Part shown: piece by piece, positions 1-40,554 of the stretch
Position numbering within the stretch: the first letter of the stretch is position 1
Layout of the letters: each line of letters begins with the position of its first letter
Origin: Gammaproteobacteria bacterium
GTDB taxonomy: Bacteria > Pseudomonadota > Gammaproteobacteria > Tenderiales > Tenderiaceae
DNA: 40,554 bases
Assembly: GCA_021731365.1 (NCBI GenBank)
Contig: JAKFXL010000002.1
Span: forward strand, 1 to 40,554
Direction: 5' to 3'
Notes under the pieces: model-generated
Told to the model about the DNA's origin: nothing
Database searches by the model: none
What the model saw: only the letters and a program-made list of their open reading frames with translations
Translations under genes and position numbers: made by a program

Positions 1-156
1 CAGGGTGAGATGAGCGCTAAGGATTTGTGGCAGCGCTTTGGTGGTGAGATCGACGCCTTTTACGCACAGTTAAAAACCGAGGTCGCCCATGGTTGGATTT
101 TGGAGCCGGCCCCGGCGCAGATGCGCGAGAAGATCACCGACATGGCGGGAGCCTGA
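1..156 (+). CDS. C-terminal fragment of an unidentified protein, possibly type I restriction HsdR
   Basis: The frame is open from the first base and ends at a TGA at 154-156, giving 51 residues of a gene that starts outside the window. The fragment contains DLWQRFGGEIDAFYAQLKTE followed by a GWI motif. This resembles, from memory, the C-terminal tail of type I restriction R subunits. The stop is one base before the start of the next gene, so this is probably the upstream gene of the same operon. The defence-type neighbours fit a restriction locus, but 51 residues carry no catalytic motif, so HsdR is only a tentative identification. Another helicase or nuclease is possible. Confidence 0.4.
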   Translation, partial: QGEMSAKDLWQRFGGEIDAFYAQLKTEVAHGWILEPAPAQMREKITDMAGA

Positions 157-157
157 G

Positions 158-1948
158 ATGCAACTGCAGCGCCTGCGTATTGCCAACTTCCGCAATCTGC
201 GTGATCTGGAGATTGTGTTCAATACCCATCTGGCACCCAATGCCGGTGCCCCTGCTGATGTGCCCACCAAGGCGATCCGTAGCCATGCCTTGATTGGCCA
301 AAATGGCACCGGTAAATCTAACCTCATCGAGGCGTTGATCACTATCTTCCGTGATATCGATCTGGATCGCGAAGCGGCCTTTGACTATGGGTTGGAGTAC
401 ACCATTCGCGGCCACAACATACGTATCGAGGCAGACACTGCCAAACAGAAGCGCCCCTATGTGTGGGTGGATGGTGAGCGTAAGTATCAGGAGTATCTGA
501 TCAAAAATGATCCGCCGGATAAAGAGCCACGTGACGAACGCCGTGGCCCCCGGTTGTTGCCGTCACACATCTTTGCCTATTACTCCGGCCGTAACGAGCG
601 TATGGAGGTGTTGTTTCAGGAGCATCAGCGTCGTTTCAATGACCGTCAGGAGATTACCGCCGATGAAGTGCTGCCCGAACATCTGCTGGAGAACTTTACC
701 GGCACAGATGCTGACATTCGCTCAATAGATGAAGCGAAACGTAGGCGCGAATCTCGGCTCAAAAAAGCGGGCGACGACCGCTTGCGCCGCCTGTTTTATT
801 GTCGCGGCGGCCATAGCCAGTTGGTGCTGTTGGCCTGTCTGCTCTCCGATGATCCGGTGTTCAAGAAGGTGATGGCCAATCTGCATATCGAGTCGCTGGA
901 GTCGGCGCTGTTTGTGCTGAAAGAGCCGCACCGCCTGCGTGAAAAGCGTAAGGGTGGCAAGTTTGATGAAAATGAGTTGAACGAAGGTGATCCACGCTTC
1001 TGGTACGCACGCGGCAATGTGGTGAGCGAGTTCCTCGATAAGCTTTGGCAGGTCGCCTGGGCACCTATCGAGCAGGAGGCGACCAAACAGATTGATTTTC
1101 GCGGCCGGAGTGAAAAACAGAAACAGCTCTACCTGTTTGTACCCAGCCAGGAGAAGCTACGCCAGCTAGGTGAGTTGGTGGGCGGTACCGACAGCTTCTT
1201 CCGCTATGCCGAGGGGGCGTACATTGGTGATCTTATCGATGAGGTGCGCATTACCGTCAAAAAGCGCGATGAAGATGGTGGTAAGGTGAGCTTTACTCAA
1301 CTCTCGGAAGGCGAGCTACAGATGCTTACGGTGTTGGGTTTGATGCGCATCACTCGCGAGGATCATTGCCTGTTTTTGCTGGATGAGCCTGATACCCATC
1401 TCAACCCAATCTGGAAACTGCGTTACTTCGATGATATCGAGGGAGTGTTAAACGCGGGCGAGGGCGCACAGCTACAGGGCGAATCACAAATCCTCATCAC
1501 CACCCATGACCCCATGATGGTAGGCGGCCTCAAGCGCGAGCAGGTGCATATTATGCGGCGTGAGGGTAACCGTACCTTGGTGGAGCAGCCCGATATACAT
1601 CCGCAGGGCATGGGGGTAACGGGGTTGTTGAAGAGCGAATTGTTCGGCCTATCATCCACGTTGGATATCGAAACCGAGCGCCGCCTGTTCCGTCGCAATG
1701 AGTTGTTTGTGAAGCAGCCGCGAACCGCCGAAGAAGAGGCCGAGTTGAGCCGCCTGAGTGCCGAGCTGGCGGATCTGGGGTTCTCGACCGCCGATTTCCG
1801 CGATCCCGACTACGCGCTGTTTGTGCGCAAGATGGCGCAGCATCGGCGCTTCCGAAAACCCGTACTGACCCCAGAGGAGCAAACCGAGCAGGATGCGATT
1901 GCGGATTCCATCATCGACGAGATCTTGCGCGAGGAGGATAGCCAGTGA
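158..1948 (+). CDS. AAA/ABC-type ATPase, Septu PtuA-like / restriction-associated
   Basis: This is a 596-aa ABC-class ATPase of the RecF/SMC-like defence type. It has a Walker A GQNGTGKS at residues 47-54, an ABC signature LSEGE at 382-386, a Walker B FLLDEPD with D409 and E410, and the H-loop in ITTHDP at H450, so all ATPase motifs are intact. The N-terminus MQLQRLRIANFRNLRDL is the usual first strand of these proteins. I chose the ATG at 158, one base after the preceding stop, because residues upstream of it do not fit the family. Its last codons overlap the HNH gene by four bases. In Septu systems PtuA is the ATPase partner of the HNH nuclease PtuB, and similar ATPases also accompany type I restriction loci. 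A role in anti-phage defence is inferred from these pairings. Confidence 0.8.
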   Translation: MQLQRLRIANFRNLRDLEIVFNTHLAPNAGAPADVPTKAIRSHALIGQNGTGKSNLIEALITIFRDIDLDREAAFDYGLEYTIRGHNIRIEADTAKQKRPYVWVDGERKYQEYLIKNDPPDKEPRDERRGPRLLPSHIFAYYSGRNERMEVLFQEHQRRFNDRQEITADEVLPEHLLENFTGTDADIRSIDEAKRRRESRLKKAGDDRLRRLFYCRGGHSQLVLLACLLSDDPVFKKVMANLHIESLESALFVLKEPHRLREKRKGGKFDENELNEGDPRFWYARGNVVSEFLDKLWQVAWAPIEQEATKQIDFRGRSEKQKQLYLFVPSQEKLRQLGELVGGTDSFFRYAEGAYIGDLIDEVRITVKKRDEDGGKVSFTQLSEGELQMLTVLGLMRITREDHCLFLLDEPDTHLNPIWKLRYFDDIEGVLNAGEGAQLQGESQILITTHDPMMVGGLKREQVHIMRREGNRTLVEQPDIHPQGMGVTGLLKSELFGLSSTLDIETERRLFRRNELFVKQPRTAEEEAELSRLSAELADLGFSTADFRDPDYALFVRKMAQHRRFRKPVLTPEEQTEQDAIADSIIDEILREEDSQ

Positions 1949-2802
1949 TCTGGATCGACTTGGAACACAAGCTCCCCACCGATGCCGACATCCCTAACTG
2001 GGCGCCCTGGACGCAGCCACAGTGGGACGCGTGGTTGGCAGAGTCTGATCGTTTGGTCAATGAGCTGGCAAAGCTGAACGCCGCGGGCCAAATCAATGAG
2101 CGTAACAAACTGATAGACGGCCATAGTGCACATTGGGGAAAACTCAAACCATGGTTGCTTGCGCTCTCGGACGGCAAGTGTTGGTTTACTGAGGCGCGTG
2201 ATATTGCCTCGCATCTGGATGTTGAGCATTTCCGGCCAAAGAAGTCGGCACGTAATGTCAAAGGATCTGATAGGGACGGTTATTGGTGGCTGGCGTTTAA
2301 TTACATGAATTTCCGCATAGCGGGTACGGTGCCCAATCGCAAAAAAGGCGTGTGGTTCCCGTTGCGCTACGGTTCACGCTGTTCATCCTACGCACGTCGC
2401 TGTGAAGGTGACGAAATGCCGCATTTTCTGGATCCGACCAATGCTTACGATGTGAGTCTTTTGGCTTTTGACGAAGAGGGTAAGGCTATTCCTGCCCCCG
2501 GCATTTCTCGTTGGGAATACATACGCGTCCGGCGCACTGTCGAGCGCTTGAAACTCTCTGAGCATCAAGCACTGGCCGAAGAGCGTCGTAAAGTGTGGCA
2601 GCGTGTGAATAACGCCATCAAACGGTACTACCAAGCAAAATCAGAGGCTACTTCAGCTCATGCGGCAGTAGCTCGTGAGAGACTTCGCGAAAGCGCCATG
2701 CAGATTGCAGCGTTTACAAAGCCTAGCGCTGAGCTCTCCGCTGTTGCTAGATGGTGTGTGTTATTACGTAATGATCCACAACTCTCAAGGTTGGTGGCAT
2801 GA
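1945..2802 (+). CDS. HNH-nuclease-like protein, Septu PtuB-like
   Basis: This 285-aa protein begins at a GTG that overlaps the stop of the ATPase gene (GTGA), so translation is probably coupled. The core is C79-W-F-T-E, H90 and DVEHFRPK (residues 92-99), then YWWLAFNYMNFR (113-124), NRKKG (131-135) and FLDP (161-164). This order matches the PtuB-type HNH fold, in which the VEHFRPK block supplies the first catalytic His. The usual CxxC zinc ligands are not complete: only one Cys is present in CWFTE and the second CxxC is replaced by GTVPNRKKG. The nuclease may therefore fold without the usual zinc, or be a divergent branch. Predicted role: DNA or RNA cleavage by the ATPase complex during phage infection. 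The family call is good and the activity is inferred. Confidence 0.75.
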   Translation: MIWIDLEHKLPTDADIPNWAPWTQPQWDAWLAESDRLVNELAKLNAAGQINERNKLIDGHSAHWGKLKPWLLALSDGKCWFTEARDIASHLDVEHFRPKKSARNVKGSDRDGYWWLAFNYMNFRIAGTVPNRKKGVWFPLRYGSRCSSYARRCEGDEMPHFLDPTNAYDVSLLAFDEEGKAIPAPGISRWEYIRVRRTVERLKLSEHQALAEERRKVWQRVNNAIKRYYQAKSEATSAHAAVARERLRESAMQIAAFTKPSAELSAVARWCVLLRNDPQLSRLVA

Positions 2803-3818
2803 GCAAGAGTTACCAACCGCCCTACTCTCTCACGCCGCCTATCCTGAACTTGGTCGCTGAGATCAGCGAGGCCATTGGCCGCTTGTCGACACAGACTGAG
2901 AGCACCAAAGAGTTACGCCTGCGGCGCATCAACCGCATCCGCACCATCCAGGGTTCGCTGGCGATTGAGGGCAACACCCTGAGTGAGGCACAGATCACCG
3001 CGATTTTGGAGGGCAAGCAGGTCATTGCCCCGCCGCGGGAGATTCAGGAGGTGCGTAATGCCATTGCCGCCTATGACTGTTTCGAGCAGTGGTTACCTCA
3101 TGCTGAAGCTGATCTGCTTACAGCACATCGCATGCTCATGACAGGGCTGCTGGAGGAAGCGGGTGTTTATCGACGTGGTGGTGTGGGGGTGATGGCGGGT
3201 GGGCAGGTCATCCACATGGCGCCGCCTGCTGATCGTGTTTCCACCTTGATGGGCAATCTGTTGCATTGGCTACAGACAACGGATCACCACCCGCTGATTG
3301 CCAGTTCGGTATTTCATTACGAATTCGAGTTCATCCACCCCTTCACCGATGGCAATGGCCGCATGGGGAGGTTGTGGCAGACCTTAATTCTGATCCGCTG
3401 GAATCCGCTGTTTGCTCATATCCCGGTCGAAAGTTTGGTGCATGAACATCAGGCGGACTATTACCGGGCGCTGCAACGCAGCACGCAACAGACAGACTCA
3501 GCTCCCTTTATTGAATTCATGCTCAGGATGGTTCTTGAGGCGGTGACTTCAACCGCTACCCCTCAAGTCGCACCTCAAGTCACCCCCCAAGTCGCACGAC
3601 TTCTGGAACTGCTTACGGGTGACATGGGGCGCGATGAGATCCAGAAAATTCTTGGCTTACAGGACCGGAAATCGTTCCGGGAACGTTATCTGGTCCCGGC
3701 ATTGGCGGCGGGACTGGTTGAGATGACGCTGCCCGACAAACCCAACAGCCGTTTGCAGAGGTATCGGCTGACCGATCAGGGGCGACGCTGGTTACAACAA
3801 CATCAGAGTGAGCGGTAA
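2799..3818 (+). CDS. Fic-family protein (AMP transferase) with C-terminal winged-helix-like domain
   Basis: The ATG overlaps the previous stop (ATGA), making this the third gene of the coupled trio. The 339-aa product carries the full Fic motif HPFTDGNGRMGR at 180-191, with catalytic H180. Upstream, SLAIEG at 53-58 matches the (S/T)xxxE(G/N) inhibitory helix, so this is a class II Fic enzyme held in check by its own N-terminus. A PQVA-PQVT-PQVA linker near residues 255-266 leads into a C-terminal domain of about 70 residues that looks like a winged helix. Fic enzymes usually transfer AMP from ATP to a target hydroxyl. Fic genes often travel with restriction loci, but the target here is unknown. 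The gene ends six bases from the convergent ispH stop, marking the border of the defence block. Confidence 0.85.
   Translation: MSKSYQPPYSLTPPILNLVAEISEAIGRLSTQTESTKELRLRRINRIRTIQGSLAIEGNTLSEAQITAILEGKQVIAPPREIQEVRNAIAAYDCFEQWLPHAEADLLTAHRMLMTGLLEEAGVYRRGGVGVMAGGQVIHMAPPADRVSTLMGNLLHWLQTTDHHPLIASSVFHYEFEFIHPFTDGNGRMGRLWQTLILIRWNPLFAHIPVESLVHEHQADYYRALQRSTQQTDSAPFIEFMLRMVLEAVTSTATPQVAPQVTPQVARLLELLTGDMGRDEIQKILGLQDRKSFRERYLVPALAAGLVEMTLPDKPNSRLQRYRLTDQGRRWLQQHQSER
3561..3596 (+). repeat. Three 12-bp tandem units inside the Fic gene
   Basis: The units CCTCAAGTCGCA, CCTCAAGTCACC and CCCCAAGTCGCA lie head to tail and encode PQVA, PQVT and PQVA. Because each unit is 12 bp, a change in copy number keeps the frame and only alters the length of the linker between the Fic core and the C-terminal domain. 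Confidence 0.8.
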
Positions 3819-3824
3819 CCCGCC

Positions 3825-4760
3825 CTACTGCAACCCCTTGGGCAGCGCAAACACCACGTTCTCTTCACGACCCTGGGCCTGTTCAACGTTGCCCACACCC
3901 CAGGCCTGGAGCTGTTCTACCACCTCATTCACCAGTATTTCAGGGGCGGAGGCACCCGCTGTCACACCTACGGTTGTCACCCCTTCCAGCCAGCTGCGAC
4001 GAATTTCACCTGCGTTATCGATCAGATGGGCCTTGGCACCCAGCTTGATTGCAATTTCCCGCAGGCGGTTGGAGTTGGAGCTGTTGGGCGACCCTACCAC
4101 CAGTATCAGTTCGCAGCGTGGTGCCAGATCTTTCACGGCATCCTGGCGGTTCTGGGTGGCGTAGCAGATATCATCCTTGCGCGGCCCTTCGATCTTGGGG
4201 TAGCACATTTTCAGGGCTGTGATGATGTCTTGGGTCTCATCCACAGAGAGGGTGGTCTGGGTGACAAAGGCGAGCCGCTCGGGGTCCTTAACCTCCAGCT
4301 GCACCACATCCACCGGGGTCTCAACCAGATAGACTCCACCGCTCCCCCCCTTGCTGCGGTACTGCCCCATGGTGCCTTCCACTTCGGGATGGCCGGCATG
4401 GCCAATCAGCACCACTTCACGACCATCCTGGGCAAAACGGGCCACTTCGAGATGGACCTTGGTAACCAGCGGGCAGGTGGCATCAAAAATTTTGAGTTTG
4501 CGCCGCTGCGCCTCCTCCCATACCGCTTTGGAGACCCCGTGGGCACTGAAGATCACGGTGGCGTCGTCCGGCACATCCTCCAGCTCATCCACAAATACCG
4601 CGCCCCGCTCACGTAATCCATCCACCACAAATTTGTTGTGCACCACCTCATGGCGTACGTAGATGGGCGCGCCAAAAAGCTCCAGGGCACGCTCAACGAT
4701 ACCGATGGCGCGATCAACACCGGCACAAAAACCACGGGGATTGGCAAGCAGAACAGTCAT
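3825..4760 (-). CDS. ispH: 4-hydroxy-3-methylbut-2-enyl diphosphate reductase (IspH/LytB)
   Basis: IspH catalyses the last step of the methylerythritol phosphate pathway, making isopentenyl and dimethylallyl diphosphate. The 311-aa protein keeps the three iron-sulfur cysteines C12 (GFCAGV), C96 (DATCPLV) and C199 (DICYATQ), and the HEVVHN and SAHGV motifs. Length and start match the family. It is the last gene of the murJ-ribF-ileS-lspA-ispH minus-strand run, 88 bp after lspA. The fkpB/slpA gene that separates lspA and ispH in Escherichia coli is absent. Confidence 0.97.
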
Positions 4761-4848
4761 AGTGAGATTCCAGTGTTTAACCTTAGTATCAACAACCCAA
4801 CCTCCGGCGGCGGAGGGCTGGCCCTACCAACAACTCTACAGTGAACGG

Positions 4849-5319
4849 TCAGGCAGCGGCATTTTTTTGTCCGCGCAGACCATCAATCACCATCATCACC
4901 GCACCGATGGTGATGGCAGAGTCGGCAATATTAAAGGCTGGCCAGTGCCAGTCTTTAATATAGATATCAATAAAATCAATTACATGACCAATGTAAACAC
5001 GGTCGATCACATTGCCAATTGCCCCCCCCAGGATCAGGGTGAGCGCTACCGCCATCCAGCGCTCCTGGCGGCTAAGACGTAACAGCCAGCTCACAATAAA
5101 GGCCGACACCCCCAGTGCCAATACGATAAAAAACCAGCGCTGCCAGCCCCCCGCATCGGCCAGAAAGCTGAAAGCGGCACCGGGATTGTAGGAGAGTGTG
5201 AGGTTAAACCCCGCCATCACCTGCTGCGGTGAATAGAGCTGTAGCTGGCTGTCGGCCCAATATTTGGTGAGCTGGTCCAGTACCACCACCGCAACCGATA
5301 ACCAGACCCAACGCAACAT
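4849..5319 (-). CDS. lspA: Prolipoprotein signal peptidase II
   Basis: LspA is an inner-membrane aspartyl protease that removes signal peptides from lipid-modified prolipoproteins. The 156-aa protein has four hydrophobic segments. The catalytic aspartates lie in GNVIDRVYIGHVIDF, and an NPGAAFS motif is present. The frame is open further upstream, but the ATG at 5319 (MLRWVWLSVAVVVLDQLTKY) is the likely start because it has a strong ribosome binding site, while the longer form would run into ileS. The gene follows the ileS stop by 13 bp, so the two are co-transcribed. Confidence 0.95.
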   Translation of the reverse strand: MLRWVWLSVAVVVLDQLTKYWADSQLQLYSPQQVMAGFNLTLSYNPGAAFSFLADAGGWQRWFFIVLALGVSAFIVSWLLRLSRQERWMAVALTLILGGAIGNVIDRVYIGHVIDFIDIYIKDWHWPAFNIADSAITIGAVMMVIDGLRGQKNAAA

Positions 5320-5322
5320 AGA

Positions 5323-5330
5323 GTTCTCCT
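5323..5330 (-). promoter_or_regulatory. Ribosome binding site that sets the lspA start
   Basis: AGGAGAAC on the minus strand lies three bases upstream of the ATG at 5319, with the AGGAG core at the normal distance. It begins just after the ileS stop and supports the short form of LspA. Confidence 0.7.
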
Positions 5331-5332
5331 GT

Positions 5333-8215
5333 TTAGGCATAACGACGCTGCTCACCTTCACCCGCTACATTCTCCACACACCGGCCACACAGCTCGGGAT
5401 GTTCGTTATGACTACCCACGTCTTCACGATGGTGCCAGCAGCGTACACATTTAGTCTGGGGCGATGGCACTGCGCCAATCCACAGTTCAGCATTCGACTC
5501 TAGAGTATAGTGTGTCGCCGTATCGGGAATAACCTCTGTGCCGTAAACACGGGCAGCGGAGGTGATCAAGACAAAACGCAGCTCGTCACCAAGCTGTTCC
5601 AGCTGCGACTTGAGTTCACTGCCGCAGTAAAGATCAACCTCGGCATCAAGCGAACCGCCGATACTACCGGCGACACGCAGCTTCTCCAGCTCCTTTTTCA
5701 CCACTTCGCGCACCTGCAGCACCTGCTCCCAGAAGGCCGCGCCAAACACCTCATCGCTCACCGCTGGCAGCTCATACCAGGTCTCAAGAAAGACTGACTC
5801 ACTGCGGGGACCGGGGATGTTGCCCCAGATCTCTTCGGCGGTGAAAGAGAGGATCGGTGCCAGCCAGCGGGTCATCGCCTCGATGATGTGGTACATGGCA
5901 CTCTGGCAGGAGCGACGGGCGACGCTGTCAGCTTTGGTGGTGTACTGGCGATCTTTCACGATATCGAGGTAGAAACCGCCCAGATCAACGGCACAGAAGT
6001 TGTGTACTTTCTGATAGATAAGGTGGAACTCGTAGCTCTCATAAGCGGCCTGCACATCGCGCTGCAGCTCACTGGCCCGCGCCACCACCCAACGATCCAG
6101 CGCCAGCATTTCGTCCGGCTTGACCATGTGCTGCGCCGGATCAAAACCGTCGATGTTGGCGAGCAGGAAACGGGCAGTATTACGCATACGGCGATAGGCG
6201 TCGGCGGTACGTTTGAGGATCTCATCAGAGACACTCATCTCGGCACGGTAGTCAGTCGCTGCCACCCAGAGACGCAGTATATCAGCGCCCAGGGAGTTGG
6301 CCACCTGCTGCGGTGCAACGATATTGCCTTTGGACTTGGACATCTTTTCGCCCTTGGCATCCACGGTAAACCCGTGGGTCAGCACCGCCTTGTAAGGGGC
6401 GACACCACGCATGGCAACCGCCGAGAGCAGGGATGACTGGAACCAGCCACGGTGCTGGTCCGAACCTTCCAGATAGAGATCCGCCGGCAGTCCAAGTTCA
6501 GGACGGCGTTCCAATACAGCGGCGTGAGTCACCCCTGAATCGAACCAGACGTCGAGGGTATCGCTGACCTTGTCGTAGTGTGCCGCCTCATCACCCAGCA
6601 GCTCGGCAGCATCCATCTCAAACCAGGCATCAACACCACCCTGCTCAATGCGCAACGCCACCTGTTCGATCAACTCACTGGTATTGGGGTGTAGCTTGCC
6701 ACTCTCTTTATGAACAAACAGCGCCATTGGCACACCCCAGGTACGCTGGCGCGAAACACACCAGTCGGGACGCTTCTCCACCATACCTTCGATACGGGCC
6801 TGGCCCCAGTCGGGCAGCCACTTGGAACTTTTAATGGCGTCCAGCGCCTGCCCACGCAGCCCCTTCTGCTCCATGCTGATACCCCGCTGCTCGTTCCCGA
6901 CGGCACCGGGATACACCGCGTCCATGCGGATAAACCACTGCGGCGTGGCGCGGAAGATAATCGGTGTCTTGTGACGCCAGCAGTGTGGATAGCTGTGTTT
7001 CAGTGCCGCGGCACGTACCAGTTTGCCGTTGGTTTTCAATACCTCAAGCACGTGGTCGTTGGCGCTGAAGACATGTTCGCCGGCAAACAGCTCGGTATTG
7101 GGCAGAAAGCGGCCATCACCGCCCACGGGGTTATCAATTTTAAGGTTATAACGACGACCAATCACATAGTCATCCTGGCCATGGCCGGGGGCGGTATGTA
7201 CCGCGCCAGTACCGGCATCGGTGGTGACGTGATCACCCAGGACGATCGGCACTTCGCGATCATAAAACGGATGGGCCAGCGCCAACCCTTCCAACTCACT
7301 GCCTTTGCAGTAGGCAACCACACGATGTTTGTCGAAACCGTAACGGACCATGCAATCTTTAAGCAGCGCCTCGGCGACCACCAGGCGTTCAACGCCATGT
7401 TCACCTTCACACTGCACCACGGCGTAGTCGAGCTCTGGATTGAGGCAGATCGCCTGGTTCGCGGGCAGCGTCCACGGCGTGGTGGTCCAGATCACGACGG
7501 AGATCGGGCCGCTACCTTCGTGATCCTCAACATGGTGGCAACGCTGCATAAGCACCGCATCATCAAGCACGGCAAAACGCACATCGATGGCGGGCGATAC
7601 CTTATCTTCATATTCAACCTCCGCCTCCGCCAGTGCCGAGCCACAATCGGTGCACCAGTGCACCGGCTTACTACCTTTGTGCAGGTGGCCATTGTTGACG
7701 ATGCGCCCCAGACTACGGACGATATCGGCTTCGAACCTGAAATCCATGGTGAGATAGGGGTTGTCCCAATCACCAATCACACCCAGGCGTCGGAAATCCT
7801 CGCGCTGCAGATCAACCTGTTTACCGGCATACTCACGACAGGCATTACGGAAAGTCTTGGCGTCCACCTTGTGACCGGCCTTGCCGATCTTTTTCTCCAC
7901 CTGCAACTCGATGGGCAGACCGTGGCAATCCCAGCCCGGCACATAGGGCGAATCAAAGCCGCTCATGGTCTTTGATTTAACAATGATGTCCTTCAACACC
8001 TTATTAACCGCGTGGCCGATATGGATCTGGCCGTTGGCGTAGGGCGGGCCATCATGCAGAATAAACTTGTTGCGGCCCGCGCCTTTGGCGCGCAGCTTGC
8101 CGTAGAGATCATTCTCCTGCCACTGCTTCACCATCGCCGGCTCACGATTAGGCAGACTCGCCTTCATGGGGAAATCGGTATTGGGCAGGTTCAGGGTGTG
8201 TTTATAGTCAGCCAT
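5333..8215 (-). CDS. ileS: Isoleucyl-tRNA synthetase
   Basis: This cytoplasmic class I synthetase charges tRNA-Ile. The 960-aa protein has the HIGH motif at residues 65-68 in [12 protein letters not shown], the KMSKS loop at 624-628, and a C-terminal zinc site with C923, C926, C943 and C946. It also has the editing-domain context between the two signature motifs. Length is typical of bacterial IleS with the C-terminal zinc finger. It sits 29 bp after ribF and 13 bp before lspA, the conserved proteobacterial order. Confidence 0.98.
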
Positions 8216-8244
8216 GAGTCACTCTAGATAAACGTTAACATTTT

Positions 8245-9174
8245 TCAGCGCCGCGTAAAGTAGTCACGCGCAGCCGCCGCATCCAATCCTATCTGCTGCT
8301 TTAAGGCGTCGAGCGAGGCAAAACGGACCTCATCACGCAGCTTGTGCAGGAATACCACCTCGACATACCGGCCATAGATCTGTTGATCAAAATCAAACAG
8401 ATGCACCTCCAGCAAGGTGCGGGAGCCATCCACCGTGGGGCGCACACCGACGTTGGCAATCCCCGCCAGCGGCTCACCCTCAATACCAAACACCTCCACC
8501 GCAAACACACCACCCACCGGTATAGCCTGACGATGCAGATGGATATTGGCGGTAGGAAAACCGAGCTGACGCCCCAACTGCTGGCCCCGTGCCACCCGGC
8601 CACTCATGCGATAATCGCGCCCCAGCAACTTTGCCGCCGTTGCCATCTCACCACGCCCCAGCGCCTCACGCACCCGTGTACTGCTAACACGCTCGCCATC
8701 CACGCAGAAGCTATGCATGCTCACCACCTCAAAACCATGCTGCTGTCCAGCGGCCTTGAGCATGGCAAAGTCACCTTCGCGACCCCGGCCAAAGCGAAAA
8801 TCATCCCCCACCACCAGATAACGCGCCGCCAGCCCCGTTATCAACAGCCGCTCGATAAACTGTTGTGCCGAAAGCTGTGCCAACTCGGCATTAAATGGCA
8901 GACAGACAACCCGATCCACCGCGTAACGCCGCAACGCCTGTAGTTTCTCCCGCAGACGGGTCAGCCGCGGTGCCAACGCTGCCGCACCAAAATACTCCTG
9001 CGGCTGCGGCTCAAAGGTGACCACCACCGTCGGCAATGCCAACCGCCGCGCCGCCTCTGCCAGCTGCCCCAGGACTGCCTGATGACCAAGATGGACCCCA
9101 TCAAAGTTACCGATAGTCACCACACAGCCACGATGACGGGGTTGCAGGTTATGAAAACCGCGAATCAGTTCCAT
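8245..9174 (-). CDS. ribF: Bifunctional riboflavin kinase / FAD synthetase
   Basis: RibF phosphorylates riboflavin to FMN and adenylates FMN to FAD. The 309-aa protein has the N-terminal nucleotidyl-transferase motif GNFDGVHLGHQ (around residues 22-32), a VVGDDFRFGRGREGDF segment and the kinase-domain signature GFPTANIHL. Domain order and length match the family. It is the upstream partner of ileS, as in most gammaproteobacteria. Confidence 0.97.
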   Translation of the reverse strand: MELIRGFHNLQPRHRGCVVTIGNFDGVHLGHQAVLGQLAEAARRLALPTVVVTFEPQPQEYFGAAALAPRLTRLREKLQALRRYAVDRVVCLPFNAELAQLSAQQFIERLLITGLAARYLVVGDDFRFGRGREGDFAMLKAAGQQHGFEVVSMHSFCVDGERVSSTRVREALGRGEMATAAKLLGRDYRMSGRVARGQQLGRQLGFPTANIHLHRQAIPVGGVFAVEVFGIEGEPLAGIANVGVRPTVDGSRTLLEVHLFDFDQQIYGRYVEVVFLHKLRDEVRFASLDALKQQIGLDAAAARDYFTRR

Positions 9175-9255
9175 CTCAACTCACAAATGCGCCAATATCC
9201 AGCGACAAAAGAGGGCCATTATATGACACCTTGACGCAGCAACGGGAACAATCGC

Positions 9256-10803
9256 CTACTCATCCACCCGACTTTGCCAAAGAGTACGAAACCTCACCCC
9301 CAACAGCAACAATACCAGCAGATAAACCACAGCCCCCGCCCCCACCCATACCAGCAGCTGTCTGGTACGCACCCCACCGCTCCATGCAAACCAGGTTGCC
9401 AGATCACTGGCACCCCACCAGAGCAGCAGCGCCATCACCCCGTTGGCCAGCGCCACCTGCAACAGCAGCCGGGACCACCCCGGCTCCGGGGTATAAATCC
9501 CCTCACGTCGCAAAACGCGATAGAGCAACGCCGCATTGATAAAGGCCGCCATCGAAGTGGCCAACGCCAGCCCAACATGGGCCAACGGCCAGACCAGCAA
9601 CAAATTCAGCAGCAGGTTGGCAGCCATCGCAATCACGCCAATGCGAACAGGGGTCTTTACATCCTGGCGGGCAAAAAAGCCCGGTGCCAACACCTTCACC
9701 AGAATAAACCCCAGCAATCCAAAGGCATAGGCCTTCAAGCTGGCTGTTGCCATCTCCGCATCATGGGTCGTAAACGCATCATACTGAAACAGCGTCGTCA
9801 GCAACGGTCCCGCCAGCATAAACAGCCCCACCGTTGCGGGCGTCCCCACCACCACCACCCAACGCAGCGCCCAATCCAGGGTACGGGAAAAACGTTGCGG
9901 TGACTCCGCCGCATGCTGTTCCGAAAGATTGGGCAAAATCACTGTTGCCAACGCCACCCCCAGCAACCCCAGCGGAAACTCCACCAGCCGATCAGAATAG
10001 TAGAGCCAGGAGACACTGCCGGTCACCAAAAACGACGCCACCACCGTATTAATCAGCATATTAAGCTGCACCACCGACGAACCAAACAGCGCCGGGGCCA
10101 TCAACCGCATCACCCGCCGCACCCCCTCATCCTGACTCCCCCAGCGTGGCCGTGGCAACAGGCGCAGCCGTCGCAGGAAAGGAAACTGAAACAGCAGCTG
10201 CACCACACCGGAGAGAAATACCCCCCACGCCAACGCCATCACCGGCTCCTCCATCTGTGGTGCCAACCAGATGGCACAACCTATCAAAGAGAGATTCATC
10301 AATACCGGTGTAAACGCAGGCACCCCAAAACGGCCATAGGTATTAAGGATACTGCCCGCAAAGGCGGTCAGAGAGATAAAAAAGATATAGGGGAAGGTCA
10401 GGCGTAACATCGATGAGGCAAGATCAAACTTCTCTCCCTCATCGACAAAACCGGGGGCAAACAGAAAGATCAATACCGGCGCAGCCACCACCCCCAGCAC
10501 CGTGATCACCAGCAGAATCGCACCAAACGTACCGGCCACATCATCGGTTAACCGTTTTACCTCGTCATGACTGCGCTGGGCTCTATATTCAGAAAGCACC
10601 GGCACAAACGCCTGTGAAAAAGAGCCCTCAGCAAACAGCCGCCGCAGCAGATTGGGGATTTTAAAGGCAACAAAAAAGGCATCCGCCTCAGCACCGGCAC
10701 CAAACAGGCGCGCCACCACCATGTCACGCACAAACCCCAGGAGCCGCGACAACAGCGTCATAATCCCCACGATGGCCGTCGACTTCACCAACTTTTTACT
10801 CAT
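9256..10803 (-). CDS. murJ: Lipid II flippase MurJ
   Basis: MurJ moves lipid II across the inner membrane for peptidoglycan assembly. The 515-aa product is almost entirely hydrophobic, consistent with 14 membrane helices, and starts MSKKLVKSTAIVGIMTLLSR followed by LLGFVRDMVVARLFG, the MVIN/MurJ signature. I chose the ATG at 10803 because an AGGTGG-like binding site precedes it and the 24 extra residues upstream do not belong to the family. It lies 81 bp upstream of ribF and diverges from rpsT. Confidence 0.95.
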   Translation of the reverse strand: MSKKLVKSTAIVGIMTLLSRLLGFVRDMVVARLFGAGAEADAFFVAFKIPNLLRRLFAEGSFSQAFVPVLSEYRAQRSHDEVKRLTDDVAGTFGAILLVITVLGVVAAPVLIFLFAPGFVDEGEKFDLASSMLRLTFPYIFFISLTAFAGSILNTYGRFGVPAFTPVLMNLSLIGCAIWLAPQMEEPVMALAWGVFLSGVVQLLFQFPFLRRLRLLPRPRWGSQDEGVRRVMRLMAPALFGSSVVQLNMLINTVVASFLVTGSVSWLYYSDRLVEFPLGLLGVALATVILPNLSEQHAAESPQRFSRTLDWALRWVVVVGTPATVGLFMLAGPLLTTLFQYDAFTTHDAEMATASLKAYAFGLLGFILVKVLAPGFFARQDVKTPVRIGVIAMAANLLLNLLLVWPLAHVGLALATSMAAFINAALLYRVLRREGIYTPEPGWSRLLLQVALANGVMALLLWWGASDLATWFAWSGGVRTRQLLVWVGAGAVVYLLVLLLLGVRFRTLWQSRVDE

Positions 10804-10894
10804 AACCACCTGTTTAATTGCCACCCACCAGCCCAGACTGGACTGCAGGGGGATTCTACCCCGTCCCCACAGCAAACCATAACCCCTAAACCAT

Positions 10895-10925
10895 TTGACA
10901 ATCGGGCATTAATCGATCATATTAT
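10895..10925 (+). promoter_or_regulatory. Probable rpsT promoter
   Basis: A perfect -35 box TTGACA lies at 10895-10900. The best -10 candidates are CATATT at 10918-10923 (17-bp spacer) or TATTAT at 10920-10925 (19-bp spacer). Transcription would begin about 60 bp before rpsT. Confidence 0.5.
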
Positions 10926-10990
10926 CGGCCTTATTAACGCCTCGACTTTCCGGGGCGGCACTGAACACAGAATTCTCGAGGAGTTTTACT

Positions 10991-11254
10991 TTGGCTAACT
11001 CTGCACAAGCTAAAAAACGCGTCCGTCAATCGGAAGCCCATCGCCAACACAATGCGAGCCTGCGCTCAAAACTGCGCACCCACATCAAGAATGCCGTCAA
11101 GGCAATCGCGACTGGTGACAAGAACATCGCTACCGAAGCCTACAAAGTTGCCGTGCCCGTCATCGACAACATGGCCCGCAAAGGCATCATTCACATGAAC
11201 AAGGCTGCCCGCCATAAGAGCCGCCTGAACCAGCACATCAAGGCCATGGCCTGA
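10991..11254 (+). CDS. rpsT: 30S ribosomal protein S20
   Basis: S20 binds 16S rRNA early in 30S assembly. The 87-aa basic protein reads [20 protein letters not shown] and ends at HIKAMA, as expected. The start codon is TTG, seven bases after a GAGGAG binding site at 10978-10983. A UUG start is also known for E. coli rpsT, where it takes part in autoregulation. The gene stands alone on the plus strand, diverging from murJ and followed by a strong terminator. Confidence 0.97.
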
Positions 11255-11290
11255 TCCCTGCCCAGTAATAGATACAAAAGTAACAAGCAT

Positions 11291-11318
11291 AAAAAGCCGA
11301 CTAAATAGTCGGCTTTTT
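11291..11318. terminator. Bidirectional terminator between rpsT and proB
   Basis: The sequence is a perfect 12-bp stem, AAAAAGCCGACT and AGTCGGCTTTTT, with an AAAT loop. Because it carries A's on one side and T's on the other, it can stop transcription of rpsT (plus) and of proB (minus). Confidence 0.9.
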
Positions 11319-11342
11319 ATTGACCCAACGCCCCAGACAGCA

Positions 11343-12470
11343 TCAAGTCAGCACAAGATTGTCACGATGAATCAGCTCAGACTCGTCGATATACCCCAGC
11401 AGTGACTCAATACGCTCACTGGGCTGCCCTTTGATCTTACGACTCTCAACAGCACTGTAGTTAACCAGACCACGGGCGATCTCGGTACCGTCTGCCGCCA
11501 CGCAGGCCACCACTTCACCACGACCAAAATCACCCACCACATCGGTAACACCCACCGCCAGCAGGCTCCTGCCTGCTTCACGCAAAACACGCACCGCCCC
11601 ATCATCCAGCACCAGTCGTCCACGCAACTGCAGGTGATCCGCCAACCACTGCTTACGCGCTGCCAAAACCTGCCTACCGGGGGTTAATAGCGTACCTACA
11701 GATTCACCGGTCGCTATTTTCTGCAGAATACCCGCCTCGCGCCCTGGCGCAATCACCGTTGCTGTGCCGGAACGGGCAGCACGCTCGGCAGCACGCACCT
11801 TGGTCACCATACCACCCCGACCTAACGAGCCAACACCTCCGCCGGAGGCCATTCGCACAAGATCGGGGTCACCCGCCTGGCGCTCACTAATAAAAACAGC
11901 ATCAGGATTCTGGCGCGGGTCACTTTCGTACATGCCAATCTGGTCCGTCAGCAATACCAGCAACTCAGCCTCCACCAGATTACCCACCAATGCCGCCAAG
12001 GTATCATTATCGCCAAAACGAATCTCATCAACAGCCACCGTATCATTTTCGTTGATCACCGGCACCACCCCGAGATCCAGCAAAGTGCGCAAAGTACTAC
12101 GAGCATTGAGATAACGGCGACGATCAGAAAGATCTTCGTGAGTCAAAAGTACCTGGGCAGTATGGATGCCAAAACGCTGAAAATAGGACTCATAGGCCTG
12201 CACCAGCCCCATCTGTCCAACGGCGGCGGCGGCCTGCAGCTGATGCAGCTCGTGAGGGCGACTCTTCCAGCCCAGGCGTTTCATGCCCTCCGCCACCGCA
12301 CCAGAGGAGACCAGTATCACCTGCGCGCCAGATTGACGCAGCAGTGCAATCTGCTCCACCCAGGAGGCGATGATTTCGTGGTTCAAACCACGGCCATCAT
12401 TAGTGACTAGCGAGCTGCCAACCTTAACAACCCAGCGCTTCGAACGTCCTAACTGTGCACGATATGACAT
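11343..12470 (-). CDS. proB: Glutamate 5-kinase
   Basis: ProB phosphorylates glutamate in the first step of proline synthesis. The 375-aa protein has an amino-acid-kinase domain with VVKVGSSLV near the N-terminus, [11 protein letters not shown], and [20 protein letters not shown], then a C-terminal PUA domain (about 280-365) that begins near [14 protein letters not shown]. Length fits the AAK plus PUA form. It follows obgE by 9 bp; the obgE-proB pair is common in gammaproteobacteria. Confidence 0.97.
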
Positions 12471-12479
12471 GATCCGGTA

Positions 12480-13604
<1,125 letters not shown>

Positions 13605-13623
13605 TTACGGAACAGACATAAAC

Positions 13624-13650
13624 AAAAAAGCCCCGTCAAAGACAGGGCCT
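13624..13650 (-). terminator. Terminator after rpmA
   Basis: On the minus strand a GC-rich imperfect stem (AGGCCCTGTC, TTT loop, GACGGGGCTT) is followed by a run of T's. It lies between rpmA and obgE, so obgE expression either reads through it or uses its own promoter. Confidence 0.7.
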
Positions 13651-13678
13651 ATTCAACATGTAGCAGCAGAGTCCTCGC

Positions 13679-13936
13679 TTACGCAGGAACCACGTTTACA
13701 TACTTGCGCATCTTAGCGCCTTTTTCTACAAATACTACCTTGCCTTCAACCTTGGAAAACAGGGTATGGTCATGACCGAGTCCAACATTCAATCCAGGGT
13801 GAAAACGGGTGCCGCGCTGACGTACAATAATATTGCCCGCCTGAACCAGCTCACCACCAAAGACTTTAACGCCAAGGCGCTTAGACTCTGAATCGCGACC
13901 GTTGCGACTACTACCACCAGCTTTTTTATGTGCCAT
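13679..13936 (-). CDS. rpmA: 50S ribosomal protein L27
   Basis: L27 lies near the peptidyl-transferase centre. The 85-aa product begins [20 protein letters not shown] and has the expected [18 protein letters not shown] core, with normal length. It is 30 bp downstream of rplU in the usual order. Confidence 0.98.
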
Positions 13937-13966
13937 TGTCTATATACCTCTTTAACTCACTGATAA

Positions 13967-14278
13967 TCAGCCGACTATGCCGGTAATTTTCAGCTCGGTG
14001 TAAGCCTGACGATGCCCCATCTGCTTGCGCGAATGTTTACGACGACGGAATTTAACAATCCTGATCTTGTCTCCACGACCGTGACTGTTTACCATCGCCA
14101 TCACTTTGCCACCCGCAACGAGAGGAGCACCGATTTTGATATCATCACCATTGGTAATCATCAAAACCTGATCGATTTCAATGGTACTACCCGCTTCTGC
14201 AAGTAATTTTTCAACTCGCAATACGTTACCTTCGGTAACGCGATACTGCTTGCCACCAGTCTTTATGACAGCGTACAT
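13967..14278 (-). CDS. rplU: 50S ribosomal protein L21
   Basis: L21 binds 23S rRNA. The 103-aa product begins [14 protein letters not shown] and ends LKITGIVG, typical of the family, with the basic [15 protein letters not shown] segment. I chose the ATG at 14278; a 16-codon open extension upstream does not match L21. It is the first gene of the rplU-rpmA unit and has a good promoter upstream. Confidence 0.97.
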
Positions 14279-14356
14279 GCCGTTTTCTCCAACACTTGAC
14301 GCCCGGAGCTGAAGCTCCAAGGGCAAAAAACCGTACTGACTTTGCTAAGAGGCCGA

Positions 14357-14385
14357 ATTCTAGCGCTTGATTGACACTTCGTCAA
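14357..14385 (-). promoter_or_regulatory. Promoter of rplU-rpmA
   Basis: On the minus strand TTGACG (14385-14380) and TAGAAT (14362-14357) are separated by exactly 17 bp. The -35 end overlaps the inverted repeat TTGACACTTCGTCAA (14371-14385), which also offers a plus-strand TTGACA pointing towards ispB. Confidence 0.75.
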
Positions 14386-14437
14386 ATCAATAAATCGTTA
14401 TTTGAACACTTGTAAGACATTATCATTCACTTCTACA

Positions 14438-15472
14438 ATGGCCGCACTTATGCCTATATCACAAAATCATACTCTCAAAAACGCTGACAATCGGCTCATT
14501 CCTGATCTCAGCACTGTTGCGGCACTTATGCGCGACGACATGACCGCTGTTAATGCCGTGATCCAGAAACGGCTGCAATCGGAGGTTGTTCTGATCAATC
14601 AGATGGGCCATTACATCATCAACAGTGGTGGCAAACGCCTGCGGCCACTGCTGGCGCTGCTGTCAGCACGTGCCTTTGGCTACAACGGCACCCATCATCT
14701 TGATCTGGCGGCAATTGTTGAATTTATTCACACCGCCACACTGCTTCATGACGATGTGGTGGATGGCTCTGAACTGAGGCGTGGCCGCGAAACCGCCAAC
14801 AACATATGGGGCAACGAGGCGAGTGTGCTGGTAGGGGATTTCCTCTATTCACGCTCCTTTGAGATGATGGTGGAACTAAAAAACATGCGGGTCATGGAGA
14901 TTTTGGCCCATGCGACCAATACCATCGCTGAAGGTGAGGTGCTGCAGCTGCTTAACTGCCACGACCCCGAGACCAGCGAAGAACGTTACATGGATGTGAT
15001 CCACTCCAAGACAGCCAAGCTGTTTGAGGCGGCCACTCAACTGGGAGCAGTCATCAGCGGTCGTAACACCGCCGAGGAACGGGCAATGGCGACCTACGGC
15101 ATGCACCTTGGCACTGCTTTCCAGCTGATTGATGATGTGCTGGACTACAGCGCAACGGCGTCAGATATGGGCAAAAATGTTGGCGACGACCTTGCCGAAG
15201 GCAAACCAACCCTGCCACTGATCTACGCCATGCGTGTTGGCACACCACAACAAGCGGCCATCGTTAGCAAGGCTATCGAAAACGGTGGGCACGAGCAGAT
15301 CGCTGCGGTGATGGAGATTATTGAGTCGACAGGGGCCATCACCTACACCGCCAAACTGGCACAACAGGAGGCTGACAAAGCGGTAGCGGCCATCGCTGAC
15401 ATTGTTCCCGCCAGCCCCTATAAAGACGCGCTTTATACCCTGGCGGAGTTTTCCGTCAACAGGGCCTACTAG
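14438..15472 (+). CDS. ispB: Octaprenyl (all-trans polyprenyl) diphosphate synthase
   Basis: IspB makes the isoprenoid side chain of ubiquinone by adding isopentenyl units. The product of about 344 aa has both aspartate-rich motifs, LLHDDVVD and LIDDVLDY, plus GGKRLRP, the IEFIHTATLLH-like segment (here VEFIHTATLLH) and GDDLAEGKPTLPL. From MRDDMTAVN onwards it matches E. coli IspB closely. The start is uncertain: no clear binding site precedes the ATG codons at 14438 or 14450 or the TTG at 14402, so I took the ATG at 14438. It diverges from rplU, the usual arrangement in gammaproteobacteria. Confidence 0.93.
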   Translation: MAALMPISQNHTLKNADNRLIPDLSTVAALMRDDMTAVNAVIQKRLQSEVVLINQMGHYIINSGGKRLRPLLALLSARAFGYNGTHHLDLAAIVEFIHTATLLHDDVVDGSELRRGRETANNIWGNEASVLVGDFLYSRSFEMMVELKNMRVMEILAHATNTIAEGEVLQLLNCHDPETSEERYMDVIHSKTAKLFEAATQLGAVISGRNTAEERAMATYGMHLGTAFQLIDDVLDYSATASDMGKNVGDDLAEGKPTLPLIYAMRVGTPQQAAIVSKAIENGGHEQIAAVMEIIESTGAITYTAKLAQQEADKAVAAIADIVPASPYKDALYTLAEFSVNRAY

Positions 15473-15479
15473 GCCAGTT

Positions 15480-15556
15480 CGGAGTGTAGCTCAGCCTGGT
15501 AGAGCGCTGCCTTCGGGAGGCAGGGGCCGGAGGTTCGAATCCTCTCACTCCGACCA
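15480..15556 (+). tRNA. tRNA-Pro (anticodon CGG)
   Basis: The 77-nt cloverleaf has acceptor arms CGGAGTG and CACTCCG, an encoded CCA end, a D-arm with AGCCTGGTAGAGC, and GGTTCGAATCC in the T-arm. The anticodon stem CTGCC/GGCAG closes a TTCGGGA loop, placing CGG at 15514-15516, which reads the proline codon CCG. It starts 7 bp after the ispB stop. Confidence 0.95.
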
Positions 15557-15725
15557 TAAAAATCAGTTAGCTACGATGCCACCGCAGGTATTGACACATA
15601 ACTCCTCTGATACGCCCGCAAATAAACAATCGTTGCAATCAACCGTCACCCGCAGCGAAAATGCTTTATTATGGCCCTTGGATGTCGGATAAAATATCCT
15701 GACGTAGTAACCTGAGAATGAAAAT

Positions 15726-16508
15726 ATGACTTACTGTGTAGCTGTCTCAGTCGACGATGGTTTGATTTTCTGTTCCGACTCGCGCACCAATGCCGGACCG
15801 GACATGATCTCGGCCTATAGCAAGATGCATATATTCAAACCGTCGTCAGACCGAATATTTGTGGTTCTGACTGCCGGTAATCTCGCCACCACCCAAGCGA
15901 TCATCAGCCGCCTGGAGCATGATCAGGAAGATCCGGATACCGACAGCCTCCTCAATTGCAAAAAGATGGTCGATGCTGCCCGTTATGTCAGCCAGGTGAG
16001 CCGTGATGAGCAGAGCAACGCCACCGAGATGACTGCCGCCGCCAGTATTGATACAAAATGTTCCCTCATATTCGGCGGCCAGATTAAGGGGCACCCCCCT
16101 GCTATTTTTATGATCTATTCAGCGGGTAATTTTATTACCGACTCCACGGAACACCCGTTTATACAGATTGGTGAGAGTAAGTACGGCAAGCCTATTCTGG
16201 ATCGTATCATCACCCGCAAAACCTCCCTTGAAGATGCGGCCCGTTGTGCCATTGTTTCCATGGACTCCACGATCAAATCCAACGCTACCGTAGGTCCGCC
16301 TATTGAAGTGCTCATCTACGAAAACGATACCTTTGATAACGACCACTACATTCGCATGGACGAAGATGACCAGTATCTGCGCGACGTCCGACAGGCCTGG
16401 AACGAGGCCCTCAAACTCTCATTTGCCGAGCTGCCAAAATTTGAATGGGAAAAACGTACCCACGCTGTCACCAACGTGCGCCCAATGATGCATGACATAA
16501 ACAAATAA
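15726..16508 (+). CDS. Anbu, proteasome/HslV-like N-terminal-nucleophile peptidase
   Basis: The 260-aa protein begins MTYCVAVSVDDGLIFCSDSR. After removal of Met1 the Thr would be the N-terminal nucleophile; D17 and K32 in mature numbering sit at the positions of the proteasome active-site Asp and Lys. The SDSRTNAG motif and the length fit Anbu, the ancestral-beta-subunit relative of HslV. The family is known to occur beside ATP-grasp, alpha-E and transglutaminase genes, and all of these are nearby. It lies 19 bp upstream of the transglutaminase/DUF2126 gene and probably shares its transcript. The substrate is not known; degradation of ligated or modified peptides is an inference from the neighbourhood. 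Confidence 0.88.
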   Translation: MTYCVAVSVDDGLIFCSDSRTNAGPDMISAYSKMHIFKPSSDRIFVVLTAGNLATTQAIISRLEHDQEDPDTDSLLNCKKMVDAARYVSQVSRDEQSNATEMTAAASIDTKCSLIFGGQIKGHPPAIFMIYSAGNFITDSTEHPFIQIGESKYGKPILDRIITRKTSLEDAARCAIVSMDSTIKSNATVGPPIEVLIYENDTFDNDHYIRMDEDDQYLRDVRQAWNEALKLSFAELPKFEWEKRTHAVTNVRPMMHDINK

Positions 16509-16527
16509 CAATCTGGAGGGATCCGCC

Positions 16528-19500
16528 ATGTCGATCCGTGTCGCCATTCGTCATAAAACAGTTTACGAATTCGACCGGCCGGTGGGTCTCTCACCCCATC
16601 TGGTACGTTTGCGTCCTGCAGCCCACTGCCGGACGCCGATTCATAGCTACAGCCTCAAAGTCACGCCGGAAAAACATTTCGTCAACTGGCAGCAAGATCC
16701 TTTTGGTAACTTTGTTGGTCGCTACGTCTTCCCGGATAAAATCACCCAACTCACCATCGATGTCGAGCTGATTGCCGAGATGACGGTGATCAACCCGTTT
16801 GATTTTTTTATCGAAGAGCACGCCGAAACGTGGCCCTTTGAGTACGATGCAGCACTGGCCCAAGACCTCTCCCCTTATCTTAAAACCGGTGACAACGGCC
16901 CGCTATTACGCGCCTGGGTAGCCACGATTAAGCGCGATGCCACACCTACGGCCAATTTTATTGTTCAGCTCAATCAACGCTTGCAGCAGGAACTCAACTA
17001 TCTGATCCGCATGGAACCAGGGGTACAGAGCTGCGAAGAGACACTGCAATCGGCCACAGGTTCGTGCCGCGACAGCGCCTGGCTACTGGTGCAGATCATG
17101 CGCCATCTAGGGCTGGCGGCGCGTTTTGTCTCTGGTTATCTGGTACAGCTCACTGCTGACGTCAAGGCGCTCGACGGCCCCTCCGGCACGGAGAAGGACT
17201 TTACCGACCTGCACGCCTGGGCCGAGGTCTTTATCCCCGGTGCTGGCTGGATCGGCCTCGATCCAACTTCTGGCCTCTTCGCTGGTGAGGGCCACATTCC
17301 ACTCTCCTGCACCCCTGATCCCGGCTCCGCCGCACCGGTCACGGGTCTGGTTGATCCATGCCAAACCACGCTCCATTTCGAAAACAGCGTCACCCGCATT
17401 CACGAAGACCCACGTGTCACCAAGCCTTACAGTGAAGAGGCGTGGCAACAGGTGCTGGCACTGGGTGATCAGGTCGATCAACAGCTGCAAGAAGATGACG
17501 TGCGCCTGACCCAAGGTGGCGAGCCGACCTTTGTCTCCATCGACGATATAGATAGCGCCGAGTGGAACACTGCCGCACTCGGGCCACACAAAGAGCGTCT
17601 CGCCCGCGAACTGCTGCAACGGCTGCGTGACCGTTTTGCCCCCGGTGCCCTGCTCCACCACGGCCAGGGCAAGTGGTATCCTGGAGAACAGCTGCCACGC
17701 TGGGCCTACAGCTGCTTTTTTCGCAGCGACGACGAACCGTTGTGGCACGATTTAGCACTGCTCTCACCAACCAAGCCAGCCGCTGCCGGCATCACCGAGG
17801 CTCAGCGCTTTGCCCAAAATCTGATGCGTAAATTGGGATTGAGCGATGCCAACATCGCCCCTGCCTATGAAGACGCCAGCCACTATCTACGCACCGAGTC
17901 GGCCCTGCCAGAGGATGTTGATCCACTGCAAGCCGACCTCAAAGACCCACTTGAGCGCCGTCGACTGGCCAAACTACTGAACAAGGGACTGAATGAGATC
18001 ACAGGTTACGCCCTGCCACTCAGCTGGTCCTCTGATAAAAACCGCTGGCACAGCGCCCCCTGGACACTACGCCGGGGGCAACTGATACTCTTCCCCGGCG
18101 ATTCACCCATGGGCTTTCGCCTACCGCTCGATTCACTGCCGCGTGAGTCGCGCCGCAAAATCGAACCACCCCGCGACAGCTTTGAGCCACGCACACCGCT
18201 CATCTCGGCCAGCGAAATTGCACGGCGCTACAGCGTGCTCGAACCGGCATCCGCCGTCGCCCCATTGATCCATGAACAACCAGTGACCGACGAGGAGGGC
18301 ATCAACGAAATCGTCCCTCAGACTTCCCTCTGCATCGAGCCACGCAACGGCCGCCTGTGGGTATTCTTGCCACCGCTGACCCACCTCGAACACTGGGTTG
18401 ACCTGATTAGCGCACTGGAAGCAACCGCCAGAGAGTGCAAGATTGCAATTGATATCGAAGGCTACGAACCACCCAGCGACCCACGCCTGCGCAAACTGGC
18501 TGTCACCCCTGACCCCGGCGTGATCGAGGTCAACATCCACCCGTCGGGCAGCTGGCGGGAGCTGGTGCAGAACACCGAGATCCTCTACGAAGAGGCACGC
18601 CTGACTCGATTAGGCACAGAAAAATTCATGATCGACGGTCGCCACACAGGTACCGGCGGTGGCAACCATGTGACGTTAGGCGCTGCCAACCCAACCGACA
18701 GCCCCTTCCTGCGTCGTCCCGACCTGCTGGCCAGCCTATTGCTCTACTGGCAGCACCACCCGTCGCTCTCCTACCTCTTCTCCGGTCTCTTTGTCGGCCC
18801 CACCTCGCAGTCGCCACGTGTCGACGAGGCGCGAGATGATGCGCTCTACGAGCTGGAAATCGCGGTACAACAGCTAGCGCCGGGCGAGACAACCGAGCCC
18901 TGGCTGGTCGACCGTCTGTTCCGCAATATTCTGGTGGATATCACCGGCAATACCCATCGTGCCGAATTTTGCATCGACAAGCTCTATAACCCCAACGGTC
19001 CAACTGGACGTCTGGGCATTCTCGAATTCCGCGCCTTTGAGATGCCACCCCACTGGCGCATGAGCGCCGCCCAGATATTACTGATGCGCGCCCTTGTTGC
19101 CAGCTTCTGGCGCAAACCGTTCCGCGCCCGCCCGGCACGCTGGGGCACGGCACTGCATGACCGCTTTATGCTACCCCACTACCTGCAAGAGGATTTCAGT
19201 CAAGTCATGGCGGATTTAAACGAGGCTGGTTTCAACTTCGACGCCGTCTGGTTTGCCCCGTTTTTTGAGTTCCGCTTCCCTCACTGTGGTGACATTCGGA
19301 AACAGGGGATCGAGCTCACACTACACGGTGCCATTGAACCGTGGCATGTATTGGGCGAGGAGATCAGCTCACAAGGCACGTCCCGTTTTGTTGACTCATC
19401 GGTAGAGCGCCTCCAGGCCAAGCTCAAAGGTTTCAACCCTGAACGCTACTGCCTAACCTGCAACGGTCGTCGTGTGCCTCTACAGAAAACAGAGGTGAAC

Positions 19501-19818
19501 GGTGAGTATGTCGCAGGGGTTCGTTTCAAGGCGTGGCAACCCACCTTTGGCCTGCATCCAAAACTTGCACCCGACGCACCGTTGATATTTGACATCGTCG
19601 ACCTGGCCAACCACAAAAGCATCGGTGGCTGTACCTACCATGTTGCCCACCCCAGCGGCCGTAACTACGAACAGTTGCCAGTCAACGCCAATGAGGCCGA
19701 GGCGCGCCGCATTGCCCGTTTCTGGGATCATGGCCACACCATCGGGCCTATGCTACCCGCGAATGAGCAACCCAATCCCGATTTTCCCTGCACCCTGGAT
19801 CTACGTTTTCGGCCCTAA
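16528..19818 (+). CDS. Large transglutaminase-like / DUF2126 protein
   Basis: This 1096-aa protein fuses an N-terminal bacterial transglutaminase-type domain to a long DUF2126 region. The N-terminal beta domain (about 1-85) opens with SIRVAIRHKTVYEFDRPVGL. The papain-like core has C180 (GSCRDSAW), H229 (LHAWAEV) and D245 (GLDPTSG), an intact Cys-His-Asp triad. From about residue 300 the protein is DUF2126, with VRLTQGGEPTFVSID and a DGRHTGTGGGNHVTLG glycine-rich motif. A GGAGGGA binding site precedes the ATG. The family is found with alpha-E and ATP-grasp proteins and has been proposed to act in peptide synthesis or cleavage. It is the last gene of the plus-strand arm; the exact reaction is unknown. 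Confidence 0.9.
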   Translation: MSIRVAIRHKTVYEFDRPVGLSPHLVRLRPAAHCRTPIHSYSLKVTPEKHFVNWQQDPFGNFVGRYVFPDKITQLTIDVELIAEMTVINPFDFFIEEHAETWPFEYDAALAQDLSPYLKTGDNGPLLRAWVATIKRDATPTANFIVQLNQRLQQELNYLIRMEPGVQSCEETLQSATGSCRDSAWLLVQIMRHLGLAARFVSGYLVQLTADVKALDGPSGTEKDFTDLHAWAEVFIPGAGWIGLDPTSGLFAGEGHIPLSCTPDPGSAAPVTGLVDPCQTTLHFENSVTRIHEDPRVTKPYSEEAWQQVLALGDQVDQQLQEDDVRLTQGGEPTFVSIDDIDSAEWNTAALGPHKERLARELLQRLRDRFAPGALLHHGQGKWYPGEQLPRWAYSCFFRSDDEPLWHDLALLSPTKPAAAGITEAQRFAQNLMRKLGLSDANIAPAYEDASHYLRTESALPEDVDPLQADLKDPLERRRLAKLLNKGLNEITGYALPLSWSSDKNRWHSAPWTLRRGQLILFPGDSPMGFRLPLDSLPRESRRKIEPPRDSFEPRTPLISASEIARRYSVLEPASAVAPLIHEQPVTDEEGINEIVPQTSLCIEPRNGRLWVFLPPLTHLEHWVDLISALEATARECKIAIDIEGYEPPSDPRLRKLAVTPDPGVIEVNIHPSGSWRELVQNTEILYEEARLTRLGTEKFMIDGRHTGTGGGNHVTLGAANPTDSPFLRRPDLLASLLLYWQHHPSLSYLFSGLFVGPTSQSPRVDEARDDALYELEIAVQQLAPGETTEPWLVDRLFRNILVDITGNTHRAEFCIDKLYNPNGPTGRLGILEFRAFEMPPHWRMSAAQILLMRALVASFWRKPFRARPARWGTALHDRFMLPHYLQEDFSQVMADLNEAGFNFDAVWFAPFFEFRFPHCGDIRKQGIELTLHGAIEPWHVLGEEISSQGTSRFVDSSVERLQAKLKGFNPERYCLTCNGRRVPLQKTEVNGEYVAGVRFKAWQPTFGLHPKLAPDAPLIFDIVDLANHKSIGGCTYHVAHPSGRNYEQLPVNANEAEARRIARFWDHGHTIGPMLPANEQPNPDFPCTLDLRFRP

Positions 19819-19830
19819 CGCCATCAAACA

Positions 19831-19863
19831 AGCCCCGGCGACTTACCATCAAACGCCGGGGCT
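19831..19863 (-). terminator. Probable terminator downstream of the lipoprotein gene
   Basis: AGCCCCGGCG and CGCCGGGGCT form a perfect 10-bp stem around a 13-nt loop. On the minus strand it is followed by TTGTTTG, a weak T-tract; the plus strand has none. It lies between two convergent genes and could serve either weakly. Confidence 0.5.
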
Positions 19864-19909
19864 ACCGCATCACGAGGGGCTGTGAACAATCAAAAAGGTA
19901 CGGACGCTG

Positions 19910-20998
19910 CTACTCCCGCGTCACCAGCTCAAAACCGGCTGGCACTTCAAATACACTATCACGTACCGCTTTGATCTCAACATTGGTCACATCATAGATA
20001 TAACGAAACACAGGCTCATTGGCGCTAGGCATAAACATCTTTTTTGCCTGCTTGCCGATACCCTCCGAGGCTGTCTCTTTCAGCGCAGCCAGCGGATTTG
20101 ACCAGTCAAGCGCCCCCTTCGCAACAGCCGGTTTAGGACACGCCTTTTGTTCCAGATACCACTCCACCTTTATCGACATAGGATACCCCTCCGCCTTGGC
20201 CAGCTCACGCGTTACCGGGTCCTGCCAGTTTTGATCTTTTTTCGAGGTATCCCCAGAAAAGGCCGACAATGCCATAAAGAGTTTGTCTGGCAGATACATC
20301 GCTAATGGATTATGGCTCTGCTTCACTTTTGCAAGATACGCTTGGGTCGCCTTGCCGTTAATCTGCCAGCTCTCCTGCATCGTTGCAGTTGGCTCCGTAT
20401 TCCAGAAAACAAGGTTTAATCTGTTTCTATCAACACGCCCTTTTTCATCTTTATACTCAATCAGCCATGTTCCTTTGTACTCCTTGGACATATAACCCGC
20501 CAGCTCACGCTTTTGCCCCGTGGCATTCACAGAGAAGGTGTTTTCAGCCAACGTCAACTTACAATCAACCGCACCATCAGGATCATAGTCAAACTGCTCA
20601 TCATCGTCATCATCCTGGCCCTGACCAAGCTGTGCCAGAATATTAAATCCGCACCCCGCCAATGGGCATTCAATATACTTTTTATCATCTTTTTGTTGCA
20701 GTAAAACCCAGCGCAGGTTTTTATCCATTCTGAATATGGTGGTATCTTTTAAATCACCGAAAAACTTACGCGCCATCCATGAGCCATACTCACCATCCAT
20801 GGCAATAACCCGTTTATCCTCCTGAGTAAAAACAGTTTGGGTAAACGTATAATCGGGAAGAACAGCGCCATTCACCACCCCCTTTGCATTAAAGACCACT
20901 GTCTTGTTCTGCGGCGAGTTATCCTCAACACTCTGTTTAGTCGCTGTGCCACACGCAGTTAAAGAGGCTACCATCAGCACGACAAACGATTTTTTCAT
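19910..20998 (-). CDS. Putative outer-membrane lipoprotein of unknown function
   Basis: The 362-aa protein starts MKKSFVVLMVASLTACGTAT, a clear lipoprotein signal with lipobox LTAC and lipidated C16. The residue after Cys is Gly, so the Lol system would send it to the outer membrane. The body contains an acidic run (QDDDDDEQFDYD) around residues 134-146 and a few cysteines, but I do not recognise the fold. It lies in the middle of the Anbu cluster, convergent with the DUF2126 gene and upstream of nothing on its own strand except a spacer and the alpha-E operon. Whether it belongs to that system is open. Confidence 0.75.
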   Translation of the reverse strand: MKKSFVVLMVASLTACGTATKQSVEDNSPQNKTVVFNAKGVVNGAVLPDYTFTQTVFTQEDKRVIAMDGEYGSWMARKFFGDLKDTTIFRMDKNLRWVLLQQKDDKKYIECPLAGCGFNILAQLGQGQDDDDDEQFDYDPDGAVDCKLTLAENTFSVNATGQKRELAGYMSKEYKGTWLIEYKDEKGRVDRNRLNLVFWNTEPTATMQESWQINGKATQAYLAKVKQSHNPLAMYLPDKLFMALSAFSGDTSKKDQNWQDPVTRELAKAEGYPMSIKVEWYLEQKACPKPAVAKGALDWSNPLAALKETASEGIGKQAKKMFMPSANEPVFRYIYDVTNVEIKAVRDSVFEVPAGFELVTRE

Positions 20999-21065
20999 AT
21001 CCTATTCCTTGTCGAAAAATTATTATTATCCCCGCGGCAACAGCTCCCTGGCCACGCTCAGGCCA

Positions 21066-21094
21066 TGGTATGTTTTTCACAATCTGTTTTCAAT
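21066..21094 (-). promoter_or_regulatory. Possible promoter of the lipoprotein gene
   Basis: On the minus strand TTGAAA (21094-21089) and TACCAT (21071-21066) are 17 bp apart, ahead of the lipoprotein start at 20998. The -10 is only a partial match. The rest of the 20999-21354 spacer holds the terminator at 21176-21214 and no gene that I can support. Confidence 0.3.
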
Positions 21095-21175
21095 TGATAA
21101 CCGCCCCAGAAAACAACTCATGAACACACCAGTATCATGTTTTTACCATTCACCAAATCCCACACACATGGGATA

Positions 21176-21214
21176 CAAAAACAAAAAGGCCACTAGTGTG
21201 ATCCACTAGTGGCC
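21176..21214 (-). terminator. Terminator of the alpha-E / ATP-grasp / transglutaminase operon
   Basis: GGCCACTAGTG and CACTAGTGGCC form a perfect 11-bp stem with a TGATC loop. On the minus strand it runs into TTTTTGTTTTTG, a good T-tract. It lies 140 bp after the alpha-E gene, so it separates that operon from the lipoprotein gene. Confidence 0.85.
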
Positions 21215-21354
21215 CATGACAATACTCCACTCAAAACATCACGCCAGTCTATGCAATCTGTTTTATACCATGCTAATCCAAACAATTTTCCAGACACTAA
21301 GCAAAAAAAGGGTGCCGCGACAATTGTCCACGTTCAAAAACAGACCAATCCCTG

Positions 21355-22287
21355 CTATTGATTACGAAAATAGGTATCTGCAATCGCCGTATGTAACTGA
21401 CCTACCCCCATCTGAAACTGGTCAATAAATTTATGCAGCCCACTACGTTTGAGTTTTTTTGTATTCACCGCCTGCAGATCTTTAAGTAGACTATTTAAAG
21501 ATTCTCTCGGCACTTCTGACTTATGAATTGCGGAGAAGCAGCGCTCCATCTCTTCCAGACAGTGGCCCATGGAACGTGGAAAATCACGCCGGTGCAGTAG
21601 ATAATCAAGCACATTGACACCATTCACACCCAAAAATCCTTGCTGACGATAGGCCTGGAAAGCGTTTAACGACTTCAACACACTGATCCAGCGCACGGTG
21701 GCAAAGGCCGGATTAAAATCATCCTCTTCCGACAATAATTTAGCGGCGGCCATATCAATAATACGACTGCTCATATCTGCGCGTTCCAGATTACGGCCGA
21801 TACGTAAAAATTGATATGCATCATCATGTGGCAGTGTGCCCATCATAATCCCTGTCATGGTCTGGCAGAGACGAATCAGGCCGCTCATAAATTCACTACG
21901 TTTACGCCGACTGATCGCCGACTTGGAGTTCTCAGTAAAATAAAGGAACAGCTCATTTGCCTGCTCCCATACCTCATTAGGCACAATGTCGCGACTGACA
22001 CGTGCGTTTTCACGTGCTGCATTAATACAAGTAACAATAGCGCCCGGATTACGTGTATCAGAAATCAGGAAACGCATTACCGTGCGCTCATCCGTTTTGT
22101 CTGGATAGTGCTCATTGTAGAGCGCCTCAGCACCGACCACATTCAATAACTCATACCAGCCAATCTCTACGTCACGGGGCATATCCAGCAACAGATTGGT
22201 CATACTGTTAATCAGCCGTGCGGTATCTTCCACACGCTCCAGGTAACGCGCCATCCAATATACATTTTCAGCCACACGCGATAACAT
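21355..22287 (-). CDS. Alpha-E domain protein
   Basis: The 310-aa, largely helical protein starts MLSRVAENVYWMARYLERVE, followed by DTARLINSMTNLLLDMP. This is the hallmark N-terminus of the alpha-E family (COG2307). It also contains NARVSRDIVPNEVWEQ, a further typical block. No catalytic residues are known for the family. It is always seen next to the circularly permuted ATP-grasp partner, and here its ATG overlaps that gene's TAA by one base (TAATG), so the two are translationally coupled. It is the last gene before the terminator at 21176-21214. Confidence 0.9.
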   Translation of the reverse strand: MLSRVAENVYWMARYLERVEDTARLINSMTNLLLDMPRDVEIGWYELLNVVGAEALYNEHYPDKTDERTVMRFLISDTRNPGAIVTCINAARENARVSRDIVPNEVWEQANELFLYFTENSKSAISRRKRSEFMSGLIRLCQTMTGIMMGTLPHDDAYQFLRIGRNLERADMSSRIIDMAAAKLLSEEDDFNPAFATVRWISVLKSLNAFQAYRQQGFLGVNGVNVLDYLLHRRDFPRSMGHCLEEMERCFSAIHKSEVPRESLNSLLKDLQAVNTKKLKRSGLHKFIDQFQMGVGQLHTAIADTYFRNQ

Positions 22288-23738
22288 TATTTATCCCCCA
22301 CATCAACAACCCAGGTATCTTTACTACCACCACCTTGTGATGAGTTAACCACTAGTGACCCTTCCGGCAGTGCAACACGACTCAGACCACCGGTCGTGGT
22401 ATAGCTTTTTTTCCCCTGTAACGTAAAGGGGCGTAAATCAACATGGCGCGGGGCCACCCCAGACTCGACCAAAGTGGGCACAGTGGAGAGCGCAAGTGTT
22501 GGCTGGGCAATATAGTTACGTGGATCATGTTTGATCAATGCAGCAAATTCTTTAAGCTCTTTTTTAGTTGCATGGGGGCCGATCAACAGGCCATAACCCC
22601 CCGACTCATTGGCGGGTTTAATCACCAGTTCTGCCAGATGATCCAATACATAACTACGGTCATCATCTCGCATACAGAGATAGGTTGGCACGTTGGGTAT
22701 AATTGGCTCTTCATCCAGATAGTAACGAATCATATCGGGCACAAACGCATACACCACTTTGTCATCCGCCACACCTGCACCCGGTGCATTGGCAATAGCA
22801 ACATTACCTTTACGCCAGGCGCGCATTAACCCTTTCACCCCTAACGCAGAATCCTTTCGGAACTCTTCAGGATCAAGAAAATCATCATCAATACGACGAT
22901 AGATAACATCAACACGTTTCATGCCATAAATCGTCCGCATGTAGACACAGTCATCACTATCCACAACCAAGTCACTGCCTTGCACCAACTCAGCGCCCAT
23001 CTGCTGTGCCAGATAACTGTGTTCAAAATAGGCAGAGTTATAAATACCCGGTGTTAGTACCACCACCTCGGGCACATCACCTTGACGCGGTGAAATGGCC
23101 ACCAACATCTCATATAGCTGTGTGGTGTAATCATCCACCGGCAAAATATCGATATCGGCAAACAGCTCAGGAAAAACACGCTTCATCACATGGCGGTTTT
23201 CCAACATGTAGGAGACACCAGAAGGGACACGCAAATTGTCTTCCAGCACATATTGAGTGCCATCACCTCCGCGCACCAAGTCAGTGCCACAGATATGTGC
23301 CCAGACACCAAAAGGGGGCGAAACACCTTCGCACTGTTTACGATAGTTACGTGCGCCGGCCAATACCTCTCGTGGGAAAACACCATCTTTCACAATCTGC
23401 TGTTTATGATAAAGATCATCAATAAACAAATTAAGCGCCTGCAGCCGCTGTTTGAGTCCACGGTCCGTTTTTGCCCACTCTTTGCTGCTAATCATCCGTG
23501 GAATCAGATCCAGCGGCCAGGAACGATCGATGTTGTTGCCTTCGCTATAAACAGTAAACGAGATGCCCAAAGCCTTGATTGCCAGATCAACCGCCTGCTT
23601 CAACTCAGTTAATTCAGCATCATTTAATTTTGAAAAATAACGACACAGAACCTGTGCCACACGACGTGGATTGCCTTTACTGGATATCAGTTCGTCGTAT
23701 CCTTTACCCGGATCATAATTTTTAAAATCAATCGACAT
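22287..23738 (-). CDS. Circularly permuted ATP-grasp family protein
   Basis: This 483-aa protein belongs to the family with a permuted ATP-grasp fold (COG2308, DUF404/407). The ATP-binding signature ELVIKPANESGGYGL lies near residue 374, late in the chain as expected for the permutation. Earlier blocks include YVLEDNLRVPSGVSYMLENR and VVLTPGIYNSAYFEHSYLAQ. ATP-grasp enzymes form carboxylate-amine bonds using ATP, so a peptide or amide ligase is predicted; the substrate is unknown. I chose the ATG at 23738 (MSIDFKNYDPG) because a GGGGCA binding site precedes it and none precedes the ATG at 23750. It lies 82 bp after the transglutaminase gene. Confidence 0.92.
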   Translation of the reverse strand: MSIDFKNYDPGKGYDELISSKGNPRRVAQVLCRYFSKLNDAELTELKQAVDLAIKALGISFTVYSEGNNIDRSWPLDLIPRMISSKEWAKTDRGLKQRLQALNLFIDDLYHKQQIVKDGVFPREVLAGARNYRKQCEGVSPPFGVWAHICGTDLVRGGDGTQYVLEDNLRVPSGVSYMLENRHVMKRVFPELFADIDILPVDDYTTQLYEMLVAISPRQGDVPEVVVLTPGIYNSAYFEHSYLAQQMGAELVQGSDLVVDSDDCVYMRTIYGMKRVDVIYRRIDDDFLDPEEFRKDSALGVKGLMRAWRKGNVAIANAPGAGVADDKVVYAFVPDMIRYYLDEEPIIPNVPTYLCMRDDDRSYVLDHLAELVIKPANESGGYGLLIGPHATKKELKEFAALIKHDPRNYIAQPTLALSTVPTLVESGVAPRHVDLRPFTLQGKKSYTTTGGLSRVALPEGSLVVNSSQGGGSKDTWVVDVGDK

Positions 23739-23820
23739 ACACTGCCCCATAAATAGTTTTCATGTTCATTATAAGCACGATGCGTGCCCAAATAAAAGTT
23801 GACCGCTGACAAATCACCCG

Positions 23821-24678
23821 CTACACAAGCATGTTCACCTGCACATTCACCAACAACCGCGGCATCGTTGCATCTGGCCCCAGAAAGCTGCCCGATACTG
23901 GCGGCACTGACTCTGGGTCGCGTGCAACGGCAACCGCTATATGTCGATTGCCGGTCACCACACCAGACGTCGGATCAAACCCTTTCCAACCGGTACCGGG
24001 TAGATAAACTTCCGCCCAGGCGTGGGTGGTAGCATTACCAGCCTCTGTTGCTGGCGCGTGTAAATAACCACTGACAAAACGGCTGGCCAAACCCAGACAG
24101 CGGCACGCCTCAATAAAAAGCGTGGCGTAATCGCGGCAAGAACCACTGCGCTGTACTAGCGTCTGTGTCGGCGATTGAACCCCCGCCTCCTCTCTTACCT
24201 GATATAAAAACTGGCTGTTGATGGTCTGATTCAATTTCAATAACAGACCAAAGGTCTGCATGCCATACAGCCCCAATGGCAACAACCACTCGTTGATAAT
24301 ATGCCGATCATTGGGAAAGATCAGCTGCTGATACGCCGCCAAATCAGCCTGTTCATCCAGCGCGTAGTTAAAAGGAAAATTAACTGCATAGTCGTCAACC
24401 AGAAAATCGTAAGGTGCATGGTCAAAGTGCTGGATAACCACCTCACTGGCTATGGTTAACTGCATTGAGCGGCCCTGAAAATTGACCAGTGCCAGAGAGT
24501 TATCAAATACATCACGCTGCCATTTAATATTGTACGTGGGTGTAATATCCAGCTTTGACGATTCAATACGTACATCATGTCCCTCGCGTGGGCGTAATAA
24601 CAACCGATGCTGCTTGAGCACCACAGGAGTGGAAAAAATATATTCCGTCAGATGTTTAATACGCAATCGCTGCATCAT
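23821..24678 (-). CDS. Transglutaminase-like cysteine protease family protein
   Basis: The 285-aa protein has a bacterial transglutaminase N-terminal beta domain (RLRIKHLTEYIFSTPVVLKQ at residues 4-23). The core follows, with C181 (GSCRDYA), H219 (THAWAEV) and D235 (GFDPTSG), a complete triad. It is a compact version of the N-terminal half of the DUF2126 protein encoded at 16528-19818. Such proteins could cut or form isopeptide bonds; which reaction is used here is not known. It lies 2 bp after the second transglutaminase gene. There are two adjacent ATG codons, and the first is taken as the start. Confidence 0.88.
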   Translation of the reverse strand: MMQRLRIKHLTEYIFSTPVVLKQHRLLLRPREGHDVRIESSKLDITPTYNIKWQRDVFDNSLALVNFQGRSMQLTIASEVVIQHFDHAPYDFLVDDYAVNFPFNYALDEQADLAAYQQLIFPNDRHIINEWLLPLGLYGMQTFGLLLKLNQTINSQFLYQVREEAGVQSPTQTLVQRSGSCRDYATLFIEACRCLGLASRFVSGYLHAPATEAGNATTHAWAEVYLPGTGWKGFDPTSGVVTGNRHIAVAVARDPESVPPVSGSFLGPDATMPRLLVNVQVNMLV

Positions 24679-24680
24679 AA

Positions 24681-25478
24681 TTAATCAGGTGCCTCATCCA
24701 GCATCGCCACATGGACGGACATCGTCCGTGGATATAACACAGGGCCAAACTGGTTGAAGATGGCCACATCCGCAGCATCACGCCCATAAGCTACCGTGAT
24801 ACGACCACCACAAGGATGGGGCTGGGTTGCATCAAAGGTATACCAGCGGCCCCCCACATATGCCTCAAACCAAGCATGAAAATCCATCGGTACCAGATTA
24901 TGCAGATATCCCACCACCATACGTGCAGGGATACAGAGACCACGACAGAGCGCTATGCCTATGTGCGCGAGATCACGACACACCCCTTCACGCTGACGAT
25001 TGACCTCTACCGCAGACAACTGAAAATGGGGGGAGTCTGGATTAAAATGGATATTATTACGTATCCAGCTCTCTATAGCGGCCACTTGATCGTAACCTGG
25101 CAAGGCCCCGGCAACAATCTCCTGGCCCAAATCGATAAACCTGTCCGCCTCACAATACCGTGAAGGCAGCAGATAGGTAAGCACCGCGTCAGGTAATGTC
25201 TGCACATCCTCAAAAGGAGCACCTGGATTGGTGATGATACCGTCGGCAATTAATATATCCGCCGAGGTATGTATGGAAAAAGTGCCCGGCGGTGCAACCA
25301 GCCGCTGGCAAAGATTCCCATACGTATCGGTGAACTCAACCGCCAGCACGCTGGGTTTCAATGTATAGGACTCGCGCGCCACCCATTGATTGAGTCCGCT
25401 GCGTGGACGCAGCATCAGGATAAACGGCGTATCAACGCTGACGTCAAAGGTAATATCACATCCAGTACGAAACCACAC
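24681..25478 (-). CDS. Second transglutaminase-like family protein
   Basis: This product has 265 aa when started at the GTG at 25478. The longer frame would begin with a TTG ten codons upstream, but AAGGAAG at 25485-25491 sits six bases before the GTG. The core has C167 (GVCRDLAH), H201 (DFHAWFEAY) and D216 (TFDATQP), an intact triad. The N-terminal beta domain differs from that of the neighbouring protein, with [20 protein letters not shown] in place of the HLTEYIF block. It is the first gene of the minus-strand arm, so the promoter must lie between it and pldA or further upstream. Confidence 0.85.
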
Positions 25479-25484
25479 AACACT

Positions 25485-25491
25485 CTTCCTT
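25485..25491 (-). promoter_or_regulatory. Ribosome binding site that sets the GTG start of the first transglutaminase gene
   Basis: AAGGAAG on the minus strand is six bases upstream of the GTG at 25478. The alternative TTG start has no such site. Confidence 0.6.
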
Positions 25492-25611
25492 TTGTTTACA
25501 CACGGCAATCAGCATCGCCAAACAATACCGTTTAAACACGGCGGATTACACCAGAACAGCTCCACAGTAAACATACCGAAGCAGCCATTCCTGACTATAC
25601 AGTCAACACTG

Positions 25612-26613
25612 CTACTGCCAGGGTACCAGCAGAACACCAACACCTAACACTGTCTGCGAATGGTTATAGTCAATCAGGCTCTCACCATAACCACTAAATA
25701 GCTGTACGTATCCCTTTAATGCACCAGAGATAGGAAAAGCCCAATCCAACTGCAAGGCACCACGTCGGCCACTCATGCTGTAACGACCGAGTATTGAATA
25801 GACATTGCCGTCATCCACGTAGGTCAAACGTGTATCACTTGACCCCAGATAATAACGAATATCGGGGTTGTCATCTTTTTTACTTTTTTCGGGCACCCTT
25901 AACCACGGACGCACACTCAGGGCAAACCGACCTCTTTCCAATCCAAACTCGCCGTACAATCTATTCCAGCTGCGCGACAACGGTAGCTCCCGTCCATTCG
26001 ATTGATGCAAAAACCCAACGTTCAACATACGCCAGTGCCAACCCAGCAGAGTGCTATCTGTCCTTAGTGTGAGGATCACCTCTGGTTCATAGTTGGTTTC
26101 ACGAAATGCGGCAGAGACAATATCGGTTCCATTATAAAGCTGCCAATTTGACTGCTGTGTATAACCAAACCAGAGGTCACCATTATTTTTAAACAACGTC
26201 TCCCATACCTTGAATTTAACGCTGAACTGAAATTTCGCCTCCGTCACATTCAGTGGCAGGTCATTAACTATTGAATGATCCTCTGTTGGACTGTTGGGTT
26301 TCAGATTCATCCGGTTGCTATATCTAACCGGCAGAAAATAGTTGGCGCGATATGGCTGGAGGTGAAAGGTACCCCGATTATGCTCCTCATTCAGCTCCCA
26401 TATGCTGGTGAGTGACGGCTTTATCACCGGATTTTTTTTTATTTGAGAAACAACACTGTGATCGCCGCTACTGCCCTCTCTGAAACAGTCCAGCTGATCG
26501 GCATCGTTATCCATCAACAGGCAACGCGATGTCACATCAGCAGCACTGACATATGGTTGGCCACTGAACAATAAAAATAGAGTGGCGGCCGCCAGCACTA
26601 CGATACGAGACAT
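25612..26613 (-). CDS. pldA: Outer-membrane phospholipase A
   Basis: OMPLA hydrolyses phospholipids that reach the outer leaflet of the outer membrane. From the ATG at 26613 the protein has 333 aa and starts with a signal peptide (MSRIVVLAAATLFLLF, cut near VSA). The HxSNGR signature gives catalytic H203 and S205, and the nearby SRSWNR holds the third triad residue. The FGYTQQSNWQLYN block and an alternating beta-strand pattern to the C-terminal VPWQ fit the 12-stranded barrel. A TTG at 26625 overlapping the glcF stop is an alternative start. It is last in a run with glcDEF; the reason is not obvious. Confidence 0.9.
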   Translation of the reverse strand: MSRIVVLAAATLFLLFSGQPYVSAADVTSRCLLMDNDADQLDCFREGSSGDHSVVSQIKKNPVIKPSLTSIWELNEEHNRGTFHLQPYRANYFLPVRYSNRMNLKPNSPTEDHSIVNDLPLNVTEAKFQFSVKFKVWETLFKNNGDLWFGYTQQSNWQLYNGTDIVSAAFRETNYEPEVILTLRTDSTLLGWHWRMLNVGFLHQSNGRELPLSRSWNRLYGEFGLERGRFALSVRPWLRVPEKSKKDDNPDIRYYLGSSDTRLTYVDDGNVYSILGRYSMSGRRGALQLDWAFPISGALKGYVQLFSGYGESLIDYNHSQTVLGVGVLLVPWQ

Positions 26614-26621
26614 CACGCTAA

Positions 26622-27851
26622 TCAAATCGCATTGAGATTACGATCAAACATCTCGATCCAGTGTGTGACCGGAGTATCCGTGCCGCCTTGCAGGTGGCTG
26701 AGACAACCGATATTGGCCGTGGCGATTATTACCGGCTTACCCGCCTCTAATGCAGCAAGTTTGTTACTGCGTAACTGCCGCGACAACGTCGGCTGCGTCA
26801 ACGAATAGGTGCCAGCAGAACCACAGCAGAGGTGAGGGTCCGCCACCTCCGTCAATTGATAACCACACTCCCGTAGCAGAGACTCCACCCGCCCCGGTAG
26901 CTTCTGCCCATGCTGAAGGGTGCAAGGGGAGTGAAAGGCAACGGCAACCGGCTGGGCCAGACGAAACCGGGCCACCACCGCCTCGCGCTCTGCCAGCAAT
27001 ACCTCCACCGGATCACGTGCCAACTCAGCCACCCGCGCCGCCTTGGCGGCATAGTCGGGATCATCCCGCAGCAGATGGCCATACTCTTTCACCACCACAC
27101 CACAGCCACTGGCAGTGACAACAACTGCCTCAGCCCCCGCTTCAATCGCCGGCCACCAAGCGTCGATATTACGCCGGGCAAACGCCAAGGTACGCGCCTC
27201 GGCGCTAAGATGGTGGCTCACTGCACCACAACAGCCTGAATCAGGGGTCTGCAGCAGGGAGATGCCGATGCCATTAAGCACCCGCGCCAGTGCCGCATCA
27301 ATAGTGGGGGCCAGCGCCGGTTGCACACAGCCACCCAGCGCCACCATTGTCCGAGAGTGACGTACTGCTGGCCATATCGGTGGCGCTGTCGCAATGGGAA
27401 TAGCGCGGCGCAACTTCATTGGCAACAGTGGTCGCACTGCCTGTCCAATACGTAATAACAGACCAAACCGTGCTTTATAGGGGATCACCGCCATCAACAA
27501 CCGACGGGCCAGACGCTGGTTCAGCGGCCGCACCACCCGCCGCTCACTCTCGGCGCGGCCAATATCCACCAGACGGCCATACTCCACCCCCGATGGGCAG
27601 GTTGTTTCACAAGCGCGACAAGTAAGGCAGCGATCAAGATGGCCCTGAGTCTTCCGGCTCACCTCGTTCCCTTCCAACATCTGTTTGATCAGATAGATCC
27701 TACCTCGCGGCCCATCCAGCTCATCCCCCAGCAACTGGTAGGTAGGGCAGGTAGCAGTGCAAAAACCGCAATGTACACAGCTGCGGATAATACGCTCAGC
27801 CTCGCTGCCGGCAGCGGTGGCACCAAACTGTTCAGAGAGTTGCGTCTGCAT
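26622..27851 (-). CDS. glcF: Glycolate oxidase iron-sulfur subunit
   Basis: GlcF carries electrons from the flavin subunits of glycolate dehydrogenase to the quinone pool. The 409-aa protein has two 4Fe-4S motifs near the N-terminus, CVHCGFCTATCP and CLTCRACETTCP, and two CCG motifs further on (SGCCGAV and HLCCGSAGTY), typical of GlcF/heterodisulfide-reductase-type subunits. The ATG at 27851 overlaps the glcE TGA by one base (TGATG), so translation is coupled. It catalyses electron transfer at the membrane together with GlcD and GlcE. Confidence 0.93.
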   Translation of the reverse strand: MQTQLSEQFGATAAGSEAERIIRSCVHCGFCTATCPTYQLLGDELDGPRGRIYLIKQMLEGNEVSRKTQGHLDRCLTCRACETTCPSGVEYGRLVDIGRAESERRVVRPLNQRLARRLLMAVIPYKARFGLLLRIGQAVRPLLPMKLRRAIPIATAPPIWPAVRHSRTMVALGGCVQPALAPTIDAALARVLNGIGISLLQTPDSGCCGAVSHHLSAEARTLAFARRNIDAWWPAIEAGAEAVVVTASGCGVVVKEYGHLLRDDPDYAAKAARVAELARDPVEVLLAEREAVVARFRLAQPVAVAFHSPCTLQHGQKLPGRVESLLRECGYQLTEVADPHLCCGSAGTYSLTQPTLSRQLRSNKLAALEAGKPVIIATANIGCLSHLQGGTDTPVTHWIEMFDRNLNAI

Positions 27852-28924
27852 CAAAAGTCTCTATATAGAAGGCTAGGGTTAAAAATGCCGCCGGGATCAA
27901 ACGCCGTCTTAATACGCCCCTGCATCTGCATCATCGCCGCCGCAGGCGGTTGCTGAGGTTCGACGTCACGATCACCGCCGCGAAACAGGGTGGCGTGGCC
28001 ACCCACACTCGCCGCCGCCTGACGGACCAGCTCGACCGAGGCGTCGCTTCGCAGCCAGCGCTGCGCCCCGCCCCACTCGATCAACAACTCGCCGGGCAGC
28101 TCCAGCAACGGTGTGGCGGGCGGCAGGGAGAGTCGCCACAGCGGCCCATCTCCAGCAAAAAAGGGGTGGCTCTGATCCCGATATCGATCCCAAAAATGGT
28201 CTGCCGCCTCCACCACCTCACCCCCGAGCATTGCCTGCGCCGCTCGCAGCGCCGATACTGCACCGGAAAGTCGCAGGTAGAGCTGCCCCTCCCCATAGAG
28301 CATGGCCGAGAGTGGCAACGGCTGGTTTGAGAGGCGGACCATCTCCGCCACCACCGCCTGCGGCCCCACGGCAAAGACGAGTGTCAACGACTGCTCTGGG
28401 CGTGGCAACACCTTCAGCGACACCTCCAGCAACAGACCCAGGGTGCCAAAGGCACCGGCCATCAGCCGCGCCACATCAAAACCGGCGACATTTTTCATCA
28501 CCTCACCGCCAAAACGGAGGGTCTCGCCCTGACCGTTGACCATGCGACAGCCAAGCACAAAATCACGCGCCGAACCGGCATAAGGGCGACGCGGCCCCGA
28601 AAAACCAGAGGCAATCGCCCCACCAATGGTCCCCATACCACCAAAGCGGGGAGGCTCAAAGGCAAGCATCTGACCATGTTCAGCCAGTAGCGTCTCAATC
28701 TCCACCAGCGGCGTTCCAGCTCGGGCGGTGATCACCAGCTCAGTTGGCTCATAACTGACCACGCCCCGATGGCCCGTCAGCGCCAGTGGTATCGCCGCCA
28801 CACGGCGACCATAAAAGCCTTTGCTACCACTGCCCACAATGTGGAGGGGTCGCCCCTGCTCATAGGCAGCACGAACCTGCTGCTGCAATACCTGCCCCAG
28901 ATCCTGATCCAAATCCTGCCCCAT
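27851..28924 (-). CDS. glcE: Glycolate oxidase FAD-binding subunit
   Basis: GlcE is a FAD-binding subunit of glycolate dehydrogenase. The 357-aa protein has the PCMH-type FAD fold with LHIVGSGSKGFYGRR near residue 28 and ARAGTPLVEIETLLAEHGQ, then GGTIASGFSGPRRP-like blocks (here GGAIASGFSGPRRP). The ATG at 28924 overlaps the glcD stop by one base (TGATG). Length and order D-E-F match the usual operon. Confidence 0.92.
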   Translation of the reverse strand: MGQDLDQDLGQVLQQQVRAAYEQGRPLHIVGSGSKGFYGRRVAAIPLALTGHRGVVSYEPTELVITARAGTPLVEIETLLAEHGQMLAFEPPRFGGMGTIGGAIASGFSGPRRPYAGSARDFVLGCRMVNGQGETLRFGGEVMKNVAGFDVARLMAGAFGTLGLLLEVSLKVLPRPEQSLTLVFAVGPQAVVAEMVRLSNQPLPLSAMLYGEGQLYLRLSGAVSALRAAQAMLGGEVVEAADHFWDRYRDQSHPFFAGDGPLWRLSLPPATPLLELPGELLIEWGGAQRWLRSDASVELVRQAAASVGGHATLFRGGDRDVEPQQPPAAAMMQMQGRIKTAFDPGGIFNPSLLYRDF

Positions 28925-30381
28925 CAAAACCGCTCCAGCTCAGGAAAGGGTAACTTACCGCCGTGAACGTGCATCCCCCCCAGCTCGGCACAGCGATGCA
29001 GCGTTGGCACCGCCTTACCAGGGTTGAGCAGACCATCAGGGTCAAAGGCGTGTTTAAGGGCGTGAAATTGCGCCAGCTCAGGCGGGTTAAACTGGTGACA
29101 CATCTGGTCGATCTTCTCCATGCCCACCCCATGTTCGCCGGTAATCGTACCGCCCACGGCGATACATAACTCAAGAATCCGCCCGCCAAACGCCTCCGTA
29201 CGGGCCAGCTCACCCGGTTTGTTGGCATCGTACAGGATCAGCGGATGTAGGTTGCCATCACCGGCATGAAAGACATTGGCCACCACCAACCCATACTCAC
29301 GGGACATCTCGCTGATCCGGACCAGCACCTCCGCCAGCCGCCGCCGGGGAATGGTGCCATCCATGCAGTAGTAGTCAGGGGCCATCCGCCCCACCGCCGG
29401 AAAGGCCGCCTTACGCCCGGCCCAGAGCTGGAGCCGCTCGGCCTCATCGCGGGAGCTACGCACATCAATCGCCCCCGCCTTCAGCAGCAGCTGACGGACG
29501 CAGCTGATCTGCTCCGAGACCTCCTCATTACCCCCATCCAGCTCGCACAAAATAATCGCCGCCGCATCCACCGGGTAACCGGCATGGCTATAGGCCTCGG
29601 CGGCACGGATGGCCAGGTTATCCATCATCTCCAGCCCGGCGGGCAAAATACCGGCGGCGATAATGCCACCCACCGCCTCACCGGCACGACCAATATCATC
29701 AAACGCCGCCAGCACTACCTGGGCGCGCTCCGGCTTGACCAGGAGTTTGACGGTGACCTCCACAATCACCCCCATCAACCCTTCCGAGCCATTAATCACT
29801 GCCAGCAGATCATACCCAGGGGCATCAAGGGTCGCACCGCCGATCACCAGCAGCTCACCGGCCATCGTCAGCAGTTTGATACCCAGCACGTTATGCACCG
29901 TCAACCCATACTTCAGGCAGTGCACCCCGCCCGAGTTCTCTGCCACATTGCCACCGATGGTGCAGGCGATCTGTGATGAGGGGTCTGGCGCGTAATAGAG
30001 CCCATGGCAGGCCACCGCCTGGGAGATGGCCAGATTACGCACACCGGGCTGGAGCCGGGCGATGCGGTTATCCGGATCAATCTCCAGAATAGAGGTAAAT
30101 TTGGCCAGACTCAGCACCACACAACCGGGACTTGGCAGCGCCCCTCCCGACAGTCCGGTACCCGCCCCCCGGGCCACAACCGGCACCCGCCGCGCATAAC
30201 AGAGCTGCAGGATCTGCTGCACCTGCTCCACCGTCTCCGGCAGACAGACCGCCAGTGGCAGGGCGCGGTAGACCGACAGCCCATCACACTCGTACGGATG
30301 CAAATCCTCTTTATCACAGAGCAGCGCACCGCGTGGCAACAGCAGCCGCAACGCCTCCAGCAGTGCGGTCTGTGGCGACAT
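28924..30381 (-). CDS. glcD: Glycolate oxidase catalytic FAD subunit
   Basis: GlcD oxidises glycolate to glyoxylate (some homologues act on D-lactate). The 485-aa protein has the PCMH-type FAD domain with VPVVARGAGTGLSGGALPS at about residues 77-95, then GGNVAENSGGVHCLKYGLT, and the C-terminal VFHAGDGNLHP and GTITGEHGVGMEK motifs of FAD-linked oxidases. It starts 2 bp after the kinase gene. In an autotroph glycolate would come from the oxygenase activity of RuBisCO, but the window does not show this. Confidence 0.93.
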   Translation of the reverse strand: MSPQTALLEALRLLLPRGALLCDKEDLHPYECDGLSVYRALPLAVCLPETVEQVQQILQLCYARRVPVVARGAGTGLSGGALPSPGCVVLSLAKFTSILEIDPDNRIARLQPGVRNLAISQAVACHGLYYAPDPSSQIACTIGGNVAENSGGVHCLKYGLTVHNVLGIKLLTMAGELLVIGGATLDAPGYDLLAVINGSEGLMGVIVEVTVKLLVKPERAQVVLAAFDDIGRAGEAVGGIIAAGILPAGLEMMDNLAIRAAEAYSHAGYPVDAAAIILCELDGGNEEVSEQISCVRQLLLKAGAIDVRSSRDEAERLQLWAGRKAAFPAVGRMAPDYYCMDGTIPRRRLAEVLVRISEMSREYGLVVANVFHAGDGNLHPLILYDANKPGELARTEAFGGRILELCIAVGGTITGEHGVGMEKIDQMCHQFNPPELAQFHALKHAFDPDGLLNPGKAVPTLHRCAELGGMHVHGGKLPFPELERF

Positions 30382-30383
30382 GG

Positions 30384-31682
30384 TCAGGAGAACCGCTGGC
30401 AGACCCGCGCCAGCGCCTCATCATCACCCACATTGCCAGGAAAAATCACCACCGGCAGCAAGGGAAAACGGGGGTGATCATCAGGACACCGCACCACCGA
30501 GACCCCCGCCTCCACCTGACCCAGCAGGCGGGCAGCGCTCAGCGCCAACCCCTCACTCAGCACATCGTTAGAGGTGATCCCCCCCTTGCTGATCAGAAAT
30601 CCCAACGCCCGTGGCAACCCCCGCACCAGCGCCATCAGCAGCGCCGATATCGACTCGCCAAAGGCAAGCCGCTGCCGCGCATCGGGAAACACTACCTCAC
30701 CACGCCGGGTATAGATCACCGCAGTACTGTCTGCCGCAAACGCCGTCTCGACCTGCGCCAGGGCCGTGTGCAGCAGCTCGTCATGTGCCCCCGGCAGGCG
30801 GCTGACGTCGATCTCGATGCCCGTCACCCCCGGCTCCTGTAGTAGCCGCGCCAACTGGCGGCTGGATTTCTCCACATGGGAACCCACCAGCACCGCGCCA
30901 GCCCGACCGCCACGGTTGAATTGGCCCATCGCCTCAGCCACCACCGGCTGCACCGGCAGATCGGCCAGCGCCTTCACCAGGCTGGCGGCACTGCGAAACA
31001 GGAACCGTTTGCCCTCACTGGCAGCGGCGCGTACAGCAGCAGTAAACCGGTTCAGATCGTCGTAACCCTGGGCATCCACAACACAACACTGGTTATTAGC
31101 CAGCGCCAGCAGGCGTGGCAATACCCCTTCTTTAATTGCATCAAGCGTCAGATGCACCACATCAGCCGCCACAATGCGGCCCTGGGTCTTCTCCTCGACA
31201 TAGTCGGGCAGGTAACTGTGGTGATAACCAAACAGAGAATCACGGGCAAACTCCGTCTCATGCACCGGGGTATCAACACCGTTGACCTGCAGGTAGTGGG
31301 TACCGTTACGGGTGGTGCGCCCCCCCTCAAAAAAGGCTGGCACCAGAAAATGGGCGTCAAACGGGCCAAGCAGCTCCGCCATCACATCGGTCTCCACCGG
31401 ATAGTGGCCACGCAAGGTCGAGTCAGAACGGCTCACCAGCACCGGGGTGATGCCGCTGCCCAGCAGCGCCTGTTGCAGATTGCAGCAGACCTCCCGCATC
31501 ACCGCGGCAGCCCGTTCAGGACTCATGGCGCGGGTATTGGTCAGGATAAAAAAGAGCGGCGCACTGTCCGCCAGCCCGGCACGCAGCGTCTCCGTATCCC
31601 AGCGGGTCAACAGCAGGCAACCATGCACCGCCTGTGAGCCGGTAGGATCGTCATCAAGGACGATGATCTTGTTTTTTGTCAT
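30384..31682 (-). CDS. Four-carbon acid sugar kinase family protein (DUF1537/OtnK-like)
   Basis: The 432-aa protein starts MTKNKIIVLDDDPTGSQAVH, the N-terminal signature of this kinase family. The C-terminal half has RLAFGESISALLMALVRGLP and the ATP-binding-type SKGGITSNDVL. Known members phosphorylate four-carbon sugar acids such as threonate, erythronate or 3-oxo-tetronate. The usual partners of those pathways (PdxA2-like dehydrogenase, OtnC aldolase) are not next to it; instead it lies 2 bp upstream of glcD. The substrate is therefore uncertain. Confidence 0.85.
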   Translation of the reverse strand: MTKNKIIVLDDDPTGSQAVHGCLLLTRWDTETLRAGLADSAPLFFILTNTRAMSPERAAAVMREVCCNLQQALLGSGITPVLVSRSDSTLRGHYPVETDVMAELLGPFDAHFLVPAFFEGGRTTRNGTHYLQVNGVDTPVHETEFARDSLFGYHHSYLPDYVEEKTQGRIVAADVVHLTLDAIKEGVLPRLLALANNQCCVVDAQGYDDLNRFTAAVRAAASEGKRFLFRSAASLVKALADLPVQPVVAEAMGQFNRGGRAGAVLVGSHVEKSSRQLARLLQEPGVTGIEIDVSRLPGAHDELLHTALAQVETAFAADSTAVIYTRRGEVVFPDARQRLAFGESISALLMALVRGLPRALGFLISKGGITSNDVLSEGLALSAARLLGQVEAGVSVVRCPDDHPRFPLLPVVIFPGNVGDDEALARVCQRFS

Positions 31683-31716
31683 GTGTACATTTGCCCGCAG
31701 CTAAACAGCATGCTTT

Positions 31717-31947
31717 TCAGCACCCGTTTGAGTTTTTTGTTAGGTGCCTTCTATATATATAAAGCGACAACCATCCACCACCAAAGGCAGCAAAAGGTAC
31801 AACAACTATAAACGAGTCAATCAATTTATCCGATTGATTCGGGGTATAACCCACCTGGGCAAGTTGATACTTTGATACCAATGCAAATATAACAAAGCAT
31901 AAAAAGCCTGCGGCAATGGCACCGGAAAGAGATGCCAGAACTTTCAC
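31717..31947 (-). CDS. Small two-helix membrane protein, candidate Tae4 partner
   Basis: Starting from the GTG at 31947 the product has 76 aa. GGGAGG at 31952-31957 lies four bases upstream, and the GTG overlaps the amidase TGA (GTGA), so the genes are coupled. There are two hydrophobic stretches (SGAIAAGFLCFVIFALV and FIVVVPFAAFGGGWLSLYIY). About 20 polar residues separate them, and a basic tail (YRRHLTKNSNGC) suggests a cytoplasmic C-terminus. I do not recognise the family. It could be an immunity or release protein for the upstream amidase. It does not look like classical Tai4, which has a cleaved signal and a periplasmic globular domain. An ATG at 31965 is an alternative start. Confidence 0.6.
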   Translation of the reverse strand: MKVLASLSGAIAAGFLCFVIFALVSKYQLAQVGYTPNQSDKLIDSFIVVVPFAAFGGGWLSLYIYRRHLTKNSNGC

Positions 31948-32468
31948 AGCACCTCCCAAAACCATATTTCTTTAGATTTAGAGTGGTCCGACCCAAGCCC
32001 AAATGTACCCACTCTCAGGTACATCTGAACGATAGATCGTGGGTGCGCCAACCGGAAGCCGTTCCACAGATCAATATGGTCTCCGCTACGGTTTCTAAAT
32101 GACTCCCTTTTTCCATTCGTTGTTCTTTGCCAATAATCTTTGAAAAAAATGATCCCTTTTCTGCCATTTAACGCACTCTTAAACTCATTAGGTGTCACTT
32201 TGATCGATTTTTTCAAACCAGAAACAGGAAAACGCTTTAAGCCATTTGCCAACTCCTCCGCAGCCAGCACATGCCCACTAGAAATTTCGTGATGCCAGCA
32301 ATGGCGAACACCTGGCAACAAGCCCGTTTTTACTCCACATGCAGCAAGCGCGACGCCTACCCGGATGGCGCATTGATCTGGAAAGTTCGGTTTCCCATCC
32401 ACACTGCAAGGGTCATCTTCACCTGTAATTTGTGGGTGCGATTCCCACAGTTTTTTAAAAGTAACCAT
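31944..32468 (-). CDS. Tae4-family peptidoglycan amidase (type VI effector-like toxin)
   Basis: The 174-aa protein resembles Tae4, which cuts the peptide cross-bridge of peptidoglycan between D-Glu and mDAP. The catalytic Cys is C33 in DQCAIRVGVAL and the His is H131 in GDHIDLWNGFR. GIIFFKDYW at 105-113 and the final KEIWFWEVL are also Tae4-like. There is no signal peptide, as expected of a secreted effector or an intracellularly stored toxin. A strong AAGGAGGGGG site precedes the ATG. The gene is more AT-rich by eye than its metabolic neighbours and sits between two metabolic genes, which suggests acquisition. No type VI secretion gene lies in the window. Confidence 0.82.
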   Translation of the reverse strand: MVTFKKLWESHPQITGEDDPCSVDGKPNFPDQCAIRVGVALAACGVKTGLLPGVRHCWHHEISSGHVLAAEELANGLKRFPVSGLKKSIKVTPNEFKSALNGRKGIIFFKDYWQRTTNGKRESFRNRSGDHIDLWNGFRLAHPRSIVQMYLRVGTFGLGSDHSKSKEIWFWEVL

Positions 32469-32526
32469 ACCCCCTCCTTGCCCGCTACTCTGTTACACAC
32501 TTAATTACTAACTGTGGCCACCAACC

Positions 32527-34713
32527 TTATACCGCCAAGGCCCGCGCTACCAATGCATCCGCCGTCAGGCCGTTAAGCGCCATAAGCTCCGCCGCTGAGG
32601 CCGTGGTATCCCCCCGCTTCCAGGCAAACTGATCACGCCGTGCGGCACGGCTCCGTAGCATAACAGGCTCCAGCGTGGCACTGGGGCCACCACTCACCCC
32701 GATCAGCAGGTCGCCATCAAACAGTGCATTAAAACCGCTATCGTCAAGAAACAGGCTGTCAGGCTCTGCACAGCCCTGCCAGGCGACATCACTGGCACGA
32801 TAGAGGCGGCGTGGATTGACCACCGCCACCACCCGCACCCCACACCCCGGGGCCGCCAGCTGCTCAGCCGCTGCCAATACTGGTAACAGCACCATATCCC
32901 CCACCACGGCAAAGACTACCCTTCGATTGCCGGGACGATCAAAGAGTGTAATGGCTCCATCGTGCAGCGCCCGACGCCCCTGCTCCAGCGTGGTGCGGAT
33001 CGGCAGGGGACTCTTGGAGGCAGTGATCACCACCCCTTTATTATAAGTATCCAGCGCCCAGGCATAGGCGACCTGGATCATGTTGGCATCCACCGGAAAC
33101 AGCGGGAATATATTGCCATTACGCATCATCGCCGCAAAGTAGGCCTCAATCTCCGGCCGCTGATGGGTCCAGCCATTGCGCCCCTGTTCCAATGCGCCGG
33201 CGGTGAAGAGCGTGACGGTTGAGGGGGTCTTGCGGCGCAGCTCCGCCATCGCCTGGGTCACAGTCTGCCAGATCGGCAGGCCATTGATGGCAAAACTTTC
33301 ATAGGAACACCAGAGCGTCCGGCTACCCAGTAGTGCCAGTCCGGCGGCCAGTCCGGCACAGGCATCTTCGTTCAGCGGCTCATAAACCTGGCCCGTTGGC
33401 CCTTGGTTGTAGAGTGCATCCACCGTCGGGTGGCGAATCTGTAGCGCTTCGTTGATGTTGCCAATGCCCGAGGCCTCGTTGCCATCGGCATTAGTCACCA
33501 CAAAGCGGCAATCCTGACGCCCCACCTCTGCTACCAATACCCCCATGGCAGTGGTCGGGGCCTTGCTCTCACCCACGGCAAAATCTGTCAGCGTCAGAGG
33601 GCCAATCGGGGTCAGCGGCAATTCCGACTCGGTGACCGCCGTACGGGCGGATGGCCCACCCCCGGCGCGGCTGAAGTTGTCACGCACAATCTGCCACCCC
33701 TGGGGCGAGAGCGCACGACGCTTCAGCCCCTCAACCACCACCTCGTTTTCCAATGTATGTTGTGGGTAGAGGTTGTGGGATTTAGCCCCCAGGGCGTGTA
33801 CACCCGCCCCTTTCAGCTGCTTGATGATAAAGACGGTCAACCTGCCCGCCAGCGCCGATTGTGCCGCCTGATCCATCCCCTCCAGCACCGCCGCCGTAAA
33901 CGCCAGCCGCTGTGGCAGTGAAAAGCGGCTGCTATCGACAAACGCCCCGCTCTGGCCCGCATCATCAAACGGCTTGGCGTCCACCAGATAGACCTGCTCA
34001 AAACCGTGTCCCCTCCAGTAACTGATCAACGCCTCTTCGCTCAGGGTCGCCACCATGGAGTGGTGCTCCTGGCTATAACCATTCCAGATCAGCACCGGCA
34101 GAAAGTTGGTCACCGTGGGGTAGGCGATATGGAAGTGCATCATGGCATTCAACACATACGGCTCGCCCATGCCACCATCACCGATGGTGAAGGGGAAGAG
34201 TGTGCCAGGATGCAACAGCGCCCCGGCCATGGCAAAGTGCTGTCCCTGCCCCAGCGGCCCTGCCGGGGCCAGAATACCGGGGATAGCCCCTGAGAGATGG
34301 CCCAGTAACCCATGTTTTTCACGGTAACGGTCACGCAGCTGCTGAACCGTGCCGATCCCCATCGCCTCCAGCGAGGTATCCAGAAACATCGAACTGTAAA
34401 ACCCGGGGGCGTGATGCCCCACCTCCGTCAGGATGTTGGTATGGCCAAGCATAATCAGCGCCGCATGTGCCTCGGCACTGCTGGCAAACCCGCCGGGGTG
34501 GCCAGAGGCCTTGGCCGCCGTCATCTGCAAAGTAAGGTAACGCAGGGCATCGGCCCCCAACAGGGTCTGGTACGCCGCACTGGCGCTACGTGGGTCGGCA
34601 ACCGCCGATGCCCCTGCGCCAATCACCGCCTCTGCCGCATATTGGGCGTGGTCCGCCCAAGGTTCGCCAAAATATTGAATGCCTTCACAAAACGCCGGGG
34701 GCTGAATCGCCAT
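32527..34713 (-). CDS. ThDP-dependent phosphoketolase/transketolase-superfamily enzyme
   Basis: The 728-aa protein has a ThDP site GDGGMGEPYVLN with a later N in NGYSQEHHS. The pyrimidine-domain LNEDACAGLAAG and blocks such as GWTHQRPEIEAYF and FPVDANMIQVAYAW resemble the phosphoketolase family. The usual phosphoketolase block GSIHEGGELG is replaced by GAIPGILAPAGPLGQ, so phosphate-dependent cleavage cannot be assumed. Database relatives, as I recall, are labelled transketolase or xylulose-5-phosphate epimerase. The ATG at 34713 has AAGGAG eight bases upstream; a TTG two codons earlier is less likely. It diverges from the IclR regulator, which probably controls it. The likely substrates are sugar phosphates. 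Confidence 0.75.
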   Translation of the reverse strand: MAIQPPAFCEGIQYFGEPWADHAQYAAEAVIGAGASAVADPRSASAAYQTLLGADALRYLTLQMTAAKASGHPGGFASSAEAHAALIMLGHTNILTEVGHHAPGFYSSMFLDTSLEAMGIGTVQQLRDRYREKHGLLGHLSGAIPGILAPAGPLGQGQHFAMAGALLHPGTLFPFTIGDGGMGEPYVLNAMMHFHIAYPTVTNFLPVLIWNGYSQEHHSMVATLSEEALISYWRGHGFEQVYLVDAKPFDDAGQSGAFVDSSRFSLPQRLAFTAAVLEGMDQAAQSALAGRLTVFIIKQLKGAGVHALGAKSHNLYPQHTLENEVVVEGLKRRALSPQGWQIVRDNFSRAGGGPSARTAVTESELPLTPIGPLTLTDFAVGESKAPTTAMGVLVAEVGRQDCRFVVTNADGNEASGIGNINEALQIRHPTVDALYNQGPTGQVYEPLNEDACAGLAAGLALLGSRTLWCSYESFAINGLPIWQTVTQAMAELRRKTPSTVTLFTAGALEQGRNGWTHQRPEIEAYFAAMMRNGNIFPLFPVDANMIQVAYAWALDTYNKGVVITASKSPLPIRTTLEQGRRALHDGAITLFDRPGNRRVVFAVVGDMVLLPVLAAAEQLAAPGCGVRVVAVVNPRRLYRASDVAWQGCAEPDSLFLDDSGFNALFDGDLLIGVSGGPSATLEPVMLRSRAARRDQFAWKRGDTTASAAELMALNGLTADALVARALAV

Positions 34714-34756
34714 AACCAAATCTCCTTATATTGATGATTTTGAACTTGCATCGATG

Positions 34757-34808
34757 CTATTCCAGAGAATACTATTCCGCAATACACAATACGTTTCACA
34801 TTATGAAA
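34757..34808. promoter_or_regulatory. Candidate IclR operator in the divergent spacer
   Basis: TTTCA at 34794-34798 and TGAAA at 34804-34808 form a perfect inverted repeat with a 5-bp centre, 13 bp before the IclR start. CTATTCC occurs twice at 34757-34763 and 34772-34778, and ATTC/GAAT (34759-34770) is another short dyad. IclR proteins usually bind palindromes in such divergent spacers. The assignment is by position only. Confidence 0.4.
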
Positions 34809-34821
34809 TACGCAATCTGAG

Positions 34822-35589
34822 ATGAAAGCACCAGCCACTACCTCCATACAGGTGATCGATCGACTTGTTAGGCTACTCGACGCCCTTGGCCAGCAGGAGG
34901 CCCCGCTGAGCCTCAAAATAGTCGCTGCCGAGACCGGGTTACACCCCTCCACCGCCCACCGTATCCTGGCATCACTCATCCAACACCAACTGGTGGAGCG
35001 TAGCGAAGGGGGGCTATACCGGCTTGGCCCCCACCTGCTGACACTGGCCGCCCGCACCCAGCGCCCGTTTGACCCGCGCCGGGAGGCACTGCCGGTGATG
35101 GAGTGGCTGCGAAGCGAGATTGGCGAAACCGTCAACCTCACCCTCCGCGAAGGTGACGTACTGGTATACATAGAACGGGCCTTGAGCCAGAAGGCAATGC
35201 GGGTCGAGCAGATGATCGGCAGCCGCGCCCCGCTACACGTCACCGCCGCCGGCAAACTGTTTCTGGCTGACGAAGGGGCAATGGCCTGCGCCCGCTACAC
35301 CCAGCACCACGGACTGGAGTCCTATACCGCCAATACCATCACCGACCCTGCCCGGCTTACTGCCTGCATCGAAGAGGCGCGCCAGCGCGGTTACGCCTTT
35401 GATGACGAAGAGGCGGAACCCGGTGTGGGCTGCATCGCCGTGCCCATCCGAGATGCCACTGGAAAAATGGTGGCCGGACTATCGGTATCAGCCCCCATCC
35501 AGCGCCGCAGTCCAGCGTGGCTGCCACGGGTGATAGAGGCGGGGGCAAAACTCTCCGCCCGGCTCGGCTATCAACCGAAAGACGGCTAA
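34822..35589 (+). CDS. IclR-family transcriptional regulator
   Basis: The 255-aa protein has an N-terminal winged helix (residues 8-70; LSLKIVAAETGLHPSTAHRI is the recognition region). The IclR effector domain follows, with VEQMIGSRAPLHVTAAGKLF and GYAFDDEEAEPGVGCIAVPI, the latter typical of the acid-ligand pocket. IclR members usually repress catabolic genes until a small carboxylate or sugar acid binds. It is divergent from the ThDP enzyme, so it probably senses a substrate or product of that block, perhaps glycolate, glyoxylate or a four-carbon acid. Confidence 0.9.
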   Translation: MKAPATTSIQVIDRLVRLLDALGQQEAPLSLKIVAAETGLHPSTAHRILASLIQHQLVERSEGGLYRLGPHLLTLAARTQRPFDPRREALPVMEWLRSEIGETVNLTLREGDVLVYIERALSQKAMRVEQMIGSRAPLHVTAAGKLFLADEGAMACARYTQHHGLESYTANTITDPARLTACIEEARQRGYAFDDEEAEPGVGCIAVPIRDATGKMVAGLSVSAPIQRRSPAWLPRVIEAGAKLSARLGYQPKDG

Positions 35590-35745
35590 AAAGGCATCCA
35601 GGGCCGCCCCGCCACCGCAGGGCAATCGCTATTGCTGCACGCTAATTTATTGATCATAATAGCCCTTTATCGATTTCAGACACAGGCTGATCACCCCTTC
35701 CCTGAAATCGGCGGCTCACGCTCATACCAATCAGGCAACACTCCT

Positions 35746-35973
35746 ATGCCACTATTCCGCCTGCTCATCATCACCCTGGTTATTGGGGTTGGTTTCTATA
35801 TCTACCGCCGCCTCACCATGAAACCACCACCGCCCACCAACTCGACCCAGGTAAACTCAACCCACGCCGTCAAATGTGCGCTCTGCGGCCTGCATGTGCC
35901 TGATGATGAAGCGATCCGCCGTAACAACCAGACCTACTGCTGCCAGGACCACGCCGACAAATCACAGCCCTAA
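35746..35973 (+). CDS. PP0621-like small membrane protein with a cysteine cluster
   Basis: Starting from the ATG at 35746 the protein has 75 aa. It has one N-terminal membrane helix (LFRLLIITLVIGVGFYIYRR), a proline-rich linker, and a C-terminal metal-binding-like motif CALCGLHVPDDEAI followed by TYCCQDH. This layout is that of the PP0621 family; the function is not known. The longer frame upstream looks non-coding. It is a short gene directly upstream of the repeat element and pilS, a common neighbourhood for this family near the pil genes. Confidence 0.75.
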   Translation: MPLFRLLIITLVIGVGFYIYRRLTMKPPPPTNSTQVNSTHAVKCALCGLHVPDDEAIRRNNQTYCCQDHADKSQP

Positions 35974-36009
35974 CGGACTATAGTGCTGCCCATCACCACC
36001 GATAACTAA

Positions 36010-36139
36010 GGAACCTCTGAATAAATCCTCCGTTCGTGGTGAGCTTGTCGAACCATGAATAGAGGACAGTTAACAATCAATAGGTTATGTTGCCAGCCCT
36101 TCGACAGGCTCAGGGCGAACGGGGTTATTCAGAGGTTCC
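36010..36139. mobile_element. 130-bp MITE-like element with 15-bp terminal inverted repeats and a CTAA duplication
   Basis: GGAACCTCTGAATAA (36010-36024) and its exact reverse complement (36125-36139) bound a 130-bp unit. Inside them are imperfect inverted halves of a REP-like sequence (CCGTTCG...GAGCTTGTCGAA against its near complement). CTAA flanks both ends (36006-36009 and 36140-36143), a likely target duplication. It has no coding capacity, so it would be moved by a transposase encoded elsewhere. It lies 46 bp before the pilS start, so it may carry or disturb that promoter. Confidence 0.75.
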
Positions 36140-36184
36140 CTAACCATGTTTCAATTTTTGCCTTAAGGAAAAAGCAGAACGTTG

Positions 36185-37786
36185 ATGGTCATAGAGACAG
36201 ACAGACAGGCACACACCAACCCGGCCCATACCTGGCGACCACTGCGCCTCTTCAACCTCTATCGCCTGCTGCTCTCCAGCCTGTTTGTGGTGTTGGCTTT
36301 TTCCGACATCAGCATCAAACCGATTGGCGAATACACCCCCCCCCTGTTTAACAGCGTCGCTATCCTCTACCTGCTCTTTGCCATCGCCACCTGTTTTACC
36401 ATTGGCAAACGGAACCCCCCATTCACCACCCAGGTCCATATCCAGACCATCACCGACATCATCGCCATCACACTGTTGATGCACGCCAGCGGCGGCACCG
36501 CCTCCGGACTCGGCATGTTACTCATCATCGCCATCGCCGCCAGCGCCATGTTGCTGGAGGGGCGCGCCGCGCTCAGCCTTGCCGCCACCGCCACCTTTTT
36601 CATGCTCGGTGAACACGCCTACTTCCAACTCAGCAACCCAGGACTCTCTGCCGCCTACACCCATGCCGGACTACTGGGAGCCACCTTTTTTGTCACCGCG
36701 CTCCTAACCCGTGTACTGGCACTGCGGATTCGCGAAAGTGAAGCGCTGGCCGCCAGACGGGGCATCGACCTGGCCAACATGGAACAGCTGGCCGAATATG
36801 TCATCCAGCGCATGCAGACCGGCGTTGTGGTAATCGACAACCGTGCCCAGATCTGGCAGATCAACGACTCTGCCCGCCAGCTACTGGGCATCACCCAGCT
36901 GCCCGAAAGACCATCACTCACCACCCTCTGCCCGGCCCTGGCGGAACAGTACCAGCGCTGGCAACACGAAGGCGAACGGCCACAACGGTTCCACAGTGAC
37001 ATTGCCGAACTACTACCACGCTTTGCGGCGCTGGGTGATGAGGCCAGCACACTGATCTTTCTTGAAGATACCAGCGCCCTGACCCAGCAGGCCCAACAAC
37101 TCAAACTCGCGTCACTGGGGCGACTCTCCGCCAGCATCGCCCACGAAATCCGCAACCCACTGGGGGCCATCAGCCACGCCGGCCAGCTGCTGGCGGAATC
37201 GCCCCAGCTCGACAAACATGACCTGCGCCTCACCGACATCATCCGCAACAACAGCCAGCGCATGAACAACATCATTGAAAACGTACTCCAGCTCGGGCGT
37301 CGCAACCAGGCCAAACCAGAGACCGTTCCACTCAAACCCTGGCTGGAAAACTTTGTCGCCGAGCTATCCCGCGATCAGCAACTCGCCCCAGACCAGATAC
37401 AACTCACCGTGGAACCAGAGACCCTGACCGCCGAGTTTGATACCAGCCAGCTCCACCAGATCCTCTGGAACCTCTGCCAGAATGGCCTCCGCCACGGCAA
37501 GGAACAGAGTGGCCACGCCCGGCTCACACTCACTGCCAAGGCGGTAAACAACACCACACCGCACCTCGACATCAGCGACAACGGCCCCGGCATCAGCCCC
37601 GGCGCACAGCAACAGATCTTTGAACCTTTTTTCACCACCGCCGCACAAGGCAGCGGACTGGGGCTTTACATCGCCAGAGAACTGAGCGAATGTAACCATG
37701 CCCATTTAAACTACCTGCCCGCCAGTGACGGTGGCAGCTGTTTTCGCCTGACCTTTGGCGATCCACGCAGACGAAGGACTCATTAA
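36185..37786 (+). CDS. pilS: PilS sensor histidine kinase
   Basis: PilS controls type IV pilin transcription through PilR. The 533-aa protein has an N-terminal block of about six hydrophobic helices (roughly 25-190), then a PAS-like domain, a DHp helix with H320 in SIAHEIRNPLGAIS, and an ATPase domain with the N-box (LWNLCQNGLRHG), DNGPGIS and GSGLGLYIARE. The multi-helix membrane sensor is typical of PilS. The ATG at 36185 follows a TTG; the preceding AAGGA is rather far. pilR begins directly after the stop codon. Confidence 0.93.
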   Translation: MVIETDRQAHTNPAHTWRPLRLFNLYRLLLSSLFVVLAFSDISIKPIGEYTPPLFNSVAILYLLFAIATCFTIGKRNPPFTTQVHIQTITDIIAITLLMHASGGTASGLGMLLIIAIAASAMLLEGRAALSLAATATFFMLGEHAYFQLSNPGLSAAYTHAGLLGATFFVTALLTRVLALRIRESEALAARRGIDLANMEQLAEYVIQRMQTGVVVIDNRAQIWQINDSARQLLGITQLPERPSLTTLCPALAEQYQRWQHEGERPQRFHSDIAELLPRFAALGDEASTLIFLEDTSALTQQAQQLKLASLGRLSASIAHEIRNPLGAISHAGQLLAESPQLDKHDLRLTDIIRNNSQRMNNIIENVLQLGRRNQAKPETVPLKPWLENFVAELSRDQQLAPDQIQLTVEPETLTAEFDTSQLHQILWNLCQNGLRHGKEQSGHARLTLTAKAVNNTTPHLDISDNGPGISPGAQQQIFEPFFTTAAQGSGLGLYIARELSECNHAHLNYLPASDGGSCFRLTFGDPRRRRTH

Positions 37787-39121
37787 ATGCATAGACGGCC
37801 ACTCGCACTCATCGTCGACGACGAACCCGACATCCGTGAACTCCTCACCCTCACCCTGGAGCGCATGGCCATCGACTGCCACAGCGCCCCCGACCTGATG
37901 CAGGCGCGCAAACTGCTGGCCGGCCGCCATTACGACTTCTGCCTCACCGACATGCGCCTGCCCGACGGTGACGGCATCGAACTGGTCCGGGATATACAAC
38001 GTCACCACCCCGACACCCCCGTCGCCATGATCACTGCCCACGGCAACATGGAGGCCGCCGTCACCGCACTCAAGGCCGGGGCCTTTGACTTTGTCTCCAA
38101 ACCCGTCGACCTGCACGTCCTGCGCAACCTCGTCAGCACCGCACTCAAACTGCACAAAGGGGAAGACACCCCCCAGGAGCGCCGCAGCCGTGACTCACTG
38201 CTGGGTGAATCAGAAACGATGCGCCAGATCCGCCACAAAATTGCCAAGGTGGCACGCAGCCAGGCCCCCATCTATATAAGTGGCGAATCGGGCAGTGGCA
38301 AAGAGCTGGTCGCCCGCCTCATCCATGAAAAGGGGCCACGCGCCGCACTGCCCTTTGTCCCCGTCAACTGCGGGGCCATTCCTGAAGCGTTAATGGAGAG
38401 TGAATTTTTTGGCCACAAAAAAGGCAGCTTCACCGGTGCCCACAGCAACAAGGATGGACTCTTCCAGGCCGCCGACGGTGGCACACTGTTTCTGGATGAG
38501 GTGGCCGACCTACCCCTGCAGATGCAGGTCAAACTGCTGCGCGCCATCCAGGAAAAATCGATTCGCCCCATCGGCGCACAGCAAGAGTTCTCCATCGACG
38601 TACGCCTGCTCAGCGCCACCCACAAAAACCTTGCTGAATTAGTGGCAGCAGGCACCTTCCGCCAGGATCTCTTTTACCGCATCAACGTCATCGAACTGCA
38701 CGTGCCCAGCCTGCGTCAACGCCGTGACGACATCCCCATGCTGGCAGAACACTGCCTGAAAAAAATCAGCCGCAGCATGGCGCTGGACAAACCCACCCTC
38801 TCACCCGCAGCACTTGCCGCACTCCAGACCTACCACTTTCCCGGCAACGTACGTGAACTGGAAAACATCCTCGAACGCGCCCTGACACTCTGCGAAAAAA
38901 ACACCATCCAACCAGAAGATCTGCACCTGCCACACGCAGCCGAGAACAGGGAGCATGACCTGGAAAGCCAACCCCTCGACACCTATCTCGACCACCAGGC
39001 CCGCGACGTCATTGAAAAGGCATTGATAGAAACCAAATACAACAAAACCGCCTCCGCCAAACTGCTCGGCATCAGCTTCAGACAGCTGCGATATCGCCTG
39101 AAAAAACTGGGGATAGATTAA
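37787..39121 (+). CDS. pilR: PilR NtrC-family response regulator
   Basis: PilR activates pilA with RNA polymerase sigma-54. The 444-aa protein has a receiver domain with the acidic pair DDE near residue 11 and phospho-acceptor D55 (LTDMRLPDG). The AAA+ domain has Walker A GESGSGKE at 166-173 and GSFTGA at 213-218, the sigma-54-contact loop. A Fis-type helix-turn-helix, NKTASAKLLGISFRQLRYRL, closes the protein. GSFTGA in place of GAFTGA is usual for PilR. It starts immediately after pilS (TAAATG), and its target promoter is just downstream. Confidence 0.95.
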   Translation: MHRRPLALIVDDEPDIRELLTLTLERMAIDCHSAPDLMQARKLLAGRHYDFCLTDMRLPDGDGIELVRDIQRHHPDTPVAMITAHGNMEAAVTALKAGAFDFVSKPVDLHVLRNLVSTALKLHKGEDTPQERRSRDSLLGESETMRQIRHKIAKVARSQAPIYISGESGSGKELVARLIHEKGPRAALPFVPVNCGAIPEALMESEFFGHKKGSFTGAHSNKDGLFQAADGGTLFLDEVADLPLQMQVKLLRAIQEKSIRPIGAQQEFSIDVRLLSATHKNLAELVAAGTFRQDLFYRINVIELHVPSLRQRRDDIPMLAEHCLKKISRSMALDKPTLSPAALAALQTYHFPGNVRELENILERALTLCEKNTIQPEDLHLPHAAENREHDLESQPLDTYLDHQARDVIEKALIETKYNKTASAKLLGISFRQLRYRLKKLGID

Positions 39122-39136
39122 AAACAGACAGCTCAC

Positions 39137-39169
39137 GTCACAAAGTGACAGCGATTGTCACTGAGTGAC
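39137..39169. promoter_or_regulatory. Two GTCAC-N3-GTGAC palindromes, candidate PilR binding array
   Basis: GTCACAAAGTGAC (39137-39149) and GTCACTGAGTGAC (39157-39169) are palindromes with centres exactly 20 bp apart, so they lie on the same face of the helix. The intervening bases add a further dyad, GTGACA-GCGAT-TGTCAC. Another GTGAC half-site is at 39252-39256. They are about 150 bp upstream of the sigma-54 promoter, a normal enhancer distance. PilR sites in other species contain TGTC, which occurs here. Confidence 0.65.
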
Positions 39170-39310
39170 GACACATCCGATATCAACATCCGCTGTTAAT
39201 AAATTTTTACACCAAACACACCACCCAAGCCGCTGTTCTTCTATTTTTTTTGTGACATAATTGGCACAAGCCATAGACGGAGAGATACAAAACCGTATCT
39301 AACCACTCAA

Positions 39311-39326
39311 TGGCACAGGAAGTGCA
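39311..39326 (+). promoter_or_regulatory. Sigma-54 promoter of pilA
   Basis: TGGCACAGGAAGTGCA has TGGCAC at -24 and GTGCA at -12, with GG and GC exactly 10 bp apart, one mismatch from TGGCAC-N5-TTGCA. Transcription should begin near 39337, leaving a leader of about 130 nt. The remainder of 39122-39469 has no gene. Confidence 0.85.
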
Positions 39327-39469
39327 CTACTCACACCAAGGCCAAAACGTAAACACCGTTAAAGTCTGTAGTAACAGAACCGATAACGCATAACGAAGCA
39401 CGTTTTTAAGCCAGGGTTAAAGTTATCACAGTAATGGATTCACACTTACACACATTAGGAGATTCACAA

Positions 39470-39916
39470 ATGAAGATGCAAAAAGGTTTTACCTTAATAG
39501 AGCTAATGATCGTTGTAGCGATCATCGGTATTTTGGCGGCGATTGCGATTCCGCAATATCAAGACTACGTCACTCGTGCAAAATTCCAAGATGGCACCAT
39601 GTCCCTAGCATCAACAATGACAGCAACAGGACTATGCATACAGCAAGCTGCTGGTGATCCTACCGCATGTAATACTGATGCATTAATCGGCACCACCATG
39701 CCCACAGCAGCTGCGGCAGGAGCAATCACAATTGCACGCGGCACCTTTACTGCAGGAACCAGTGGTGTTGGTGGTACTGCAGTCTACACAATTACTGGTA
39801 ATTCAACTCTAGGGTCTTGCATAGTAACCGCCACAGGAACCGTAGCTGCCGCCAATATTAATTGGACTTACGCCACTACCGGCACTGGCTGCAACAAGTC
39901 AAAAACAGGGTACTAA
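39470..39916 (+). CDS. pilA: Type IV major pilin
   Basis: This is the structural subunit of type IVa pili, used for twitching, attachment and DNA uptake. The 148-aa prepilin begins [20 protein letters not shown], with a short leader cut before F by PilD and the conserved Glu at mature position 5. The long N-terminal helix ends near [16 protein letters not shown]. The C-terminal part has an alanine/threonine/glycine-rich beta region and four cysteines (around residues 54, 63, 123 and 142), two of which could form the D-region disulfide. AGGAG at 39457-39461 is eight bases before the ATG; an earlier in-frame ATG is less likely. It lies downstream of pilSR and its sigma-54 promoter. Confidence 0.95.
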
Positions 39917-39973
39917 TAACCCATTACAAGAAAACAAATAACAGATCAAAATACAAAATAGCACCAAGAACCC

Positions 39974-40006
39974 AAAGCCCCTCTTTAAGAGGGGCTTTAT
40001 TTTTTC
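39974..40006 (+). terminator. Terminator of pilA
   Basis: AAAGCCCCTC and GAGGGGCTTT form a 10-bp stem with a TTTAA loop, followed by ATTTTTTC. A strong intrinsic terminator 58 bp after the pilA stop. Confidence 0.92.
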
Positions 40007-40123
40007 ATTGAAGCGCAATAATTAACCAGAATCACACCGAACAACTATCGTTAGTTTATTCAATGACGATCATTACCCCCATGCTTTTAAACAAGACCCT
40101 GCCAGTCAATAGTTTTAAAGTAT

Positions 40124-40424
40124 CAGGGCCGTAGGGCAATGAAATGGACTCCTCCCTCCTAAACGGCATCAATGTGCCAGACTGTTGATTCAGAGAGAAC
40201 AGGGCCGTAGGGCGCAATAATCAACGAGCATTGCGCCGAATGACTATTAGCACAACTCAAGCAAGCTGATCACTTCTCCCTCGCCTCAATCGGCAAACAA
40301 ACGCCACGCTCAACGCCACGATGAAATGTTAAACCAAACCAACACTCAACGTTTTACATCCATCAAACCCTGCGGCACAAGAGCCCCATGAACGTAGCGA
40401 ATGTTTTGGGCATTGCGCCCTACG
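40124..40424. repeat. Short GTAGGGC-type interspersed repeats in a gene-free stretch
   Basis: CAGGGCCGTAGGGC occurs twice, at 40124-40137 and 40200-40213, in direct orientation. The second copy is followed by GGCGCAAT and ATTGCGCC, an 8-bp hairpin (40211-40218 and 40230-40237). A third, inverted copy CATTGCGCCCTACG lies at 40411-40424. No open frame with coding character is seen from 40007 to the end of the window. Confidence 0.65.
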
Positions 40425-40443
40425 ATCCTGGTCGTGGTGCGCA

Positions 40444-40500
40444 CCTCCGTTCATGGTTCGATAAGCTCACCACGAACGGAGGAGCTATTCAGCGGTTTCT
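40444..40500. repeat. Degenerate copy of the upstream MITE/REP-like repeat
   Basis: CCTCCGTTC (40444-40452) and GAACGGAGG (40474-40482) form a 9-bp hairpin. The loop contains TTCGATAAGCTCACCA, close to the inner repeat of the element at 36010-36139, and CTATTCAGCGGTTTCT follows, a decayed version of that element's right terminus. Left and right flanks give no clear duplication. Confidence 0.6.
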
Positions 40501-40554
40501 TAAAGTATCCGCCCCAACGGTCGAAAACCCTGAGGACACAACACAGGTAGAGAG

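Follow-up and report, generated by a model that had tools for sequence, protein, structure and literature searches.

Does a tightly coupled run of ATPase, HNH nuclease and Fic genes constitute a single three-component defence system, or do its members belong to something larger? The question is raised by the beginning of the window, by which we mean the whole stretch of 40,554 nucleotides that was analysed. A preliminary description, made from the letters alone, had likened the first two genes to Septu ptuA and ptuB, and had suggested that the trio is a system of three components, with AMPylation as a possible regulator or back-up of the nuclease.

The trio and the operon that it ends

The three open reading frames overlap as originally described, by GTGA at 1945-1948 (ptuA/ptuB) and by ATGA at 2799-2802 (ptuB/fic). 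We take 158 to be the real start of ptuA, since the alignment of homologues begins with residue 1 there, and the hsdS stop codon lies at 154-156. Promoter and terminator signals within the trio occur at chance level.

Table 1. Genes of the trio and of the operon upstream of it.
Feature	Position	Strand	Description
hsdS 3' end	1..156	+	type I specificity subunit; encodes most of the predicted C-terminal winged-helix-like domain, QGEMSAKDLWQRFGGEIDAFYAQLKTEVAHGWILEP...
ptuA	158..1948	+	596 aa; AAA/ABC-type ATPase of the R-M-associated Septu clade
ptuB	1945..2802	+	285 aa; HNH nuclease partner; begins with a GTG that overlaps the stop codon of ptuA
fic	2799..3818	+	339 aa; class II (N-terminally inhibited) Fic with Fic-like_C winged-helix tail; variable cargo at the operon 3' end
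rest of hsdS, DUF1016, hsdM, hsdR	upstream, contig C59 (L070:8274-15521)		from the C59 open reading frames

The identity of the pair is borne out by the PADLOC models, which match at full length both for PtuA (688 bits to PDLC00293) and for PtuB (345 bits to PDLC00343). PtuA also scores 130 bits against TIGR04435, 'restriction system-associated AAA family ATPase', which is below that model's cut-off of 300. The catalytic motifs of all three proteins are intact, as had been claimed, and consist of residues that are invariant or nearly so across homologues. PtuA, judged over 63 sequences, has the Walker A/B, signature and H motifs of a Septu ATPase: GQNGTGKSN (47-55), LSEGE (382-386), LDEPD with E410, and H450. 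In the adjacent PtuB, H95, R97, P98, K99 and N122 are invariant; the protein has an HNH active site, the core of which is of low confidence in the predicted structure; the PtuB alignment profile matches the solved chains of retron Ec78 PtuB (E 8.6e-7).

The Fic protein is self-inhibited, as proposed, and of class II, with the inhibitory stretch SLAIEGN at 53-59 and the catalytic H180 in a conserved HPFxDGNGRxGR motif (HPFTDGNGRMGR at 180-191). PF02661 and PF21247 (Fic-like_C) both score above cut-off, and the solved homologue 4rgl matches with 417 bits. With the single-gene Sofic/SoFic systems it shares its class, its core (152 bits to the SoFic-like PADLOC model, over residues 10-253 only) and the motifs HxFx[DE]GNGRxxR and, N-terminally, [ST]xxxE[GN]. 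We nevertheless rejected membership of SoFic, since the score with the NCBIfam equivalog is 74 bits where 550 is the cut-off, and since the C-terminal domain is PF21247 here rather than PF21248 (SoFic-like_C).

The trio is the tail of a type IB restriction-modification (R-M) operon. The preliminary description had rightly put it last in a restriction locus: the 51 codons that precede ptuA encode the C-terminus of a type I HsdS and match positions 608-657 of the 658 in a PADLOC Specificity_I model, and the gene continues on contig C59. The reading of the operon combines C59 with the window and depends on an exact 127-bp overlap between the end of the one and the start of the other; the HsdS residues that span this junction recur in 60+ homologues. 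The seven genes run in the order hsdR-hsdM-DUF1016(PDDEXK)-hsdS-ptuA-ptuB-fic. That is, hsdR, hsdM and hsdS lie in one operon, with Pfam domains EcoEI_R_C, N6_Mtase and Methylase_S, and we class it as type IB because HsdR carries EcoEI_R_C. We also looked in relatives for an unoccupied insertion site flanked by ppc and ispH and found none, the gene order there being different.

Partners of PtuAB and of Fic across genomes

ptuB follows ptuA in every one of 67 ptuA homologues, and hsdS lies upstream in all 65 for which upstream sequence is available (adjacent in 63, one gene away in 2); these loci span Pseudomonadota, Desulfobacterota and Planctomycetota. PtuAB has the type I R-M operon as its conserved partner. 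The four-base overlap of ptuA with ptuB is identical in 47 of the 67 pairs, and so is not due to chance; the coupling of ptuB to fic is seen in the window's locus alone. Carriage of the window's PtuA clade by phages or plasmids was considered and dismissed: we obtained one weak phage match, no viral contig with PtuB, and plasmid relatives that are all below 60% identity.

The position after ptuB, by contrast with this fixed unit, is variable. It holds about ten alternative genes, mostly defence-like, among them RhuM, NucS-like, PLD, GmrSD, HipA and other Fido proteins. The preliminary description had made the pair's preference for a Fic neighbour the test of its proposal, to be assessed by counting the ptuA-ptuB-fic order across genomes. 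No such preference exists among the 67 homologues, 60 of which have at least 1 kb of downstream sequence: the window's Fic adjoins none of them, and another catalytic Fido protein follows ptuB only in two related Desulfobulbus loci, 167-175 bp away. Conversely, none of 14 genomes with a close relative of the Fic has this PtuA. The commonest partner of the Fic is itself the type I R-M operon, within which it lies in 8 of the 14 chromosomal cases and in 4 of the 6 plasmid cases inspected; two such relatives (L100, L114) show the same kind of four-base overlap, but with hsdS. Fic is one of many interchangeable add-ons to the operon.

These counts make a dedicated PtuA-PtuB-Fic system very improbable, even though two overlaps suggest translational coupling and all three active sites are intact. 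A specific regulation of the nuclease by AMPylation is not supported, while a role of Fic as back-up toxin is possible. For Fic alone the most likely reading is that of an independent module. Extended to R-M, Septu and Fic together, as modules that share one operon so as to be expressed and transferred together but are linked neither physically nor by regulation, that reading draws on the high variability of the 3' slot and on the ability of Septu and Sofic to act alone elsewhere (PMC13096335, PMC12249575). The association of PtuAB with hsdS throughout three phyla, together with a special HsdS domain described below, stands against it, and we regard it as rather unlikely.

A conserved HsdS extension and the possible role of PtuAB

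Unexpectedly, every HsdS that adjoins this PtuA family ends in a domain of some 50 residues that is almost invariant. Structure prediction gives three helices and a wing (core pLDDT 81-88), and the extension is predicted to be winged-helix-like; a structural search with it returned no significant match. It is missing from four related HsdS proteins in genomes without this PtuA; the 589-position Specificity_I model PDLC03179 lacks it too. An hhalign probability of 67% against distant HsdS is only suggestive of deep homology. As a strict marker of ptuAB the extension is weakened by one locus (G672 L120), which keeps it without ptuAB and has a Hachiman HamAB pair downstream; the domain may simply be inherited along with the whole operon.

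It is also possible to regard PtuAB as an alternative restriction effector of HsdM/HsdS, able to substitute for HsdR. Four distant plasmid loci (Pantoea L109, Roseomonas L132, Pseudoalteromonas L133 and Vibrio vulnificus L159) have hsdM, hsdS, ptuA and ptuB with no hsdR-like gene nearby, although a copy elsewhere in those genomes is possible. An element present in three E. coli genomes has the four genes intact beside an hsdR remnant only. Within the window's own clade, 7 of 54 loci have a broken hsdR, compared with 2 of 65 for ptuA, a small difference to which draft-assembly errors may contribute, and HsdR is intact in the other 47. Substitution for HsdR is in our judgement doubtful. The extension and the hsdR-less plasmid loci do suggest, by analogy with PrrC for EcoprrI, that PtuAB serves the HsdM/HsdS complex as an effector arm. 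A bolder version, in which the HsdS C-terminal domain recruits PtuAB, the complex drives either HsdR or PtuAB, and PtuAB is the sole effector in the R-less plasmid loci, would amount to a new class of methylation-guided defence; we put it forward only tentatively.

A probable layered defence and its precedents

We consider it probable, with some reserve, that the locus is an R-M operon with PtuAB as companion effector and Fic as an interchangeable third layer. Since PtuAB is a standard companion and Fic is interchangeable, this would be a set of antiviral defences stacked in one operon and not a novel machine of three parts. The R-M enzyme would methylate host DNA and cleave unmodified DNA. 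PtuAB, as a standing companion and ATP-gated HNH nuclease, would probably be kept silent close to the HsdM/HsdS complex or bound to it, docked perhaps by way of the extra C-terminal HsdS domain. PtuAB would be freed once R-M is inhibited, overwhelmed or engaging foreign DNA, in the manner of the guardian PrrC, and might then cleave tRNA or DNA so that the infection aborts. Fic would act as a third-layer toxin, AMPylating a host protein after displacement of its inhibitory helix; its gene is probably translationally coupled to ptuB, yet Fic would lie outside any specific PtuAB-Fic machine. The target chemistry of PtuAB cannot be read from sequence: its members differ in target, DNA or tRNA (PMC11555353), and PtuAB has been described as a tRNA-Tyr-depleting nuclease (PMC11555353; PMC13096335). 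Sofic is an abortive AMPylator (PMC12249575).

Layered logic of this kind has precedents in PrrC of EcoprrI and in R-M/RloC/DOC neighbourhoods (PMC3710099; PMC12707154), and a three-level strategy of R-M, ATPase-nuclease and DOC was proposed already in 2013 (PMC3710099). In EcoprrI-PrrC, likewise, the second line is an ABC-type ATPase and nuclease encoded within the type I R-M locus. PrrC, however, is a single polypeptide whose nuclease is of the HEPN kind and whose locus is type IC, whereas here we find two chains, an HNH nuclease, a type IB locus and a special HsdS domain. The R-M/RloC-like/DOC loci (Anantharaman et al. 2013, PMC3710099) similarly unite R-M, an ATPase-nuclease and a Fic/DOC toxin in one neighbourhood; the window differs in having PtuAB instead of a HEPN protein, and a class II Fic with Fic-like_C.

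Septu type I (ptuA-ptuB) has the same ATPase and HNH pair, its solved relatives being retron Ec78 PtuAB, but the present pair is tied to hsdS, and the retron PtuB is without the N-terminal part of the window's PtuB. PtuAB also occurs without R-M, in Septu and retrons, and so is able to work alone. The types I and II of Septu in PADLOC (standalone, retron) include no named R-M-embedded type (PMC8565338). In methylation-associated defence (MADS), too, an M/S-like core is joined to an ATPase, and PtuA, HsdM and HsdS match the mad3, mad2 and mad5 models; the similarity is at the superfamily level, and no other MADS protein appeared among the general model matches.

The question raised by this locus moves from a supposed Septu-Fic trio to the wiring of Septu-type effectors to restriction-modification. 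Should HsdS prove to have a domain that docks PtuA, then the trigger of Septu, a long-standing question, would have an answer that can be tested, as far as this clade is concerned, and the methyltransferases of type I would be sensors open to coupling with effectors besides HsdR. In annotation, any Septu calls that adjoin hsdS are better counted within the R-M operon than as an extra standalone system.

The operon and its terminal genes

The three terminal genes lie, with their four-base overlaps, exactly where the preliminary description placed them, and the position it assigned them at the end of a restriction locus is borne out by the 51 hsdS codons that open the window and by the rest of the R-M operon on C59. 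The window's contig, C28, begins with 127 bases that repeat the end of C59 exactly (window 1-127 = G000:C59:15395-15521). Overlaps of this kind typically mark a break in the assembly graph; this one falls within hsdS and divides the locus between two contigs. The hsdS reading frame is continuous across the join, and the residues across it are matched in homologues of 60+ genomes. Given the gene content of C59 and the join through hsdS, the operon order is therefore hsdR-hsdM-DUF1016-hsdS-ptuA-ptuB-fic. The EcoEI_R_C domain is a mark of the type IB group; since it is present in HsdR, the R-M system falls in that group.

Features of the operon and of related loci (C59, another contig of the same genome; L-numbers, loci with homologues in other genomes, except L070, the upstream part of the operon)
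Feature	Location	Strand	Remark
ppc	C59		ahead of hsdR
hsdR	C59, 8274
hsdM	C59, 10750
DUF1016/YhcG PDDEXK protein	C59, 12540
hsdS	C59, 13601
hsdS 3' end	window, 5' end		last 51 codons, type I specificity subunit
HsdS extension	L070:15221-15520 and window 1-156
ptuA	158-1948	+	ORF; GTGA overlap with ptuB
ptuB	1945-2802	+	ORF; GTGA overlap with ptuA, ATGA with fic
fic	2799-3818	+	ORF; ATGA overlap with ptuB
ispH	3825-4760		convergent; operon ends against it
After ptuB: RhuM	L006
After ptuB: Schlafen/AlbA_2-GHKL protein	L011:10615-12165		Fic-like_C tail the sole part common with the window's Fic
After ptuB: NucS_C-type nucleases	L041, L044, L047, L063
After ptuB: DUF4357 protein	L038
After ptuB: PLD-type protein	L040		equal-length genes in L039, L051, L054
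After ptuB: GmrSD	L066, L068
After ptuB: HipA-like kinase	L065
After ptuB: GNAT protein	L057
After ptuB: another Fido family	L030, L031		two Desulfobulbus loci; 167-175 bp away
hsdM-hsdS-ptuA-ptuB plasmid loci with no recognisable hsdR close by	L109; L132; L133/L160; L159		Pantoea; Roseomonas; Pseudoalteromonas; Vibrio vulnificus

The PADLOC models for PtuA and PtuB are matched full-length (688 and 345 bits), in agreement with the initial naming of the pair; PtuA also matches TIGR04435 ('restriction system-associated AAA family ATPase') more weakly, under its cut-off, and the PtuB family profile retrieves solved retron Ec78 PtuB chains as well. The Fic protein (domains Fic and Fic-like_C; near homologue the structural-genomics structure 4rgl, 417 bits) is indeed self-inhibited in design and intact in motif, with an inhibitory SLAIEGN at 53-59 and a complete catalytic motif at H180-R191. 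SoFic proper is ruled out by a score of 74 bits, under the cut-off of 550.

Partners of PtuAB and of Fic

Among 84,980 species genomes scanned, a PtuA relative (46-89% identity) turned up at 67 loci. All 67 have ptuB after ptuA, 47 with the same four-base overlap. Among the 65 with upstream sequence, hsdS directly precedes ptuA in 63, with one gene between in the other two, and hsdR, hsdM and hsdS occur together in 56 (20 of these with DUF1016 too). The window's Fic is found in none of the 67, for 60 of which the sequence extends 1 kb or more downstream; the ATPase-HNH-Fic order is thus not conserved across genomes. The gene after ptuB changes between loci, and Fic is one filling among several of a variable slot. 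AlbA_2-GHKL ATPase proteins occupy either the place behind ptuB or the gap separating hsdS from ptuA (L011:10615-12165, L061:6380-7849), and a Zeta-toxin-like P-loop protein lies between hsdS and ptuA at L048:7213-7785.

Fic relatives (48-70% identity) were found in 14 other genomes of the 369 of the same class, none of which has the window's PtuA; eight have a gene from some other type I family (hsdM, hsdS or hsdR) as neighbour (L091, L092, L094, L096-L100). For four of the six plasmid relatives inspected (Shewanella aestuarii, Vibrio casei, Azotobacter, S. baltica), hsdS is the gene immediately ahead; for two it is not. The tight coupling had been taken to suggest a three-component system, but in two Fic operon copies (L100, L114) the gene overlaps hsdS by four bases likewise. 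Coupling is therefore a habit of this Fic with any preceding gene, not a mark of partnership with PtuB.

The C-terminal extension of HsdS

The HsdS proteins adjoining this PtuA family are long (median 662 aa), and all end in a winged-helix-like extension of ~50 residues (APLATILARHxGEMSAKDLWQRFGGEIDAFYAQLKTEVAHGWI), which hardly varies although the whole HsdS proteins compared are only ~40% alike. AlphaFold2 predicts a compact fold of three helices and a short wing (core pLDDT 81-88), for which Foldseek returned no significant structural relative. The Specificity_I model PDLC03179 (589 positions) leaves the extension uncovered, and in genomes that lack this PtuA four related HsdS stop short of it; distant HsdS-PtuA loci have C-terminal domains of their own, faintly similar in pattern. 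The link between extension and ptuAB is not absolute, because one genome (L120, G672:C12:127000-142000) keeps the extension without ptuAB, an absence that we read as secondary loss. There, the hsdS stop is closely followed by a Hachiman pair, hamA-hamB, in convergent orientation, with apparent dnaN and gyrB genes upstream of the pair.

A possible layered defence, and loci without hsdR

Each of the three components (Septu, type I R-M, Fic) is already known, and a family name exists for AAA ATPases associated with R-M; our literature search, in which subscription journals were thinly covered, returned no paper that treats PtuAB embedded in R-M as a type of its own or that describes the HsdS extension or hsdM-hsdS-ptuA-ptuB loci without hsdR. 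The EcoprrI type I enzyme silences PrrC, which inhibited restriction releases (PMC3710099, PMC12707154), and a DNA/RNA/protein three-level strategy was proposed for R-M/RloC/DOC loci by Anantharaman et al. 2013 (PMC3710099). The PtuAB pairs from retron-Eco7 and one Septu deplete tRNA-Tyr, DNA cutting being reported for another Septu (PMC11555353, PMC13096335), and AMPylation by Sofic leads to abortive infection (PMC12249575). On the simplest reading, the present operon would follow a layered logic of the PrrC/EcoprrI kind, in which R-M would form the first line, PtuAB, wired to the HsdM/HsdS complex, the second, and Fic an optional third. Both this wiring, for which the HsdS extension would provide the contact, and the way PtuAB is triggered are inferred.

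HsdR may be dispensable in type I loci that carry PtuAB, to judge from their gene content. Within the clade of the window, 7 of 54 loci have a broken hsdR and 2 of 65 a broken ptuA, a small difference among draft genomes. Four distant plasmid loci, in four genera, have no hsdR-like ORF around hsdM, hsdS, ptuA and ptuB, and may be methylation-guided systems in which PtuAB alone acts as effector; the Vibrio vulnificus locus has a Fic of degenerate catalytic motif (HPFYYGNGCTSR) ahead of hsdM (L159:4624-5703). Three E. coli genomes share a common element in which an 86-aa hsdR remnant accompanies intact hsdM-hsdS-ptuA-ptuB. This element, with its trb/tra genes and hsdR deletion remnant, is chromosomal (L130, L131, L158).
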